Assembly: GCA_024280455.1 (NCBI GenBank)
Contig: JAJRQC010000023.1
Span: 1-64,000, forward strand
Origin: Deltaproteobacteria bacterium
GTDB lineage: Bacteria > Desulfobacterota > Desulfobulbia > Desulfobulbales > Desulfobulbaceae
Direction of reading: 5' to 3'
Length of the DNA: 64,000 nucleotides
The notes under the pieces are model-generated. The model was given only the letters and a program-made list of their open reading frames with translations, made no database searches and had not been told where the DNA came from. This document shows, piece after piece, positions 1-64,000 of the stretch. The translations under genes and the position numbers were made by a program. Every line of letters begins with the position of its first letter. The stretch's first letter is position 1.

Positions 1-39
1 AAACATGACAGACATACTACTCGCCCGCGATGCGGTCGA

Positions 40-79
40 GTATCCATTATTGGCTGCTGCCGCAGCCAATAATGGATAC
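40..79. repeat. 18-bp perfect inverted repeat
   Basis: Two perfect 18-base arms (40-57 and 62-79) are separated by a 4-base loop. No T-run follows, so a rho-independent terminator is not supported. A 38-codon open frame from base 5 runs through it, but it has no visible ribosome site and I do not call it a gene. Confidence 0.6.
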
Positions 80-116
80 CTGCGCCAACTTTGCCAAATA
101 ACTACCCATATTTTCG

Positions 117-240
117 GATAAACCAGCATGGCTGGACCAGGTAAGCGGAGCGAAGCGCAGACTCCGGGTTTTACAGGTCACAGCCACCAACAAGGATGAA
201 AATAGCCTGATACGACATCACTTCGTGGGCTATTTTTGAA
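117..240 (+). repeat. Intergenic repeat family 1 (CCAGCATGGCTGG), copy A
   Basis: One copy of a roughly 100-bp dispersed repeat. It opens with GGATAAACCAGCATGGCTGG (internal palindrome CCAGC/GCTGG), continues with a CACAGCCAC block, and ends in a hairpin with arms AAAATAGCC and GGCTATTTT around a CACTTCGTG turn. In this copy a foreign 26-bp stretch (142-167) sits just after the palindrome. The same insert is found at the same place in the copy at 48735. The right end runs into the stop codon of the small gene at 230-397. Confidence 0.85.
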
Positions 241-397
241 TAAAATCTTTGATCTTTTCAAAAAGCGATTCCGGGATCTCCTCTTCAAACATAAAGGCTT
301 CAGACTCCTCGCCGGTAATCCGCTCTTTTACCTCAAGAGGCAAAGAGCGGAGAAAGGCCACACGTTCAGGGTTTGGTTTTTTCTTTTCACTTGTCAT
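230..397 (-). CDS. Small acidic protein, 55 aa, unknown function
   Basis: A 55-residue frame begins with ATG 397-395, preceded by a strong ribosome site (AAGGAGAAG, about 5 nt upstream). The product is hydrophilic, with a Lys-rich N-terminus (MTSEKKKPNPERVAFL), then an acidic middle (EEIPESLFEKIKDF). It has no signal peptide or membrane segment and I do not recognise the family. It is divergent from dgt. The stop codon lies at the outer edge of repeat copy A, whose hairpin probably ends the transcript. The strong ribosome site and compositional bias make it more likely real than the opposite-strand frame covering the same bases. Confidence 0.55.
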   Translation of the reverse strand: MTSEKKKPNPERVAFLRSLPLEVKERITGEESEAFMFEEEIPESLFEKIKDFIQK

Positions 398-664
398 CTT
401 CTTCTCCTTGTAAAGCTATCACCATATTCAACCGGTACGGTGTATGTTGGATTGACGATTGACGAGACAGCAACATACCTGCCGGCACCATCTTGAATCA
501 ACCAGTTTTTATGTTCTTATTTCTTTTCTGTTCAATTCGCTCCCGGAACTCTTTGGTCCTGGGGATTTTTTCTGTCTCTTTCCTGTAGAATTGTAGAAAA
601 AAAGATTCTTTCTGCAGTCATTCTTTGTTATGCTCTATTTTTTATTTTTAGCCAAGTCTAAGAA

Positions 665-1900
665 ATGGGGGCACCGGGCGGAAGAATGTCCAGACCGTTT
701 ACCATGTCGTCGGAAAAAGAGCTTACTGTTTTACTTGAAGAACTTAACCTGGAAGAAGAACGCAGGCTGTCTCAAGCTGCGTGTTTGAGCAGGACAGGGG
801 TTCGACGGCTTGAGAAAGAGAGAGCCGATCATCGTCAGCCCTTTGCCCAGGATTGTGACCGTATTCTTCATTCCCACGCCTATACGCGCTACATTGATAA
901 AACGCAGGTTTTTTCTCTGGTGGACAATGATCATGTCAGCCACCGGGTGCTGCATGTGCAGATCGTCTCCAGGATTGCTCGAACCGTCGGCCGTTTTCTC
1001 GGCTTGAATGAAGACCTGATCGAGGCCATTTCCCTGGGGCATGACATCGGGCATCCCCCTTTTGGCCATGAGGGAGAAAAAATTCTTGACCAGCTCTGCA
1101 AAGAGCATGGGCTGGACGGCTTTCAACATAATATCCAGTCGGTCCAGTTTCTCGATCGGTTTGAGCGCAAAGGAAGAGGCTGGAATCTCTGCCTGCAGGT
1201 CTTGGACGGCATTCTCTGCCATGACGGCGAGGCCCATGTCACCCGGCTTGCTCCGCAGCGGGACAAGGATTTCGCAGTCCTGGATCGGGCGCTCTTGGAA
1301 AAGGGTCGCGATCCCATGCAACGCTTGTTTCCCATGACCCTGGAGGGATGTGTAGTTCGAATGTCGGACACCATTGCCTATATCGGTCGGGATATCGAGG
1401 ATGCAATCGAGCTTGAACTGATTGAGCGCAGTGAAATTCCAGCGACCTGCGCCGCCGGACTCGGTTCGACCAACGGCACCATTGTCTACACTCTGGTCAC
1501 GGATCTGATTAACAACAGTCGTCATGTCCGGGATGCGGTTCCGGGCACGGATCAGGACTATATAGGTTTCAGCAGCGAAGTGTCCGAGCACCTGCTGGAA
1601 TTAAAAAAATTTAACTATGAGCGAATTTATCGAAATCCGGCCTTTAAACCTGATTTTGTCTGGATTCGCGCATGTTATCGTTCATTGTTTGAGCATTTTA
1701 TGGAAGTGATAGAGAGGGAAGCAACGGTGGCAAAGAGCAATGTCGGTTTTCTGTCGACCATGACGGAGCACTATCGGAACAGTCATCCGCCGGCCGCCGT
1801 GATCAGGGATTATCTTTCAGGAATGACGGATGAATTTTTTCTCAACCAGGCCCGGAGCATAGGTTGTACGCTCCCGGAGAGAATATGCTTACCAAACTGA
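665..1900 (+). CDS. dgt: Deoxyguanosinetriphosphate triphosphohydrolase-like protein (dGTPase, HD domain)
   Basis: This cytoplasmic HD-superfamily protein of about 411 aa probably hydrolyses dGTP (or other dNTPs) to the nucleoside plus tripolyphosphate. The N-terminal third has the family signature R-L-E-K-E-R followed by TRYIDKTQVF and SHRVLHVQIVSRIAR. The metal-binding HD pair lies in LGHDIGHPPFGHEGE at about residues 121-135. The length fits the shorter, non-enterobacterial dGTPase type. Two starts are possible: ATG 665, or ATG 689 (MSRPFTMSS), which has a better GGAAGA upstream; neither ribosome site is strong. The 3' end overlaps the downstream channel gene by 16 nt, so the two are probably cotranscribed. 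Confidence 0.85.
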   Translation: MGAPGGRMSRPFTMSSEKELTVLLEELNLEEERRLSQAACLSRTGVRRLEKERADHRQPFAQDCDRILHSHAYTRYIDKTQVFSLVDNDHVSHRVLHVQIVSRIARTVGRFLGLNEDLIEAISLGHDIGHPPFGHEGEKILDQLCKEHGLDGFQHNIQSVQFLDRFERKGRGWNLCLQVLDGILCHDGEAHVTRLAPQRDKDFAVLDRALLEKGRDPMQRLFPMTLEGCVVRMSDTIAYIGRDIEDAIELELIERSEIPATCAAGLGSTNGTIVYTLVTDLINNSRHVRDAVPGTDQDYIGFSSEVSEHLLELKKFNYERIYRNPAFKPDFVWIRACYRSLFEHFMEVIEREATVAKSNVGFLSTMTEHYRNSHPPAAVIRDYLSGMTDEFFLNQARSIGCTLPERICLPN

Positions 1901-3663
1901 AAATATTCCTGCCCGGTGAGAATACCCGGATGATTCTGGTTGCCGCCTGCATCGGCCTGATGGCCGGGGTTGCAATAATCGTTTTTCGCGAATCGGTTGA
2001 TTTTGTCCATGAGCAGCTTTTTGTCCGCGGGTATGAGTGGCTGCAAATCGGGGAGGGCGGATGGCGAGGGTTTCTGCTGCCCCTGATCCCCATGTTCGGC
2101 ATGGTTCTGTTGATTCCCCTGTCCCTGGCCTTTCCCGGTAAAGTCAACGGGTACGGCTTCACCAAGTTTCTCCGCCGGGTCAATCTGGAGAACGGGGTTA
2201 TTCATATCCGTAATATTTTTATCAAACTTGTCTCCACGGCCATAACCATAGGTTCCGGGAATTCCGCCGGTGTGGAAGGACCGATTGCCGTTATCGGCGG
2301 TGCCCTGGGGTCGCAGGTCGGGCAGCGGTCCCGGGTCTCGGGCAAGAGGATGAAGGTCTATATTGCCGCCGGCTGTGCGGGTGGTATTGCCGGTATCTTC
2401 AACGCACCGCTGGCCGGGATGTTTTTTGCGGCCGAGATTGTTCTGCTCGGAACCTATGAGATCTCCTCATTCTCCGCCCTTGTCATTTCGTCCGCCTTTG
2501 CCACCGTTGTCTCCCGGGCTTGGTATGGAGAGGTCCCGGCGTTTCCGATTCCTGATTACCACATGGTTAATCCCTTTGTCGAGATGCCGCTCTATTCCAT
2601 TCTGGCCCTGATTATCGGGCTGCTGGCCGTACTCCATATTCGGTTTTTTTATTTTGTCCGCGATAAATTCCAGGCCCTGCCCCTGCATGAGCAGGCCAAA
2701 CCTATCCTCGGCGCGCTCATAGTCGGCAGCATAGGCATTGCCTTCCCGCAGGTCATGGGGGACGGATACGAATACATTGAAAAGGCCCTGGCTGGACACA
2801 CTGTGATTTGGGTCATGCTGGCCCTTATCTTTCTCAAATCCATTGCCACCGCCATCACCCTGGGCTCCGGAGGCGCCGGTGGTGTCTTTGCCCCCGCTCT
2901 TTTCATCGGTGCGGTCTGCGGCGGGGCCTATGGCGGTGTTGTCCATTACCTGCTGCCGGAATATACCGCCAGTGCCGGTGCCTATGCAACCATCGGCATC
3001 GGGGCCTTTCTGGCCGCCTCCACCCATGCGCCCATGACCGCTATTTTCCTGCTCTTTGAGATGACCGGTAACTATCTGATTATTATTCCGGTGATGCTGG
3101 TCTCGATACTCAGTACGGTTGTAGCCACCAAATTTTACCCGGATTCCATTGATACCGTTGATTTTTCCCGTGAGGGTATTAATATCCACGAGGGGCGCGA
3201 GGTCGCGATCATGAAATCCATCCTTGTCGGTAAGGCGATTACCGAGGATGTGGATTTCATCAGTGAGACTGCCAATATCAATCATCTGCTCCAGCTTTTT
3301 CGTTATGCCCGCGATAGTTTTTACTTCCCGGTTATCAATCATAAAGGGCTGATGGTCGGGGTGGTTTCCATGCAGGATGTGAAGACTATTCTGCACGATG
3401 AAGAACAGCGGGTCTGTTCTCTGGTCGGTGCCATCTGTACCCGGGATGTGATCATGTTGACTCCGGATGATAATCTCTACGATGCCATGCAGCTCTTTGA
3501 TATCAAAGGCATTGACGAGATACCGGTTGTGGAAACCCTGGAAGAACCCTGGGTACTTGGTATGCTGAAACGATCGGATGTGACCGCCGCCTATAATCAT
3601 GAGATCCTCAAACGGGGAATCAGCGAGAAAGAGGAAACCATTCGTATGCTCTGTTCGGTCTAG
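1885..3663 (+). CDS. ClC-family chloride channel/antiporter with C-terminal CBS pair
   Basis: A 592-aa integral membrane protein of the voltage-gated ClC family, moving Cl- (possibly in exchange for H+) across the inner membrane. The selectivity-filter motifs are visible: GSGNSAGVEGP at about residues 123-133, with the gating Glu at 131, and GSGGAGGVFAPALFIGA at about 330-346. About ten hydrophobic helices are followed, after residue 450, by two CBS domains, which in this family bind adenine nucleotides and regulate gating. I chose ATG 1885 because GGAGAG lies just upstream; a frame start at 1864 would lie further inside dgt. It overlaps dgt by 16 nt and is followed by a large palindrome. Confidence 0.92.
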   Translation: MLTKLKIFLPGENTRMILVAACIGLMAGVAIIVFRESVDFVHEQLFVRGYEWLQIGEGGWRGFLLPLIPMFGMVLLIPLSLAFPGKVNGYGFTKFLRRVNLENGVIHIRNIFIKLVSTAITIGSGNSAGVEGPIAVIGGALGSQVGQRSRVSGKRMKVYIAAGCAGGIAGIFNAPLAGMFFAAEIVLLGTYEISSFSALVISSAFATVVSRAWYGEVPAFPIPDYHMVNPFVEMPLYSILALIIGLLAVLHIRFFYFVRDKFQALPLHEQAKPILGALIVGSIGIAFPQVMGDGYEYIEKALAGHTVIWVMLALIFLKSIATAITLGSGGAGGVFAPALFIGAVCGGAYGGVVHYLLPEYTASAGAYATIGIGAFLAASTHAPMTAIFLLFEMTGNYLIIIPVMLVSILSTVVATKFYPDSIDTVDFSREGINIHEGREVAIMKSILVGKAITEDVDFISETANINHLLQLFRYARDSFYFPVINHKGLMVGVVSMQDVKTILHDEEQRVCSLVGAICTRDVIMLTPDDNLYDAMQLFDIKGIDEIPVVETLEEPWVLGMLKRSDVTAAYNHEILKRGISEKEETIRMLCSV

Positions 3664-3664
3664 C

Positions 3665-3836
3665 CCGGATATTTCACAAGCGATCTACTGCAAGGGCTGA
3701 AAGTACCATGTCTGCTGTGTCACAGCTTTAAAAAGCGTCCTCGGAATATTTCAATATGTCTGCGGGCTTTTTGAAGCTGTTCCTCGCATCCACCGCACTT
3801 TCAGCCCTTTCGCTACGAACTTTGTGAAATATCCGG
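3665..3836. repeat. 172-bp imperfect palindrome between genes
   Basis: The outer arms CCGGATATTTCACAA (from 3665) and TTGTGAAATATCCGG (ending 3836) are exact reverse complements. Inside them AAGGGCTGAAAGT pairs with ACTTTCAGCCCTT, and CAGCTTTAAAAAGC pairs nearly with GCTTTTTGAAGCTG. The whole interval could fold into one long hairpin. It lies directly after the channel gene's stop, so it may end transcription, but its size and lack of a T-run suggest a MITE-like element. Confidence 0.75.
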
Positions 3837-3858
3837 TCTAGTCGGCCAGAGAAATTTT

Positions 3859-4275
3859 GTGGAGAAAAAGGAGATGACTCCCGACGATATAATCCAATCA
3901 TCGGACTTTACCGTTGTTCTGTTTTCCTTTGGCTTTAAGCATGGAGCACCCGAGGCCGATCTGGTCTGGGATGTTCGTTTTCTGCCCAACCCGTACTGGG
4001 TGACCGAGTTGAAGGATAGGAGCGGTCTGGAGGGCGATGTGGCTGCCTATGTGCTTGAAAATGATGTGGCCGGGGAGTTTCTGGACCTGCTTGAACCGCT
4101 GCTGAAGTTTTTATGTGAGCAGCATGCGAAGGGAAAAAGGCCGGAACTCCGGCTTGCGGTTGGTTGTACCGGCGGGCGGCATCGTTCCGTGGCCGTGGTC
4201 GAATACCTGAGAAAGTTGCTTGACAGAAGCGCATATAAGCTCAATGTTTTTCATCGGGATATAGAGAAAAAGTAG
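3859..4275 (+). CDS. Free-standing RapZ C-terminal-domain-like protein
   Basis: A 138-aa cytoplasmic protein matching only the C-terminal half of the RNase adaptor/P-loop protein RapZ. Motifs are DVRFLPNPYWVTELKDRSGLEGDV (about residues 30-53) and VGCTGGRHRSVAVVEYL (about 104-120). The N-terminal kinase-like half of RapZ with its Walker motifs is absent. In full RapZ this domain binds RNA and small-metabolite signals; whether that holds here is inference. The start is uncertain: GTG 3859, or ATG 3874, which has GGAG too close to serve as its ribosome site. It lies in a same-strand run with the phasin-like and UbiB genes. Confidence 0.75.
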   Translation: MEKKEMTPDDIIQSSDFTVVLFSFGFKHGAPEADLVWDVRFLPNPYWVTELKDRSGLEGDVAAYVLENDVAGEFLDLLEPLLKFLCEQHAKGKRPELRLAVGCTGGRHRSVAVVEYLRKLLDRSAYKLNVFHRDIEKK

Positions 4276-4388
4276 GTCGGAAATCTGTAACAGTTCAGGT
4301 TCAGGATCATTTATTGTCCTTGCCTGAATACTTACGGAAATCTTAGATCTGAAATCGTTCAAAGAGGTTTGAACACGAGGAGAATGGT

Positions 4389-4697
4389 ATGAAAGATATG
4401 TTGAAGAATGTTCTGTATGCTGGTGTCGGGGCCGCGTTTTTGACCAAAGAGAAGATTGAAGAGCTCAAAGGTGACCTGATCGATAAGGGCAAGCTCACCA
4501 AAGAAGAGGGCAAACAGTTTGTTGATGACCTGATTAAGAGATCGGAACGGGCCAGGGATGAGCTGGAACTCTGGATTAACAAACGAGTGGAAGAGCGTAT
4601 CAAGCATTTGGATCTTGCCACCAGCGATGAACTTGCCGATCTGAAGCGAAAAGTGGAAGAGTTGCAGGTGGCGATAAATAAATCAGCCTGTGATTGA
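4389..4697 (+). CDS. Phasin-like coiled-coil protein
   Basis: A 102-aa, highly charged, mostly helical protein. The N-terminus is a short hydrophobic stretch (KNVLYAGVGAAFLTKEKIEEL), followed by a long heptad-rich segment ending in a Leu/Val zipper-like tail (LADLKRKVEELQVAINK). This architecture matches the polyhydroxyalkanoate granule-associated/phasin-like proteins commonly found next to UbiB-type kinase genes, which is the case here. No PHA synthase is in the window, so a granule role is not supported and a structural or membrane-adjacent role is equally possible. AGGAG lies 5-9 nt before the ATG. Confidence 0.7.
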   Translation: MKDMLKNVLYAGVGAAFLTKEKIEELKGDLIDKGKLTKEEGKQFVDDLIKRSERARDELELWINKRVEERIKHLDLATSDELADLKRKVEELQVAINKSACD

Positions 4698-4722
4698 GTT
4701 TGGAGTTCTGAGTTTCGGCTCT

Positions 4723-4747
4723 CGTTCCCACGCTCTGCGTGGGAACG
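4723..4747. repeat. GTTCCCACG palindromic repeat
   Basis: CGTTCCCACGC and GCGTGGGAACG face each other across a 3-base loop. It belongs to a widespread class of short intergenic palindromes in Proteobacteria and Desulfobacterota. Two related copies lie after gpgS at 29964-30024. Confidence 0.75.
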
Positions 4748-4823
4748 GATAATGCATTGACTGCTCATTGCAGCAACTTTGAGTTTTCGTTGATTCACTC
4801 TCTAACCTTTCGGTAAACAGCCA

Positions 4824-6521
4824 TTGTTCAGTATTCGTAAGCTTGGGGCCATAGGCCGAACCTACCGCCACTTGAGCAGGTATCACCGCATTCTGCGGGT
4901 CCTGTTCAAGTACGGTTTTGATGATCTGATCGAACGACTGCATATTGATCAGTATCTGGAGTCCGGCCTGCAGATGATCAACCGAAAGCCGCGCTCGCAG
5001 GTGCAGCGGCTATCACGGCCTGAACGACTGCGGATGGCCATGGAAGAGCTGGGGCCGACCTTTGTCAAGCTCGGGCAGCTGCTGTCCACCCGCCCGGATT
5101 TTATTCCACCCGACTATCTCACTGAACTTGCCAAACTGCAGGATAACGTACCCGCTTTTTCGTACCAGGAAGTTGTCGATATCTTTGCGGAGGAGTTCGG
5201 CAAGACGCCGGAAGATGTTTTCGCCCATTTTGATCAACAGCCTCTTGCAGCGGCCTCAATCGGTCAGGTCCACCGGGCCCGGCTGGAAGACGGTACCGAG
5301 GTCGTGCTCAAGGTGCAGCGGCCGAAAATTGAAAATACCATAGCCGTTGACCTGGAAATTCTGGCCCATATCGCCAGTCTCATGGAGGAGCATCTTGAAG
5401 AGGTCCAGGGGCATCGTCCCACCGCCATTGTCCATGAGTTTGCCCGCAGTCTGTCCCGTGAGATTGATTTTTCCATTGAACTGACCAATATCCAGCGTTT
5501 TGCCCGTCAGTTTGACGGCAATGAGGAGATCCACGTCCCGCTGGTCTATCCGCAGTTGAGTAGTGAGCGCATCCTGGTGCTGGAGTATGTGGACGGTATC
5601 AAGGCAAGTGATTTTAAATCGTTACGCAGAGAAGGTCGTGACTTGAAGCTCATTGCCGAACGCGGCGCTAACCTGGTGATGGAACAGATATTTATCCATG
5701 GTTTTTTCCATGCCGATCCCCATCCTGGTAATATCCTGGTTCTGCCCGGGGATGTGATCTGTTTTATTGATTTTGGTCAGATGGGACGGCTCAACCTCAA
5801 GGACAGAGAAGAGTTTACCGATCTTGTCCTCAACCTTGTCGGCGGCAATGAGCGTAAAGTCACCAAAGGTGTATTGAATTTGACCATTCAGTATGGAGAA
5901 GTGGATCGTGATGCCCTGGCCCGTGATCTTGGGGAGCTCATGGATCAGTATCTATACAAACCACTCAAAGATCTGGCCGCCGGCAAAATCCTCCAGGATC
6001 TGCTTGATCTCGTCACCCGGCATGGATTATCGCTACGGCCCAATCTCTATCTGATGATGAAGGCGTTGAGTACAGTCGAGGGCGTGGGTCTGCAGTTGGA
6101 TCCTGACATGGAACTGATCACTCTGGCCGGGCCCTTTATGCAGAAGATTAAAACCGGTCGAATCAAACCGAAGCGACTGGCTGAAGAGATGGGAGAGACT
6201 GGTTCCGAATACCTCTCGCTTATCCGGGAACTTCCGGGAGAACTCCGCACCATCCTTCAACAGCTTCGGGATGGCCGCATGAAGCTGGAGTTTGAGCACC
6301 GGGGCCTGCATGCCCTCGGCCTTGCTCTTGATCGTATTTCCAACCGCATTTCCTTTGCCATTGTCCTGGCCGCCCAGATCATCGGTTCCTCGCTGATTAT
6401 TCTATCCGATATTCCGCCGAAATGGAACGGTATCCCAGTTATCGGTATGGCCGGTTTTCTGATAGCCGGCATCATGGGGTTCTGGCTCCTGCTTTCTATT
6501 ATTCGTCATGGACGAATGTAG
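4824..6521 (+). CDS. UbiB/ABC1/ADCK atypical kinase
   Basis: A 565-aa member of the UbiB protein-kinase-like family. Family motifs are in order: KLGQLLSTRPDFIP (about residue 85, the K/Q motif replacing the glycine-rich loop), AAASIGQVHRA, the ATP-binding Lys in VVLKVQRP, HGFFHADPHPGNIL (catalytic loop, about residue 295) and CFIDFGQMG (metal-binding Asp). Two hydrophobic helices at the C-terminus (about 515-560) anchor it in the inner membrane. Relatives are ATPases needed for ubiquinone biosynthesis or quinone/lipid homeostasis; in a menaquinone organism the target is unclear. The first in-frame start is TTG 4824, so the N-terminus is uncertain. Confidence 0.88.
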   Translation: MFSIRKLGAIGRTYRHLSRYHRILRVLFKYGFDDLIERLHIDQYLESGLQMINRKPRSQVQRLSRPERLRMAMEELGPTFVKLGQLLSTRPDFIPPDYLTELAKLQDNVPAFSYQEVVDIFAEEFGKTPEDVFAHFDQQPLAAASIGQVHRARLEDGTEVVLKVQRPKIENTIAVDLEILAHIASLMEEHLEEVQGHRPTAIVHEFARSLSREIDFSIELTNIQRFARQFDGNEEIHVPLVYPQLSSERILVLEYVDGIKASDFKSLRREGRDLKLIAERGANLVMEQIFIHGFFHADPHPGNILVLPGDVICFIDFGQMGRLNLKDREEFTDLVLNLVGGNERKVTKGVLNLTIQYGEVDRDALARDLGELMDQYLYKPLKDLAAGKILQDLLDLVTRHGLSLRPNLYLMMKALSTVEGVGLQLDPDMELITLAGPFMQKIKTGRIKPKRLAEEMGETGSEYLSLIRELPGELRTILQQLRDGRMKLEFEHRGLHALGLALDRISNRISFAIVLAAQIIGSSLIILSDIPPKWNGIPVIGMAGFLIAGIMGFWLLLSIIRHGRM

Positions 6522-6932
6522 AAAGTAGATCGAGTTGCCGGTTTCTCCGCCGTAACTGAATCGTTTTTCATTTTTCCTTCCTTTGTATTGAAATTTCGGC
6601 ATAACCCCTGCTATCAATTCCGGTATTAAATCGAAGGATATAATGTCAGGGCGAAATTTACCTACGCCTTCTGATAATGTTAGCGAGGTATTCGGCTTCC
6701 CGGTCATTCCGCGCCACCGGTTCAGTAATGTTGTTGGGCGGTGCCCAACCTACCTTCCGTAGCCCAACTTTTTGCGACCGATTATCAAACTCCTCTGAAA
6801 CCCTATATTTCGATAAGAGCCAAAAATAAATAGGCTGTAATATAAACCAATTGAAGATTTCGTGCGTTTTGTAGTGCCATAAAGTGACCGAAGGGTATTG
6901 ACGGGGGACATTTTTTATGCCATGCTGTTTTT
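6522..6932. other. Intergenic region before the insertion sequence, with a TGGGC palindrome
   Basis: No gene is recognisable here. At 6733-6749 there is the palindrome GTTGGGCGGTGCCCAAC, then AGCCCAAC. It is related to a cluster of similar palindromes at 8846-8992 on the other side of the insertion sequence, which suggests the element landed in, or next to, a patch of such repeats. Confidence 0.6.
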
Positions 6933-8775
6933 ATGTATATTCGAAGAACAGCAACCAAGAGTAGGAAGGATGGTGGGCAGTATTACACCTATCGCCTGGT
7001 GGAGTCGCGACGAACCGAAAAAGGTGTCCGACAACTGACACTGCTAAATCTCGGCGCTGAGTTTTCCCTACCAAGGGAGCAGTGGCCGGATTTAACAAAA
7101 CGGATTGCGGAAATCCTTAATGGCCAGCAATCGTTGTTTGCGATTAACTGTGATATCGACGAGTTAGCCCGTGGGTATGCGTCAAGGATTGTATTGTCTC
7201 ATCAAGATCCTCAGGATTCTGATACCATAGACTATCGTGAGGTTGATCTTGACAGTGTTGAAATGAGTAGACCACGCAGTGTCGGTGGGGAGCATGTTAT
7301 TCTGGAAGCATTGCGGTTTCTTGGGCTTGATAAAAAACTTGCAGAGCTTGGTTTTAACGGGCCCCAGACGGCTGCAGCCATTGGAACGATTGTTGGCAGA
7401 GCTTGTCAACCCGGCAGTGAATTGGCAACACATGCATGGCTCAAGGAGCGGTCAGCTCTTGGTGAGCTTATTGATTATGATTTTGACAAGTTAAGCCTTT
7501 ACAGCATGTATCAGATTTCCGATCAGCTTCTTGGGAAAAAAGCAGAAATTGAGCAGCACTTGTATGAACTGGAACATAATCTGTTTGGACTGCATGAGAC
7601 CATTACATTATATGATTTCACCAACACATATTTTGAAGGTCAATGCAAAAACAATGCACTTGCGGCCCATGGACATTCCAAAGAGAAACGATCAGACTGT
7701 CCTCTGGTCACCCTTGGTCTTGTACTTGACTCAAGTGGTTTCCCACGGCGCAGCCATGTATATGAGGGTAATGTAAGTGAGGCCAAGACATTGTCTGAAA
7801 TGCTCTCAGCCCTTGAAAAAGGTGGCTCTTCTACAGGTCAAAAGCCTACAGTGGTAATGGATGCCGGTATTGCTACCGAAGACAATATCACCTGGCTGCA
7901 GGAAAACCTGTATCCATATCTTGTGGTGAGCAGGAAAAAGCATCGTGAATTTGATAAGGCGTCATCGGTTGTAGTCAAAAAAGATGATGAATGTACAGTT
8001 AGAGCACAGAAAGTTTTTGATGAAAAAACTCAGGAAACGCTTTTATACTGCCATTCCACCATGCGTGAAAAGAAAGACCAGGCCATTGGTGACCGTTTCG
8101 TGAACAGGTTTGAAGCGGAACTGCAGAAGCTCAATAATGGGCTGCCCAAAAAGCGATGTCTCAAAAAATATGACAAGGTTATGGTCAAAATAGGTCGACT
8201 GAGGCAGAAATACTCCAGAGTCTCCAGGCAATATACCATCACCGTCAAACAAGATGAAAAAAGCGGCAATGCCACCAACATAACCTGGCAGTGTCAACCA
8301 GCACCGGAAACAACAGACACGCATCCTGGAGTATATTGTCTGCGTACAAGTCAGACTGGATGGGATGAGTCTACATTGTGGAATACCTATACCATGCTGA
8401 CAGACCTTGAAGCAGTATTCCGTTCGCTGAAGTCAGAGCTTGGTATGCGCCCGGTTCATCATCAGATTGCCAAACGCGTTTCGGGACACTTATTTATTAC
8501 GGTCCTTGCGTATCATCTGGTTCATGCAATTCGGTTCAGGCTGAAACAGGTAGACATCCACAGCAGTTGGGCAAGTTTACGAAAAGTTGTATCATCCCAG
8601 ACCCGGGTAACGGTATCTATGCAGTGCAAGAAGGGCAACACCGTGCATATAAGGAAGAGCACACGTCCTGAAACTATCCAGCAGATGATATATTCAGCCC
8701 TGGGAATCAAGAGCCATCCCGGTCACACAGTAAAAACAACGATATGAAACAAAATGAAAGATGTAGTGCCATAAC
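6870..8775 (+). mobile_element. IS1634-family insertion sequence (boundaries approximate)
   Basis: One long transposase gene is flanked by 13-bp direct repeats TGTAGTGCCATAA at 6870-6882 and 8762-8774. I could not find convincing terminal inverted repeats, so the exact ends are not fixed. IS1634 itself is known for unusually long, variable target duplications, so the direct repeats may be the duplication. Confidence 0.65.
6933..8747 (+). CDS. IS1634-family transposase, intact
   Basis: A 604-aa DDE-type transposase of the IS4/IS1634 group. Family hallmarks are the N-terminal YIRRTATKSRKDGGQYYTYRL block, LYDFTNTYFEG (first Asp, about residue 225), VVMDAGIATEDN (second Asp, about 308), and the C-terminal catalytic Glu region DLEAVFRSLKSELGMRPVHH followed by GHLFITVLAYHL. 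There is no frameshift or premature stop, so the element could be active. It is more AT-rich than its neighbours, consistent with recent arrival. No second copy is in the window. Confidence 0.93.
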   Translation: MYIRRTATKSRKDGGQYYTYRLVESRRTEKGVRQLTLLNLGAEFSLPREQWPDLTKRIAEILNGQQSLFAINCDIDELARGYASRIVLSHQDPQDSDTIDYREVDLDSVEMSRPRSVGGEHVILEALRFLGLDKKLAELGFNGPQTAAAIGTIVGRACQPGSELATHAWLKERSALGELIDYDFDKLSLYSMYQISDQLLGKKAEIEQHLYELEHNLFGLHETITLYDFTNTYFEGQCKNNALAAHGHSKEKRSDCPLVTLGLVLDSSGFPRRSHVYEGNVSEAKTLSEMLSALEKGGSSTGQKPTVVMDAGIATEDNITWLQENLYPYLVVSRKKHREFDKASSVVVKKDDECTVRAQKVFDEKTQETLLYCHSTMREKKDQAIGDRFVNRFEAELQKLNNGLPKKRCLKKYDKVMVKIGRLRQKYSRVSRQYTITVKQDEKSGNATNITWQCQPAPETTDTHPGVYCLRTSQTGWDESTLWNTYTMLTDLEAVFRSLKSELGMRPVHHQIAKRVSGHLFITVLAYHLVHAIRFRLKQVDIHSSWASLRKVVSSQTRVTVSMQCKKGNTVHIRKSTRPETIQQMIYSALGIKSHPGHTVKTTI

Positions 8776-8837
8776 GACAGGTGAGTGGTGGGCAAGGCAT
8801 TGAATTTACTGTAAATGTTAACTTGTCGTCACAAAGT

Positions 8838-8992
8838 TGGGGTAGGATGGGCAACGCCCATCAATCATTCATACGCCGGGCCAAACCCACATTCCAATCG
8901 TAAGACTTGGGCATTGCCCATCAACATTGCAACCCATTGCCTTTTTGTTGGGCAGTGCCCGACCCACATGCACATTGGTGGGCATAGCCCAC
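8838..8992. repeat. Cluster of TGGGC...GCCCA palindromes
   Basis: There are four related short palindromes: GATGGGCAACGCCCATC (8846-8862), TTGGGCATTGCCCA, TTGGGCAGTGCCC and GTGGGCATAGCCCAC (ending 8992). They are separated by 30-60 bases. The type is common in intergenic DNA of many Proteobacteria. No gene is supported between the transposase and the RND gene. Confidence 0.7.
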
Positions 8993-9052
8993 AAAAAACA
9001 ACGCGCATGATAATATCATAAGCCTTTGCGATAAAATGAGCGATGAAATCCC

Positions 9053-12000
9053 TTATTTGCTGATTGCCGGCTCCGCCTCCCGGCCATGATCACGGGCCAC
9101 CAGCATGTAAATCGAGGGGATAACAAAAAGAGTCAAAAGGGTACCGATGGTCATGCCGCCGACCAGCACCAGACCAATCGAGTTCCGGGCCGCTGCTCCG
9201 GCTCCGGTTACCAGCGTCAACGGAAAATGACCGGCTACTGTGGCCGTACTGGTCATCAGAATCGGCCGCAGCCTGGTCATGGCGGCCTCTTTGATCGCCG
9301 AGCGTTTATCGAGCCCCTGTTCTTGAAGCTTGTTGGCAAACTCCACCACCAGAATGCCGTTTTTAGAAATTAAGCCGACCAGGGTCACCAGGCCGACCTG
9401 GGAATATATGTTTAAGGTTGTTGTCCAGCCATGGGTCCAGAAGGCAACATTGGGATCCGGCATCTTGAGAAAGGTAAAGATGAGGGCGCCGAACATTGCC
9501 AGCGGCACCGAACCCGCGAGAATGACAAAGGGATCCCGGAAACTGTTGAACTGAGCCGCCAGGACCAGAAAGATAAGGATAAGGGCCAGACCGAAGGTCG
9601 GCAGGAACTGGTTGCCCTCAACCCGTAACTGTCGGGATTCACCGGTATAATCTATCACGTATCCTTTGGGTAGAATTTGAGAGGCTTCATCTTCCAGTAG
9701 ACGCAGGGCCTCATCGAGCGGCCGAACCGCCACCCCGCTGATCATGACCGCATTGAGCTGTTGAAAACGGTTCAAAGACCTGGGCACCGTGGTGTTGCGG
9801 AGGGTGGCCACCGTGCTCAGGGGGATCAGGGTGCCATTCGGTCCGCTGACGTGGATATTTTTTAACTGCGAGGGGTTGAGTCGGTCCATCCGCCGGATCT
9901 GGGGGATAACCTTGTAACTGCGGCCGTCGATGTCAAAGCGGTTGACATAGTTGCCGCCCAGCAGGGAGCCGATATCGGCGCCGACCTGCTGCAGGTTCAG
10001 GCCCAGATCAGCGACCTTGTCCCGGTCAATAATAAACTCGGCCTGGGGTTGATCGATCTTGACGTCAATGATCGGCGGAAAGGCAAACATGCCGCTCTGC
10101 ATGGCCTTTATTTGGATTTGGCGGGCAAAATCGAGCAGCTGCTCCTCACCGGCGGTCGAAGCCAGGATAAATTCCACTGGAAAACTTCCGCCCCCTGGCA
10201 GAGCCGGCGGCAGGACCGGAAACATCCGGATACCGGGAATGGTGTAGAGTTTGCGCTGGACTTCAGGCAGAATCTCAAAGATTGTCCGCTCCCGCTTGTC
10301 CCAGGGTTGGGTAACCATACCGCCGAATCCCGAGGTCGGAAAGGTGATCTGGAAAGTAAATTCGGTCTCGGGTATGCCGAGGAACACCTTGTTGGCGGCA
10401 GCGGCATAGCGGCTGGTCTGGTCAATGGTGGAGTTTGCCGAGGCATCAAGGATGCCGAAAATGACCCCCTGATCTTCGGTAGGGGCAAGTTCCCGGGCCG
10501 ACATTTGAAACATGGGGACGGTCAACAGGCTCAATACAAGCCAGACTATGTACACAGCAGGCCGGGCGTTCAGGGTTTTATCGAGCAGGCGGCCGTAGCT
10601 GTTTCTGATTCGTTTAAACCCGCGGGCAATCCTGCCGGCAAGGCCGTGTTCTTCAATTCCGGGTTTGAGGAGCTTTGCCGACATCATCGGCGACAGGGTC
10701 AGGGCGACAATCCCGGAAATAGTGACCGCACCGGCAAGAGTCAGGGCAAATTCCCGAAAAAGGGCACCGGTGAGCCCTCCCTGCAGACCGATGGGCACAT
10801 AGACCGCGATCAGGGTTATGGTCATGGCGATGATCGGCCCGACCAGCTCGCGTGCGCCCAGCAGGGCGGCGTTAAGCGGTTTCTCACCCAGGCTGATATG
10901 ACGCTCGACGTTTTCGACCACCACAATGGCGTCGTCGACAACCAGGCCCACGGAAAGAACAATCGCCAACAGGGTCAACAGGTTGATGGTAAATCCGAAA
11001 ACCTGCATCAGGAAAACAGCGCCGATGAGCGACATGGGAATGGCAATAACCGGTATGAAGACCGAGCGTATGGAGCCGAGGAACAGAAAAATAACCACCA
11101 CCACTATAATCAGGGTGTCACCCAGGGTTTTCAGCACCTCATGGATGGCATTGTTGATATAGCTTGTGCCGTCGTAGGCGATCCGGCCTTCCATGCCCGA
11201 GGGCAGCCCTTTTTTGATGCTCTCCATTTCGGTGCGCACCCGGTTGATCACATCAATGGAATTGGCGTTGGGCAGGGGCCATATGCCCATGAACACAGCA
11301 GTTTTTCCCGAAAAACGAACCTCGGTGTCATAATCCTCCGCGCCGAGAACTATCTTTGCCACATCCTCAAGCCGGACAATAGCACCATCGTGCCTGCGCA
11401 AAACCAGTTTTTTGAACTCTTCAACACTGTGCAGGTTGGTATCGGCGGTCAGGTTGACCTGGATGAGTCCGCCCTTGGTTTTGCCTAGGGCGGCCAGATA
11501 ATTATTTGCCGCCAGGGCATGGCGGATCCGGGCCGGGCTGATATTAAGGGCGGCCATCCGGCCAGGGTCAAGCCAGATTCGCATGGCAAAGGTACGGGCA
11601 CCGAGGATGTCGGCGCGCTGCACGCCCTCCAGCGCCGACAGGCGTGGCTGGACCACCCGAACCAGATAGTCGGTGATCTCGTTCTGCTGTAAGATATCGG
11701 AGGTGAAACTGAGATAGGCTGAGGCAAATTTGGAATCCGCCGATTCAATATTGATGATCGGCACCTCGGACTCAGGCGGCAAGTCCCGCCGAACCTGATC
11801 AACTTTGGAGCTTATTTCAGAGAGCGCCTTGATGGCGTCGTAATTCAGTTTGAGCCGGACATTGATAGTCGAGCGGCCAAGGGAACTCTGAGATTGGATG
11901 TAGTCAATGCCGTCGGCAGCGGCAATGGCACGTTCCAGGGGGGTGGTAATGAAGCCGCGCACCAGGTCGGCACTGGCGCCGACGTAGACCGTGGTGACGG

Positions 12001-12136
12001 TGACCGAGGCGTTCTCGCTGCGGGGATACTGGCGCACGTTGAGAGAACCGATTGCCTGCAGGCCGGCAATGATGATGACAAAGCTGACGACCAGGGCCAG
12101 GACCGGCCGACGGATAAACAGATCTGTAAATTGCAT
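9053..12136 (-). CDS. RND multidrug efflux pump, HAE1 family
   Basis: A 1027-aa inner-membrane pump of the AcrB/MexB superfamily that exports drugs or lipophilic compounds using the proton gradient. The N-terminus MQFTDLFIRRPVLALVVSFVIII is the usual first transmembrane helix. The first periplasmic domain follows, then helices 2-6 with the proton-relay pair in LSVGLVVDDAIVVVENVERH (about residues 398-417). The C-terminal half repeats the fold. The C-terminus is short after ISKNGILVVEFAN and the last helix. It starts 9 nt after the adaptor gene's stop, giving an adaptor-pump operon on the minus strand with no outer-membrane gene of its own; the TolC at 14342 could serve it. Confidence 0.93.
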   Translation of the reverse strand: MQFTDLFIRRPVLALVVSFVIIIAGLQAIGSLNVRQYPRSENASVTVTTVYVGASADLVRGFITTPLERAIAAADGIDYIQSQSSLGRSTINVRLKLNYDAIKALSEISSKVDQVRRDLPPESEVPIINIESADSKFASAYLSFTSDILQQNEITDYLVRVVQPRLSALEGVQRADILGARTFAMRIWLDPGRMAALNISPARIRHALAANNYLAALGKTKGGLIQVNLTADTNLHSVEEFKKLVLRRHDGAIVRLEDVAKIVLGAEDYDTEVRFSGKTAVFMGIWPLPNANSIDVINRVRTEMESIKKGLPSGMEGRIAYDGTSYINNAIHEVLKTLGDTLIIVVVVIFLFLGSIRSVFIPVIAIPMSLIGAVFLMQVFGFTINLLTLLAIVLSVGLVVDDAIVVVENVERHISLGEKPLNAALLGARELVGPIIAMTITLIAVYVPIGLQGGLTGALFREFALTLAGAVTISGIVALTLSPMMSAKLLKPGIEEHGLAGRIARGFKRIRNSYGRLLDKTLNARPAVYIVWLVLSLLTVPMFQMSARELAPTEDQGVIFGILDASANSTIDQTSRYAAAANKVFLGIPETEFTFQITFPTSGFGGMVTQPWDKRERTIFEILPEVQRKLYTIPGIRMFPVLPPALPGGGSFPVEFILASTAGEEQLLDFARQIQIKAMQSGMFAFPPIIDVKIDQPQAEFIIDRDKVADLGLNLQQVGADIGSLLGGNYVNRFDIDGRSYKVIPQIRRMDRLNPSQLKNIHVSGPNGTLIPLSTVATLRNTTVPRSLNRFQQLNAVMISGVAVRPLDEALRLLEDEASQILPKGYVIDYTGESRQLRVEGNQFLPTFGLALILIFLVLAAQFNSFRDPFVILAGSVPLAMFGALIFTFLKMPDPNVAFWTHGWTTTLNIYSQVGLVTLVGLISKNGILVVEFANKLQEQGLDKRSAIKEAAMTRLRPILMTSTATVAGHFPLTLVTGAGAAARNSIGLVLVGGMTIGTLLTLFVIPSIYMLVARDHGREAEPAISK

Positions 12137-12145
12137 GGTCGAGGA

Positions 12146-13276
12146 TTATCTATTTTCGAGTTCAGGTTTCAGCTTGAACTCCGGAGCAAGCCTGTTGTCG
12201 ACAATGGCCTGCTGGCCGTTGCGGAATTTAAAAACGCCGGTCGTGACAATGGTTTCTCCCTCGCTTAGGCCCGTGGTCACCGTGACAAAATCTCCCCGCG
12301 TTACCCCGGTCCGAATAACCTGCTTGCGAAGAACACGACCGGGTTTGCCGGTCTTTTTATCTGTTTTTTCGTCAACCACAAATATTGAATCACCGTACGG
12401 AGCGTACAGTACTGCCGTGGCCGGGACGATAAGGACTTGGTTTTTTTCCGGCAGCAGGACCGCGACCTTGACGAACATACCGGGCCTGAGCCGTTCGTCA
12501 ACGTTGTCCACTGTTGCCTGGATCTTAATGTTGCGGGTGGCGGGATCAACCCCGGGATTCATAGCGGTAAGTGTGCCGGTCAGGATTTCTCCGGGTAGCA
12601 CATCGGTCGTTACCCGGACCGTAAGGCCCTGCTTGAGATGGACCAGATCCTGCTGCGGCAGGGAGAAGTCGACAAAAATAGGATTAAGTGCCTGCAGATC
12701 AACAACAGGATCTCCTGAGCTGAGAATCTGACCAAGATTGACCCGGCGGATACCGAGCCGACCGGAGAAGGGGGCGCGGATTGTTTTTTTATCGATAACG
12801 GTACGGATTTCATCAGCTTTGGCCAGTACTTCTTTATACTTGGCCTCAGTGGTATCCAGACCGGAACGGGACATGCTCTTTTTGGTTACCAGATCGCGGG
12901 CCCGGTCACGGTTGATCCTGGCCAGGGCCACCGCTGTTTCAGCAGAACTGAGCCGGGCCAGCTCGGAGGCAGTATCAAATCGAACAAGCAGGTCCCCCTT
13001 TTGGACGCTTGTGCCGGCCGTAAAGGCTATTTCAACGACTTTGCCCGGCAGTTCTGCAGCTATGGTCACCCCCTGGACCGCGGAGAGTGAACCGACCGTG
13101 GTCAGGTAGGTCTGCCAGGTTTCGGCCTGCACCTTTGCGGTGGTGACAATTGCCGGCGGCGGGGTCTTCTGCTTGCCTGCAGCTATCATCTGTCTGATCT
13201 GTAAAACCTTAACTCCGGCGACAGTTCCAATGACCAACAGCAGGCCAAGGATTGTAAGAATGATGCGTTTTGTCAT
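12146..13276 (-). CDS. RND efflux periplasmic adaptor (membrane fusion protein)
   Basis: A 376-aa adaptor linking the RND pump to the outer-membrane channel. It has an N-terminal signal anchor (about residues 1-25). The lipoyl half-motif GVTIAAELPGKVVEIAFTAG is followed by a coiled-coil hairpin, the second lipoyl half IRAPFSGRLGIRRVNLGQ at about residue 151, then the beta-barrel and membrane-proximal domains. The tail is charged (PELENR). It is immediately upstream of the pump gene. No regulator gene is adjacent; 200 nt further upstream lie two family-1 repeat copies. Confidence 0.92.
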   Translation of the reverse strand: MTKRIILTILGLLLVIGTVAGVKVLQIRQMIAAGKQKTPPPAIVTTAKVQAETWQTYLTTVGSLSAVQGVTIAAELPGKVVEIAFTAGTSVQKGDLLVRFDTASELARLSSAETAVALARINRDRARDLVTKKSMSRSGLDTTEAKYKEVLAKADEIRTVIDKKTIRAPFSGRLGIRRVNLGQILSSGDPVVDLQALNPIFVDFSLPQQDLVHLKQGLTVRVTTDVLPGEILTGTLTAMNPGVDPATRNIKIQATVDNVDERLRPGMFVKVAVLLPEKNQVLIVPATAVLYAPYGDSIFVVDEKTDKKTGKPGRVLRKQVIRTGVTRGDFVTVTTGLSEGETIVTTGVFKFRNGQQAIVDNRLAPEFKLKPELENR

Positions 13277-13480
13277 GAAAAGATACGAATAAAAGAGGAA
13301 TGAGTTTGTTGAAAATTTGATTTTCTACAATCACCAGCCAAAAGCAAGGGGTACCGTTGCTGAAGATTTGAAGGCTTTACGAATCCAACGAATTATGATG
13401 AATTCTCTGGGTGCTCTAATTCGCTGAACAAACGATGGTCTCTCTGATTTATGAAAAGCTGAGTTCTGTACGTAATCAGA
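13277..13480. other. Upstream region of the minus-strand efflux operon
   Basis: About 200 bases with no recognisable gene, presumably carrying the promoter of the adaptor/pump operon. I see no clear -35/-10 pair or operator. Confidence 0.35.
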
Positions 13481-13676
13481 ATAAACCAGCATGGCTGAAC
13501 CATATTATACAGGTCACAGCCACAACCAACCATGAAAATAGCCTAAAAGTTCCATCTTCATGGGCTATTTTCAGATAAACCAGCATGGCTGGACCAGATT
13601 TTTAACGTCACAGCCACAACCAAGGATGAAAATAGCCTGATGCGGTATCACTTCGTGGGCGATTTTCGGATAAAAA
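13481..13676 (+). repeat. Intergenic repeat family 1, copies B1 and B2 in tandem
   Basis: Two head-to-tail units of about 95-100 bp. B1 (13481-13573) has diverged (GGCTGAACC for GGCTGGACC). B2 (13574-13676) is close to the family consensus, including CCAGCATGGCTGGACCAG, the CACAGCCACAACCAAGGATG block and the hairpin ending in CGATTTTCGGATAAA. They lie between the two divergent efflux operons. Confidence 0.85.
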
Positions 13677-13754
13677 AGTAGCTGAATCAGTACAGGCCGA
13701 TGGTTTAAAAGTCAACGGCTTTCCAGTTTTGTTGCAGGTGATTTTTTCTAACGA

Positions 13755-13847
13755 TTATCCAGCAGGATCAGACATGGTATCCGGGCTGCCGGCATAAAAA
13801 AATCTGCAGATATTCTTTACTTTGGGGTAACACACTTGCTCGGTCAT
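13755..13847 (-). CDS. Candidate 30-aa Cys-containing peptide, or broken small gene
   Basis: ATG 13847 is preceded by a very good ribosome site (CAGGAGGATGAC). The frame gives 30 codons with two Cys and ends at TAA 13757-13755. Beyond that TAA the same frame stays open for about 50 more codons with two more Cys before it runs into repeat B2. This could be a genuine tiny peptide or a longer small protein cut by a stop mutation. I do not recognise it. Confidence 0.3.
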   Translation of the reverse strand: MTEQVCYPKVKNICRFFYAGSPDTMSDPAG

Positions 13848-14140
13848 GTCATCCTCCTGTATTTGTGCTGACAGCGCCGGGAGGTTTCTTGTTATCGATC
13901 AAGATGCTTCGGAAAGAATAGAGGACGTATAAAGCACTGAAATGAAGGAAAAGAAAACTTTTTTCTAAAGAAAAATAGAAGGGCAGGCAAAGTGATTGTC
14001 AAACAGCCGTGCAGGCAGGCGGAGATAGTGATGTGGCTCCATGCCTGCGTTGCGGAGACTGAGGCCCTGGTCATCATCCGTAGTACTTTTCAGAACAACT
14101 CAAGACCGTATGGCCGAGTTTTTGTCAGCTCTCTTTCCGG

Positions 14141-14185
14141 TTGACTTTTATATTTACCGTGTTACTGTCAAATAAACGTTTGTTT
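14141..14185 (+). promoter_or_regulatory. Candidate sigma-70 promoter and palindromic operator of the efflux operon
   Basis: TTGACT (14141-14146) and TACTGT, about 16 nt apart, resemble a sigma-70 promoter. Just downstream the near-perfect palindrome AAATAAACGTTTGTTT (14170-14185) has the shape of a TetR-type operator overlapping the transcription start. The TolC gene starts about 155 nt further on. No regulator gene is next to it, so this is inference. Confidence 0.35.
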
Positions 14186-14220
14186 AGCTTTTTTTTAATT
14201 GTCATTTGCGCAATGAATAG

Positions 14221-14324
14221 TGATGGACTCGAAAAAGGTAAAATCGCCATTTGCACTGTACGGAAATACTGCAAGTTACAACCTTTCCGCCGTCAGTGGC
14301 GAGGCTTTTTACGACACCGACAAT
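14221..14324 (+). repeat. Intergenic repeat family 2 (TGATGGACTCG), copy a
   Basis: It begins with TGATGGACTCG, passes through CGCCATTTGCACTGTACGG and CCTTTCCGCCGTCAGTGGCG, and ends with TACGACACCGACAAT. Related copies lie at 46916-47037 (same strand) and 35224-35304 (opposite strand). Here it forms part of the leader of the TolC gene. Confidence 0.8.
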
Positions 14325-14341
14325 TGGATCGAGAAAGGATA

Positions 14342-15673
14342 ATGGACTTATTTAAAAAAATTCAGCCCCTGGTGGTTGTTCTTCAATTGCTTTGTACGGT
14401 TACAGCGGTGCATGCCCTGTCCCTTGAAGAGTGCGTCCAGCTGGCTCTGAAGAATAATCCGGATCTGCAGAAACAGCAGTTGAGTGTGGAGCTGGCTCAT
14501 GAAGATGTTGCTGAACAGAGGTCGGTGAACTTCGGCACGCTCGATATTGTCGGATCGTATACCCATTATAATCTGCCCCGTACCCTGGCTCCGCTTACTC
14601 CGGCCTCTATTGCCTTTGGTGCGGCGGATGTGGCCACGACCCAGGACCTGTTCGGAACCGCTGTGGTGTATGAGGTTCCTCTGTTCACTGGTTTTGCCCA
14701 GACCCGCGCGGTCGAAGCGGCCGACCTGCAGAGTGAAATGGCCGGAGTCATTTTGAAACTGAGCCGCGAACAGCTGATCTATAATGTGCGGACACTTTAT
14801 GTACAGATTCTCTCCCTCCAGGCCCAGGAGAAGGCCCAGGCGTCGTATGTCCTGTCTCTGCAAAGGCTGTACGATGATATAACCCGCGAACTCGCCCTTG
14901 GCAGAAAGGCACGAATCGATCAGCTCAAGGCCGCCGCTGACTTGAAAAATGCCTGGGCCTCAAGGGAACGGATTGGCGGCAATATCAGGATTGCCCGGGC
15001 AGCGCTTGCGGCCCTGCTGGATATTGATCAAATTTCGGAGCTGGAGAAAATCGACCTTTCTACTGAATCAATAGCGGTTGTTCACGAGGACTTTACCGAC
15101 CGGTTTTCAGGGCTGCAGCGTCTGAGGGCGGCTCGGCTTGCCACCGAGAAAAACAGCAAGCTTGTTGAGAAATCCAAAGCCGCTTTGTATCCGCAGCTGC
15201 TCTTCAATACATCCTATGGCTTGAATTTTGGGCCCAATGACAGCGGTAACCGATACAGTGGTGACTGGGAAGACCAGGAGGTCTGGCAGGCTGGCCTGTA
15301 CCTGAAATGGAATATCTTTGATTTCGGCGGCAACAGGGCAAAGGTGGGGAAGGCCAGGGTTCTGGAACGTCAGAGCAGGTATGAGCAGTTAAAAACGGAA
15401 CTGGAGCTCAAACGCGCCCTGAAGGAGGCGGTGACAAAAATAAATACTGCGGTAACCGATTACAACAGCGCCCGGGAAGAATTTGCCATGACCCGCGAGA
15501 CCGAGACCATAGAACAGGTTCGCTTTGAGCAGGGGGCTGCTGATATCAACGATCTCCTCTATGCCAAGGCCCGTAATCAGCTGGCTCTCAGCCGTTTTAC
15601 CGGGGCCGGTTACACCTACAGGACGGCGTGGTTTTATCTCGAATACCTGCTCGAAAACGGAGAAAAAAGATGA
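14342..15673 (+). CDS. TolC-family outer-membrane efflux protein
   Basis: A 443-aa outer-membrane channel component. It starts with a signal peptide (about residues 1-24, ending VTAVHALS), followed by the family motif LSLEECVQLALKNNPDL. Two OEP repeats follow: long helices (EQLIYNVRTLYVQILSLQAQEKA) and beta-strand segments (YPQLLFNTSYG, LYLKWNIFDFGG). I chose ATG 14342 because GAGAAAGGAT lies just upstream and the signal peptide begins there; the frame is open back to 14141 but that part is repeat DNA. The stop overlaps the next ATG (ATGA), so the adaptor is translationally coupled. Confidence 0.92.
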   Translation: MDLFKKIQPLVVVLQLLCTVTAVHALSLEECVQLALKNNPDLQKQQLSVELAHEDVAEQRSVNFGTLDIVGSYTHYNLPRTLAPLTPASIAFGAADVATTQDLFGTAVVYEVPLFTGFAQTRAVEAADLQSEMAGVILKLSREQLIYNVRTLYVQILSLQAQEKAQASYVLSLQRLYDDITRELALGRKARIDQLKAAADLKNAWASRERIGGNIRIARAALAALLDIDQISELEKIDLSTESIAVVHEDFTDRFSGLQRLRAARLATEKNSKLVEKSKAALYPQLLFNTSYGLNFGPNDSGNRYSGDWEDQEVWQAGLYLKWNIFDFGGNRAKVGKARVLERQSRYEQLKTELELKRALKEAVTKINTAVTDYNSAREEFAMTRETETIEQVRFEQGAADINDLLYAKARNQLALSRFTGAGYTYRTAWFYLEYLLENGEKR

Positions 15674-16748
15674 AAAAACTAATTATAATTATTGTGCTCG
15701 TCCTTCTGGTCGTTGCGGGCATTCGACTTGTAAAAATGCGTAAACAGGCCGTGGATGATGCACCTGTGGCCAAACCGGTAACCTATGCGGTTAGAACCGT
15801 TCTTCCCAGGGAGAATACAACGGTTGCCCAAAGCAGAACCTTTCTGGCCCGGCTGGATTCAGTCCGCAGCGCCGGGATTTCCTCAAAACTCTCCGGTCGG
15901 ATTAACGATCTTCAAGTCAGTGAGAGTCAGAGCGTAGAAAAAGGGGAGCTGCTGCTGCAGATCGATGACCAGGAAATCCGTTCCTCCATTGCAGGTCTGG
16001 AGGCAAAGCGTGTCTCGGCCAAAAAAATCGCAGGTATGCAAAAAAACTTCTGGCCAGGGACAAGGCCCTGTTTAAAGCAGGAGGACTTGCCAGGGAGAAA
16101 CTGGAGGCCTCGGAAGTTGCCTTTAGTTCGGCTACGGCAGCAGTTACGGAAATCGAGAAGAACATAGCCGGGCTGAACAACCAGCTTGAATACAGTCAGC
16201 TCCGGGCACCCTTTGACGGCATCATCGGCACGGTATTTTTTCGTCGGGGGGATCTTGCAACGCCCGGCAAAACCCTGCTGACCCTTAACTCCCTGCCCCA
16301 GAAGCTCACCTTCAGCTATATTCCAGGGGCCGCAGACATCCAGCCGGGACAGGAGGTTTGGCAGCAGGGGGGGAAACAAAAACTCGGGAGCGTCACCAAA
16401 CTGTATAACGATGCCCGGGCCGGGCTCTGGGTAGCCGAGGTCGTACTGGATGAACGGGTCAATCAGCCCGTCGGCAGTTACCTGACCATTGAGGTTGTGA
16501 CCAGGATCGGCACCGGCTGTGCCGTCCCGGTCGAGGCCCTGCTCCACAGGCCGCAGGGCACTGGCATTATGGTTTACGATCAGGGACGCTTTCACGAACA
16601 GGCCGTCACCGTTTCTGCCCGGGATGGAGATCTTGCCCTGATCGAGCCCTGCGTCAGTCTGCCTGTGGCCGTGGCCTCCGAGGCCAAACTCAGTCTGCTG
16701 CCGACTGCAGGCACCATTCAGATCATTGCCGGGGACAACCATGAATAA
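15670..16748 (+). pseudogene. RND periplasmic adaptor gene with a one-base frameshift at an A7 tract
   Basis: The reading frame starts at ATG 15670 with a signal anchor (KKLIIIIVLVLLVVAG), the lipoyl half-motif SAGISSKLSGRINDLQVSES and QIDDQEIRSSIAGLEAK. It then loses frame at the run of seven A at 16040-16046. Adding one A (A8) restores QKKLLARDKALFKAGGLARE, the coiled coil, QLRAPFDGIIGTVFFRRG and the rest of an ordinary 360-aa adaptor, ending at TAA 16748. A second A7 run lies 12 bases earlier. The choices are a sequencing or assembly error in a homopolymer, a recent null mutation, or transcriptional slippage. The intact pump and channel around it argue against long decay. It overlaps the pump gene by 8 nt. 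Confidence 0.85.
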
Positions 16749-19700
16749 GAGCTGGATCGAGCGGCTTCTTGGTCGCCCCTATTTTATCTATTCTTTTCTG
16801 GCCCTGTTCCTGTTGCTCGGCATCCAGGGCTATAATCGGATCGACCGCAAGCTTTTCCCCGATTCCAACTATCCGGAGATCGCCGTGGTCATCGTTCAGC
16901 CCGGCGGTTCGGCAAAGACCATTGCCGCCAACGTCAGCGTGCCGGTGGAAGAGGAACTCTACACCCTGGATAAGATCCGTCGGGTCTATTCGACCACCAT
17001 TGATGAGGTCAGTGTTATCCGGGCCGAGTTTGAGTACACAAAAAATCTCGATATGGCGGCCAGTGATGTGACCAACTCATTAAACAAGATCCGTTCCTCG
17101 CTGCCGGCGGATATTCTTGAGCCCCAGGTTCATAAAATTTCCTCAGCCACCGCGCCGGTGGTCGTCATTGCCGTCAGTCCCGGCAGCATTGGCAATAAAC
17201 AAAATATTTCATTTGAAGATATCCGCCAGCTTGCCGACAACACCCTGAAACAGCGGCTGATCAAGCTCCCCGGGGTGGCCAATGTCGATGTGTTCGGCGG
17301 CTATAGGAAAGAGATCCAGATCATTGTCGATAAACAGAAACTTGATCGTTACGGTCTCAGTATCGGCCAGGTGCTTGCGGTTTTGCAGGAAAACAACCGG
17401 GATTTTGCAATCGGTTTTATTACCAGTTCAAAAAGTCGTTTTCTGCTCAAGTCTCCCGGCCGGGAAGAATCTATTCAAGGCATCAGGTCGCTGCGGCTGA
17501 GCGCCGATGTCGTCATTGGTGATGTCAGCGATATTTATTTTGGTCATTACGAGAACAGCGCCGGTTATTACGGCAACTCGAAAGAGGCCGTTGCCCTGTC
17601 CGTGCAGCGGGGCCTGGACAGCGATGTAGTCCGCACCATTGACCGGGTTGAAGAGGAACTTGAGAAGATAAAAAAAGAGTATCCGGCCCTGAGTTTTGAG
17701 ATTACCGATACCCAGAAAGATACCATTGTCCAGTCCACCGAAAACATGTTTGAATCCCTTCGGGATGCCATTCTCATGTCGATTTTCGTGGTGTTTCTCT
17801 TTCTGGCCAGTTTCAGGCAGGTGCTGGTGGTGCTGCTGACCATTCCCCTGGTGTATGCAACAACCGTGGCCCTGATGTGGCTGGTGGGAATTGAGTTCAA
17901 CGTGGTGACCCTGACCGGTATTATCCTGGCCCTGGGGTTGCTGCTTGATGATGCGGTGGTGGTAATGGAGAATATCGAGCGCCATTACCGGGAGCTTGGC
18001 CTGGAGATCCATCAGGCAGTCATGGGCGGCACCAGAGAAATTATGTTTGCCGATCTCTCCGGCACGGTTACCACTATGATCGCCCTAGCCCCGATTCTGT
18101 TTGTCGGCGGCTACCCGCAGACCGTGTTCAGGCCCTTGACCGCGACCCTGCTGCTGGCCCTGGCCGCCTCCTATGTTATTTCAATCACCGCGGTTCCACT
18201 GTTGTCACTGAAAATTTTGCAGCTGGATTACCCCCTCTTGCTGCGAACTGAAAATTTTTTTCATCGAGTCACCGGCCGTGCCAACGAGGTCATCCAGCAG
18301 TTTTTTGCCTCAGCCGTGACCGCGGCCCTTGACCGGAAAACCGTGGCGGTTTTGTATTTTGTTTTTCTGCTGGCCATGTTTGTGGTCAGCGTCAGAGGGG
18401 TTATGCCCATTGTCGGCAGGGAGTTGATGCCGCCCATGGATACCGGCGGTGTTCAGATCAAAATCACAACCGATCCCAACCTACCCATTGAAGCGAGCAG
18501 AAAGATTGTTGAACAGGTCAACCGGATTGTCACGGCAAACGGCAAACTTGACCGGCTTTCCGCAGCCATCGGCAGTGAACCCGGGGTGCTCAGTATCGGC
18601 AGTGGATCCGGCACCGACCATATTGCGGTGACGGCCACCTATGTCAACCGCTATGAGCGGGATGAGTCGGTCTGGGATATCGAGCACCGCCTGCGGCCGC
18701 AGCTGGCGAAAATCGAAAATGTCAGGAGGCTGGAGGTGGTCGATTTCGGGGCCACGGCTCTGTCCAGTATCCGGGCCAATATTGATGTCATGCTTTCAAG
18801 TGAAGATTTTCAGGATCTGGTCCGGGCCGGTGATCTTGTGGAACAGGCGCTTTATAAAACCCGGGGCGTGGTCTCGGTGTCACGAACCTGGGATAACGAT
18901 AAGAGCGTCTACAACCTGGATATCGACCGGGAACGGGCAGCCCTCTACGGCCTGAAAAACGTGGACATCACCTCACAGCTGCAGGCCCTGCTGCGTGGAG
19001 CTCTGGTGAGCAGCTTTCCCGCCGCCAACAGCATTGATTTCGGGGTTCGGGTCTGGCTGCCGGAAGGGCAGCGTGACCGGATGGAACTGTTGTCCACCAT
19101 TCTTATCGATACCCCGGCAGGTGAAAAAATTCCGCTCGGGGCATTGGCGTCGATCAGTCGTGATTTTGAGCCCGGGGTCATCAGCCGCGAAGGGCTCAAC
19201 TATACGCTTAACGTGTACGGGTTTCGTGAAAAGGCGGCCATCTCCCACATCATGGAAGATTTTGACAGGGCATTTGCGGGAACGGTTCTGCCCCCATCGG
19301 TGACCATGGAACAGGTGGGTGATATGAAGGAATTCCAGAATTCAGCCGGCCGTATGGTCACAGCCATCGGCTTTGCCGTTATCTTGATTTTCTTTACCCT
19401 GATAGCTTTTTTTGATTCAGTGAAGATCTCCCTGATGATCCTGCTCTCAATTCCTCTGACCATTATCGGGGCGGCCTGGATCCTGCTGGCGCTCAACTAT
19501 CACGTCTCCATGCCGGCAATGATGGGGTTCATCCTGCTCTCGGGCATCATCGTCAATAATGCCATTTTGCTGATTCATTTTGCCCGGGAAAAGATGGATG
19601 AAGGGATGGCCAAGAGAGCGGCCATGCTGGAGAGTATCCGTATCCGTACCCGGCCGGTCCTGATGACCGCCTTTGCGGTTGCCGCAGGCATGATTCCCGT

Positions 19701-19848
19701 CGCCCTTGGCTCGGCCATCGGTCTGGAACGGCTGGCTCCGCTCGGGGCAGTGGCCATAGGTGGGTTGCTGGTCGGGACTTTTCTGACCCTGCTCTTTATT
19801 CCACTTATCTTTATCTGGACAACACGGGAGAAGGTTTGTATAGATTAA
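16741..19848 (+). CDS. RND efflux pump (AcrB/HAE1-like)
   Basis: A 1035-aa inner-membrane proton-driven exporter. The first helix (RPYFIYSFLALFLLLGIQGY) is followed by PDSNYPEIAVVIVQPGGSA, a typical RND opening. The proton-relay Asp pair lies in LALGLLLDDAVVVMENIERHY (about residues 397-417). The second half has AMMGFILLSGIIVNNAILLIHFA and TRPVLMTAFAVAAGMIPVALG. It diverges strongly from the pump at 9053, so it is not a recent duplicate. Its ATG 16741 lies within the last codons of the adaptor gene. The substrate cannot be read from sequence. Confidence 0.92.
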   Translation: MNKSWIERLLGRPYFIYSFLALFLLLGIQGYNRIDRKLFPDSNYPEIAVVIVQPGGSAKTIAANVSVPVEEELYTLDKIRRVYSTTIDEVSVIRAEFEYTKNLDMAASDVTNSLNKIRSSLPADILEPQVHKISSATAPVVVIAVSPGSIGNKQNISFEDIRQLADNTLKQRLIKLPGVANVDVFGGYRKEIQIIVDKQKLDRYGLSIGQVLAVLQENNRDFAIGFITSSKSRFLLKSPGREESIQGIRSLRLSADVVIGDVSDIYFGHYENSAGYYGNSKEAVALSVQRGLDSDVVRTIDRVEEELEKIKKEYPALSFEITDTQKDTIVQSTENMFESLRDAILMSIFVVFLFLASFRQVLVVLLTIPLVYATTVALMWLVGIEFNVVTLTGIILALGLLLDDAVVVMENIERHYRELGLEIHQAVMGGTREIMFADLSGTVTTMIALAPILFVGGYPQTVFRPLTATLLLALAASYVISITAVPLLSLKILQLDYPLLLRTENFFHRVTGRANEVIQQFFASAVTAALDRKTVAVLYFVFLLAMFVVSVRGVMPIVGRELMPPMDTGGVQIKITTDPNLPIEASRKIVEQVNRIVTANGKLDRLSAAIGSEPGVLSIGSGSGTDHIAVTATYVNRYERDESVWDIEHRLRPQLAKIENVRRLEVVDFGATALSSIRANIDVMLSSEDFQDLVRAGDLVEQALYKTRGVVSVSRTWDNDKSVYNLDIDRERAALYGLKNVDITSQLQALLRGALVSSFPAANSIDFGVRVWLPEGQRDRMELLSTILIDTPAGEKIPLGALASISRDFEPGVISREGLNYTLNVYGFREKAAISHIMEDFDRAFAGTVLPPSVTMEQVGDMKEFQNSAGRMVTAIGFAVILIFFTLIAFFDSVKISLMILLSIPLTIIGAAWILLALNYHVSMPAMMGFILLSGIIVNNAILLIHFAREKMDEGMAKRAAMLESIRIRTRPVLMTAFAVAAGMIPVALGSAIGLERLAPLGAVAIGGLLVGTFLTLLFIPLIFIWTTREKVCID

Positions 19849-19854
19849 ATAAAA

Positions 19855-19890
19855 ATAATTTTCATTCTCATTCCGGATAATGGGAATGAG
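19855..19890 (+). promoter_or_regulatory. Hairpin with Fur-box-like sequence upstream of the periplasmic protein gene
   Basis: CTCATTCC (19867-19874) and GGAATGAG (19883-19890) form an inverted repeat. The preceding AATAATTTTCATTCTCATT resembles, on the minus strand, the AATGAGAATGA half of many Fur boxes. It could be a terminator of the pump operon, a metal-responsive operator for the next gene, or both. Confidence 0.3.
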
Positions 19891-19928
19891 ATCTCATTTT
19901 GTACAATTTAAAATTTGGAGTTGGGACA

Positions 19929-20399
19929 ATGATGAAAAAAAGTATTGTACTTGTCGCTGTTTTTGTAATGGCCTTTACGCTGTCGGTCGGAAACCTTATG
20001 GCGCAGGGAGGGAACTCCGGCGCCGGCATGGGGAAGATGAAAAAAACACCGCCTTTTCTGATAACCGGTAAACTGCCGCATCTGACCAAGCTTTTGATGC
20101 AGCAATGGGACAATCCGCAACTCAATCTCCAGGATGCCCAGAAGAGCAAACTGCTTGTAATCCGGGAAGAGACTATCTCCGGTGTCCGCAGGATCGGAGC
20201 TGAGCTTGCGCCCCTTGAGCAGCAGGTGGCAGAGGGGATTTTTGCCGGGAAAACGCCGGATGATCTCTCTTCAGTTGTTGGTAAAATTGCCGAAATGAAG
20301 ACCGAGGCAACCATGCTCCATCTTCAATGTATCTTTAAGACCAGCGCAATTCTGGATAAACAGCAGCTTGCCTTTTTACTGAATACGACCAAAAAATAA
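19929..20399 (+). CDS. Spy/CpxP-like periplasmic protein
   Basis: A 156-aa exported protein. It has a signal peptide (KKSIVLVAVFVMAFTLSVGNLMAQ), a Gly/Met/Lys-rich linker, then an all-helical segment with LNLQDAQKSKLLVIREE and the paired TPDDLSSVVGKIAEMKTEATMLHL / CIFKTSAILDKQQLAFLL. Spacing and pattern match the Spy/CpxP/ZraP-type periplasmic chaperones or metal-stress sensors, although the strict LTxxQ box reads LDKQQ. Two ATG codons are adjacent (19929 and 19932). Its position right after an RND pump suggests a shared envelope-stress role, which is inference. Confidence 0.7.
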   Translation: MMKKSIVLVAVFVMAFTLSVGNLMAQGGNSGAGMGKMKKTPPFLITGKLPHLTKLLMQQWDNPQLNLQDAQKSKLLVIREETISGVRRIGAELAPLEQQVAEGIFAGKTPDDLSSVVGKIAEMKTEATMLHLQCIFKTSAILDKQQLAFLLNTTKK

Positions 20400-20465
20400 A
20401 ACGTTTCAGATTGTCTGTATTAAAACCACCCTCTCGTCCTGATGGTGGTTTCGTTTCCTTTCCCA

Positions 20466-20789
20466 TTATTTCTTTTGCCAGCCGCCGTTTACCTTGACGA
20501 ACTGGCCCGGCGGTGTTTTTTCAATCGCCTTTTTTCCGGCCAGCTGTTCCACCGCCTGCAGGCTGGTTCCGTTGCGCTGGGCAATTTTTTTATACTGAGC
20601 TTTTCGTTTTGTATTAATGGTCTTGACCAGCTGCTGCACTTCAGGGGTTGCCTTGACCGGAGCCAGATACCCCGTGAGTGTTTCGCCGACCAGTCCCTGG
20701 GATTTGGCCGCCTGCAGGTCAAGGGCAAAGGCGGCCTGGCAGGTGATAAGCAGAGCTGTGATCAGAACGAGAAGTGATTTTTTCATCAT
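20466..20789 (-). CDS. ydbL: YdbL-like periplasmic protein (DUF1318)
   Basis: A 107-aa exported protein with a signal peptide (KKSLLVLITALLITCQAAFA) and the DUF1318 core: LDLQAAKSQGLVGETLTGYL, VQQLVKTINTKRKAQYKKIAQRNGTSLQAVEQLAGKKAIEKTPPGQFV. E. coli YdbL is encoded with YdbH and YnbE and modulates that inter-membrane bridge. I chose ATG 20789 (of two adjacent ATGs) because AAGGTG lies about 7 nt upstream and the signal peptide begins here. It is the last gene of a three-gene minus-strand operon. Confidence 0.9.
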   Translation of the reverse strand: MMKKSLLVLITALLITCQAAFALDLQAAKSQGLVGETLTGYLAPVKATPEVQQLVKTINTKRKAQYKKIAQRNGTSLQAVEQLAGKKAIEKTPPGQFVKVNGGWQKK

Positions 20790-20802
20790 GTTGTTCACCT
20801 TG

Positions 20803-20991
20803 TTAAAAGAGTCCACTATCTTCACTCAATACACTATCGAGTTCTTTTTCCACTTTAATCCGAATCTCATGCTCAATTTTAACATTGAGATTTATAGTGA
20901 TCGGTTTATCCGGCGCCGTCACCTTGACGGTGGGTGAGCAGGCCGTTAGAGCAAATGAGGTTAAAATAAGAAAAATCAGGATAAATCGCAT
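20803..20991 (-). CDS. ynbE: YnbE-like outer-membrane lipoprotein
   Basis: A 62-aa lipoprotein. A short hydrophobic leader ends in the lipobox LTAC, followed by SPTVKVTAPDKPITINLNVKIEHEIRIKVEKELD, the YnbE signature. In E. coli, YnbE is an outer-membrane lipoprotein that multimerises by beta-strand stacking and contacts the C-terminus of YdbH to complete a periplasm-spanning lipid bridge. ATG 20991 has GGGAGAAG just upstream. It sits between ydbH (105 nt upstream) and ydbL (13 nt downstream), the same gene order as in enterics. Confidence 0.92.
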   Translation of the reverse strand: MRFILIFLILTSFALTACSPTVKVTAPDKPITINLNVKIEHEIRIKVEKELDSVLSEDSGLF

Positions 20992-21096
20992 GGTCTTCTC
21001 CCAGACTAAGGGGTTGTGTTTTACCGCTGTCACGAACATAAAGTGGGGTCACAGGATCATGAAAAGGTAAAGATAGGCCGTTGGTGATGACTTTCA

Positions 21097-23577
21097 TCAG
21101 TTTTGATACTGCTGCTGCACTTCTTTGTCAATTTCATCGGTCAATGATGTACTATAGCGAAGACTTTTCAACAGGGAAAGGAGATTTTGTTCTGTATTGA
21201 TATTGAGGTGGACCGGTCGGTTGGTATCAAGCCTGGGGCTCTTTCCCTCAAGGTGAAGACCGAGCTGCAGCTCTCCATCAGGAGTGTATTTTACTGTAGC
21301 TGAAAGCAGATTATAATGAAATTCTTCCAGGGCCTTGAGCGCATAGCCGGTGAGCGGAAACTCCTTCAGGCCGTTGTTACCGGCAAGGGTATAGCGGATC
21401 AGGCCGCCGGTTCCTGTGTTTTTCAGTTCTCCCCCGTCAATCCGTAGACCGTTGTGGTCGAAAAAAACCGGCAGGCTTCCTGCAATTTCTCCTTGTACCT
21501 CAAGTCCCTTCACCTGCTGGACCGTGATCAGCTGAGCAAGATCAATGTTGTTGAGCCGCACTGTGCTCAGCACTTCCGGCTGTTGCGGATCATAAATAAG
21601 AAAATCATCGGATACGGTGCCGCCAAAGAGCGAGGCCGACAGCTTGCGGACAGTAATTTTTGGTAAACGGCCATGGGGCGAGGGAGTAAAGACGGTTTTC
21701 AGGGTAACATCTTTAACGGTGATTCCGGTCTCAACCGTATCTATGGTGATACGACCATCATTGCGTGATTGGATGGTCGGCAGGAGCTGGAGATTCTGCC
21801 GGACTGCAAGCCCTGAAAAGAGTATTTCTTTGTAGCTGCCTTTTCCCTTTGTTAGTTCAGCCTGCAGAGTAGCCTGGAGAGGCTGTCCGGGCTGCCGGCT
21901 GAGGGAACTCTTGAGTTGCAGCTGACCGCCGGTCAGGTCAAAGGCCGTGGGCCACTGGTCAAGGAGGCTACTCAGGGGCGTTATTTCGGAAAAGGAAAAC
22001 GGCTGCTCCGAGTTGACGGTGGCCTGTCCCCGGCCGTTTTTCAGATCGTATGAAAAACGGATGGCCAGGGTCCCGGGAACCGTTTCCGGTGAAAAGGAGG
22101 CTGTTCCTGTAATTTTTCCGGCATCTGCGGTGAGCTCTGTTCTGATATTTTCAATGACAAGACCGTTCTCTTTGCTCATCAGGCTGATGTGCTGACTGGC
22201 CAGATCTGCCTTGAGCTGCAGGTTCTTTTGGGTTCCCGCGAGCTGCTCAATATTGATGGATATCGGAGACGGCTTAAGGCTGATATCATGTTGCTGTATA
22301 TTTTTAATGGTCCATTGCCAGCGGGACGGGGCAATATTCCAGGCAAGACCGCTGTTGAGTGCGACTGAAATGTGAATATTTTTGTTTTGTTCAGGCTGTA
22401 GCTCTGTTGCCGACACGGTCAGGGAGCCGGGTTGTATATCGCTCATCCGTACGCGCCACTCGGGTTGTAGATCCAGAGTTATCTTATTTTTTGAAAGTAT
22501 CCCCACCATGGCGGGGGCAATTTCGATGGTTTTTATCTTCAGATCCGGTCCCTTAAGTCCGGTGGCGGCAATCACTGCCTCAGGGGCGAAACTGAATTGC
22601 CAATCGCCTTGTATTTGTTCAAGAATTCCGTCAAGACCAATGGTCAAGGCAGCAATGGATATATTTTCTTTCTGCAGGTTTAAAATTTCAAGAATTGAGT
22701 GGTCATCTATTCGCAGCTTTCCGGTGGCATCCATGCGCCCGTGGAGCGTAATCTTGACCGATGCCGCCCTTGTGCCTGCAAATTTCCCATGTTGCAGGTT
22801 CACGACAAGATCAGCCTTTGGGTCCTTGTTCGGGAATACGGCAAGCGTCCCTGAGAATTTCCCCTCCATTTTCGGTAAAGGTTTGCTCAGCAGAGAGTTG
22901 AGTCGGTCCAGGTGGCCAAGATCCGTCTCTATCTTCGCCCGTATAGGATCATCCTGCAGGTTGAGCCGGGCTGAAAAAAACGGTTCGGCCTGCCCGGGTT
23001 CTTTCAGGTCGAGGTTCCATTGGTTTGAATTTGGAGAGCTCAGGGTAAGGACGAGGTTTTGGTCGTCAAGGCCAAGAGTACCGAAGAGTTTCTGATTTTT
23101 TCTCTCCAGCCTGACGGTCAGTTTCCGCCCTGAAAAGGAATCGGCTGTCGATCCGGTAAAGGTGAGGTGGTGGATAGAAAGGTTCCGGAAAGGCAGTCGA
23201 TGCCTGATCTTTCCAACCTGCGTGAGGATCAGCTCAAGGGTGATGGCAGGCTTTGATGGCGTTTGGTTTGTTGGTACAAACTCAACCGCAAGAGTGTCAA
23301 TTGCAATTGTATCCAATCGTTTTTGGGAAAGAATGGCACTGTTCCAGCGGAAAGATCCACCTCGAAGGGAGATTGTATAGCCGTTTATGGTACAGTTGAC
23401 ACGAGAAAAAAGGAATTCATTGCGGTTGATTTCAGAAAGCTCCAGCTGAATATCTTTCGCCCCTGCCCGTTGCAGGATTTGGGTGAACAGATACCTTCCA
23501 GCCTGGAGCCGGAAAAAGAAGAGCAGTGCCGTCATCACCGCCAAGGAAAAAATGGAGAGAGCAAAAAAACGTTTCAT
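21097..23577 (-). CDS. ydbH: YdbH-like AsmA-family inter-membrane lipid transport protein
   Basis: An 826-aa protein with one N-terminal inner-membrane anchor (FFALSIFSLAVMTALLFFF), then a very long, beta-rich periplasmic body, as in AsmA-like proteins that form a hydrophobic groove between the membranes. The C-terminal quarter carries the YdbH-type domain (DFLIYDPQQPEVLSTVRLNNIDLAQLI, GEIAGSLPVFFDHNGLRIDGGELKNTG). Together with YnbE it should move phospholipids to the outer membrane and maintain lipid homeostasis, as shown for the E. coli pair. No strong ribosome site is visible before ATG 23577. Upstream lie two family-1 repeats. Confidence 0.88.
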   Translation of the reverse strand: MKRFFALSIFSLAVMTALLFFFRLQAGRYLFTQILQRAGAKDIQLELSEINRNEFLFSRVNCTINGYTISLRGGSFRWNSAILSQKRLDTIAIDTLAVEFVPTNQTPSKPAITLELILTQVGKIRHRLPFRNLSIHHLTFTGSTADSFSGRKLTVRLERKNQKLFGTLGLDDQNLVLTLSSPNSNQWNLDLKEPGQAEPFFSARLNLQDDPIRAKIETDLGHLDRLNSLLSKPLPKMEGKFSGTLAVFPNKDPKADLVVNLQHGKFAGTRAASVKITLHGRMDATGKLRIDDHSILEILNLQKENISIAALTIGLDGILEQIQGDWQFSFAPEAVIAATGLKGPDLKIKTIEIAPAMVGILSKNKITLDLQPEWRVRMSDIQPGSLTVSATELQPEQNKNIHISVALNSGLAWNIAPSRWQWTIKNIQQHDISLKPSPISINIEQLAGTQKNLQLKADLASQHISLMSKENGLVIENIRTELTADAGKITGTASFSPETVPGTLAIRFSYDLKNGRGQATVNSEQPFSFSEITPLSSLLDQWPTAFDLTGGQLQLKSSLSRQPGQPLQATLQAELTKGKGSYKEILFSGLAVRQNLQLLPTIQSRNDGRITIDTVETGITVKDVTLKTVFTPSPHGRLPKITVRKLSASLFGGTVSDDFLIYDPQQPEVLSTVRLNNIDLAQLITVQQVKGLEVQGEIAGSLPVFFDHNGLRIDGGELKNTGTGGLIRYTLAGNNGLKEFPLTGYALKALEEFHYNLLSATVKYTPDGELQLGLHLEGKSPRLDTNRPVHLNINTEQNLLSLLKSLRYSTSLTDEIDKEVQQQYQN

Positions 23578-23791
23578 CTGGCAGCTGTAGCCCGGTCCTT
23601 TTTCCTGAGCCAGTCAGAAGACAACCCGGCTAGCCTGGCCCGTAAAGAGACCCATCCACCCCGGGCCACGACATCGGCGACCTGTCCGGCCCACAATTGG
23701 TGTACCACTTCAGGCGGTGGGAGAAACAAGAACGATTCGATTTTCCAGTTATTCAAACAGGAGAGAGGTCTTGGACGATTTGGATATCTTC

Positions 23792-23988
23792 ATAAACCAG
23801 CATGGCTGGACCAGGATTTTTAACGTCACAGCCACAACCAAGGATGAAAACAGCCCGAATCAGCGCACTTCGTGGGCTATTTTCGGATAAACCAGCATGG
23901 CTGGACCAGGATTTTTAACGTCACAGCCACAACCAAGGATGAAAATAGCCTGATACGGCATCACTTCGTGGGCGATTTTCGGATAAAA
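23792..23988 (+). repeat. Intergenic repeat family 1, copies C1 and C2 in tandem
   Basis: Two near-identical head-to-tail units of about 98 bp, from ATAAACCAGCATGGCTGG (23792) to GGATAAAA (23988). They differ mainly in the loop of the terminal hairpin (CCCGAATCAGCGCA versus CCTGATACGGCATCA). These are the best copies for defining the unit. They separate ydbH from the sugar-solute cluster. Confidence 0.88.
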
Positions 23989-24144
23989 GGTATCTAATCT
24001 GTTTAATAATAAGTATTCATTATTGATACTGTAAATGCAGAATTTTGTCCAGAATTTTAAGAGCGTACCACGAAAGTGTTTTTTTCCGATCTGTTGTTTT
24101 CAGGCGAATGGATGGCCTTTGCAGAAAAGTTCGTTCTCTCCACC

Positions 24145-24172
24145 TTGACTTTGTCGATTGATATTGTATACT
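24145..24172 (+). promoter_or_regulatory. Sigma-70-type promoter of the solute cluster
   Basis: TTGACT (24145-24150) and TATACT (24167-24172) are separated by 16 nt, about 70 nt before the first glycosyltransferase gene. It is a good match to a housekeeping promoter. The remaining DNA between ydbH and this site holds only repeats and AT-rich sequence. Confidence 0.55.
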
Positions 24173-24242
24173 ATGGAAATGACACCGGTTTTGTTTGAAT
24201 TGTGTTAGGGTCCATTGAAAGATTGGTCCCCGGGAGAGTATT

Positions 24243-25502
24243 ATGTCGGAACGGATAGGTTTTATTTCCACCCGCTTTGCCGGGACTGACGGTGTTTCGC
24301 TGGAGTCGGCCAAGTGGGCTGAGGTACTCTGGCAGGACAAGCATGTCAGTTACTGGTATGCGGGGATACTTGACCGTGAACGCGGCGTTTCCATGTGTGT
24401 GCCCGAGGCCTACTTCGGGCACCCGGAAAACAAATGGGTCAACGAGCGGGTCTGGGGGCATAACCACCGGGCCCGTGATGTTTCCCGCCGTATCCATGAT
24501 CTGGCCGAATATCTGAAAGGAACCCTCTATGAATTCGTTCACCGTTTCGATATCTCTATTCTCGTTATCCAGAATGCGCTGACTATCCCCATGCATCTGC
24601 CGCTGGGGGTGGCGTTGACCGAATTTCTGTCCGAGACCATGATGCCGGTCATCGCCCATCACCATGACTTTTACTGGGAACGAAGCCGTTTTCAGGTCAA
24701 CAATGTCCCTGATTTTCTTGATATGGCCTTTCCGCCCAGGGATAATCAGCTCCAGCATGTGGTCATCAATCAGGCGGCCAGGGAAGAGCTGGCCCTGCGC
24801 AAGGGTATTTCTTCCATTCTGGTGCCCAATGTCTTTGACTTTGAACGCCCCCCCGGCAAGCCCGATGATTACGGCGCGGACATCCGCCTGGAAATGGGTC
24901 TGACCCCTGAAGATAAACTCATCCTGCAGCCGACCCGTATTGTGCCGCGCAAGGGGATCGAGCACAGTATCAGCCTGGTCCAGCGCTTGAATGATCCCCG
25001 CTGTAAACTGGTGATTTCCCATGCCGCCGGTGACGAGGGCAATGATTATCCCGAGCAGATGGCGGAGCTGGCCCAGTCCGCAGGGGTCGATCTGCGGTTT
25101 TTCGGTGACCGGGTAGGGGACCGCAGGCATATCAACGGCGATGGAAAGAAAATCTATGTCCTCCATGACCTTTATCCCCATGCGGATCTGGTTATGTACC
25201 CCAGCATCTATGAAGGGTTCGGTAATGCCCTGCTTGAGGCCTTTTATTTCAAGGTGCCGATCATTGTCAACCGCTATCCGGTCTGGGTACGCGATATTGA
25301 ACCCAAGGGGTTCCAGGTCCCGGTGATGGACGGTTTCATCAATCGGCAGATTGTTGCCGAGGCCCACCGGCTGCTTGATGATGACCTGTATCGTCGGCAG
25401 ATGGTGGAACATAACTTTGAGATGGGACGGAAGTATTACGGCTACCCGGCCCTGCACTACTGCCTGCAGGTGTTACTCAATAATATCAAAAACGGCTTGT
25501 AA
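24243..25502 (+). CDS. GT4 family glycosyltransferase (candidate mannosyl/glucosyl transfer to glucosylglycerate)
   Basis: A 419-aa cytoplasmic GT-B enzyme. N-terminal domain: GFISTRFAGTDGVSLESAKW, then PVIAHHHDFYWERSRF, typical of the acceptor side in GT4 retaining transferases. C-terminal domain: LILQPTRIVPRKGIEHSI and the nucleotide-sugar motif YPSIYEGFGNALLEAFYFKVPIIVNRYPVW (about residues 319-348). It is first in a cluster with a GH13_18 phosphorylase, an MPI-type cupin and gpgS, so transfer of mannose or glucose to glucosylglycerate is a plausible role, as in mannosylglucosylglycerate pathways. The acceptor is inferred from context only. Confidence 0.8.
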   Translation: MSERIGFISTRFAGTDGVSLESAKWAEVLWQDKHVSYWYAGILDRERGVSMCVPEAYFGHPENKWVNERVWGHNHRARDVSRRIHDLAEYLKGTLYEFVHRFDISILVIQNALTIPMHLPLGVALTEFLSETMMPVIAHHHDFYWERSRFQVNNVPDFLDMAFPPRDNQLQHVVINQAAREELALRKGISSILVPNVFDFERPPGKPDDYGADIRLEMGLTPEDKLILQPTRIVPRKGIEHSISLVQRLNDPRCKLVISHAAGDEGNDYPEQMAELAQSAGVDLRFFGDRVGDRRHINGDGKKIYVLHDLYPHADLVMYPSIYEGFGNALLEAFYFKVPIIVNRYPVWVRDIEPKGFQVPVMDGFINRQIVAEAHRLLDDDLYRRQMVEHNFEMGRKYYGYPALHYCLQVLLNNIKNGL

Positions 25503-25523
25503 TCAGGTAGATCAGAGGAAGCT

Positions 25524-27260
25524 ATGTGGCGACTGAAAAGTGGATTTAAAGAGCGGTTACGGCCCCGGCTTGAGGTTTTGTACGGGGCTTCCGCCGTTGA
25601 TGTTCTGCTGGAACGGATAGCCCTGGTGTCCGGGCGCTACAACTTCCTCGAGCAGCGCTGCAGCATGGAAAATCCCTGCTGGGACCAGGCCAGTTGCATG
25701 CTGATTACCTACGGCGACATGATTACCAGTGAGCAGGAGGCGCCGCTTGTCACCCTCAACCGTTTTTTAAGCGATCATCTGAAGGAGATTGTCAGCGGGG
25801 TCCATATCCTGCCCTTTTTTCCCTACAGTTCCGATGACGGGTTTTCAGTGATTGATTATCGTAAGGTGGACCCGAAACTGGGAACTTGGGAGGATGTGAG
25901 CACCCTGGCAACTGATTTCAAACTGATGTTCGATCTGGTTCTGAACCATGTTTCCAGCCGGTCGCGCTGGTTTCAGGATTATATCGGTTCCATTGCCCCG
26001 GCTCGTGATTTTTTTATTGAGGTGGAACCTGAGGTGGATCTCTCCATGGTTGTCCGCCCGCGAACCAGTCCTCTGCTTACACCGGTACAGACGGTTATCG
26101 GTACGCGTCATGTCTGGACCACCTTCAGTGATGACCAGGTGGATCTGAACTTTGCCAATCCCGATGTCCTGCTGGAAATGCTTGATATTCTCCTGGGCTA
26201 TGTCGCCCATGGAGCATCGGTAATCCGTCTGGATGCCATTGCCTATCTCTGGAAAGAGATCGGCACTTCCTGCATTAATCTGCCCCAGACCCATGAACTG
26301 GTCAAACTGCTGCGCGATGTACTCGACTCGGTGACCCCGGGAACGATCCTGTTGACCGAGACCAACCTGCCCCACGAGGAAAACATCAGTTATTTCGGAA
26401 ATGGGGATGAGGCGCATCTGGTCTACCAGTTCAGCCTGCCGCCGCTTTTGCTTCATACCCTGCAGTCCGGTTCCAGCCATCATCTGCAGACTTGGGCCAA
26501 GTCCCTTGCCCCGCCGCCGCCCGGCTGTTCTTTCTTTAACTTCACCGCCTCCCATGACGGCATCGGGGTTCGGCCGCTGGAGGGGTTGCTCAGTGTCGAG
26601 GAGATCGACCGGGTGGTGCAGACGGTGCGGACCTGCGGCGGTTTTGTCAACAGCCGCAAGGGAGAGGACAGTAGTGATATTCCCTATGAATTGAACATTA
26701 CCTATTTTGATGCCATGAAGGATCCGGACCGGCCGGAAGATCTATCCCGGCAGACGATCAGGTTTCTCTGCTCCCAGATTATCATGCTCAGCCTGCGGGG
26801 GGTACCGGCGATTTATTTTCACAGCCTGACCGGGTCCCGCAATAATCATGAAGGGGTGGCCGAGACCGGACAGAACCGGACCATAAATCGGGCCCGCTGG
26901 TTGGATACTGATCTGCGCGGCCTGCTGGCCGATCCCAAAACGGTAACCGGCCGGGTTTTCCAGGCCTATACTGATCTGCTTGCCAAACGCAGGCTTCATT
27001 CCGCCTTTCATCCGGATACACCGCAGGAGATAATCGACGCTCCGGATTCGATTTTTATTGTTGTCCGGACACCTGAACCCGGCACTCCGGTGACCTGTGT
27101 CCACAACGTCGGCCCTGCCGGGCAGCAGATACCGTTTGCCCGGCTTGGTTCGATTTTTTCTGCAAAGAAGACGGCCTGGGACCTGATCGGAGAAGAAACG
27201 ATTGAAGAAACTCTGCACCTGGAGCCGTACCAGTGCTGTTGGCTGGTGGTCAAGGATTAG
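25524..27260 (+). CDS. GH13_18 glycoside phosphorylase (sucrose / glucosylglycerate phosphorylase-like)
   Basis: A 578-aa alpha-amylase-superfamily enzyme of the sucrose phosphorylase subfamily, which reversibly phosphorolyses an alpha-glucoside to glucose 1-phosphate. Opening motifs are YGDMIT and VHILPFFPYSSDDGFSVIDY. Catalytic residues are the nucleophile Asp237 in VIRLDAIAYLWK, acid/base Glu279 in LLTETNLPH and the stabilising Asp345 in TASHDGIGVRP. With gpgS nearby, glucosylglycerate is a more likely substrate than sucrose, and the enzyme would recover carbon from stored solute. It starts 21 nt after the GT4 gene with GAGGAAGCT before the ATG, so the two are cotranscribed. Confidence 0.85.
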   Translation: MWRLKSGFKERLRPRLEVLYGASAVDVLLERIALVSGRYNFLEQRCSMENPCWDQASCMLITYGDMITSEQEAPLVTLNRFLSDHLKEIVSGVHILPFFPYSSDDGFSVIDYRKVDPKLGTWEDVSTLATDFKLMFDLVLNHVSSRSRWFQDYIGSIAPARDFFIEVEPEVDLSMVVRPRTSPLLTPVQTVIGTRHVWTTFSDDQVDLNFANPDVLLEMLDILLGYVAHGASVIRLDAIAYLWKEIGTSCINLPQTHELVKLLRDVLDSVTPGTILLTETNLPHEENISYFGNGDEAHLVYQFSLPPLLLHTLQSGSSHHLQTWAKSLAPPPPGCSFFNFTASHDGIGVRPLEGLLSVEEIDRVVQTVRTCGGFVNSRKGEDSSDIPYELNITYFDAMKDPDRPEDLSRQTIRFLCSQIIMLSLRGVPAIYFHSLTGSRNNHEGVAETGQNRTINRARWLDTDLRGLLADPKTVTGRVFQAYTDLLAKRRLHSAFHPDTPQEIIDAPDSIFIVVRTPEPGTPVTCVHNVGPAGQQIPFARLGSIFSAKKTAWDLIGEETIEETLHLEPYQCCWLVVKD

Positions 27261-27262
27261 GA

Positions 27263-27437
27263 TTAGTATCTTAATATATATGCGTGTTTTTTATGGCAGA
27301 AAATTAATTATTGATTGTCAAAGCAATAGGTTGTTTAGGATGAAGGCTGTTAGGGCGGCCATTTAGAATAACCTGCTAAGGGGCAACCATAACAGCCTAC
27401 AGTCTATTCACCTGTATTCCGGTTGATCCGGGTTAGG
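27263..27437 (+). repeat. ~175-bp inverted repeat, left copy
   Basis: It begins 3 nt after the phosphorylase stop (TTAGTATCTTA) and ends in ATCCGGGTTAGG. The reverse complement of 30036-30212 matches it along its whole length with scattered differences; shared blocks include CGTGTTTTTTATGG, AAGCAATAGGTTG and GGCCATTTAGAATAACCTGC. Internally it can form a hairpin (AGGCTGTTA with TAACAGCCT). The ribosome site of the next gene lies just outside. Confidence 0.9.
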
Positions 27438-27452
27438 AATAAAGGAGAATTT

Positions 27453-27833
27453 ATGGGTGAAGTGACCACTGAAGAATTTGTCCAGTTAACCGATCATCGG
27501 CCTTGGGGGAGTTTTACCATCCTTGCCGATGAGGTCGATCACAAGGTCAAACGGATTGTTGTCAAGCCGGGGCAGCGGTTATCCCTGCAGCGGCATAAAT
27601 ACCGGCGAGAGCATTGGCTGGTGATAAGCGGCCGGGCCCTGGTGATCCGCAACGATGAACAGCTGGAACTAGGACCGGGACAGTCGGTGGATATCGGTCA
27701 GGGGGACATTCACCGGGTTCGGAATGACGGCAACTGTGACATGGTTTTTATAGAAATACAGCTCGGCGAATATTTTGGCGAGGATGATATTGAACGACTG
27801 GAGGATGATTATGGGCGGCAGGAAAAACAATGA
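27453..27833 (+). CDS. Mannose-6-phosphate isomerase type II-like cupin
   Basis: A 126-aa single-domain cupin equal to the isomerase domain of bifunctional PMI/GMP enzymes. Motifs are DHRPWGSFTILAD, VKRIVVKPGQRLSLQRHKYRREHWLVISG (metal-binding His/Gln/Glu) and QGDIHRVRN (last His). It would interconvert fructose-6-P and mannose-6-P, feeding GDP-mannose to a mannosyl step in this cluster. ATG 27453 has AAAGGAG 6 nt upstream, and both lie immediately outside the left inverted repeat. It overlaps the next gene by 4 nt (ATGA). Confidence 0.85.
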   Translation: MGEVTTEEFVQLTDHRPWGSFTILADEVDHKVKRIVVKPGQRLSLQRHKYRREHWLVISGRALVIRNDEQLELGPGQSVDIGQGDIHRVRNDGNCDMVFIEIQLGEYFGEDDIERLEDDYGRQEKQ

Positions 27834-28987
27834 GTGATGTTGATATGGAAAAGATTATGACTCGGATGAACGGCCTTGCCGGGGAGTTGGAACCCTTTCG
27901 GGAGATGCTGCTTGCCAACGTGGTGATGATCAGCGAGATCCCGGCCCCGACCTTTGGCGAAGAGGAGCGGATCGGTTTTCTGCAGCAGCGGTTCACGGAG
28001 AGCGGCCTGGACACGACCTCCATTGATGAAGTCGGCAACGGGGTCGGTATCTTGTCCGGCACCGAAGGAAAACAGACCATCCTGCTCACTGCCCATGCCG
28101 ATACACCATTTCCGGTTTCGGAAAATCACTCCTGTACCCTGGAAACCGATCGGATTCTCGGGGCAGGTGTTGCTGATAATTCCCTTGGACTTGCCGTGTT
28201 GGTGACCCTGCCGACCATTCTGGAGGGGCTGAATATCCGTTTGAAGAGTGACCTGCTCTTTCTTGGTACCATCGGCAGTCTTGAGCAGGGCAATCAGCGG
28301 GGCCTGCGATTTTTTCTTGCCAATACCAACCGAACCCTTGCCGCCGGTCTCTCCATCGAGGGGGCACCCCTTGGCCGGCTCCATTACCGTTCCATGGCCT
28401 CTCTCGGCGGGATGATCTCCTGCCACGTAAGACGTAAAGTCAGCCAGATAAGCGCGATTGAGATCATCAATCGGATTATTAATCGTTTAGGTGATATTGA
28501 GCTGCCGGAGCAGACTCATACCGGCCTTGTTTTCGGAGAAATTTCAGGGGGCGCGTCGTACAAGATTCCTGCCCGTAATACCCAGCTTACCTTTCAGCTT
28601 CGCAGTGACGATGATAAGACCGTGGCCGACATCAGGAAACAGATCAACGCCATTGTCGACGATGAGGCCAGGGAAAAGGGCGTTTCCTGTCATCTTGAGG
28701 GCATTGCCTGGACAAGGGCCGGGGGGCTTGAATCCGATCACCCCCTGGTTGTCCTGACCCGTAAGATCATGACCGGTCTCGGTATTCAGCCCAGGGAGAG
28801 TATCTATTCCGCCATCATCTCCGGGTATGTGGAACAGGAGCTGCCGGCGATCTGTCTCGGCATGACCGACGGGGATAACATCAACTATCCGGACGAATAT
28901 GTGGAAATAGAACCGATCCTTACCGGTGTTGCCCAACTCATAGGCGTACTTATGGCCATAGATGGAGGATGCTGTGCTCAATATTGA
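27830..28987 (+). CDS. M20-family peptidase-like protein with altered metal-site residues
   Basis: A 385-aa protein with the M20/PepT-like fold. Expected features present are PAPTFGEEERIGFLQQRF, the first metal-ligand block LLTAHADTPFP, the bridging Asp in GAGVADNSLGLAVL, and a dimerisation insert after about residue 190. The usual Glu-Glu pair appears as Glu-Gln (GSLEQGNQRG), and the last His of the site appears to be Asn (GDNINYPDEYV). It may therefore be a weak or non-canonical hydrolase. It is tightly embedded between the cupin (4-nt overlap) and gpgS (14-nt overlap), so its role is presumably in the same pathway. No established function is known to me. Confidence 0.75.
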   Translation: MSDVDMEKIMTRMNGLAGELEPFREMLLANVVMISEIPAPTFGEEERIGFLQQRFTESGLDTTSIDEVGNGVGILSGTEGKQTILLTAHADTPFPVSENHSCTLETDRILGAGVADNSLGLAVLVTLPTILEGLNIRLKSDLLFLGTIGSLEQGNQRGLRFFLANTNRTLAAGLSIEGAPLGRLHYRSMASLGGMISCHVRRKVSQISAIEIINRIINRLGDIELPEQTHTGLVFGEISGGASYKIPARNTQLTFQLRSDDDKTVADIRKQINAIVDDEAREKGVSCHLEGIAWTRAGGLESDHPLVVLTRKIMTGLGIQPRESIYSAIISGYVEQELPAICLGMTDGDNINYPDEYVEIEPILTGVAQLIGVLMAIDGGCCAQY

Positions 28988-29957
28988 TAACTGGCTGCAA
29001 TCGAATACCTTTCATCACGGGCAGTTCTGGGATCTGCTCGGGCTTATCGAGGAAAAGGAAAAGAAGAACCTGACCATCTCGCTCTGTATTCCGACCCTGA
29101 ATGAAGAGAAGACCATTGGCAAGGAGGTGGTTTTATTCAAATCCGAACTCCAGGATCGGTATCCGCTCCTGGACGAGATTGCCGTGATCGATTCCGGCTC
29201 CACCGACCGCACCCTTGAGGTGGCCGCCTCGTTCGGGGCCGATGTCTATCATTCTGCGGAAATTCTTCCGGAAATGGGCTTCAATCGAGGCAAGGGCGAA
29301 AATTTGTGGAAGGCAATCTATCAGCTCAAGGGCGATATTATCGTCTACGTGGATGCGGATATAAAAAATATCCACCCCCGTTTTGTCTATGGCCTGGTCG
29401 CTCCGCTGATTCACCGTAACGAAATCAAGTACTGCAAGGCTTTTTATGACCGTCCCCTGGCTCTTTCCAGGGAGATACGGCCTTCGGGCGGGGGCAGGGT
29501 AACCGAAATCTTGGTGCGCCCGCTTTTTTCCCTGTTTTTTCCTGAGCTGACCGCCATCATCCAGCCGCTTTCAGGTGAATATGCGGTTCGCCGGGAGGTG
29601 CTGGAGCGGATTCCCTTTCCTGTCGGCTACGGGGTGGAGACCTCGCATCTGCTTGATGTTTATTTCGAGTACGGTCTGGATGCCTTTGCCCAGACCGATC
29701 TGGACCGGCGGGTTCACCGGCATCAGGAGACCCGTGATCTCGGCAAGATGTCCTTTGGTATTCTCCGTACCTTCTTCAAGCGCATGAAGGCACGGGGCAT
29801 GGTCAATGATCTGCCCGAGCTGACGGCCAACCTGCGCCAGTTTCTGGCCCAGGAAAACCGGTACGAGCAGGTGATTCATGAGATCTATGAAGAAGAACGC
29901 CCGCCCATGATTGAAGTTCCTGCCTATCGTGAGAAATACGGTTTGGATGCGGCCTGA
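28974..29957 (+). CDS. gpgS: Glucosyl-3-phosphoglycerate synthase
   Basis: A roughly 327-aa GT81/GT2-fold enzyme that transfers glucose from an NDP-glucose to 3-phosphoglycerate, the first step to the compatible solute glucosylglycerate. Diagnostic motifs are SLCIPTLNEEKTIGKEV, VIDSGSTDRTLEVAASFGADV, the metal-binding VYVDADIKNIHPRFVYGLV and LSGEYAVRREVLERIPFPVGYGVE. I prefer GTG 28974 (GGAGG 6 nt upstream) over ATG 28962. The gene overlaps the M20-like gene. It is the last gene of the block enclosed by the inverted repeats. A dedicated phosphatase gene is not seen, unless the HAD gene downstream served that role. Confidence 0.9.
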   Translation: MLNIDNWLQSNTFHHGQFWDLLGLIEEKEKKNLTISLCIPTLNEEKTIGKEVVLFKSELQDRYPLLDEIAVIDSGSTDRTLEVAASFGADVYHSAEILPEMGFNRGKGENLWKAIYQLKGDIIVYVDADIKNIHPRFVYGLVAPLIHRNEIKYCKAFYDRPLALSREIRPSGGGRVTEILVRPLFSLFFPELTAIIQPLSGEYAVRREVLERIPFPVGYGVETSHLLDVYFEYGLDAFAQTDLDRRVHRHQETRDLGKMSFGILRTFFKRMKARGMVNDLPELTANLRQFLAQENRYEQVIHEIYEEERPPMIEVPAYREKYGLDAA

Positions 29958-29963
29958 AGTCAA

Positions 29964-30024
29964 GCATTCCCACGCAGAGCATGGGAACGAGAAATACATT
30001 CCCAGGCAGAGTGTGGGGACGAGA
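29964..30024. repeat. Two GTTCCCACG-type palindromic repeats
   Basis: CATTCCCACGCAGAGCATGG/GAACGAG and a diverged second copy (CATTCCCAGGCAGAGTGTGG/GGACGAG) lie in tandem. They are the same class as 4723-4747. They lie between gpgS and the right inverted repeat and could act as a weak terminator. Confidence 0.65.
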
Positions 30025-30035
30025 AACCCCTAATC

Positions 30036-30212
30036 CCTAACCCGGATAAACCGGAATAGAGGTGCATAGGCTATAGGCTGTTAGTTTTGCCCTTTAGCAG
30101 GTTATTCTAAATGGCCGCCTAACAGCCTTCAGCCTAAGCAACCTATTGCTTTGCCAGTCAATAATTAATTTTTCTTCCATAAAAAACACGAAAATAAACA
30201 GTAAGATACTAA
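30036..30212 (-). repeat. ~175-bp inverted repeat, right copy
   Basis: Reverse complement of the element at 27263-27437. It ends 1 nt before the start codon of the next glycosyltransferase gene, so that gene's leader is entirely repeat-derived. The spacing puts exactly three genes (cupin, M20-like, gpgS) between the two copies. Confidence 0.9.
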
Positions 30213-30213
30213 A

Positions 30214-31665
30214 ATGCGCATTGCCATTGTCCATTATCACCTGCAGCCCGGCGGGGTGACCCGTATAATCGAACATACCGTGGCAGCCCTTGCCGGTAGC
30301 GGTATCTCCCTGGTGGTCCTGACCGGTCAGGAGCCGGGGCCCGATTTCCCGGCACCTTTCAAGGTCATTCCGGCGCTCCAGTACGAAGCTCAGCGCTCCG
30401 TCTCAACACCTGGTGATCTGGTCCGCGCCATGAAAGAAGCGGCCCAGGAGAGCCTGGGAGTATTTCCTGACCTCTGGCATGTCCATAATCACAGTCTTGG
30501 GAAAAATACGATTCTGCCCCCGGCGCTGCATTTCCTTGCCGAAGAAGGCCACCATCTGCTCCTGCACATCCATGATTTTGCCGAAGACGGGCGGCCTGCC
30601 AACTATCATATGATGCTGGAGAAAATGGCCGACGGCAGTAAGAGAGCAATGTCGAAACTGTTGTATCCGGCCGCAGATCATGTGCATTACGGGGTGCTCA
30701 ATGGTCGGGATTTTTCGTTTTTGCTGGATGCCGGAGTGCAGATCGACTGCCTGCACCTGCTGGCCAACCCTGTACAGCTCCATGTCGGATATGAGGATGC
30801 ACCTCCGCCTGCACCCGAACAGCTCTTTCTCTATCCCACCCGGGCCATCCGCCGTAAGAACCTGGGAGAATTTCTCCTCTGGTCGGCAGTGACCGGAGAG
30901 GGTAATCGTTTTGCCACCACAATGGGCCCGGAAAATCCGCGTGAGCGGCCCCGTTATGAACAGTGGAAGCGATTTGCAGCTGAACTTTCCCTGCCGGTGG
31001 AGTTCGAACTGGCGTCTCGACCCGGAAACAGCTTTGTCCAGTTGCTCCGACAGGCCAGAGGGCTTGTCACTACCAGCGTGGCAGAGGGGTTTGGATTGGC
31101 CTTTCTGGAACCTTGGCTGGCCGGCCGGCCGGTCTGTGGTCGTGACCTGCCGGAAATCACCGACGAATTTCGTGACCAGGGAATCCTGCTTCCTCATCTG
31201 TACCGACGATTGGATGTGCCGGTCCAGTGGATCGGGAGGGGCAGGTTGCTTGACTGTGCAGTCGCCGGGCAGGAGAAGAGTCTTTCCGCCTATGGCAGAC
31301 AGCCGGGACCGAACTGTCTGGACAGGATTCTCGCCGCCTGGATTAAGGACGACAATGTGGATTTTGGTTGCCTTGATGAGGAGATGCAGCAACTGGTGAT
31401 CCGTCGTCTTGTTCGTGATCCGCAGGAAGCCACCCTTCTGCGGCCCGATGGTCTGCCGGATCCCGTATCTTGTGATGAGCCGCTTGAAATCAACCGTAAA
31501 ATTCTTGAGCAAAGATACAGCCTGTCCGGGTACGGGGCACGCCTGCGCGAGGTGTACCGCCGGATTGTCGGCTCGGTATCGACACCGCTTGATGCACTTG
31601 ATGGTGAACAGCTGTTGAATCATTTTCTGGCTCCGGAACGGTTAACCCTGTTGCGGGTGGATTAA
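30214..31665 (+). CDS. GT4-like glycosyltransferase
   Basis: A 483-aa GT-B glycosyltransferase. N-terminal domain: MRIAIVHYHLQPGGVTRIIEH (the glycine-rich first loop typical of GT4) and LWHVHNHSLGKNTILPPAL. C-terminal domain: LFLYPTRAIRRKNLGEFLLW and TTSVAEGFGLAFLEPWLAGRPVCGRDLPE, the GT4 donor motif with its Glu pair. A further 120 C-terminal residues are not assigned. It is probably another sugar transfer step in the same solute pathway, or a regulator-like paralogue. The start ATG is directly against the right inverted repeat, and no normal ribosome site can be seen. Confidence 0.78.
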   Translation: MRIAIVHYHLQPGGVTRIIEHTVAALAGSGISLVVLTGQEPGPDFPAPFKVIPALQYEAQRSVSTPGDLVRAMKEAAQESLGVFPDLWHVHNHSLGKNTILPPALHFLAEEGHHLLLHIHDFAEDGRPANYHMMLEKMADGSKRAMSKLLYPAADHVHYGVLNGRDFSFLLDAGVQIDCLHLLANPVQLHVGYEDAPPPAPEQLFLYPTRAIRRKNLGEFLLWSAVTGEGNRFATTMGPENPRERPRYEQWKRFAAELSLPVEFELASRPGNSFVQLLRQARGLVTTSVAEGFGLAFLEPWLAGRPVCGRDLPEITDEFRDQGILLPHLYRRLDVPVQWIGRGRLLDCAVAGQEKSLSAYGRQPGPNCLDRILAAWIKDDNVDFGCLDEEMQQLVIRRLVRDPQEATLLRPDGLPDPVSCDEPLEINRKILEQRYSLSGYGARLREVYRRIVGSVSTPLDALDGEQLLNHFLAPERLTLLRVD

Positions 31666-31666
31666 G

Positions 31667-32571
31667 ATGCCGGATATACCAACTGTACAGGCTATTGCCG
31701 AGCACCTCCTGCACCCGCTTACCCCGATTCCAACCGGTTTCCCTGCCAGAATATCTCCCATGCAGCCCAAAGCGGTGATCTTTGATATCTACGGTACCCT
31801 CCTGATTTCCGCCGCCGGTGATGTCGGTCCGGATTCGGCCAAGGATGATGAACAGGCTTCCTGGAGGCCCTGGTGGACGGCGGCTGGGATCCGGCCCTGG
31901 TTCACGAAAAGGGTACCAGCCTCCTGCAGGAGGAAATCCATACCGTCCACCGGGAAAAAAGAGCGCAGGGGGTGCATTTTCCGGAAATTGATATCCTACA
32001 GGTCTGGCACCGGGTTTTACTCCGCCTGGGCCTGCTCACTGAAGGTGAAAATAAAATAAAAATAAAAATAAAAAAAATCCGGTTGACCGCCCTTTCCTAT
32101 GAATGCCGGACAAACCCGGTCTGGCCGATGCCGGGTCTGCTGGAGACACTCCGTCGATTGCAGGATAAGAAAATACAATTTGGCATTCTCTCAAATGCTC
32201 AGTTCTACACCCCGATTCTTTTTGAAATTCTTTGTAATAATCAATCGTTAACCGGGTTGGGGTTTAATCCGGGTCTCTGTCTCTTTTCCTACCTGGAAGG
32301 CGAGGGGAAGCCATCGCCGAATCTGTTTTCCACCCTGGCACTGCGGTTGGAAGATTATGATGTTGCCGCATCCGAGGTCCTCTATGTCGGTAACGATATG
32401 CTCAAGGATATATGGCCGGCAGCGGATGTCGGTTGGCAGACTGCTCTTTTTGCCGGCGACAACCGTTCCCTTCGTCTTCGCGAAGACGACCCTCGTGTAC
32501 GAAACATTCAGCCGACCATGGTCATTGATGACCTCAGGCAGCTTGTTGATGCAACTCTCTCCCATTCTTGA
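31667..32571 (+). pseudogene. HAD-superfamily hydrolase, frameshifted
   Basis: The frame from ATG 31667 gives a 30-residue lead and then HAD motif I, KAVIFDIYGTLLISAAG. Frame is lost near 31855-31862. The continuation is in another frame (FLEALVDGGWDPALVHEKG), with motif II (FGILSNAQFY), the Lys in GKPSPNLFSTLA and motif III (VLYVGNDMLKDIWPAADVGWQTALFAG), ending at 32571. One missing base would explain it; no homopolymer is involved. Motif I reads DIY, so the second Asp expected of phosphatases is Tyr, as in haloacid-dehalogenase types. A phosphatase role on glucosyl-3-phosphoglycerate is possible but not supported by that residue. A repetitive AAATAA stretch encodes KIKIKIKK. Confidence 0.8.
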
Positions 32572-32863
32572 TCAGCCCCCACCGCAAATACCGTTTTTTT
32601 TCCGGAAAATTTTCAAACCTGTCGTCCCCCAATGGTTTGTCATTGTAGATAATTTTTTTTTATTCTTGTGAATCCTTGTTCAGCACTATGGTTGCAGGAA
32701 TAAAAATTTATTTGACAAGGGGGGGCTATAGATGTGTAATTTGAATTGAAAAGGAATATCAGGCGGTACCGGAGCGGTTCCGTTGCAGGTATTTTCATGA
32801 AATTTCAAATGTCTGATGGTGTTGCGTGTACTCTCTTCACTGGATGGACTTTTTTTTTGTCGG
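32572..32863. other. Intergenic stretch before the family-1 repeats, with a possible promoter
   Basis: No gene seen. TTGACA (32712-32717) and TGTAAT (32735-32740) are 17 nt apart and could be the promoter for the chemoreceptor gene, although it would leave a leader of about 415 nt containing the repeats. Confidence 0.35.
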
Positions 32864-33143
32864 GTTTATCCGAAAATCGCCCACGAAGTGATGTCGTTTC
32901 AGGCTATTTTCATAGTTTGTTGTGGCTGTGACCTGTACAATCTGGTCCAGCCATGCTGGTTTATCCGAAAATCGAATTACGCGATGTTATGAACGTAACT
33001 TGTTAATTTTCATAGTTTGTTGTGCCGGAAAAGTATGGCGGTTTATCTGAAAATAACCCGCGAAGCTGTGTCGTATCAGACTATTTTCATTCTTTGTTGT
33101 GGCTGTGACCTGTAAAATCTTGGTCCAGCCATGCTGGTTTATC
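32864..33143 (-). repeat. Intergenic repeat family 1, three tandem copies
   Basis: Three head-to-tail units in reverse orientation, each ending in a form of CCAGCCATGCTGGTTTATC. The outer units are close to consensus. The middle unit (about 32960-33050) is diverged, with its palindrome degraded to AAGTATGGCGGTTTATC. The array stops 16 nt before the start of the chemoreceptor gene. Confidence 0.85.
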
Positions 33144-33158
33144 AAAAAGGGGGGGTGT

Positions 33159-34844
33159 GTGAAGATTCGTAATTTTTCTCTGGGCGTACAGCTGTCATTG
33201 GGGTTTGGCCTTGTTCTGTTGTTGCTCGTGCTGGTTGCAGTCACCGCTGTTACCCGCATAAATACCATGCAGAAGGAGGCCAAACTCAGTCGATATTTTG
33301 ACGAAGTTGACATCCTGCTGGTCAACAAGGAGGTGGATCACCTTTCCTGGTTGCAGGGTGTAACCGGTTTTCTCTTTGATAAACCCCAGCAGCGGCTTAC
33401 CGTACAGACCGACGATCATAAGTGTAAAATGGGTAAATGGCTCTACGACGCATCGTCTCAGGAAAAATTTCAGGGAGCTATTCCCGAAGTACAGGCAATA
33501 GTCAGTCGTTTAAAAGAAGAGCATGGCCGGCTTCATGTAGCTGCCAAAGGAATTGCCGCTATTCTGGAAAAACAGAACGGTCGGACGCCGGCGGCGGAGG
33601 TCGCCATGCTGGCGCACTACCAGCAAACCATGGTGCCCGCTCTGGCCGAGGTCAGAACAACCATGCATTCTCTTATCGAGCTCGTTGACGAACACGCAGT
33701 CAAGGAGCAGGAACGGCTGGTCAAACAAGTTGCCTCCACCAAACGTAATATCATTATTCTGTCGATTGTCGCGGTGCTCTTTGGATTAGCCATAAGTTTC
33801 CTTTTCGCCCGAACCTTGAGCCGCGGTGTTCGCAGGGTCGGTGACCTGGCCAATCAGATGGCGAATGGTGATTTCACGGCCCGGGTTGATGACAACTCCA
33901 GAGATGAGATCGGCCAACTGGCCGGAAATATGAATACCATGGTTGGAAAGCTGGGTGTTCTGCTCGGGGAAATCCGCACTCAGGCCAATGTCATTGATCA
34001 AAATGCCAACGACCTGAGTGAGGTGTCGTCGCAATTGACTGAGGCCGCAAAGGAGACTTCTGAGCATTCCTCTTCAGTCGCGGTTGCCACCGAAGAGATG
34101 TCTTCCAACATGAACAGCGTTGCCGCAGCCAGTGAGGAGGCCGCCACAAATGTCAACATCGTTGCCACGGCGACTGAAGAGATGACCGGCACCGTCAAGG
34201 AGATTGCCGGCAAGACGGAAAAGGCCCGCAGTATTTCCGATGGAGCGGTTACCCTGTCCAATAATGCGTCTGGTAAAGTCGATGCTCTTGGAGCCGCAGC
34301 CAATGATATCAGCCGGGTGACCGAAGTTATTACCGAAATTTCGGAACAGACCAACCTGCTGGCCCTTAATGCCACCATAGAGGCGGCCCGGGCCGGGGAG
34401 GCGGGCAAGGGGTTTGCGGTTGTTGCTAATGAGATCAAGGAGCTGGCCAAGCAGACGGCGGAGGCTACCCTGGAGATCCGGATCAAGATCGATGCCATCC
34501 AGGGGGCGACCGATGAAACCGTGACCGACATCCGTAAAATCACCGAAGGGATCAACGAGGTGAGCAGTATTGTCAACGAGATCAGCGCCGCTATTGATGA
34601 GCAGGCGGCAACGACCCAGGAGATTGCAGATAACGTGACCCAGGCGGCTCAGGGCATTGGTGAGGTCAATGAAAATGTGGCGCAAAGCTCGGCTGTTGCC
34701 GGTGAAATCGCCGAGAGCATCACCCAGGTCAGTGAAACCGCAAATAGTCTTTCCGCCAGCGGTCACCAGGTCAGCCGTAGTTCCGGCAATCTGCTGGAGA
34801 TCACCAGAAAGCTTAATACACTTCTGGATCGTTTTAAGGTCTAA
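33159..34844 (+). CDS. Methyl-accepting chemotaxis protein with CZB-type sensor
   Basis: A 561-aa chemoreceptor. Transmembrane helix 1 (about residues 12-32) is followed by a sensor region with the CZB-like zinc-binding pattern [14 protein letters not shown]...[13 protein letters not shown]...[11 protein letters not shown] (His, His-x2-Cys, His-x3-His). Helix 2 follows at about 215-235, then HAMP. The cytoplasmic hairpin has the conserved tip [35 protein letters not shown]. It should sense zinc or an oxidant and control a CheA kinase not in this window. CZB sensors are usually cytoplasmic; here the domain lies between two membrane helices. The start is GTG 33159, just after a G-rich ribosome site. 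Confidence 0.9.
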
Positions 34845-34961
34845 CGCATATTTCACAGAAATCGTCACGAAAAGTCGGAAAAGGCCATGGAGGAGGTGTT
34901 TCGAGCAGAAAAAAACTCGCAGGTATACTGACGATAATAACGAGTTTTTCGTCATCCCCGA

Positions 34962-35033
34962 GTGGTTACGCTGTATGTAACGACGGTGGTTACGCTGTAT
35001 GTAACGACGGTGGTTACGCTGTATGTAACGACG
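34962..35033. repeat. Three perfect 24-bp tandem repeats inside a CATCCCCG-type palindrome
   Basis: The 24-mer GTGGTTACGCTGTATGTAAC+GACG occurs three times without mismatch (34962-34985, 34986-35009, 35010-35033). It is bracketed by GTCATCCCCG (34951) and CGGGGATGAC (about 35093), a widespread type of intergenic repeat. No gene is supported between the chemoreceptor and kinase genes. Confidence 0.85.
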
Positions 35034-35223
35034 AGGTAGTTGTCGGGGATCCAGTGCCCTGGAAACGTCTTAGATCCCCGCCAACAGCACACGGGGATGA
35101 CGGAAGATGAAAATGTGATAAAGTGAATTGTCGGTGTCGTAGATAGCGAGTGTGGCGAGACTTCCGGTAGTGATGTGGCAATGACCACATGACGAGCGAA
35201 CTCGTGAGACTCTGAGAAGTCTC

Positions 35224-35304
35224 ACCACCGACGGCGGAGAGGTCGTATCATCTTGTAATTCCGTACTGGGCAAATGGCGGTTTTAACTTTTCACGAGTCC
35301 ATCA
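35224..35304 (-). repeat. Intergenic repeat family 2, copy c (reverse)
   Basis: Its reverse complement reads TGATGGACTCGTGAAAAG, then CCGCCATTTGCCCAGTACGG and the CGCCGTCGGTGG block. It lacks the ACGACACCGACAAT end present in the other two copies. It lies just downstream of the hybrid kinase gene and may act as its terminator region. Confidence 0.75.
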
Positions 35305-35307
35305 GAA

Positions 35308-37293
35308 TTAAAGAAGGGCCTTTTTTACTGCTGTTCCGATCTGTTCCGTGGTGTACGGCTTACGGATAAAGTTGCTTACCCCAAGCTGCAGAGCTTTTTT
35401 TACCTCCTCATTTTCCGAAAAACCACTGGTAATAATAGCCTTCTGTTCCGGCTGAACGGCAAGGATCTGTTCAAAGGTTTGGCGCCCGTTTATGCCCGGA
35501 TCCATGATCATGTCGAGGATGATCAGATCCATTGGGTGGTTCTGGACAAACCTGACAGCCTCTTCGCCACTGCCGACCGCCTCAACCTGGTAGCCCAGGA
35601 CTAAGAGCATTTCCGAGGCAATGTTGCGCTGCTTCTCCTCATCGTCCACAACTAAAATGAATTCTCCTTGACCCTGCAGTTCCGCCAGGTTGACGGAGCA
35701 CTGTCTTCTACTCAAGTTTTTTCTGGTAATGGGAAAGTAGAGTTCAAATGCAGTCCCTTGGGCATCGCTGCATACGGTAACTGCACCGCCGTGATCCTGC
35801 ATGGTATTCCAGACTATGGCCAGACCAAGACCGGTTCCACTGCGTCCCATGATCTTCTTGGTATAAAAAGGTTCAAAGATATGACTGATGTCTTCCCGGT
35901 CTATACCCTGACCGGTATCGGCAATACGAATAACTGCATATTCACCGATTTCCATAAATTGATTTTCCGCCACCGGCTTATCCACGTACTGGTTTCTTGT
36001 CTGAATCAGGATCGTCCCGGATCCGGAAATGGCCTCGGCGGCATTGGTCAACAGGTTCATGAGACATTTTTTAATATGGATCGGCGAACAGAAGATGTTG
36101 AACAGGTTTTCAGTTAAGTCGGTTCTGATCTCAATATCAGGATACATGGAAAGCATCTTGGTCCCTTCCGGAGAGTTCAGGTATTCATAGATCAGGTTGT
36201 TAAGAGATCGTACTTCTCTGCCGGCGGCAATTCCCCGGGCAACGGTCAGCAGGTCGGCAACCACTTCGGCTGCACGTTGGCCTGATTCTTTTATGACCTC
36301 GAGCGGCTTCTGCATATCGCTGTTATTCGGCAGCTGCATTAACAACAGGTCCGGATAACTGACCACTCCCGAGAGAATATTGTTGAGATCATGGGCAACA
36401 CCACCGGCCATCAGGCCGATGGCTTCCATTTTCTGAGACTGGGCAAGTTTATTCTGGGTCTTTTTCAGTTCAGTGATATCGACATAGGTCAGCATGCGCC
36501 AGCCGTCCGGCAGAACCACGCACTGGTACTGGAGAATTTTTTCGTCTCTCCTCGTAATTTCTATCGGAGCTATTGCTCCGCGGCGTACTTCGGCCTCACG
36601 TTCATCCATATACTGTTCGAATTCATCATCAGGTACGTCGTAGATGTTGTTGCTGCGGTTGAACTGCATGAGTTCCCTGAAGCTGGGCCGTTTGTTGACA
36701 AAATCCTTTGTTATTTCCCACAGTTCACGGAAAGCACGGTTGACCATCCGGGCCTTGAGCTGATCATCCATGAATAGAACGCCATAATCAATAGCATCCA
36801 TTACCGCACTGAATTCATTAATGGTTTTTGTCAGTTTTTGTGTAGTCCGGACATGACCGGTGACCTCTTTGTTGAGCTGCAGGTTGGTCTCGGTCAACTT
36901 TCTGGTACGTTCTGCAACCATTCCCGCCAGGTGATTTTTATGCTGTTCGAGCTCTTTATGGATTTTCCGGGAGCGATGGAAGTAGATACCGAAGGAGAAG
37001 ATGACGATAAAAGTGGCCGTGTTGATCGAACCGGAAAAAGGTGAGATACTCTTCCAGGCATGCTCCTGGTTGTAAAAGATCAATCCCTGTTTGACAAGGT
37101 GGCCGAAGGACCTGGAAACAGCGAAGAAAATGAAGGAGAGGGTGAGCAGAAAAAGATACTGATAAAAGGTCTGGTTTTTCTTTTTTTTGAGTAGCCGCAG
37201 GGAATAGGTGACACAGAAGCCGGCCAGGCCAAGCACGGTAATAGACCCCAGGATATCAATCCAGATGACGGGCAGCCAGGAAACGGTCATCAC
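35308..37293 (-). CDS. Hybrid sensor histidine kinase with C-terminal receiver domain
   Basis: A 661-aa membrane kinase. The N-terminus has three hydrophobic helices (about residues 8-120), then a coiled coil (HKELEQHKNHLAGMVAERTRKL) and a PAS domain (FSAVMDAIDYGVLFMDDQLKARMVNRAF). The phospho-acceptor His is in LMAGGVAHDLNNILSGV. ATPase boxes are NLLTNAAEAI, RIADTGQGI and GTGLGLAIVW. The C-terminal receiver domain (FILVVDDEEKQRN) has its acceptor Asp in DLIILDMIMDPG. No output-domain regulator is adjacent, so it may signal to a distant partner. It overlaps the upstream membrane gene by 4 nt (ATGA), which suggests the two proteins work together. Confidence 0.92.
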   Translation of the reverse strand: MMTVSWLPVIWIDILGSITVLGLAGFCVTYSLRLLKKKKNQTFYQYLFLLTLSFIFFAVSRSFGHLVKQGLIFYNQEHAWKSISPFSGSINTATFIVIFSFGIYFHRSRKIHKELEQHKNHLAGMVAERTRKLTETNLQLNKEVTGHVRTTQKLTKTINEFSAVMDAIDYGVLFMDDQLKARMVNRAFRELWEITKDFVNKRPSFRELMQFNRSNNIYDVPDDEFEQYMDEREAEVRRGAIAPIEITRRDEKILQYQCVVLPDGWRMLTYVDITELKKTQNKLAQSQKMEAIGLMAGGVAHDLNNILSGVVSYPDLLLMQLPNNSDMQKPLEVIKESGQRAAEVVADLLTVARGIAAGREVRSLNNLIYEYLNSPEGTKMLSMYPDIEIRTDLTENLFNIFCSPIHIKKCLMNLLTNAAEAISGSGTILIQTRNQYVDKPVAENQFMEIGEYAVIRIADTGQGIDREDISHIFEPFYTKKIMGRSGTGLGLAIVWNTMQDHGGAVTVCSDAQGTAFELYFPITRKNLSRRQCSVNLAELQGQGEFILVVDDEEKQRNIASEMLLVLGYQVEAVGSGEEAVRFVQNHPMDLIILDMIMDPGINGRQTFEQILAVQPEQKAIITSGFSENEEVKKALQLGVSNFIRKPYTTEQIGTAVKKALL

Positions 37294-37763
37294 TCCAGAC
37301 TCCAGTTTCGGATGGCGAGCAGGAGCAGGATGAATGCGGGTACCAGAAGCAGATGATCCAGTCTGGTAAGATAGAAGATCAGGTCGAAACCACTGTTGAT
37401 CTGAAAGGCGGTGATTTGGTTGTTTACGCGAATAAAATGGTTAGAGCCAACACTGTGATGCATCCAGTGGCCTGTAAATGTGAGAACGTTCCAGAAAATG
37501 ATGAGCCAGAGGAATCCCTTGAATTGGTGCCAACCGGAACCTTGGAGTCGGGACCTGCCCAGTCGAAAGAGAAGGACAACCATGGCCAGGGTGAAAAGAA
37601 GGTGGCCGAGTTGATGTGAAACCAGGCCTTCGGCTCCGCCGTGCACCTGAACAGCATGGGCCTGGGCCGCAGAGAACAGAAGAGCTGCCGGTTGACTTAA
37701 GATGAGTGGGGCCAGAATGGTGTAACCGGCAGGTTCGCCGTGAGAAGTCGTTCCTCTCAACAT
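37290..37763 (-). CDS. Unknown integral membrane protein coupled to the hybrid kinase
   Basis: A 157-aa protein with about four hydrophobic helices, His-rich between helices 2 and 3 (HWMHHSVGSNHFIRV). Its gene overlaps the kinase gene by 4 nt, so it is cotranslated and is a candidate accessory sensor subunit. I do not recognise the family. The His cluster near a membrane face might bind metal or haem. The start may lie further in than ATG 37763, since the first 15 residues are polar. Confidence 0.65.
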   Translation of the reverse strand: MLRGTTSHGEPAGYTILAPLILSQPAALLFSAAQAHAVQVHGGAEGLVSHQLGHLLFTLAMVVLLFRLGRSRLQGSGWHQFKGFLWLIIFWNVLTFTGHWMHHSVGSNHFIRVNNQITAFQINSGFDLIFYLTRLDHLLLVPAFILLLLAIRNWSLE

Positions 37764-37821
37764 CGTGAATATCTTACCTCGAATTTTGAGTGGGGGTAGG
37801 AATCAGGCCTTGGCCATAAAA

Positions 37822-37886
37822 AACAGCAACGAGTGCCTCTGGTATAGGGCTTCAATGTCTGATTATATACCAGGACCCTTGCTGTT
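37822..37886. repeat. Strong inverted repeat in the gap upstream of the membrane-protein/kinase genes
   Basis: AACAGCAA (37822-37829) pairs with TTGCTGTT (37879-37886), and inside them CTGGTATA pairs with TATACCAG. The remaining gap 37764-38177 shows no gene. It lies between the 5' end of one minus-strand operon and the 3' end of the cytochrome b gene, so it could be a terminator for the latter, although no clear T-run follows. Confidence 0.55.
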
Positions 37887-38177
37887 CAAAGGAAAAATCT
37901 ATTTTTTCAGATGAGAGTTATTAGCAGAGTTGCATGAGAGGGTTTTTCACCTCAATATGAGAAAAACGTGGGGAAGGTTCAGGATGATTATGCCCGGGAA
38001 GATTTTGTTTTTTGTGGTTCTATATGAAACTCAGCAGAAAATGACTTTCTCATTCCCAATGTCCGGCGGATACAGGATTCCAGCGTGGAAATGACATATA
38101 ATCGATTCGGCGTTACTTCTGCAGGGCGGGAGCCCAGAGAATTGTCTGCCGAGTTTTTCTAATAGCCACTTTGTTTT

Positions 38178-39020
38178 TTAAATCCTGCCGTAACTGATCC
38201 AGGACAAGATTGTATAGCCGAGCAGCCAGGCAAGGATAAAGAACAGCGTGTGTTTTCGTTCTCGTCCCTGCTCCGGGAGCAGGAACAGGGCAACTATGAG
38301 AGCGGTCGGAGCCGCAACCCCGGCCCAGAAAATCGGTAAAAAACGCAAGAGTTCCTGCAGGCCGAGAAAAAACCAGGGCCCGGCAATATGGGTCAAGCCG
38401 ATTCTCTCGGGCTCCATGGGCGTACTCAGCACAATGGAGAGAAAGACCAGAGTCAAGCTCAGGAGGGCGTGGTTGCGAAAGTAGGCGGTATATCGCCTGA
38501 GATGGGGCCAGACGCAGATGATGCCGAGAACCATTAAGCCGATCAGGTGGTTGGCATAGACTTTTTGTACACCACCTGCCATTACATCAAAGAGCAGGTT
38601 GTTGAGTGGTTTTCCGAGCAGGGGAATGGAAAGGGCTATATGTTCGGCAATGGCACCGGCTGCCTCTCCGGTAGCATCACCACGCAGGACATAACCGGTG
38701 AACAGCAGGAGAATCGTGACCGGAACGGAGGCGGTCAGTCTGATCCAGGAAAAGCGGGTATAGGAATATTCTTTTTGCCAGAGGATAACCCCGAGGTGGC
38801 AGAGCAGAAGCAGGAAGAATGCCTGGCTTGAGTAGTAGTGTAATCCACGCCAGAATGCCCCGTAAGGAATGACAAATTCCAGAGTCGCGGTTGAGTAAAA
38901 AGGTTCAGCAGGATTATATTGGAGCGCAATCACAACACCGGAAAGGATTGAAATGAACAGGCTGATCAGTGCCTGACCGCCCCATCGATTGGCAATGATG
39001 TATTCCTTGATCCTTGCCAT
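38178..39020 (-). CDS. Cytochrome b subunit of a Rieske/cytochrome b complex
   Basis: A 280-aa membrane protein of the cytochrome b/b6 family that oxidises menaquinol. The two haem-ligating His pairs are visible, 14 residues apart: RGLHYYSSQAFFLLLLCHLG in helix B and VYANHLIGLMVLGIICVWPHL in helix D. Quinol-site residues follow in the TPMEPERIGLTHIAGPWFFLGLQELLR segment (PEW/PEF-like region modified). About eight helices in all. ATG 39020 shares one base with the Rieske stop (TAATG), so the two subunits are translationally coupled. A longer in-frame start at 39158 lies inside the Rieske gene and is unlikely. There is no cytochrome c1-type gene next to it. Confidence 0.88.
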   Translation of the reverse strand: MARIKEYIIANRWGGQALISLFISILSGVVIALQYNPAEPFYSTATLEFVIPYGAFWRGLHYYSSQAFFLLLLCHLGVILWQKEYSYTRFSWIRLTASVPVTILLLFTGYVLRGDATGEAAGAIAEHIALSIPLLGKPLNNLLFDVMAGGVQKVYANHLIGLMVLGIICVWPHLRRYTAYFRNHALLSLTLVFLSIVLSTPMEPERIGLTHIAGPWFFLGLQELLRFLPIFWAGVAAPTALIVALFLLPEQGRERKHTLFFILAWLLGYTILSWISYGRI

Positions 39021-39457
39021 TATAGGGTTACGACGTAGCCGCTGATCAACCCTTCGGGCGTTTTTTTGGTTTCCACTGCAAAACGTGTCAGGTCCTTTTT
39101 TGCCGGCCCGGATATCAGCTTGCCCTGCGGGGTAAACCGGCTCTGGTGGCAGGGGCATTCAATAATCTGCTTGTCTTCAAGGAAGTTGACCCGGCACCCG
39201 AGATGGGTACAGGTTCGACAGACGGCAAAAGGTTTGCCGTCTCCGGCAAAGAGAATAAAGTCCCGTTCCGCGTGATAGCCGGAAAGTGGTAGCGGAGCGG
39301 CAACAGTAACAAACCGCGGTTTGGGTTTAACGGTGAAGCCGAGAAAACGAAACAGCGGATAGGCCAGGGCAAGAGAGAGGATGGCCCCGGCCCATTGCAG
39401 CGAGGAGCCGAGAAACCGGCGGCGTTGTTCTCGTATGGCCGGTTCAGTCCTCTGCAT
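39020..39457 (-). CDS. Rieske iron-sulfur protein
   Basis: A 145-aa protein with a twin-Arg-like N-terminus (REQRRRFLGSSLQWAGAILSLALAYPLF) acting as signal/anchor. It has a C-terminal Rieske fold with cluster-binding CRTCTHLGCRV and CPCHQSRF (two Cys, two His, plus the disulfide Cys pair). It accepts electrons from menaquinol at the cytochrome b subunit encoded directly downstream. It overlaps coaD by 14 nt. Confidence 0.92.
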   Translation of the reverse strand: MQRTEPAIREQRRRFLGSSLQWAGAILSLALAYPLFRFLGFTVKPKPRFVTVAAPLPLSGYHAERDFILFAGDGKPFAVCRTCTHLGCRVNFLEDKQIIECPCHQSRFTPQGKLISGPAKKDLTRFAVETKKTPEGLISGYVVTL

Positions 39458-39980
39458 CGGTCCGGTATTTGTTCTGCAAAGCCTTTTCTACATGATCCGG
39501 CACAAGTCCGCTGATATCGCCGTTATGCTTTGCCGCGTCTTTGATGATGCTTGAACTGATATAGATCCAGCGAAAACCGGTCATCAGAAAGATTGTGTCT
39601 ACCTTGCGGGCCAGTTTTCTGTTCATCAGGGCGAGCTGAAACTCGTAATCAAAGTCGGAAACCGCTCGCAGGCCGCGGACAATGGCACAGGCACCTTTTT
39701 TTTCGGCATAGTCAACGATAAGTCCGCTGGTGGTATCGATCTTGATCCTCTTATTCTCCGGCTCAAAGCATTGCGTGATCAAATCGATTCGTTCCTCCAG
39801 GGAAAAGAGCGGTTCTTTCCGGGCATTGATGGCAATGGCAATGATAACCCGGTCAAAAAGACCAAGTGCACGCTCGATGATATCAATATGTCCGTTGGTG
39901 ATAGGATCAAAGGTGCCGGGATATATAGCTGTTGTCGAATCACAGGGTGTCTCGTCCATGTCGTGTTTTTTACTGCTCAT
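39444..39980 (-). CDS. coaD: Phosphopantetheine adenylyltransferase
   Basis: A 178-aa enzyme of coenzyme A synthesis that joins 4'-phosphopantetheine and ATP to dephospho-CoA. Nucleotidyltransferase motifs are AIYPGTFDPITNGHIDIIERAL near residue 18 (the T/HxGH box) and the C-terminal ISSSIIKDAAKHNGDIS (ISSS/T motif). The first 15 residues are an extra polar lead; ATG at codon 8 is an alternative start. It sits in a minus-strand run after rsmD, a pairing conserved in many bacteria. Confidence 0.93.
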   Translation of the reverse strand: MSSKKHDMDETPCDSTTAIYPGTFDPITNGHIDIIERALGLFDRVIIAIAINARKEPLFSLEERIDLITQCFEPENKRIKIDTTSGLIVDYAEKKGACAIVRGLRAVSDFDYEFQLALMNRKLARKVDTIFLMTGFRWIYISSSIIKDAAKHNGDISGLVPDHVEKALQNKYRTDAED

Positions 39981-40001
39981 AGGTCTAATTTTTAGTTTGG
40001 T

Positions 40002-40577
40002 TCAGGAGGAAAATGTATAAAACCAGAGGCCGGTTTCTCCATATCGACGCCTGTCGCTGAGCTGCAGTCGTTCGATCTCCGTCGGCAGGTTTTGATTTTG
40101 CCGCTCTTCGGCGATAACGATGGCTTTGTCGGCTGCAAGCCCGGAACGTTGTACCATTTTCAGCAGCTTTACAGCCAGTTTTTTTTCATAGGGGGGGTCA
40201 ATAAAAATGAGAGTACATCGGTATTCCCTGGGCAGCTGCTTCTGAAGAATTTTAAGATTTTTATCTCTGGTCAGGTCAAGTTTAAAGATTCGTGCCGGGG
40301 GCTGTTCAAAACAGGAGCGCAGGTTGAGGCCGATAATTTCAAGAGCGGACGGGTCGTTGTCGACAAAGACAACGGACTTTGCTCCACGACTTAGAGCTTC
40401 CAGGCCGAATGAACCGGTTCCTGCACACAGGTCGAGGACGGTTGCCGCAGAAATTCTATCTCCAAGGATGTTGAAGATTGCACCGCGGACTCGGTCGCTG
40501 GTCGGCCGGATTGAGCGATTTTTTCGTTTTGGGCCGGTCAGTCTGCAGCCTCGGGCAGTGCCCCCTGTGATACGCAC
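40002..40577 (-). CDS. rsmD: 16S rRNA (guanine(966)-N(2))-methyltransferase
   Basis: A 191-aa SAM-dependent methyltransferase modifying G966 in 16S rRNA. Motifs are MRITGGTARGCRL and RPTSDRVRGAIFNIL at the N-terminus (family signature), VLDLCAGTGSFGLEALSRGA (SAM-binding motif I) and the catalytic FIDPPYEKK at about residue 126. It is directly upstream of coaD with a 21-nt gap. Confidence 0.94.
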   Translation of the reverse strand: MRITGGTARGCRLTGPKRKNRSIRPTSDRVRGAIFNILGDRISAATVLDLCAGTGSFGLEALSRGAKSVVFVDNDPSALEIIGLNLRSCFEQPPARIFKLDLTRDKNLKILQKQLPREYRCTLIFIDPPYEKKLAVKLLKMVQRSGLAADKAIVIAEERQNQNLPTEIERLQLSDRRRYGETGLWFYTFSS

Positions 40578-40609
40578 TCTTACTCCTCTACCTCTACATC
40601 TCCAGTTGT

Positions 40610-41371
40610 CTATTCAACCGGCTTGTTGATTTTTTTCTTGGCAGGGAGTTTTTTTTTACCGTGCTGCATGAGGCCGTATAGAGCCAATGACGGCCCGGAA
40701 AGGATGTAGATCAAGGACACGGCAAACAGGGTGATCGGCGGTTCGGTTGCCAGCAGAACCAGGAGCAGGACCATGCCGACAATGACCTGAAACTTTTTTT
40801 CCCGGGACAGGTGAATTTGCTTAAAACTGAGATAACGATGGGTGGAGACCATCAGATAAGAGAGCACATAGACCAGGAGCAGAATGGAGAGATGTTTAAC
40901 CGTATCCGTTGCCCCGAGAAATCGGCAGAACATGACGGTGGTGACAATCATGCTGGCTGCAGCCGGACAGGGCAGGCCGACAAAGTCGTGGCTTTTGTTT
41001 TCATCATCAGAGGCCGAGTTGAAACGGGCGAGCCTGAGAGCGGTGGTTGCCACAAAGAGAAAAGCGGCCAGCCAGCCGTAACGGCCATACGGTGTCAGGG
41101 CCCAAAGATAGGCGAGCAGGGCTGGAGCTACGCCAAAGGAAACCATGTCGCACAGGGAATCGAGCTGCTTGCCGAATTCGGAGGTGGAGCCGGTCATCCG
41201 GGCAACCCTACCGTCAAGGCCGTCAAAGACGGCTGCCACGAGAATGGCAATGGCCGCAGCATAGAAGTTGCCGTTAATGGAGGCAACCATGGAGTAGAAA
41301 CCGCTGAACAGGCTGGTGCAGGTCAGCATGCAGGGAACGGGATAAAATTTATTTGAGGCGGTTTTTTCCAT
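40610..41371 (-). CDS. pssA: CDP-diacylglycerol-serine O-phosphatidyltransferase
   Basis: A 253-aa inner-membrane enzyme making phosphatidylserine from CDP-diacylglycerol and serine. The CDP-alcohol phosphotransferase motif is DGLDGRVARMTGSTSEFGKQLDSLCDMVSFG (D-G-x2-A-R-x8-G-x3-D-x3-D, read with the local variant). About seven hydrophobic helices, ending in a Lys-rich tail (KKKLPAKKKINK). I chose ATG 41371; the extended start at 41446 adds an unlikely segment. It is followed upstream by psd, which decarboxylates its product to phosphatidylethanolamine. Confidence 0.93.
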   Translation of the reverse strand: MEKTASNKFYPVPCMLTCTSLFSGFYSMVASINGNFYAAAIAILVAAVFDGLDGRVARMTGSTSEFGKQLDSLCDMVSFGVAPALLAYLWALTPYGRYGWLAAFLFVATTALRLARFNSASDDENKSHDFVGLPCPAAASMIVTTVMFCRFLGATDTVKHLSILLLVYVLSYLMVSTHRYLSFKQIHLSREKKFQVIVGMVLLLVLLATEPPITLFAVSLIYILSGPSLALYGLMQHGKKKLPAKKKINKPVE

Positions 41372-41465
41372 GTCTATCACTGTGGTTTTTAGAGTACCTG
41401 AGGATCCGGTTGCCTGATTATACCAGAAAAGAGAGGTGAAAAGCAACCGGGCAGGTCTATTTACC

Positions 41466-41574
41466 GTAAGCGTTCACCAGCACTCCATCTTCGCTTGATC
41501 AGGCCTCCTCACATAGGCAGGCTATAGATTCGTCAGCCTGCTTAAACGAATATGGAGCACTGGCAACCGCTTAC
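41466..41574. repeat. MITE-like element with GTAAGCGTTCACCAG terminal inverted repeats, short copy
   Basis: It begins GTAAGCGTTCACCAG and ends CTGGCAACCGCTTAC, imperfect inverted ends of 15 bp. The core contains TCGCTTGATCAGGCCTCCTC, ATAGGCAGGCTATAG and CGTCAGCCTGCT. The same ends and core occur at 46709-46895. It lies between psd and pssA. Confidence 0.8.
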
Positions 41575-41618
41575 AGGTCTGTGGTTCTTGATCGTATTTG
41601 CTCCTTGGGGAATGGTTA

Positions 41619-42272
41619 CTATTTACCGCTGTTCAGGTAAGCAAGGATGGTTTCGCCGGATTTAACCTTCTGTCGAAGCTGGACCTCGACTTTGGTGTCG
41701 GAGGGAAGGTAGAGATCAACCCGGGAGCCAAAGCGGATCAGCCCGTAACGCTCGCCTGCGGTTACAGTGTCCCCTTTTTCAGCCCGGCAGACAATGCGAC
41801 GGGCAATCAGGCCTGCAACCTGAACCACGCAGTAGCGGATGCCCGAAGATGTTGCCATGGTCAAGGCACAATATTCATTATGCAGGCCGGCCTTGTCGTT
41901 GTCGGCGGAATAGAATTTTCCCGGTTTAAACAGGATGTTTTCCACTCTACCGCTAATGGGCATGCGATTGACATGAACATTAAAAATATTCATGAAAATT
42001 GATATCTTCAGGGCTCTCCCCTCCAGAAAACGATTATCATCAATTTCTTTGATTCTGATCACCCGACCGTCGGCGGGGCAGATAACCGCTTCAGGGTCAT
42101 CTGGAACAACTCTTGACGGATCCCTGAAAAACCAGGTGACAAAGGTTGTCATGAGAAGCCCGGTAAATGCGGCAACCGTAAGGCCGAGCAATGCACATAG
42201 AAGAGCAGTAAAGGCGCAGAAGAGGATGAAGGGGTATCCCTCACGGGCAATGGGTATGTGCTGTTTTTTCAT
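41619..42272 (-). CDS. psd: Phosphatidylserine decarboxylase proenzyme
   Basis: A 217-aa enzyme of the short archaeal/bacterial type. It has an N-terminal membrane helix pair, TWFFRDPSRVVPDDPEAVICPADGRV, and the substrate pocket IFMNIFNVHVNRMPISG. The autocleavage site is Gly-Ser in YGLIRFGSRVDLYLP at about residue 183, where the Ser becomes the pyruvoyl group. It converts phosphatidylserine, made by the pssA product, to phosphatidylethanolamine. The psd-pssA order fits an operon interrupted by a MITE-like repeat. Confidence 0.93.
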   Translation of the reverse strand: MKKQHIPIAREGYPFILFCAFTALLCALLGLTVAAFTGLLMTTFVTWFFRDPSRVVPDDPEAVICPADGRVIRIKEIDDNRFLEGRALKISIFMNIFNVHVNRMPISGRVENILFKPGKFYSADNDKAGLHNEYCALTMATSSGIRYCVVQVAGLIARRIVCRAEKGDTVTAGERYGLIRFGSRVDLYLPSDTKVEVQLRQKVKSGETILAYLNSGK

Positions 42273-42374
42273 AAAGTTGGAGATTTCACTTGATCAGAAA
42301 CAAGAAAAAGGCATGGCGGAAGGCCATGCCTTTGGGGTGGGTTTATCCATGCTGCGGAAGGACACAGCCAGGCA

Positions 42375-42857
42375 TTATTTTTTTGGTGCCCTGGGCATGG
42401 CAATGGTGCCGGTACGGATAATTTCCTTAATGCCTATGGGGCGTAGGATGTCGATAACAGCCTTGATTTTGGACTCGGATCCGGTAATCTCCACGGCATA
42501 GGACGTCGGGCTGACATCAACAACCTTTCCCCGAAAGATATCGATGACCCGGAGAACCTCGGCCCTGGTATTGGCCTCGGCTTTGACACGGATCAGCACC
42601 ATTTCCCGTTCAACAAATTCCCCCTCGGTAATATCGGTTACCTTGATGACGTCGATCAGCTTATGCAGCTGCTTGGTAATCTGCTCAACAATGGCGTTGT
42701 CGCCCCTGGTAACCAGGGTCAGGCAGGAGACCTTCGGATCCAGGGTCTCTGCAACACAAAGACTTTCAATATTAAAGCCGCGGCCGCTGAACAGGCCGGT
42801 GACCCGGGAAAGAGCCCCTGGTTTATTCTGGAGTAAAACTGACAGTGTATGTTTCAT
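42375..42857 (-). CDS. ilvN: Acetolactate synthase small (regulatory) subunit
   Basis: A 160-aa regulatory subunit with an N-terminal ACT domain (MKHTLSVLLQNKPGALSRVTGLFSGRGFNIESL) that binds valine for feedback inhibition, and the C-terminal ALS-SS domain (REMVLIRVKAEANTRAEVLRVIDIFRGKVVDVSP). ATG 42857 is preceded by AGGAT; longer in-frame starts do not add conserved sequence. It lies 215 nt downstream of ilvB; the gap holds a CATAACTAAGCTATG palindrome and no gene. Confidence 0.93.
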   Translation of the reverse strand: MKHTLSVLLQNKPGALSRVTGLFSGRGFNIESLCVAETLDPKVSCLTLVTRGDNAIVEQITKQLHKLIDVIKVTDITEGEFVEREMVLIRVKAEANTRAEVLRVIDIFRGKVVDVSPTSYAVEITGSESKIKAVIDILRPIGIKEIIRTGTIAMPRAPKK

Positions 42858-43072
42858 TGATCTATCCTGTATCGTGAGTTTGTAAGTCAGGTCCGGTTTG
42901 ACAATGGGGGCTGAGGGGTTGTTCCTCAATAACCTTTACATCTTGCTTGTCTTTCTTCCCATAGTCTGCGTTGCGCAAATAGTTACATAACTAAGCTATG
43001 TGCCTGTTTGCACGCCTTGATTGTGGAGTAAAATCCTGCGCAATATTGTAAAGATTATTTCGCCACAACTCC

Positions 43073-44773
43073 TTAAACAAGCAGCATTTCTGTTGTTGCC
43101 TTACCTGCAGGAACCATGGGGAAAACGCCTTCTTCCCGGCTGATGGCAAAGTCCATGATCACCAGATTGTCGGTTGCCAGGGCTTCCTTGATGACCGGCT
43201 CAACCTCGTCCTTGGTCTTGGCTCGCAGGCCGACGGCACCGTAGGCCCTGGCCAGTTCGATAAAGTCGGGGGTTACCTCCATGACTGTTGCCGAGTAGCG
43301 TTTGTTGTAAAACAGTTCCTGCCACTGACGAACCATGCCCAGATAGTTGTTGTTGAGGATAGCAACCTTGACCGGGGCTCCCCATTGTCGAGCCGTGGCA
43401 AGTTCCTGAATATTCATCTGAATTGATCCGTCACCGGCAATATCGATAACCGTCGCATCCGGAAAGGCCAGCTTGGCGCCGATTGCTGCGGGCAACCCAT
43501 ATCCCATGGTGCCGAGTCCGCCGGAGGTCAGCAGGCGGCGGGGGTGGTTGAATTTGTAAAACTGCGCGGCCCACATCTGGTTCTGGCCGACCTCGGTGGT
43601 GATGATGGCATCTCCGCCTGTCAGCTTGTTCAGTACCTCTATGACGTACTGGGGTTTGATGATGTCGCCTTCTTCCCGGTATGTCAGGGGGTGCTTGTCA
43701 TCCCATTCCTTGACCTGATCAAGCCAGGGCCGATGTCTGTCGGCAACGGCTCCGGCATCAAACGCTTTTGCATTGTCAAGCCAGCTGTTCATGGCAAGCA
43801 GGGCGTGTTTGCAGTCGGCAACGATCGGGATGTCCACGCTGACATTTTTGCTGATGGATGTGGGATCGATATCGATATGGATAATTTCAGCGTGTGGGGC
43901 AAAGGCATCAAGTCGGCCCGTGACCCGGTCATCAAAACGGGCACCGACCGCAATCAACAAGTCGCTCTTGGCCACGGCCATGTTGGAGGCGTAACTGCCG
44001 TGCATGCCGAGCATGCCCAGAGACAACGGATTGGTACCGGGAAAGCCGCCAAGTCCCATCAGCGTCATTGTGACCGGAGTCGACATTTTTTCGGCAAGCT
44101 CGGTCAACTCCTTATTGGCGTTGGAGAGGATTACGCCGCCGCCGATGTAGAGAACAGGGCGTTTGGCTTTCAGAAACGCTTTGCAGGCCTTTTCAATCTG
44201 GCCCGGGTGCGGCTCAAGGTTGGGCTGATAGGTTTGCATCTTGATTGGTTTCTTCTCCGGAAAGGACACCATGGACGCAATAACATCTTTTGGCAGGTCG
44301 ATCAGTACCGGACCCGGACGTCCGGAAGCGGCAAGATAAAAGGCCTCACGAATGGTCGAAACCAGCTCTGCCGGATCCTTGACCAGATAGTTGTGCTTGG
44401 TACAGGGGCGGGTGATACCGACGATATCAACTTCCTGGAAGGCGTCATTGCCGATCAACGCTCTGGGAACCTGACCGGTAAGGACGACCAGCGGAATAGA
44501 ATCAAGATAGGCGGTGGCAATACCGGTTACCCCGTTGGTTGCTCCGGGGCCGGAAGTCAACAGCGCAACCCCGACTTTGCCGGTGGCACGGGCATATCCA
44601 TCGGCGGCATGTACGGCACCCTGTTCGTGACGGACCAGAATGTGTCTGATGTCGGAGTCCATCAACTCATCGTAAAGATCAATAACTGCGCCGCCCGGAA
44701 AACCGAAAATCGTATCAATACCTTCTTCCTGCAGGCATTTTATGATGGCCTGCGAACCTGTAATTTTACTCAT
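43073..44773 (-). CDS. ilvB: Acetolactate synthase large subunit
   Basis: A 566-aa thiamine-diphosphate enzyme that condenses pyruvate to acetolactate (or with 2-oxobutyrate) for valine, leucine and isoleucine. Motifs are GGAVIDLYDELMDSDIRHILVRHEQGA (catalytic Glu), the FAD/ACT-like middle domain, and the ThDP site GDGSIQMNIQELATARQWGAPVKVAILNN (GDG...NN). I chose ATG 44773 (AAAGGATTATCCG upstream). The gene is read from a very good sigma-70 promoter at 44918-44946, and a 29-codon leader frame overlaps its start codon. Confidence 0.95.
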   Translation of the reverse strand: MSKITGSQAIIKCLQEEGIDTIFGFPGGAVIDLYDELMDSDIRHILVRHEQGAVHAADGYARATGKVGVALLTSGPGATNGVTGIATAYLDSIPLVVLTGQVPRALIGNDAFQEVDIVGITRPCTKHNYLVKDPAELVSTIREAFYLAASGRPGPVLIDLPKDVIASMVSFPEKKPIKMQTYQPNLEPHPGQIEKACKAFLKAKRPVLYIGGGVILSNANKELTELAEKMSTPVTMTLMGLGGFPGTNPLSLGMLGMHGSYASNMAVAKSDLLIAVGARFDDRVTGRLDAFAPHAEIIHIDIDPTSISKNVSVDIPIVADCKHALLAMNSWLDNAKAFDAGAVADRHRPWLDQVKEWDDKHPLTYREEGDIIKPQYVIEVLNKLTGGDAIITTEVGQNQMWAAQFYKFNHPRRLLTSGGLGTMGYGLPAAIGAKLAFPDATVIDIAGDGSIQMNIQELATARQWGAPVKVAILNNNYLGMVRQWQELFYNKRYSATVMEVTPDFIELARAYGAVGLRAKTKDEVEPVIKEALATDNLVIMDFAISREEGVFPMVPAGKATTEMLLV

Positions 44774-44855
44774 CGGATAATCCTTTCTGTTGTTCGGCTC
44801 TGACATGCTGGCTGCCGAGTCGGATAAATGAAAAAATGTCCTGGTGCAATCGCAT
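44766..44855 (-). CDS. Candidate 29-aa leader peptide overlapping the ilvB start
   Basis: ATG 44855 has CAGGAAG 7-8 nt upstream. The 29 codons end at a TAA that lies across codons 2-3 of ilvB. It is not rich in branched-chain residues, so classical attenuation is not suggested. The overlap could couple ilvB translation to leader translation. Alternatively it may be chance. Confidence 0.3.
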   Translation of the reverse strand: MRLHQDIFSFIRLGSQHVRAEQQKGLSDE

Positions 44856-44917
44856 TTTTATCTTCCTGAAAAATAAAACACTGTCTGCCCGGGAATGTAT
44901 TAAAAGAATAGCGTCAG

Positions 44918-44946
44918 AGTATATAAATAAAGAAATACGCTGTCAA
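44918..44946 (-). promoter_or_regulatory. Consensus sigma-70 promoter of ilvBN
   Basis: On the minus strand, TTGACA (44946-44941) and TATACT (44923-44918) are separated by exactly 17 nt. Transcription would start near 44911, giving a leader of about 140 nt that contains the candidate peptide. The rest of the interval 44774-45101 shows no gene. Confidence 0.75.
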
Positions 44947-45101
44947 GCGATAATGGAGGTCGCTACAATAAGGAGAATTTTTCCTGTAAAGTTCTGTCCT
45001 TTACCGTTTTTCTTTACGATTCCCAGGTGTTGGAAGTAAATTATATTTTAAAATATCGTCAGACAGCAACCGTATTTTTTCTTTGTCAGGTAATCAGACC
45101 C

Positions 45102-46193
45102 TTAGAACCGGCGGCGGTATCTGTTTTTCTTTTTACGTTTTTTAGCAACCAGATAACCCAGGACCGCCAGGAGAAAAAAAGCAAGCCCTGCTCCAGTGAG
45201 GATCATGGTCCGGTTCGTTTCACGGGCAGGAGGTACCGGCGTTTTCTCTTCAACTTGCGGTATGGGCCCGGAGGACTTGATGTTCTCAAGCGGAACCTGG
45301 ACCTTTACCAGCCGAGCTGGTTTTGTTCCTGTCGCCGCCATCGCCTTTTCAGGTTGTATGGGAATCATGGCAAACCCTTTGGCCAGCAGTTCTGTTGCCT
45401 TGGCATCGCGGACTTTTCGATCTTTGCTGCCCATGACAATGGCAATGACCCGACGTCCGTCTCGTATGGCGGTCGCGGCAATGGAAAATCCTGCAGCCCT
45501 GAAATATCCGGTCTTGAAGCCGTCGCATCCGTCAACGTTTTCAAGAAGATGGTTGTGGTTTCGCATGATAAATTCCCCGCCTCGAAAATCCCTGATCCTG
45601 GTTCCTGTATACTTGAACACCTCGGGCCGCCGGGCAAGTTCAAGGCTGAGAATGCCGAAATCCCGGGCCGTGGTTACGTCAACCTTTTGTCCTTTTGCCG
45701 GCGGCAGACCGTGGACTGAATAAAAACGGGTGTTTTTCATGCCCAGCTGCTTTGCCTTTTCATTCATCAGGGCAACAAACCCTTCCTTTGAGCCCGCGAC
45801 ATGAATCGCCAGGGCAACGGCGGCATCATTGGCCGACTGGACCATCAGGGCATAGAGGAGATCTTCAACCGGAAACTGTTCCCTGGGGTCAAGGTACACC
45901 TGCGACCCGCCCATCCTGGAGGCCTCTGCAGTCACCTGCACCATATCGTCCAGGCTCAGTGTTCCCTGTTCAATCCGGTCAAGGGTGACCAGCAGGTCCA
46001 TCAGCTTCAATACGCTGGCCGGATAGACGATTGCGTCGGCATTTTTTTCAAGCAGGACTTCACCCGTGTCGGCGTTTAAAACCAGGGAGGATACATAGGG
46101 ATCGCGGGAAACGGTCTGGAGCGGAGCACGTCCGGCCCAGGCTGTCTGTCCCGCCAGGATGAGGATAAGCAGGCCGATAATGCAATGTTTCAT
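45102..46193 (-). CDS. D-alanyl-D-alanine carboxypeptidase (PBP5/6 type)
   Basis: A 363-aa penicillin-binding protein trimming peptidoglycan pentapeptides. A signal peptide ends near AWA; then come the active-site motifs SVLK (Ser60-Lys63), SAN (120-122) and KTG (227-229). After a linker there is a C-terminal membrane helix and a very basic tail (AKKRKKKNRYRRRF), so it is anchored at the inner membrane. I chose ATG 46193, where the signal peptide begins. An in-frame extension to 46241 runs through a partial family-1 repeat and is probably not translated. Confidence 0.9.
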   Translation of the reverse strand: MKHCIIGLLILILAGQTAWAGRAPLQTVSRDPYVSSLVLNADTGEVLLEKNADAIVYPASVLKLMDLLVTLDRIEQGTLSLDDMVQVTAEASRMGGSQVYLDPREQFPVEDLLYALMVQSANDAAVALAIHVAGSKEGFVALMNEKAKQLGMKNTRFYSVHGLPPAKGQKVDVTTARDFGILSLELARRPEVFKYTGTRIRDFRGGEFIMRNHNHLLENVDGCDGFKTGYFRAAGFSIAATAIRDGRRVIAIVMGSKDRKVRDAKATELLAKGFAMIPIQPEKAMAATGTKPARLVKVQVPLENIKSSGPIPQVEEKTPVPPARETNRTMILTGAGLAFFLLAVLGYLVAKKRKKKNRYRRRF

Positions 46194-46203
46194 GGCTGTA
46201 TGC

Positions 46204-46226
46204 CTGGTCCAGCCATGCTGGTTTAT
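46204..46226 (-). repeat. Partial family-1 repeat in the leader of the carboxypeptidase gene
   Basis: CTGGTCCAGCCATGCTGG/TTTAT is the palindromic head of the family-1 repeat. Only the head is kept, and it stands 11 nt before the start codon, where a ribosome site would be expected. Confidence 0.75.
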
Positions 46227-46708
46227 GAGAGGATTCGCCATGTGGATTTGGAAGTGAACAGGTGTCAGTGTCTTGTTCCTCTGAAGAGTTACATTTTTTA
46301 ATGAAAAAGAAAAGAGGGAATATCGGGAGAACGTGACCGGAAAGGGCGTTGAGTAAAGTTATGGTTACCCTGCAACGGCTACAGGTCAAGCAACTGCAAA
46401 GAAAAATTGTAAAGATGCCGATAGAGCTGTGCCGAGTGAAGATTCTTCCATGTCGCAACCCGCTATTTCACAATTGATTTTCTGCAGATAGCGCAGACTC
46501 CGAAGCCGGAAATCACACTTCCTGCGTCGTTTTGCTTGCGAAATGTTTGACATACCGCCAGGATGCCTGCGAGTATTCTTCTGCGTGAAACAACGCATTC
46601 CTGTCCCTTTCCAATTTTTCGCGACGATCTTGAAATATTCTGGTTAAGCCGGTCAGCCGGTATTGTCGCAGTCTTGCTGACCTCTCTGTCAATGAGCTCT
46701 CGTTTTTC
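46227..46708. other. Unassigned DNA between the carboxypeptidase gene and repeat block
   Basis: No gene is supported on either strand. One instance of the mini-motif (GCGCAGACTCCGAAGC, about 46491-46506) is embedded here. The rest looks like decayed sequence. Confidence 0.4.
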
Positions 46709-46895
46709 GTAAGCGTTCACCAGCCCCCCCCTCTTCGTTCGATCAGGCCTCCTCACTTAGGCAAGCTATCGAAGTCTCCGCTTCGCTGCGCTTATCTGAT
46801 TCGTCGGCCTGCTCGAAGTCTGCGCTTATCCGAAGTCTGCGCTTATCCGAAGTCTGCGCTTATCCGAAGTCTGCGCTTATCTGGTAAACGCTTAC
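46709..46895. repeat. MITE-like element with GTAAGCGTTCACCAG ends, enlarged copy
   Basis: The ends GTAAGCGTTCACCAG (46709) and CTGGTAAACGCTTAC (46895) match the element at 41466. The core has been invaded at two points by the mini-motif: once in the longer form GAAGTCTCCGCTTCGCTGCG (46771-46796), and once as four perfect 17-bp tandem units GAAGTCTGCGCTTATCC (46815-46881). Confidence 0.85.
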
Positions 46896-46915
46896 AAGTA
46901 TGGGTTTATCAATCT

Positions 46916-47037
46916 TGATGGACTTGTAAAAAATCAAAACCGTCATTTGCACTTCACGGAATTACAAGAAGTTATAACCTTCCAGCCGTCGGTTTCGTGG
47001 CTTTTCGAAGTCTACGCTTATCTACGACACCGACAAT
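46916..47037 (+). repeat. Intergenic repeat family 2, copy b, with a mini-motif insert
   Basis: It runs from TGATGGACTTGTAAAA to ACGACACCGACAAT, matching 14221-14324. Between GGCTTTT and TACGACACC an extra CGAAGTCTACGCTTATC is present (47006-47022) that copy a does not have. Confidence 0.85.
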
Positions 47038-47062
47038 CTTAGTTGCTCTTTGGTGAACGGTT

Positions 47063-48388
47063 GTGTGCCAGGCGAAGCTCTGGCAATCCTGTTGGCTGCA
47101 ATGCCAACCGCGGTAATTGCCTGTTCACCGCGAAGTCGCCGACCCGGCGGTGAGGGGTAACCCGAGTCGTCTGGGCCGCAAGGCCCATGACGCTCTTGCC
47201 GAGATCCGGCAGGCGCTTAAGGCCGGGTTCACAGAAGTTCTCGACGCGGATTTGAGCAGTTATTTCGGCACGATTGATCATTCCAGACTGATGCAATGTC
47301 TGGAGCGTCGAATATCTGACCGATCCGTATTGAAGTTGATCAGGATGTGGCTGAAAAGCGATATTGTGGAGGACGACGGCAAGGGCGGTCGCAAGATCAC
47401 CCGATCCCGCAAGGGAACATCACAGGGCGGAGTAATCTCGCCTCTGCTGGCCAATATCTTTCTCCATGAGTTTGATAAACGTTTTCACAGTCCGGAAGGC
47501 CCCCGCAGATTTGCCAATGCAAGGCTTGTGCGTTACGCAGACGACTGTGTGCCACGAAGGCACGCACGGGTGCATTAGCACTCAGTGCAGCTATGCTGCA
47601 TAAAAGATGAGGGTCGGCCCCTCGGAGCCGCCATACAGGTGGAGGCTTCAAACCACCGTAAGCTGCGTCGGTAAAGAGCCGGGGTGGTGAGCGTTACGGA
47701 AAAGGCAAGACGCTGGGAGAGCTTGACTTGATCCTGAATCGAGACAAAACCACAACGGTTGATTTGAAGAAGGAGGGGAGCAGCTTTGACTTCCTTGGTT
47801 TTACCTTCCGACAAGATCGCAGTTTGCATGGATCCGGTCGGTACATTAATGTTGTCCCCTCGGAAAAGAGCCTGAAAAGGGCTCGCTCCAAGGTACACGA
47901 CATGACCATACGGAGGATAACCGCCCCTGTCCAGGAAGTGATTGGCAATGTTAACCGCTTTCTGAACGGCTGGGGGAATTACTTTAATTTTGGGTATCCC
48001 CGGGTAGCTTTCAAGAAGGTCGACTGGTATGTGCAAACAAGGTTCCGTCGCTTTGTGAGGACGCGGAGCCAACGGCGTTGCCGGCATCTTGATGGCCCGT
48101 CGCTGTATCAGGCGCTGCGGTCTGAGGGGCTGGTCTACTTGCATGAGAAAGCCGTCAACTCCTTGTGAATACCTTGAGGTGAAAGGTCATCGGTGAGCCG
48201 GATGCGGGAGCCGGAGCGAAGCGGAGACCATGAACCCCAGGGTTCAAGCGAGGTGAAGCCGAGCGGTAAAACCGCATGTCCGGTTCGACGAGGGGGCGCT
48301 GTTGAGAAGAGAAAACCATCTGATATGTAGGAGCCGCGTGCGGCGGGGCATAGTCGTTGGAATCTGTTTTCATTAGCGCTCTACTCTA
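47063..48388 (+). pseudogene. Degenerate group II intron with broken reverse transcriptase/maturase
   Basis: Three pieces of a group II intron protein remain. A middle fragment (47180-47546) has [55 protein letters not shown] and ends at YADD. After about 150 nt of unrelated, structured sequence a C-terminal fragment resumes (47700-48168: LILNRDKTTTVDLKKEGSSF, then a maturase-like region ending LRSEGLVYLHEK). The N-terminal RT part is missing. A candidate 5' end GTGTGCC lies at 47063. Domain V is recognisable as GAGCCGGATGCGG (48195) and CCGCATGTCCGGTTCGACG (ending 48289), but about 60 nt are inserted in its loop. Domain VI seems split too, with AGCGCTCTACTCTAC at the 3' end. It is not functional. 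Confidence 0.8.
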
Positions 48389-48395
48389 CACAACC

Positions 48396-48731
48396 GATGG
48401 ATATGGAGTGGGTTAAAGACGGTGATGACGGGTACCTGTACATGGGGTACAGGCTCGCCCGGAGACGGTGGAGTCTCAGGAAAAAGGGGCGATCCTGGAA
48501 ATGTATCATCTCAAGCAAAAGGGTGATGTCCTCGTCACTGGCCGGGCCGTCGGCACAAAAATCGGACAGGGACAAACTCGCTATATTTCCGATGTAGGAG
48601 ATCTCAGCGAATTCAAGCCGGGTGAGGTTCTTGTGGCCGAACCTGCGACGCGGCGATCGTCAGCCGGGAACTGGGGATCCCCGCTATTGTCGGTACGGAT
48701 AATGCTACTGAAGTACTCGGAAATGGACGTT
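48396..48731 (+). pseudogene. ppsA: Remnant of phosphoenolpyruvate synthase gene
   Basis: Translation in shifting frames gives DMEWVKDGDDGYLYM, then (after a 2-base shift at about 48444) VQARPETVESQEKGAI, GDVLVTGRAVGTKIGQGQ and [18 protein letters not shown]. It then skips about 24 residues, including the catalytic-His block normally present, and resumes as [20 protein letters not shown]. This is the middle of PEP synthase (end of the ATP-grasp domain and phosphohistidine domain). The 5' and 3' parts are gone and it directly abuts the intron end and a family-1 repeat. Confidence 0.82.
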
Positions 48732-48734
48732 ACC

Positions 48735-48862
48735 GATAAACCAGCATGGCTGGATCAGGTAAGCGGAGCGAAGCGCAGACTCCGGGTTTTCCAGGACCCA
48801 GCCACGATCAACCATTAAAAAGCACAAAAGAACGCAGTGTTAATGGGGGTTTCCCGATAAAA
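48735..48862 (+). repeat. Intergenic repeat family 1, copy F, with mini-motif insert
   Basis: It starts GATAAACCAGCATGGCTGG. The insert AAGCGGAGCGAAGCGCAGAC (48761-48780) occupies the same place as in copy A. The terminal hairpin is diverged. It lies at the 3' end of murJ. Confidence 0.82.
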
Positions 48863-48884
48863 ACCCCTGTATTTTTCCACCGAT

Positions 48885-50504
48885 TTATTTTTTCAAACGT
48901 CGGCTTATTTTTTCAGTAATAAGCTTGAGTTCAGGCAGTTTGAGAAAATGCAGGGTCACTCCGTAGAGAACAGCCCCGACCAGAATGAGAGAAAAGACCA
49001 GGACCAGTTGTACGGCAATGGAACCCTGCAGGTATGGGGAAACCAGGCCTTTGACCCACCAGAGACCGCCGGACATGATCATGGTGCTCAAGAAGATTTT
49101 TGCAAGACCGGACCCGATGTAGACCAGAGAGTATCCACTGAGTTTTCTGTACAGTATACTGCCGAGAAAAAAGAAGTTCAGGATCATGACGCAGGATGTG
49201 GAGAGGGCAATGGCCCGGTGCTGAAACTGATCGATGGTCAGGGTAATCAAGACAATATTGGCGGCAACGGCGAGAAAGCTGCCTATAACCGGATATTTTG
49301 TATTGTTTAAGGCGTAAAAAACCGGAACCATGATCTTAACCGCCGAATAGGCGAACAGACCATAGGCGTAATAGGTGAGGGCGGCAGCGGTCTGGACCGT
49401 GTCCAGGGCTGTAAACGCGCCGTGTTCAAATATCAGGCGGATGATCGGCTGGGCCAGGAGAACCAGGCCAGCAGTTGCCGGGATAGTCAGGCTGAAGATC
49501 ATGAGCAGGGAAGAGGTAAAGGTCTGGCGCAGGCCATCCATATCTTTTTTTGCCGCACAGCGGGCCAGCACCGGCATGGCGGCAATGGAGAAGGCCACTC
49601 CGAATACCCCGATCGGTAACTGGACCATACGAAAGGCATAGTTGAGCCAGGACACCGATCCCTCGACACAGCTTGAGGCAAAGTTGGTGTTGACAAAGAT
49701 ATTGATCTGGGTGGCTGACAAACCGATGGTTGCCGGCAGCATAAGGAAAAGGATTCGCTTGAGCCCCGGGTCTTTCAGGTTCAATCGCGGGGTAAAGGTG
49801 AATCCGACTTTGAAAAGAATGGGCAGTTGAATCAGCAGCTGCATCAACCCGCCGATCAGGGTTCCCCAGGCCATTCCGGCTATGGCCGGCCAGCCGAAGC
49901 GGGGAAACAGCAGGGCCAGACTGACTCCGCCGACGATGGAGCCAAGGTTGAAAAAGGCCGAGGAGACGGCTGGAATAAAAAACCTGCCCTTGGTGTTGAG
50001 CATGCCCATGACCACGGCGGCAAGAGCGACAAAGATCAGGAAGGGAAACATGATCCGGGTCAGCAGGGTGGTCAGTTCCGTTTTTCCGGCGACCATGGAA
50101 AAATCAGGGGCCAGAAGGCTGACAATCGGTTGGGCAAAGTAAATGCCGACAAGGGTCAGCAGGCTGAGCAGGATGGCAAAAAAGGTGATGACCGTGGAGG
50201 CCAGTCGCCAGGTTTCTTCCGCGCCCCGGTTGGTCTCGTAATCGGAGAACACGGTGACAAAGGCAGCTGAGAGTGCGCCCTCGCCAAAGAGATCCCGCAG
50301 CAGATTTGGAATCCGAAAGGCAACCACAAAGGCGTCATAGGCATACCCTGCCCCAAACATGCCGGCAAAGATCTGTTCGCGCACCAGGCCGAGGACCCGG
50401 CTGCACATGACGGCACCACTGACCGCGCCCGCGGATCGGGCTATCCTGCTGGTGGAAGCACTTGGTTTTTTTGATGTGTCGGGAGAAGGGGACTGAGTGG
50501 CCAT
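48885..50504 (-). CDS. murJ: Lipid II flippase MurJ
   Basis: A 539-aa polytopic inner-membrane protein of the MOP superfamily, with about 14 hydrophobic helices. It flips the peptidoglycan precursor lipid II to the periplasm. Family features are SGAVMCSRVLGLVREQIFAGMFGAGYAYDAFVVAFRIPNLLRDLFGEGALSAAFVTVF at residues 27-85 and RARCAAK-type cytoplasmic loops (PVLARCAAKKDMDGLRQTF). The start ATG 50504 begins with a polar Ser/Pro/Lys-rich lead of about 20 residues. It is transcribed away from the EF-G-like gene. Confidence 0.94.
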   Translation of the reverse strand: MATQSPSPDTSKKPSASTSRIARSAGAVSGAVMCSRVLGLVREQIFAGMFGAGYAYDAFVVAFRIPNLLRDLFGEGALSAAFVTVFSDYETNRGAEETWRLASTVITFFAILLSLLTLVGIYFAQPIVSLLAPDFSMVAGKTELTTLLTRIMFPFLIFVALAAVVMGMLNTKGRFFIPAVSSAFFNLGSIVGGVSLALLFPRFGWPAIAGMAWGTLIGGLMQLLIQLPILFKVGFTFTPRLNLKDPGLKRILFLMLPATIGLSATQINIFVNTNFASSCVEGSVSWLNYAFRMVQLPIGVFGVAFSIAAMPVLARCAAKKDMDGLRQTFTSSLLMIFSLTIPATAGLVLLAQPIIRLIFEHGAFTALDTVQTAAALTYYAYGLFAYSAVKIMVPVFYALNNTKYPVIGSFLAVAANIVLITLTIDQFQHRAIALSTSCVMILNFFFLGSILYRKLSGYSLVYIGSGLAKIFLSTMIMSGGLWWVKGLVSPYLQGSIAVQLVLVFSLILVGAVLYGVTLHFLKLPELKLITEKISRRLKK

Positions 50505-50683
50505 TCAGCAGGTTATAGCTTGACTTTACAGGGTTAATGAGAATATAAAGAATTCACTGTCGTTCGTAAAGCAGATGGTTACCATCCCTGTTGTAAAAGC
50601 GAAACAACTATTCGTCGAGCTTTGCAACAATATTGATGGGCACCGTCACACGATTAACCTTACCCGCTCTACCGGAGGTATTC

Positions 50684-52747
50684 ATGCAGGACGTACAACA
50701 AATCAGGAATACGGTTATTCTCGGACATGGCAACAGTGGAAAAACCACTCTGGCAGATGCCCTGCTTTTTACTGCAGGGGCTGTGAACCGGCTTGGCAAG
50801 GTGGATGACGGATCATCGGTAATGGATTTTGAGCCTGAGGAAATCAAACGACAGGTTTCGATCAGTACAGGGTTCAATCATCTGAACTGGCAGAAAAAGG
50901 AGGTTTTTCTCAGTGATACGCCTGGAGACGACAACTTCGTCAACGAGACAAAGTTTGCCGTGCAGGTTGCCGACAGTGCTATCCTGACAGTCGGAGCGGT
51001 CCTTGGCGTGCGCAGCCAGACCGAACGGTTTGTCGATTTTGTTGAGGATCGCAAGCTTCCCTGCCTGATCTGTATCACCAAGATGGACCGTGAGCGGGCC
51101 AATTTCCAGAAAACAGTCGATGAAATTAAAGAAAATTTTGATCTGAACCCGGTCATTCTCTACCTGCCTATCGGTGCGGAAGACAGGTTTGAAGGCGTTG
51201 TCGATATTGCCGGCAACACGGGTTTGTTTTTTGCCGCCGACGGAAGCGGTAAGGTCACAAAAGGCGATGTTCCTGCAGGCATGGAGGATGAGGTCGCAAC
51301 CCTTCGCGAAAGCCTGATGGAATATGTGGCTGAAACCGATGACGATTTGATCGAGAAGTTTCTTGAGGAGGGTGAACTCAGCCCTGATGAGTTGGCTTCC
51401 GGTCTGGCTGTTGCCGTACGAGAGGCAAAAATTGCTCCGGTTTGCGCCGTTGCCGCATTAAAAAATGCCGGGACCAGCGTGCTTCTTGATACCATTGTCG
51501 ATGTTTTGCCTTCTCCTGACCAACGTCCTGCCATCGTCGGTACGGATCCCCAGGGAGAACTGGTTGAACGCAGGGCTTCAACTGATGAGCCTTTCTCGGC
51601 CCAGGTCTTCAAGACCATGGCTGATCCTTTTGCCGGCCGGTTAACAATTTTCCGGGTCTATTCCGGTACCCTGTCCGGTGATACATTTTACAATGCCAGC
51701 AAAGAGACCAGTGAACGATTCGGGCACCTGTTCATTCTGGAAGGTAAGGAACAGAAACAGGTCAAGCAGGCGGTCCCCGGGATGATCGTTGCGGTGGCCA
51801 AACTCAAGGAAACCGTGACTGGTGATACCCTCTGCGACGAGAGTCATCCTGTTGTCTATGATGCTCTTGAGCCCATGGCTCCCGTTATTTCCTATGCGGT
51901 CAGCGCGAAAAAGGGTGATGAGGAAAAACTGTTTTCTTCAATTACCCGTATGCTTGATGAAGATCTTACCCTGCAGCTGACCAGGGAACAGCAAACCCAT
52001 GAAATCTTGATTTCCGGAGTGGGTCAGGTTCATCTTGAGGCCGTCGGCGACAAGATGAAGCGGAAATTCGGTGTGGAAATGGAACTGCGCCTGCCCAAGG
52101 TACCGTATCGAGAAACTATCAAGGATTCCGTCACCGTTCAGGGCAAGCATAAAAAACAATCCGGAGGGCGTGGCCAGTATGGGGATTGCACCATTGAAAT
52201 GTCACCTCTTCCCAGAGGTGAGGGCTTTGAGTTCGTCGATTCCATTGTCGGCGGCGTCATTCCCCAGCAGTATCGTCCCGCGGTCGAGAAAGGCATAATT
52301 GAGGCCATGGAAAAGGGCGTTATTGCCGGCTATCCCTTTGTTGATGTCAAGATCAACCTGATAGACGGCTCTTACCACAATGTGGATTCTTCTGAGATGG
52401 CGTTCAAGATTGCCGGCTCTCTGGCCTTTAAAAAGGGGGTTGAAGATGCTAAACCCGTTTTGCTGGAACCTATCTTTGAACTTGAAGTCATGGTGGACAA
52501 GGAACATGTCGGCGACGTGATGGGAGACCTGAACAGTCGCCGGGGTAAAGTGCTTGGCATGGATGCAACCGAAAAATATGAAGTGGTCAAAGCCCATGTT
52601 CCCCAATCCGAGATTCTTCTCTATGCCCCGGATTTGACCTCGATGACCGGTGGCAGGGGGGCCTTTACGGTGCGGTTCTCCCATTATGAAGAAGTGCCGT
52701 CCCAGCTTATGGAAAAAATTATCGTCCAGCATGAAAGTGAAGGGTGA
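50684..52747 (+). CDS. Elongation factor G-like GTPase with altered switch II
   Basis: A 687-aa translational GTPase with all five EF-G domains. The P-loop is GHGNSGKT (usually GHVDAGKT). The G3 motif is DTPGDDNF at residues 78-85, where Asp82 occupies the place of the catalytic His of EF-G (DTPGHVDF). G4 is ITKMDRE. Domain IV has the GGRGQYGDC strand and ends in TGGRGAFTVRFSHYEEVP. It resembles the EF-G-like/EF-G-2 group rather than the housekeeping FusA, and it is not in a str operon. ATG 50684 has GGAGG 6 nt upstream. TGA overlaps the mog ATG (TGATG), linking the two genes translationally. Confidence 0.85.
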   Translation: MQDVQQIRNTVILGHGNSGKTTLADALLFTAGAVNRLGKVDDGSSVMDFEPEEIKRQVSISTGFNHLNWQKKEVFLSDTPGDDNFVNETKFAVQVADSAILTVGAVLGVRSQTERFVDFVEDRKLPCLICITKMDRERANFQKTVDEIKENFDLNPVILYLPIGAEDRFEGVVDIAGNTGLFFAADGSGKVTKGDVPAGMEDEVATLRESLMEYVAETDDDLIEKFLEEGELSPDELASGLAVAVREAKIAPVCAVAALKNAGTSVLLDTIVDVLPSPDQRPAIVGTDPQGELVERRASTDEPFSAQVFKTMADPFAGRLTIFRVYSGTLSGDTFYNASKETSERFGHLFILEGKEQKQVKQAVPGMIVAVAKLKETVTGDTLCDESHPVVYDALEPMAPVISYAVSAKKGDEEKLFSSITRMLDEDLTLQLTREQQTHEILISGVGQVHLEAVGDKMKRKFGVEMELRLPKVPYRETIKDSVTVQGKHKKQSGGRGQYGDCTIEMSPLPRGEGFEFVDSIVGGVIPQQYRPAVEKGIIEAMEKGVIAGYPFVDVKINLIDGSYHNVDSSEMAFKIAGSLAFKKGVEDAKPVLLEPIFELEVMVDKEHVGDVMGDLNSRRGKVLGMDATEKYEVVKAHVPQSEILLYAPDLTSMTGGRGAFTVRFSHYEEVPSQLMEKIIVQHESEG

Positions 52748-53250
52748 TGGGTGAATATACGGTCGGTGTACTCACCTTGAGTGATAAGGGGGCCCGTGGA
52801 GAGCGCGAAGATACCAGCGGCGTCATGCTTAAGGAGCTGTTTGCCGGCCTGGAAGGGTACACCGTTGCGCTTTACCTGGTTATCGCCGACAATCAGTCAC
52901 TTATCAGTGCTACCTTGACCCGGTGGGTGGATGAGAACAATATTGATCTTATCATCACCACCGGAGGAACCGGTGTTTCACCCAGTGATCAGACCCCGGA
53001 GGCAACCAGAGCGGTCATTGATCGGCAGGTTCCCGGTCTTGCCGAGGCCATGCGGCAGGCAAGTCTGACCAAAACCGTGCAGGCCGTCTGGTCGCGTGGG
53101 ATAGCAGGGATACGGAGGCAGAGTCTGATTATAAATCTGCCCGGCAGTGAGAAGGCGGCAAAGGAAAATATAGAGGCAATACTGCCCGCCTTATCCCATG
53201 GACTGTATAAACTCAAAGGCGGCGCCGCCGATTGCGGGGTCAGTGTCTGA
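52747..53250 (+). CDS. mog: Molybdopterin adenylyltransferase-type protein (Mog/MoaB family)
   Basis: A 167-aa cytoplasmic enzyme of molybdenum cofactor synthesis; Mog adenylates molybdopterin before metal insertion. Motifs are VGVLTLSDKGARGEREDTSG near the N-terminus and the signature IDLIITTGGTGVSPSDQTPEATRAVIDR (about residues 60-87). It ends with PGSEKAAKENIEAILPALSHGL. The start ATG 52747 overlaps the upstream TGA. MoaB is the alternative assignment; the family fold does not separate them with certainty. Confidence 0.88.
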   Translation: MGEYTVGVLTLSDKGARGEREDTSGVMLKELFAGLEGYTVALYLVIADNQSLISATLTRWVDENNIDLIITTGGTGVSPSDQTPEATRAVIDRQVPGLAEAMRQASLTKTVQAVWSRGIAGIRRQSLIINLPGSEKAAKENIEAILPALSHGLYKLKGGAADCGVSV

Positions 53251-53285
53251 AACATCAGCTTGATTCCGTTCAATGCTCAAAATAA

Positions 53286-53324
53286 AACAGCGCCTACATT
53301 CCCTCAAGGAATGACGGCGCTGTT
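53286..53324. terminator. Convergent hairpin terminator between mog and purM
   Basis: ACAGCGCC and GGCGCTGT enclose a second stem (ATTCC/GGAAT). It is A-rich before and T-containing after, so it may serve both converging genes. Confidence 0.65.
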
Positions 53325-53356
53325 GTGTCTTAACCTTTCCGTATCAGGATCTTTTT

Positions 53357-54415
53357 TTACAATCCCTCAATGACGACCCTTTCCTCATCGTCACCTGCTC
53401 CTGCGACGATTTCACCGATGAGAAACGGCGTTTCCCCAAGGGCGGTAAACTGCTGCATGATATCTTCCACCTCATTTTCAGGGACCAGGGCCATCATGCC
53501 GATACCCATGTTAAAGGTTCGGTACATCTCCTCTTCAGGCACGTCGCCGTTTTTCTGCAGAAAGGGAAAAACAGGCGGGATATCCCAGGAACCGGCATGG
53601 ATGATCGCCTTGCAGCCACCGGGCAGGATTCTCGGGACATTATCGATAAACCCTCCGCCGGTATTGTGGATAAGGCCGTTAATCGTGAAATTGCGGAGCA
53701 CTTTAAGCACACTTTCCACATAAATTCTTGTCGGCTTGAGCAGCTCTTCACCAACTGTACAGCCGAGCTCAGCCACCTGATCGTTGACCCCCAGGCCAAG
53801 TTCCTCAAAAACTATTTTGCGAACCAGGGAGTAACCGTTTGAATGCAGTCCCGATGAGGCCAGGCCGATAATTTTATTGCCGACCCGGATGTCACTGCCG
53901 TCTATGATTCCATTGCGCTCTCCGATGCCGACAACAAACCCGGCTAGATCGTAATCACCGGGTTGATACAGACCCGGCATTTCAGCAGTTTCCCCACCGA
54001 TTAAAGCACAGCCGGAAATTTTGCAGCCCTGGGCAATTCCACGAACCACCTCGGTGGCAACATCAAGGTCCAGGCGCGAGACTGCAAAGTAGTCCAGGAA
54101 AAATAGAGGTTTCGCTCCGCTGACCACAACGTCGTTGACGCACATGGCAACCAGATCAATGCCGATGGTGTCATGTTTGTTGCAGAGTATGGCAACGTTG
54201 AGTTTAGTGCCGACTCCATCGGTCGAAGAGATGAGAACCGGATCTTCATAGCCGGCATTACCGATTGCAAACATCCCGGAAAAGCCACCAATATCGTTGA
54301 GTACCCCACGACCATGGGTTTCAGCAACCAGCCCTTTGATTCGGGAGACAAATTCGTTGCCTTTGTCGATGTCGACACCGGCGTGAGAGTATTTAGAGGC
54401 TTTTGTTTGATCCAT
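53357..54415 (-). CDS. purM: Phosphoribosylformylglycinamidine cyclo-ligase
   Basis: A 352-aa AIR synthetase, fifth step of purine synthesis, closing the imidazole ring with ATP. Motifs are KYSHAGVDIDKGNEFVSRIK, LISSTDGVGTKLNVA, MCVNDVVVSGAKPLFFLDYFA, LIGGETAEMPGLY and GLIHNTGGGFIDNVPRILP. The start is taken at ATG 54415 (MDQTKAS) by family comparison; the upstream in-frame extension is not conserved and no good ribosome site is visible for either. Confidence 0.95.
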   Translation of the reverse strand: MDQTKASKYSHAGVDIDKGNEFVSRIKGLVAETHGRGVLNDIGGFSGMFAIGNAGYEDPVLISSTDGVGTKLNVAILCNKHDTIGIDLVAMCVNDVVVSGAKPLFFLDYFAVSRLDLDVATEVVRGIAQGCKISGCALIGGETAEMPGLYQPGDYDLAGFVVGIGERNGIIDGSDIRVGNKIIGLASSGLHSNGYSLVRKIVFEELGLGVNDQVAELGCTVGEELLKPTRIYVESVLKVLRNFTINGLIHNTGGGFIDNVPRILPGGCKAIIHAGSWDIPPVFPFLQKNGDVPEEEMYRTFNMGIGMMALVPENEVEDIMQQFTALGETPFLIGEIVAGAGDDEERVVIEGL

Positions 54416-54801
54416 GTCGATAGGAATGCACGTTGGAATTATTTTTATTGTGGTACAAGGCGACCTATTCTGCATTGTCGCCATTGAGATTTGCTTTGAG
54501 GCTGCCTTGACTCTATCCGGGAACAAGAATGTATTCTATTGCAGACCAGATTGGTGAGCCCGAAGTCTGCGCTTTTCTGCGAAAATTCGAAGATGCCGTT
54601 TTTGAATGGCTATAGTTTACTTTTTTTTGTTCTGTATTGTCAATATGTTTGTCTGATTTATGTTACCATCCGGACACGCTGCACTTAGTATAGCGTATAT
54701 AGCTTCTCTGTGAAGGAGTGTAAGATTCCACAGATAATGAAAAAACAACCGTCTGATTCTGCAACGTTGCAGGCCTCTTTTCGTTCTGGTAGAGTGCCGC
54801 C
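54416..54801. other. Divergent intergenic region purM / DUF2065
   Basis: No gene of convincing size. It contains one instance of the mini-motif (CGAAGTCTGCGCTTTTC, 54561-54577). A 22-codon frame (54737-54805) overlaps the DUF2065 start, but its reality is doubtful. Confidence 0.45.
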
Positions 54802-55002
54802 ATGAAACTTCTTCTTACACTTATCGGTCTGGTTTTTATCTTTGAAGGATTGCCCTATGTGGTATCTCCTGAAGCTATGCAGCGCTGGCTCAGGCAGCTT
54901 TTGGAAATGCGGCCTGGACAGCTCCGTTTTATGGGTCTTGTCGCCATGGGTTTTGGCTTTTTTCTCTGCTATATTACTCAGAAGTCCGGTATGTTCCAGT
55001 AG
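54802..55002 (+). CDS. DUF2065 (YjeT-like) small membrane protein
   Basis: A 66-aa protein made of two hydrophobic helices joined by a basic amphipathic loop: KLLLTLIGLVFIFEGLPYVVSPE, WLRQLLEMRPGQLRFMGL, VAMGFGFFLCYI. This is the DUF2065 pattern. Its function is unknown; in several Proteobacteria relatives lie near hflKC. Here it stands between purM (divergent) and mgtE. Confidence 0.88.
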   Translation: MKLLLTLIGLVFIFEGLPYVVSPEAMQRWLRQLLEMRPGQLRFMGLVAMGFGFFLCYITQKSGMFQ

Positions 55003-55197
55003 AATTTTATTTTCTCCGGTTTCCATTATCGGCTGCAGGCCACCCGTTAGGCCTCTGATCATTCCAGCTGCAGTATTGTTCATCTTTTCCGGTTCCAGGC
55101 AAGACTTCTCTTGCGGCAATTGATTGAGTTGGGTATTTTTAAAAGTTTTGTTTTGAAAAGATTTGTTCAGGGCATCACAATCCCAGGGGATACACCT

Positions 55198-56580
55198 ATG
55201 GAAAAGACACCGAAAAGAGAGATGATAGGTATTGAGGGCAAGGTCCTTCTTGATACTCTCAGACGCCTGCATCGACGTGGTGCTACCGAGAACATTAAAA
55301 AACTCATAAGTAAAACCCATCCGGCCGATCTGGCCTGGGTCTTCAGATCACTTAACTCCGGCGAGCAGAACGATATATTCCAGATTATCGCCCAGACCGA
55401 TATGGTTGCCGATTTCTTAAGTGAACTCGACACCTCCATAATGGTTGATCTGGTTGATGATCTGTCGGCCAGCTTTATGGCCGGTGTCGTCACCCGGATG
55501 GCTTCCGATGATGCGGCCGATCTACTTGAAGCACTGCCTGAAGAGATCGCCCATGACATTCGTACCCACATGGAGGCCGACGACCGTCATGAGGTCGAGG
55601 AGCTACTCAAATATGACCCGCAGACCGCCGGTGGTATCATGTCGCCGGATTTCATGTATCTTGATGAGGATCTCACCGTTGAGGAGGCCATAAAAAAGGT
55701 TCAGAAACGCAGTGAAGAAAAAGAAATGGTGTTCTATCTTTACATCACTCATGGCGACGGTCAACTGACCGGGGTGCTCTCTCTGCGTGAACTGCTGCTC
55801 CATCCCATGCATCGGCAGTTGAAAAACATCATGAACGCCAATGTCATCTCGGTGACCACGGATACGGACCAGGAAGAAGTGGCCCATGTCGTCTCTCAGT
55901 ATAATATGCTGGCGGTTCCGGTTGTGGATGCCACCTTTAAACTGGTCGGGATCGTTACCGTTGATGATATTATTGATGTTCTGCGGGAAGAGGCCACCGA
56001 AGATTTTCTGCAGATGGCCGGGGCCGGTAAGGAGCAGGAAATTCTTTTAAAGCCGCTCCATAAAAAAATTATGCTGCGGGCACCCTGGCTGCTGGCCTCC
56101 TGGGTCGGGGGGGTCGGAGCCATGTTTATCATTAACTCGTTTTCCTACGAACTCAAGCAGGTTCTTGCCCTGGCATCATTTATCCCTGTTATTGCCGGTA
56201 TGGGCGGCAACATTGCCACCCAGTCCAGTACGATTATTGTCCGCGGCCTGGCAACCGGCCGGGTGAACACGAATCAGTTTTTTAAAGTTGTGGGTAAAGA
56301 GTTTGTGGTCGGGATCGTTCTGGGGTCCTTTTTCGGCCTTCTTCTCGGCATACTAGCATTTTTCAGCTATCACACCCCGATCTATCTTGGCCTGGTGGTC
56401 GGACTCTCCGTTTTTCTGGTCATGATCATGGCCGCCACGGTCGGAACCTTTGTCCCCATGATCCTGAAACGATTCAACGTCGATGCCGCCGTTGCCACCG
56501 GCCCCTTTATTACCACAACCATCGATGTCCTCGGAGTTTCCCTGTATTTTGCCATAGCCAAGTTTTTCCTTCATTTATAA
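55198..56580 (+). CDS. mgtE: MgtE-type magnesium transporter
   Basis: A 460-aa Mg2+ channel/transporter. The N-terminal helical domain (HPADLAWVFRSL, DDAADLLEALPEE) is followed by tandem CBS domains (about residues 140-265), which bind cytoplasmic Mg2+ and gate the pore. The connecting helix leads to five transmembrane helices with the pore sequence VIAGMGGNIATQSSTIIVRGLATG (about 330-353) and the C-terminal DVLGVSLYFAIA. I chose ATG 55198 (AGGGGA upstream); the frame is open back to 55111 without conserved residues. Confidence 0.94.
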   Translation: MEKTPKREMIGIEGKVLLDTLRRLHRRGATENIKKLISKTHPADLAWVFRSLNSGEQNDIFQIIAQTDMVADFLSELDTSIMVDLVDDLSASFMAGVVTRMASDDAADLLEALPEEIAHDIRTHMEADDRHEVEELLKYDPQTAGGIMSPDFMYLDEDLTVEEAIKKVQKRSEEKEMVFYLYITHGDGQLTGVLSLRELLLHPMHRQLKNIMNANVISVTTDTDQEEVAHVVSQYNMLAVPVVDATFKLVGIVTVDDIIDVLREEATEDFLQMAGAGKEQEILLKPLHKKIMLRAPWLLASWVGGVGAMFIINSFSYELKQVLALASFIPVIAGMGGNIATQSSTIIVRGLATGRVNTNQFFKVVGKEFVVGIVLGSFFGLLLGILAFFSYHTPIYLGLVVGLSVFLVMIMAATVGTFVPMILKRFNVDAAVATGPFITTTIDVLGVSLYFAIAKFFLHL

Positions 56581-56590
56581 GCAGGTTTTT

Positions 56591-57709
56591 ATGTCTTTTT
56601 TTCGTTTGCCCTCTGCCGGAAGGGTCAATCCTATACTGCTATACCTTATCCTCGGCCTTGGCGGCTGGTTGCTGTACCAGACCTTTCAGCCCGGTCTGCT
56701 GGACCCTGATGCCGCCCCCAGGGCGATTGTAGCACGAGGCATTCTGGCAGAAGATGAACAGAACACCATTGAGGTCTTTAAAAACACAGCACCCTCGGTG
56801 GTCTATATCACTTCAATTTCCGTTCGCCGAAATCTGTTTAATCTCAATGTTTATGAAATACCGCAGGGCACCGGTTCTGGGTTTGTGTGGGATAAGCAGG
56901 GCCGTATCGTCACAAACTATCATGTGATTTCCGATGCTAACCGGCTGGAGGTGACTCTGGCCGACCATTCAACCTGGAAAGCGGTTCTGGTCGGCGTTGC
57001 TCCGGATCGTGATATTGCGGTTCTGCAGATTTCCGCTCCTAAACACAAACTGTTTCCCCTGGCAATCGGCAATTCCGATGATCTCCAGGTCGGACAGAAA
57101 GTCTTTGCCATCGGCACCCCCTTTGGACTTGACCAGACCCTGACCACCGGTATCGTCAGTGCGCTTGGCCGCGAGATTAAGTCGGTGACTGGAAGAACTA
57201 TTCAGGATGTGATTCAAACCGATGCCGCCATCAATCCCGGCAACTCGGGCGGGCCGCTGCTGGACAGTGCAGGGCTGCTGATCGGGGTGAACACCGCAAT
57301 TTACAGCCCCTCCGGCGGCAGTTCAGGGATTGGGTTTGCCGTTCCTGTTCATGAGGTCAACCGGGTGGTTCCCCAGGTGATCCGTCATGGCCGTGTGATC
57401 AGGCCCGGACTCGGGATCAGCCTGGCTCCGCCGAAACTTGCCGGTGAATTCAACCTTCCGGGAGTGCTTATCCTTAATGTCCAGCCCGGTTCAACGGCAG
57501 ATAAGGCAGGCTTGCGCGGTACCCGGCAGGTTCGTGGCGGCATGGTGCTGGGAGACAGTATTTTTGCGGTCAATGGAAAGCCTGTTGCTGATTATAATGC
57601 CCTGCGTGATGCACTTGAACAGTATCAGATTGGTGAGTCCGTCAGTTTGACAGTGCTCAGGGACGGTGAAGAGGTGACCGTAACAGTGACCCTGGAAGCC
57701 ATGGAGTAA
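56591..57709 (+). CDS. HtrA/DegS-like serine protease
   Basis: A 372-aa periplasmic trypsin-fold protease held by one N-terminal membrane helix (ILLYLILGLGGWLLYQTF). The catalytic triad is His in IVTNYHVI (about residue 113), Asp in DRDIAVLQ (about 143) and Ser in INPGNSGGPLLD (about 219). A single PDZ domain follows (about 260-370). One PDZ and a membrane anchor resemble DegS more than DegP, so regulated cleavage is possible. It starts 10 nt after mgtE and its TAA shares a base with the ATG of the next small gene. Confidence 0.92.
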   Translation: MSFFRLPSAGRVNPILLYLILGLGGWLLYQTFQPGLLDPDAAPRAIVARGILAEDEQNTIEVFKNTAPSVVYITSISVRRNLFNLNVYEIPQGTGSGFVWDKQGRIVTNYHVISDANRLEVTLADHSTWKAVLVGVAPDRDIAVLQISAPKHKLFPLAIGNSDDLQVGQKVFAIGTPFGLDQTLTTGIVSALGREIKSVTGRTIQDVIQTDAAINPGNSGGPLLDSAGLLIGVNTAIYSPSGGSSGIGFAVPVHEVNRVVPQVIRHGRVIRPGLGISLAPPKLAGEFNLPGVLILNVQPGSTADKAGLRGTRQVRGGMVLGDSIFAVNGKPVADYNALRDALEQYQIGESVSLTVLRDGEEVTVTVTLEAME

Positions 57710-57888
57710 TGAACCCGCCGCGGCTCAAGCGGACGTCTATCAACAAAGAGACCGGTATGAAGAAGAGAAGGCTGTTTTTTGTTTTCGGGGTGCTGCTTGC
57801 AGCGTATCTGTACTTTTATGTTGACGCTCAGTATTCAAAACAGCTGTCAACTCCTCAGGAGCAGGGGAGTCCTGACTCCAGGGAATAA
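57709..57888 (+). CDS. 59-aa single-span membrane protein coupled to the HtrA gene
   Basis: ATG 57709 overlaps the protease stop (TAATG), with GGAG 2-6 nt before it. The first 23 residues are polar and basic, ending in MKKRRL; then FFVFGVLLAAYLYFYV forms one helix and a polar tail of about 20 residues (ending SPDSRE) would face the periplasm. The coupling to the protease gene suggests a partner or regulator. I do not recognise a family. A start at the internal ATG (57757, MKKRRL) would give 43 aa. Confidence 0.55.
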   Translation: MNPPRLKRTSINKETGMKKRRLFFVFGVLLAAYLYFYVDAQYSKQLSTPQEQGSPDSRE

Positions 57889-58127
57889 TTCAATATGCCG
57901 TCTCTCTCCTCTCGTTGCAAGATATATTGGATTATTGTATAAAGTACGGGTTGTTGTCTGCCACGATGTGGTTGTCCGGAACTGTAGTTGCTGTCGCCGT
58001 GAGTTGTTTTGAGACCCTCACAAGATGAACAGTTTTCCAGGGGGGGAGACGTGGATATCTTTGCAGACTGTTGAATGCTGGTACGTTCAAACGGAAAAAT
58101 ACGATCATACAGACAAGGTGTTGCCCC

Positions 58128-59879
58128 ATGGATAAAAAAATCATCACAATGAAAGACTGCTTTAAGCATTATACCTATGATCAGGATAAGGCCTGTACGC
58201 CGGAAGAGACCGTGGAACGTTTTAATGCACGCCTTAAGGAGCAGAAACTTGATGTCTTGAAAGAGGTAAAGCGCATCGACAACGGCCGGCTGGATATTCC
58301 TGTATATTTCAGCGTCTGCGGCAAGGATGCCCTGGAAACCATCGGCAATAAAAAACAGATGGGTAAGGGCTCGACCCCGGAGCAGTCCAGGGCCTCGGCC
58401 TGTATGGAGCTGGCCGAGCGCTTCAGCTTTTTTGCCTTCATGAAGAATCCCGATAACTTCATCCATGATACGTATGCCGGGGTCAAGGCTGCGGGATATC
58501 CGGTCCTGCCCCTGGAAAAATGGCTGGCCTCAGTCCATGATGAGAACACCAGCGAGGAGACCCTGGAGAAGTTGATAGAGGATCTTCCCATCCAGTGGGT
58601 GTGGGCCAATAATCTCACCCGCAACGAAGAGACCCTGATGCCTTTTTCCTGGTTTTATGCCATTAACGAGTTTAACGGACCTTCCGCCGGCAACACCTAC
58701 GAAGAGGCGGTGAGTCAGGGCGTGGCTGAGATTGTTGAACGTCATGTCTGTGCCGTAGTCAGCTATGAAGAAAAGAAGACACCAAGCATTGATCCGGCTT
58801 CGGTCAAAGATCCGGTTGCCCGTGAACTTATCGAAAAGTTCACCAGCAACGGAATTGAGGTCTATCTTAATGATTTTTCCCTGGATACGGGCATTCCCAC
58901 CGTGGCAGCGCTTTGTATCGATCCTGCCACCTTTCCTGATGAAAGCGAGATTGTCTATACCGCCGGGACCACCCCTAACCCTGAAAAAGCCCTGATCCGA
59001 GCCCTTACCGAGGTGGCCCAGCTGGCCGGTGATTTTAATTCCGCTTCCAATTATGTAGCCAGCGGTCTGCCCAAACCTCTGTCCCTGAATGAGGTCCCCT
59101 ATATTACCAATCCCGGCATGACTGTTGCCATTGATGAGCTTCCGGATTTAACCGATGATAATATCAAGGTGGAAAATGAGAGATGTCTTGCCGCCTTGAA
59201 ACGGCTTGATCTTGATGTCTTTGTGGTTGATGTGGCGCACCCGACGCTTAAGATTCCCGCCATCTACACTATTGTCCCGGGCTGTCATTTCAGGGAACGA
59301 TCCCGAATCAGTAATGTCGGGCTCTTTGCAGCCAAGCTGGTCAGTGAACGTATTAAAGATCCCGAGTCCTGTGTTCAGCAGCTCCGGCAGATGCAGAAGA
59401 TTCTGCCGGATGCCTATTACCTGGAATTTTACCTGGGCAGAAATCTCATCAACCTGGGGTTGCTTGATGAGGCCCTGGTTCATCTGGAACGAGCATTAAC
59501 CTTGAATCCGGAGGAGGAAGATATCCCCTATATTTATTCGTACCTGGGCGATACCCTCAAGAATCTTGGCCGATATGAAGAGGCCATTGCGGCCATTGAA
59601 AAGGGACGTAAGCTTGATGATGAACGACCTGATTTTCACAATATTCTCGGCGTCTGTTATTTCAAACTTGAGCGCCATGAAGAGGCCATTGAACGGTTTC
59701 ACCGTGCTGTTTACCTCCACCCCTCATCCGCTATTGATTATGCCAACCTTGGGGTGAATTACCGTAAAGTCGGCAACAATGAGGAGGCTGTAAAGTTTCT
59801 GGCCCTGGCCCTCTCCCTTGACTCGGGTATTGATTTTGCCGCAACGCAGCTTGCTGAACTGCAGGACGAGGCACGGTAA
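58128..59879 (+). CDS. YcaO-domain protein with C-terminal TPR repeats
   Basis: A 583-aa cytoplasmic protein. Residues about 1-420 form a YcaO domain: the ATP-binding stretches SRASACMELAERFSFFAF, AVSQGVAEIVERHVCAV and NPEKALIRALTEVAQLAGDF are recognisable. The rest is TPR repeats (YYLEFYLGRNLINLGLLDEALVHLERAL, YSYLGDTLKNLGRYEEAIAAIEKG, HNILGVCYFKLERHEEAIERFHRAV, YANLGVNYRKVGNNEEAVKFL) in place of the usual Pro-rich YcaO tail. YcaO enzymes activate amide carbonyls with ATP, making azolines, amidines or thioamides. No precursor peptide or TfuA/E1 gene is near. ATG 58128 has AAGGTG 8 nt upstream. It faces two rhodanese genes across a shared terminator. Confidence 0.88.
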   Translation: MDKKIITMKDCFKHYTYDQDKACTPEETVERFNARLKEQKLDVLKEVKRIDNGRLDIPVYFSVCGKDALETIGNKKQMGKGSTPEQSRASACMELAERFSFFAFMKNPDNFIHDTYAGVKAAGYPVLPLEKWLASVHDENTSEETLEKLIEDLPIQWVWANNLTRNEETLMPFSWFYAINEFNGPSAGNTYEEAVSQGVAEIVERHVCAVVSYEEKKTPSIDPASVKDPVARELIEKFTSNGIEVYLNDFSLDTGIPTVAALCIDPATFPDESEIVYTAGTTPNPEKALIRALTEVAQLAGDFNSASNYVASGLPKPLSLNEVPYITNPGMTVAIDELPDLTDDNIKVENERCLAALKRLDLDVFVVDVAHPTLKIPAIYTIVPGCHFRERSRISNVGLFAAKLVSERIKDPESCVQQLRQMQKILPDAYYLEFYLGRNLINLGLLDEALVHLERALTLNPEEEDIPYIYSYLGDTLKNLGRYEEAIAAIEKGRKLDDERPDFHNILGVCYFKLERHEEAIERFHRAVYLHPSSAIDYANLGVNYRKVGNNEEAVKFLALALSLDSGIDFAATQLAELQDEAR

Positions 59880-59908
59880 GTTTAATCAGGGAGCCCTTCT
59901 TTAAGGAC

Positions 59909-59947
59909 AAAAAAAAAAGAGACGGGAATTCCCGTCTCTTTTTTTTT
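59909..59947. terminator. Perfect bidirectional rho-independent terminator
   Basis: Ten A, then GAGACGGGAATTCCCGTCTC, then nine T: a perfect palindrome with U-runs for both directions. It ends the YcaO gene and the minus-strand rhodanese operon. Confidence 0.95.
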
Positions 59948-59993
59948 GTGGAAAAATGCTCAGCCAACAGGCTGTTTCAGATTATTTTTATTT

Positions 59994-60935
59994 TTATTCC
60001 CATCCCCACCTGTTGACGACCATGGGTACATCGTCTGCAGCTGAAGCCTCAAGAATGGAGCCGTCAAAAATCTTCACGTTCTTATAGCCTAGCAGGTCGT
60101 GCAGAACAAAATAGCCCATGGCTGCGGCAAGACCGTGGTTACTGTAGGTGATGACTTCAACATTTTTGTCGGCCGGCAGGTGAATACCCTTGGCCATCTG
60201 CTCCAGTTCTTTTGTCTTCCTGAAATAAGAGGGAGCAAAATCAACACCGGCAATGGTCATGAACCCCTGTGGCCAGAGCAGTGCTCCGGGGATATGGCCG
60301 GCCCGGCTGATCTCACTGTTTTTCTCATGACCGAAATACTGATCAGCGAGCCTGTTGTCGACAAAGTAGACCTTGGATGAACCGATCTTTTTCTTAACGT
60401 CGGCAAGGGTTGCCACCTTGCTTGCTACCATTTTGCCGGTGAAGTCACCGCCAAGGGGAGCGACAGCTTTTGTTGAAACTGGTTTTTCCGTCTGCTCCCA
60501 CGCGGCCATTCCTCCATCGAGGATGGCAACCTTGTCAAACCCGAGGGTATGTAAGGTCCACAGGGCGCGGGCACTTTTTGCCGTGTCCTTTGGGGTGATT
60601 CCTTCATCGTAAACAACAACAAAGGAATCGTTGCTGACCCCGTACCCCTTGATCATGTCGACCAGATCCGCTTCCGGGGGCATCATGAAACCGACAAATT
60701 CCCGGTTCATGCTCATCCAGGGGCCAAAGGCTTTGACAGCTCCGGGAACATGTCCTTTTTCGTAGTGGATAAACTCACTGACATCCAATATGACCAGCTT
60801 GCTCTTATTCAGGTTTTTGGCAAGCCAGTCAACACTCACCAGCGAACTCTGCGCTGCCAGAGTCAGGCCCGGCAAACAGAACATAAACAGGAGAACGCCA
60901 AGTAAAGACGTTTTTAATCTGCACACTCTATTCAT
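59994..60935 (-). CDS. Periplasmic tandem-rhodanese protein lacking the catalytic Cys
   Basis: A 313-aa exported protein with a signal peptide (about residues 1-27) and two rhodanese domains: SVDWLAKNLNKSKLVILDVSEF and VYFVDNRLADQYFGHEKNSE. The second-domain active loop reads YSNHGLAAA; Ser265 stands where the sulfur-carrying Cys is expected, and its codon AGT is one base from TGT. It probably cannot carry a persulfide and may act as a binding protein or partner to the Cys-containing paralogue encoded just upstream. The two share order and many motifs (FVLHDLLGYKNV versus FVLHDILGYKKV), so they are old duplicates. Confidence 0.88.
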   Translation of the reverse strand: MNRVCRLKTSLLGVLLFMFCLPGLTLAAQSSLVSVDWLAKNLNKSKLVILDVSEFIHYEKGHVPGAVKAFGPWMSMNREFVGFMMPPEADLVDMIKGYGVSNDSFVVVYDEGITPKDTAKSARALWTLHTLGFDKVAILDGGMAAWEQTEKPVSTKAVAPLGGDFTGKMVASKVATLADVKKKIGSSKVYFVDNRLADQYFGHEKNSEISRAGHIPGALLWPQGFMTIAGVDFAPSYFRKTKELEQMAKGIHLPADKNVEVITYSNHGLAAAMGYFVLHDLLGYKNVKIFDGSILEASAADDVPMVVNRWGWE

Positions 60936-60957
60936 TCTATTCCTCCAGGGATTGCCT

Positions 60958-61044
60958 GGAAATCGTAGCTGACCGCAACGATTTCCGGGCAGATTCCATT
61001 ATTTTATTTAGTGCGGCTATGGCCGAAAAAAAAGTTCCGGCCAT
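60958..61044. other. Two hairpins between the rhodanese genes
   Basis: GGAAATCGT/ACGATTTCC (60958-60986) and ATGGCCG/CGGCCAT with an A8 run inside (61019-61044). They may attenuate or stabilise the transcript between the paralogues. Confidence 0.55.
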
Positions 61045-61067
61045 GCCTGTTGCTGATTTTCAGACAA

Positions 61068-62027
61068 CTACTTTGCACTCCGCCCCCAGGTAAAGGTGTT
61101 CAAGACCAGATCATCATCGGCGCCATATTCAAGCATTGAGGCATCATAGACACTGACCTTTTTGTAGCCGAGAATGTCATGGAGAACAAAGTAATCCATG
61201 CCGGCGTACTGGCCGGTGTTGCAGTACACAATGATTTCCCTGTTCTTGTCACTGGGCAGCCCTACCCCTTTGACCATCTCTGCAAGCTGCTTACTGTCCC
61301 TGATTGTTGCCGGAGCACGGTTGGCACCGGCATTATTCAGGAACGGGGCAGGCAGGCTGATGGAGCCGGGGATATGACCGAATCGTTCAACATCGGCCCG
61401 TTTGTCTGCACCAAAGTGTTGGTTACTGCCTCGGGCATCGACAAGAATGGCGTCCTTTTTCTTGACCTTGTCAAGTACCTGCTTCAAGGTCGCAACCTTG
61501 GAGGAATCGAGCTTGGCGACAAAGGTACCAGCTTTGCTTTCAGGGACCTTGTTGTCAATGATCCGGCCCTCAAAGGTCCACTTGGTAAAACCGCCGTTGA
61601 GGTAGGAAACATTGGTATGTCCGATTGCTTCCAGGATCCATACCGTTGCACAACCCTTGGTGGCATCACCAATGGAGTTTCCGTGATCGTAAATGACCAC
61701 ATGTGATGATGGATTGACCCCGATAGCCTGCAGCATCTGGGTCAAATCTTCAGGTTTGGGCATCAACTGGCATTCTCTTTCTTGATCGAATGGTTCCCAG
61801 CCGACATAGGGAATGTTGTAAGACCCTGGAATATGGCCCACTCCGTAGTTGGTCGTCGTCCTGACATCTATAACAACAAGATCCTTGGCCTCCAGGTTTT
61901 TTTCGAGCCACTGGGTGGTCACCAGAGCTGTGGTTCCTGCCGTAACCGTGGTCGCCGGAACGGACATACATCCCGCCGCTACCAGCAACACTATGAATAT
62001 CAAAGAATGTAACAGCTTATTTTTCAT
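61068..62027 (-). CDS. Rhodanese-like sulfurtransferase lipoprotein
   Basis: A 319-aa exported protein with a lipoprotein signal (IVLLVAAGC, lipid-bearing Cys20) and two rhodanese domains. The second keeps the catalytic loop YCNTGQYA with Cys269, so it can form a persulfide. The first (VIDVRTTTNYGVGHIPGSYN) has no Cys loop, as usual for tandem rhodaneses. Adjacent to a multihaem cytochrome; a similar combination occurs in the ext-type selenite/tellurite reduction clusters described in Geobacter-like bacteria, but I cannot confirm orthology from sequence alone. The substrate may be thiosulfate, polysulfide or another chalcogen. Confidence 0.88.
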   Translation of the reverse strand: MKNKLLHSLIFIVLLVAAGCMSVPATTVTAGTTALVTTQWLEKNLEAKDLVVIDVRTTTNYGVGHIPGSYNIPYVGWEPFDQERECQLMPKPEDLTQMLQAIGVNPSSHVVIYDHGNSIGDATKGCATVWILEAIGHTNVSYLNGGFTKWTFEGRIIDNKVPESKAGTFVAKLDSSKVATLKQVLDKVKKKDAILVDARGSNQHFGADKRADVERFGHIPGSISLPAPFLNNAGANRAPATIRDSKQLAEMVKGVGLPSDKNREIIVYCNTGQYAGMDYFVLHDILGYKKVSVYDASMLEYGADDDLVLNTFTWGRSAK

Positions 62028-62083
62028 TGAAATACTCCTTTGTTCTTGCTTGTGAATGATGGTCTCTACAGTTGTTGAACACC

Positions 62084-63442
62084 TTACTTTTTGATTTCGC
62101 CAGGGATTTCCTTCACGATAATCTTCTGGTTTGCAGTTGGTTCATCCTTGGCCAGGTCCGCTTCGGTGAGGAAGAGTTCCTTGTGGCCGTGACAAGCATT
62201 ACAGGAGCTGTTCTGTTTGGTTCGACGCTGGATGCTGTGTACTGAAGCAGAGTTCCATGTCGGCAGAGCGTCATAGTTGGCGACCAGATCTTCAGGTCCC
62301 GGCGCACCCTTGAGAACCGCCTGGAAATACCGAAATGATGCCAGAGAGTCCTTTTTCATGGGCGTATGACGCACCAGGTTATACTTATAGGGGTTTTCCG
62401 GAGAGCGATCAATATTGGTTCCGATTTTGAACGTATAGAGCGGTTCGGATGGGAAAATGACCTTGATCTGACCGGGTTTCTTGATGTCGAGCGATACATG
62501 ACAGTTCGAACAGTTAAAATAGGTGTTGGAATGGCAGACTGCACAGGCGAGCGTTCCGTCCGGATGTGCGTTGTGCATGGCTATTTTCGACTTGCCGGAT
62601 TTTGCCGCATCAGGATGACACGATTCGCAGCGCACGGTTTTGGTGGCGTAATAGCGTTTCACACCTTCGGGCTGCGTGTTGTGCAGGTGATCGGCTGAAT
62701 GGCAGTCGGTACAGACCATCTGGCCCTTTTCGTAATGGACATCTGCAGTGGCGCCGAGTTTGCCCATATACTCGCCGGCAAAACGGGAGCCATGGCAGGC
62801 GTAGCAGGTTTTATCCATGGGTGGTGTTTTCTGGAACCGATGTCGATCAAGAAGACCGCCTTTGGCAACCGCCGGCCAGGCAACATGGCAGGAACCGCAA
62901 CTGGCGTGACAGTCTGCACAGTCAAGGGCCCAAGCCTCAGGCAACAAGGTGTCTTCCATCTTGTGCGGCGAGGTGATGGTTCCGACGATATCCAGAATGC
63001 CGGTCAATTTATAATGCATGGCATCTTTATAGGTGGAGGTAATGTCTTCATGACATTCACGGCATACGCCGCCACCGCCCTCTTCAGAGGGATCCTTTAC
63101 CATTTCTTTATGGGCTTCATCTTTATCGTCGACATTCTGTCCTTTATGACAGCTTATACAACCGATTTCTCCGTGCACGGACTCAACAAAGTCTTTGGCA
63201 ACACCAAAAGTATCCCGACCCCTCACCTGAGGGGCTGAAACGCCTCAGCCTGCAATGGCGGCACCGCCACTGGATGATGCCGCGCCATAGCTGTCCATCT
63301 CCTCAAGATCGGTATGGCAGTTTATACAGGAACTGCTTGGATCCGTATCCTGGGCGGCAAGGCTGCCGACCGGGCCAAAGGCAAAGGCCAGGCCCAGACA
63401 GGTAGCTGCAATGAAGATACCCTGTGTCTTTTTTCTTTTCAT
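62084..63442 (-). CDS. Eleven-haem c-type cytochrome with an in-frame TGA (candidate selenoprotein)
   Basis: Read as one frame from ATG 63442 (AAGGAGGATCAACTAG upstream), this gives 452 residues. A signal peptide (about 1-30) is followed by 11 CXXCH motifs: CINCH, CISCH, CRECH, CADCH, CGSCH, CYACH, CTDCH, CESCH, CAVCH, CSNCH and CNACH. The frame is broken only by TGA at 63247-63245 (codon 66), between haems 1 and 2, in GGAAIAG-stop-GVSAPQVRG. Without read-through, the first 65 residues would end there and a GTG start (63226) would give a 380-aa protein with no signal peptide, which could not be exported or haem-loaded. Selenocysteine insertion, or a nonsense mutation, are the alternatives. 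Function is probably periplasmic electron transfer, coupled with the rhodaneses. Confidence 0.78.
63207..63247 (-). promoter_or_regulatory. Candidate bacterial SECIS element
   Basis: On the minus strand the TGA is followed by 16 nt, then the loop AGGU. The upper stem is CCCCUC/GAGGGG. Below it UUUCAG can pair with UCGGGA with one mismatch, so the stem runs nearly back to the TGA. Known bacterial SECIS hairpins place a G(G)U-containing loop about 16-18 nt after the UGA. A bulged U like that of E. coli fdhF is not evident. Confidence 0.5.
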
Positions 63443-64000
63443 TCTAGTTGATCCTCCTTTTTGGTTTGAAACAAAAGGGTACCGTGAAAAGGAAGAATTT
63501 CACTTTGTGATGCAGGTCGACGCCATCGCTTGTCCGGTTGCACGTTGATATCTATGGATGAGTTAATGTGATCAGAAGACAACATTTCCCCGATATACAG
63601 CAGATATCTTCGGGCGTGCGCAAAAGCGGTAACTTCGAGCCGTTCCACTTGGCTAAAAAAAAACTTTCATAGTACCCACAACTCGTGAGTTGGTCCTGCC
63701 CAGTAATTGAAAAAGTGAAATTGCTGCCTACTCTTAAATGGCTCCTCAAGCCGGTAGGGCGGGGGAATCTATTCCGGATACAAAAGAAGTGTCGAGCGAC
63801 AGATTCCTGACCTCATGAAAGGCTGAATTGGATTTCCAGATTGAATCTGATCAACATGGAACTTATTTGAAGTTCTGCCCAAATGATTGGAATCAGCCAA
63901 TGACAAGAGCACAAGATAGGCTCTGGCAGTGCATTTCAGATGATGCCTGGCCGGTCGGTGGTTGGTATCTGCGGGCGGTTTCACATTCCACGTTCCGTTG
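63443..64000. other. Right end of window, no gene recognised
   Basis: About 560 bases with no convincing reading frame on either strand. The promoter of the cytochrome operon should lie here, near 63470-63600, but no clear -35/-10 pair could be assigned. Confidence 0.4.

Follow-up and report, generated by a model that had tools for sequence, protein, structure and literature searches.

The 64,000-nucleotide stretch of DNA analysed here (the window) carries a gene for an undecahaem cytochrome at 62084..63442 on the minus strand, with 452 codons including one in-frame UGA, followed by TAA. Homologues have the same length and layout, which supports this extent of the gene. When the TGA is read as a sense codon the translation contains 11 CXXCH motifs, in which Pfam recognises generic multihaem domains only. 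Residues 1 to about 30, ending in SLAAQ, form a probable export signal peptide (63353..63442, minus strand), as judged by inspection of the translation without a signal-peptide program. Haem-binding motif 1, CINCH at residues 39-43 (63314..63328, minus strand), lies upstream of the UGA and is invariant across 48 aligned members of the family. Motifs 2 to 11 span residues 95-418 (62189..63160, minus strand), with haem 2 at residues 95-99. The UGA is codon 66 (63245..63247, minus strand), set in the motif AG-Sec-G between haems 1 and 2, and is conserved as TGA in homologues. The earlier note on this DNA described one continuous frame in which a signal peptide and haem 1 are separated by a single TGA from haems 2-11, and all of these elements are present. 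Attachment of 11 haems and export of the protein are inferred. Because gene calling with table 11 stops at TGA, we infer that genes like this one are likely annotated as two fragments.

Directly downstream of the cytochrome gene is a gene for a probable lipoprotein (LVAAGC) with two rhodanese domains (61068..62027, minus strand; PF00581, 5.3e-34) and an active-site-type cysteine in YCNTGQY. It is followed by a gene for a second, exported tandem-rhodanese protein (59994..60935, minus strand; PF00581, 1.3e-27), in which serine replaces the catalytic-type cysteine (YSNHGLA). The second rhodanese may therefore lack catalytic activity and serve as a binding-type partner. The gene at 58071-59879 on the plus strand converges with the rhodanese genes; it encodes a YcaO domain joined to TPR repeats, and a terminator-like hairpin near 59908-59953 separates it from them. 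Weak Rfam matches to sRNAs near 59871-60008 are below gathering scores and overlap this hairpin. Just past the window, genes divergent from the cytochrome gene (L118 1496-3404; contig C26:64495-66403) encode a histidine kinase, whose membrane domain is PilS-like, and a response regulator carrying a Fis-type HTH. This pair is a possible redox regulator of the cytochrome operon; related kinases are found near several other family members.

The earlier note had also placed a hairpin with the loop AGGU right after the TGA, at a distance of 16 nt from TGA to loop, and this is exactly what the sequence contains. With its lower stem the hairpin extends over 63212..63241 (minus strand). The upper stem pairs GCCCCUC (63235-63229) with GAGGGGU (63224-63218), enclosing the apical loop at 63228-63225. 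As a 36-mer the hairpin folds with a free energy of -16 kcal/mol (z -2.2). Published constraints for bacterial SECIS elements (bSECIS) are an apical loop of 3-9 nt, an upper stem of 4-16 bp, a G within loop positions 1-2, a distance of 16-37 nt from the UGA and an MFE of at most -7.5 kcal/mol (PMC13188914). The window hairpin is within every one of these limits, with a 4-nt loop, 7 bp, G at loop position 2, 16 nt and -16 kcal/mol. An Rfam search returned no SECIS match.

The window's own clade shows almost no variation in the hairpin, which makes covariation there uninformative; the case for it rests on the sister clade. An 8-bp stem was scored in 45 distinct homologues that lie outside the clade of the window. 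Of the stem cells, 94.2% were paired, and 41 were double-changed compared with 8.2 +/- 2.3 in shuffles. The covariation score was 0.468, against 0.168 for shuffled sequences and 0.06-0.12 for slid structures. Stem variants include GTGGCTCC..GGAGCCAC, TGCCTCC..GGAGGCA and TGGAGCC..GGCTCCG, and a further variant, GTAACTCC..GGAGTTAC, encloses a GUU loop. The covariation extends across phyla. Constraint on synonymous sites was also evident. When synonymous codons were randomised with the protein unchanged, the stem kept on average 4.8 pairs instead of 7.2. The leucine codon in the loop is TTG in 46/46 sequences (14.4% elsewhere in the genes), and the proline codon preceding it is CCG in 44/44 (36.6% elsewhere). 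In both clades tested, the minimum of synonymous variation along the gene falls in the hairpin windows. The SECIS assignment thus draws on folding, covariation, synonymous constraint and loss of the hairpin in relatives without selenocysteine (Sec).

A set of 57 genomes comprising the window's own genome and relatives was searched, yielding close homologues with exactly one TGA as well as three TGA-free members. Scanning 84,980 species genomes with a profile left 79 related loci. At 74 of these a single in-frame TGA occupies the same Gly-Sec-Gly type motif, and in two more (L102 and L106) the TGA lies directly ahead of the matched stretch, so that codon 66 is TGA in 76/79 loci. The remaining three have Cys (L073 and L090, in the otherwise identical motif GEGCGG) or Arg (L103). 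TAA or TAG was not found at codon 66 in any of the 79 loci. The loci carry the labels Desulfobacterota, Bacillota, Actinomycetota, Calditrichota, Spirochaetes and Nitrospirae. The locus labelled Nitrospirae comes from a single contig of a metagenome-assembled genome (MAG) and is close to Desulfobulbaceae forms, and other MAG labels may be wrong too. Among the carriers is a cultured organism, Malonomonas rubra DSM 5091 (locus L081). Within Desulfobacterota a member is present in 54 of 394 genomes (about 14% of those sampled), and 55 of the 60 matches listed from these genomes have exactly one TGA. Among 15 further, mostly more divergent members that were read there is a third clade, which has the motif GUAG(A/P)PP with the TGA at the same place. 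Two genomes (G439 and G470) each contain a TGA-free paralogue (L128 and L129, respectively), with GAIGPAG replacing the Gly-Sec-Ala motif, alongside a match that has a single TGA. After L128 comes another multihaem protein, and after L129 a single rhodanese domain. Another member, L133, has extra N-terminal haems and 17 CXXCH motifs in total.

In a tree of the family the Cys and Arg forms are nested within the Sec forms, and at least two changes between Sec and non-Sec are required. The stem decays in relatives without TGA: of the eight stem pairs, 8/8 can still form in L073, 6/8 in L090, 5/8 in L103 and 4/8 in each of the TGA-free L014, L015 and L020. A non-Cys residue at codon 66 of homologues had been named in advance as grounds for refutation. 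A few diverged relatives do have Tyr or Arg at the Sec site, but the hairpin is lost there too, and we therefore read them as non-Sec forms; the prediction of TGA or Cys at this position was otherwise borne out. Comparison with the nearest relative, L029, gave dN/dS values of 0.046 before the TGA and 0.044 after it, indicating strong purifying selection on both sides.

The genome from which the window comes encodes the machinery for selenocysteine insertion, as the earlier note's reading would require. SelA (635 bits), SelB (372 bits), SelD (357 bits) and tRNA-Sec (72 bits) were all found above cut-off, the SelD gene having an internal TGA of its own. SelB was present in 21/21 genomes of the order checked and in 8/10 genomes checked further afield, the exceptions being the hosts of the Cys-type L073 and of L050. 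The latter locus bears a TGA, and its genome gave no SelB match over threshold; this genome is likely mis-binned or incomplete. L050 (contig JAJYGJ010000119.1) is labelled Nitrospirae, and its Sec cytochrome groups with Desulfobulbaceae forms. In a separate observation on the window's own genome (G000; contigs C104 and C59), an internal TGA occurs in each of two SelD genes and is absent from a third SelD-like frame.

Taken with the TGA and Cys homologues, the hairpin, its covariation and the machinery strongly support the proposal that UGA is read as Sec. There is no direct protein evidence, but on the genomic data we regard decoding of codon 66 as Sec as nearly certain. What is inserted at a UGA cannot be shown from sequence alone, and readthrough as some other residue, such as Trp, or by near-cognate suppression, has to be considered. 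We judge it very improbable: the substitute found in the identical motif is Cys and not Trp (L073 and L090), a bSECIS-type hairpin follows the codon and decays when the TGA is lost, and the Sec machinery is present. Even less room is left for two genes with a conserved boundary, a short haem-1 protein ending at the TGA and a downstream 10-haem protein. Downstream start codons are possible, for example GTG at 63226, and a similar alternative, a conserved operon, was put forward for the cytochrome ExtKL in 2007 (PMC1914089). Yet in each of the 74 loci that were read through the TGA the frame continues across it without a shift, relatives have the sense codons Cys, Arg or Tyr at the site, and the covarying hairpin would be left without a role. 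Moreover, haem c is attached after export, and the downstream part has no signal peptide. That the TGA is a true stop, arising from a recent nonsense mutation, a pseudogene or an assembly error in one genome, is the default reading under table 11, and a fresh nonsense mutation was the earlier note's main alternative, but this reading has next to nothing left to recommend it: full-length frames are conserved, with the low dN/dS after the TGA given above, and the occurrence of the TGA in 76/79 loci from several phyla, in dozens of independent assemblies, excludes sequencing error and a fresh nonsense mutation.

The neighbourhoods of the 79 loci were compared for genes that accompany the cytochrome. 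Judged by frame length, a rhodanese is fused to the cytochrome in 23/79 loci, and one is encoded in the fetched flank of 43 further loci. Inspection of the remaining loci revealed more rhodanese cases, including single-domain types, while several others are at contig ends. Two consecutive rhodanese genes, as in the window, also occur in most close relatives. The order of the fusion is reversed in L132, whose two rhodanese domains precede the cytochrome instead of following it. No rhodanese was found near the Arg form, L103. Rhodanese is the only constant neighbour of the Sec cytochrome: neighbourhood clustering yielded no second constant partner, only regulators and lineage-specific genes, and no other sulfur-metabolism gene is constantly nearby across the loci. 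From this genomic association a functional link between cytochrome and rhodanese appears highly probable, and we hold Sec decoding and the rhodanese partnership, taken jointly, with great confidence.

Selenocysteine is seldom met in multihaem cytochromes, and its presence there is poorly understood. The earlier note considered it unusual, which needs qualification. Precedents exist in ExtKL, in octahaem tetrathionate reductase (OTR) and in the GSU2204 family, and a catalogue of 119 selenoprotein families (May 2026) lists ExtKL, the GSU2204-family barrel protein and a form of OTR (PMC13188914); the architectures of all three differ from that of the window protein. Nothing in the catalogue fits the window family (PMC13188914). 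The family is also absent from NCBIfam 20.0, where no model reached its cut-off among the members with scores listed, and none of the NCBIfam models matched by members is one of the selenoprotein cytochrome models. We found no account of an undecahaem Sec cytochrome in open-licence PMC papers, the only literature covered, and an earlier mention elsewhere is possible.

A parallel in organisation is ExtKL (GSU2937-GSU2936; MccSep; NF040886), proposed as a Sec cytochrome in 2007 (PMC1914089). Like the window family it is an exported multihaem c-type cytochrome with one Sec and a rhodanese-like protein, ExtH, encoded in its cluster, which has been implicated in selenite and tellurite reduction (PMC5877670). 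However, ExtKL has five haems with the Sec far after them, in GHxIPDGUPTPNR, whereas the window protein has 11 haems with the Sec between the first two. No SECIS was recognised in ExtKL in 2007 (PMC1914089), in contrast to the textbook element of the window family. Apart from 23 columns around one haem there is no sequence relation between the two. Identity with ExtKL was rejected, as none of 18 members matched NF040886 at E <= 1 and the window's own genome had no match at 1e-20. Structures of MccSep are available in the PDB (9wt8-9wtc, including a U325A mutant), which from their length, name and residue number we take to be of the ExtKL type.

OTR (TIGR04315; PDB 1sp3) resembles the window family in profile and structure, and some of its members have U or C between their own haems 1 and 2. 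It has eight haems compared with 11, and its Sec or Cys, in NNF-U/C, falls between what correspond to window haems 3 and 4. The two Sec sites are therefore not homologous. Membership of TIGR04315 was rejected: the window protein is unmatched, and the best of 18 members reached E 5.4e-6, the cut-off being 375 bits. The GSU2204 family (NF041027) is likewise a catalogued Sec protein with CXXCH motifs (PMC13188914), but is described as an outer-membrane barrel of the MtrB/PioB type, unlike the window protein; this identity too was rejected, as NF041027 gave no hit at E <= 1 in any of the 18 members tested. A link between Sec and rhodanese domains is also known from TsoB (NF045694) and rhodanese form 3 (NF041203) (PMC13188914). 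There the Sec is inside the rhodanese-type protein; in the window, by contrast, it belongs to the cytochrome, and the rhodanese retains Cys. Being neither ExtKL nor TIGR04315, and with nothing fitting in the catalogue, the window family is counted as a Sec cytochrome family with its own Sec site, not previously catalogued. It brings one more architecture to these cytochromes: the Sec site differs, the SECIS is a textbook case with covariation, and a rhodanese accompanies the cytochrome almost constantly. The family points to a selenium-dependent redox protein that is widespread in Desulfobacterota and other phyla yet uncatalogued.

The relationship to OTR was examined by profile and structure comparison. 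Using hhalign, haems 3-9 of the window family align with haems 1-7 of the OTR family (probability 97.6, E 4.6e-12, 185 columns), although the CXXCH motifs themselves may contribute to this score. The predicted structure of the window cytochrome has a mean pLDDT of 77.9. Foldseek found nothing in the PDB at E <= 0.001 for this model, and the fold relation therefore rests on the profiles and on a second look with VIA-align 2, whose best match was 1sp3 (Z 8.7, only moderate; rmsd 4.8 over 272 residues). By the criterion of multi-haem profile similarity, the family is a member of the wider OTR-like multihaem superfamily. In the model the Sec is located in a Gly-rich loop (residues 59-71) of low model confidence. 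Nine non-motif histidines are conserved for 11 haems, from which we infer that the ligation of two haems may be open or of an unusual kind. Two residues that closely follow haem 6, Arg220 and Glu224, are missing from no clade except the TGA-free one (L014/L015/L020); this is a weak hint, from sequence comparison, that they might share a site with the Sec.

We conclude that this is a genuine bacterial selenoprotein gene, in which the hairpin after the UGA directs Sec insertion by SelA, SelB, SelD and tRNA-Sec. The single Sec of the exported 11-haem product sits in a flexible loop rich in Gly (G-Sec-G/A), and the cytochrome works with the periplasmic rhodanese that is fused to it or encoded beside it. 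Sequence evidence supports both the decoding and the partnership well, whereas the mechanism is inferred. The rhodanese might hand sulfane sulfur, from thiosulfate, polysulfide or a similar donor, or else a reduced selenium species, to the Sec selenolate. The bound Se-S would then be reduced or oxidised by electrons passing through the haem chain, the core of which resembles OTR. Sulfur or selenium compounds are the leading substrates on account of the OTR relation and of the parallel pairing of ExtH with ExtKL (PMC5877670). Whether sulfur chemistry is the true substrate class is evenly balanced in our estimation; the substrate is inferred from genome context only. The full proposal, an uncatalogued family of selenium-dependent sulfane-sulfur oxidoreductases, widespread in anaerobes of several phyla, in which a persulfide on the rhodanese Cys would pass to a mobile Sec arm and on to an OTR-like haem core, is tentative and falls somewhat short of even chances. 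If the sulfur role is true, the periplasm would have a new way of converting sulfur or selenium.

A reductase of selenite, tellurite or a metal, as for the ExtH-ExtKL cluster, is the strongest competitor to a sulfane-sulfur enzyme. ExtKL is itself a Sec cytochrome clustered with a rhodanese-like protein, in a cluster implicated in both reductions (PMC5877670), and the window rhodaneses are weakly similar to the ExtH model. That match is far below cut-off, however, the window cytochrome is not ExtKL, and profile and fold indicate tetrathionate reductase instead, so we consider this alternative unlikely while keeping it in play. The Sec could also be an axial haem ligand or a structural residue rather than a reactive nucleophile. 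The shortage of conserved histidines leaves room for unusual ligands, but relatives with Tyr or Arg at the Sec site retain all CXXCH motifs, and a mobile reactive arm fits better with a Sec placed in a loop that is rich in Gly and modelled with low confidence. We think a ligand or structural role rather improbable, and a reactive Sec remains our preferred reading.

Many OTRs of the phylum (TIGR04315 matches) carry an internal TGA. In L114 and L117 the TGA is at NNF-U, a site at which others have NNF-C, and these OTRs make up another lineage of Sec cytochromes whose counterparts have Cys.
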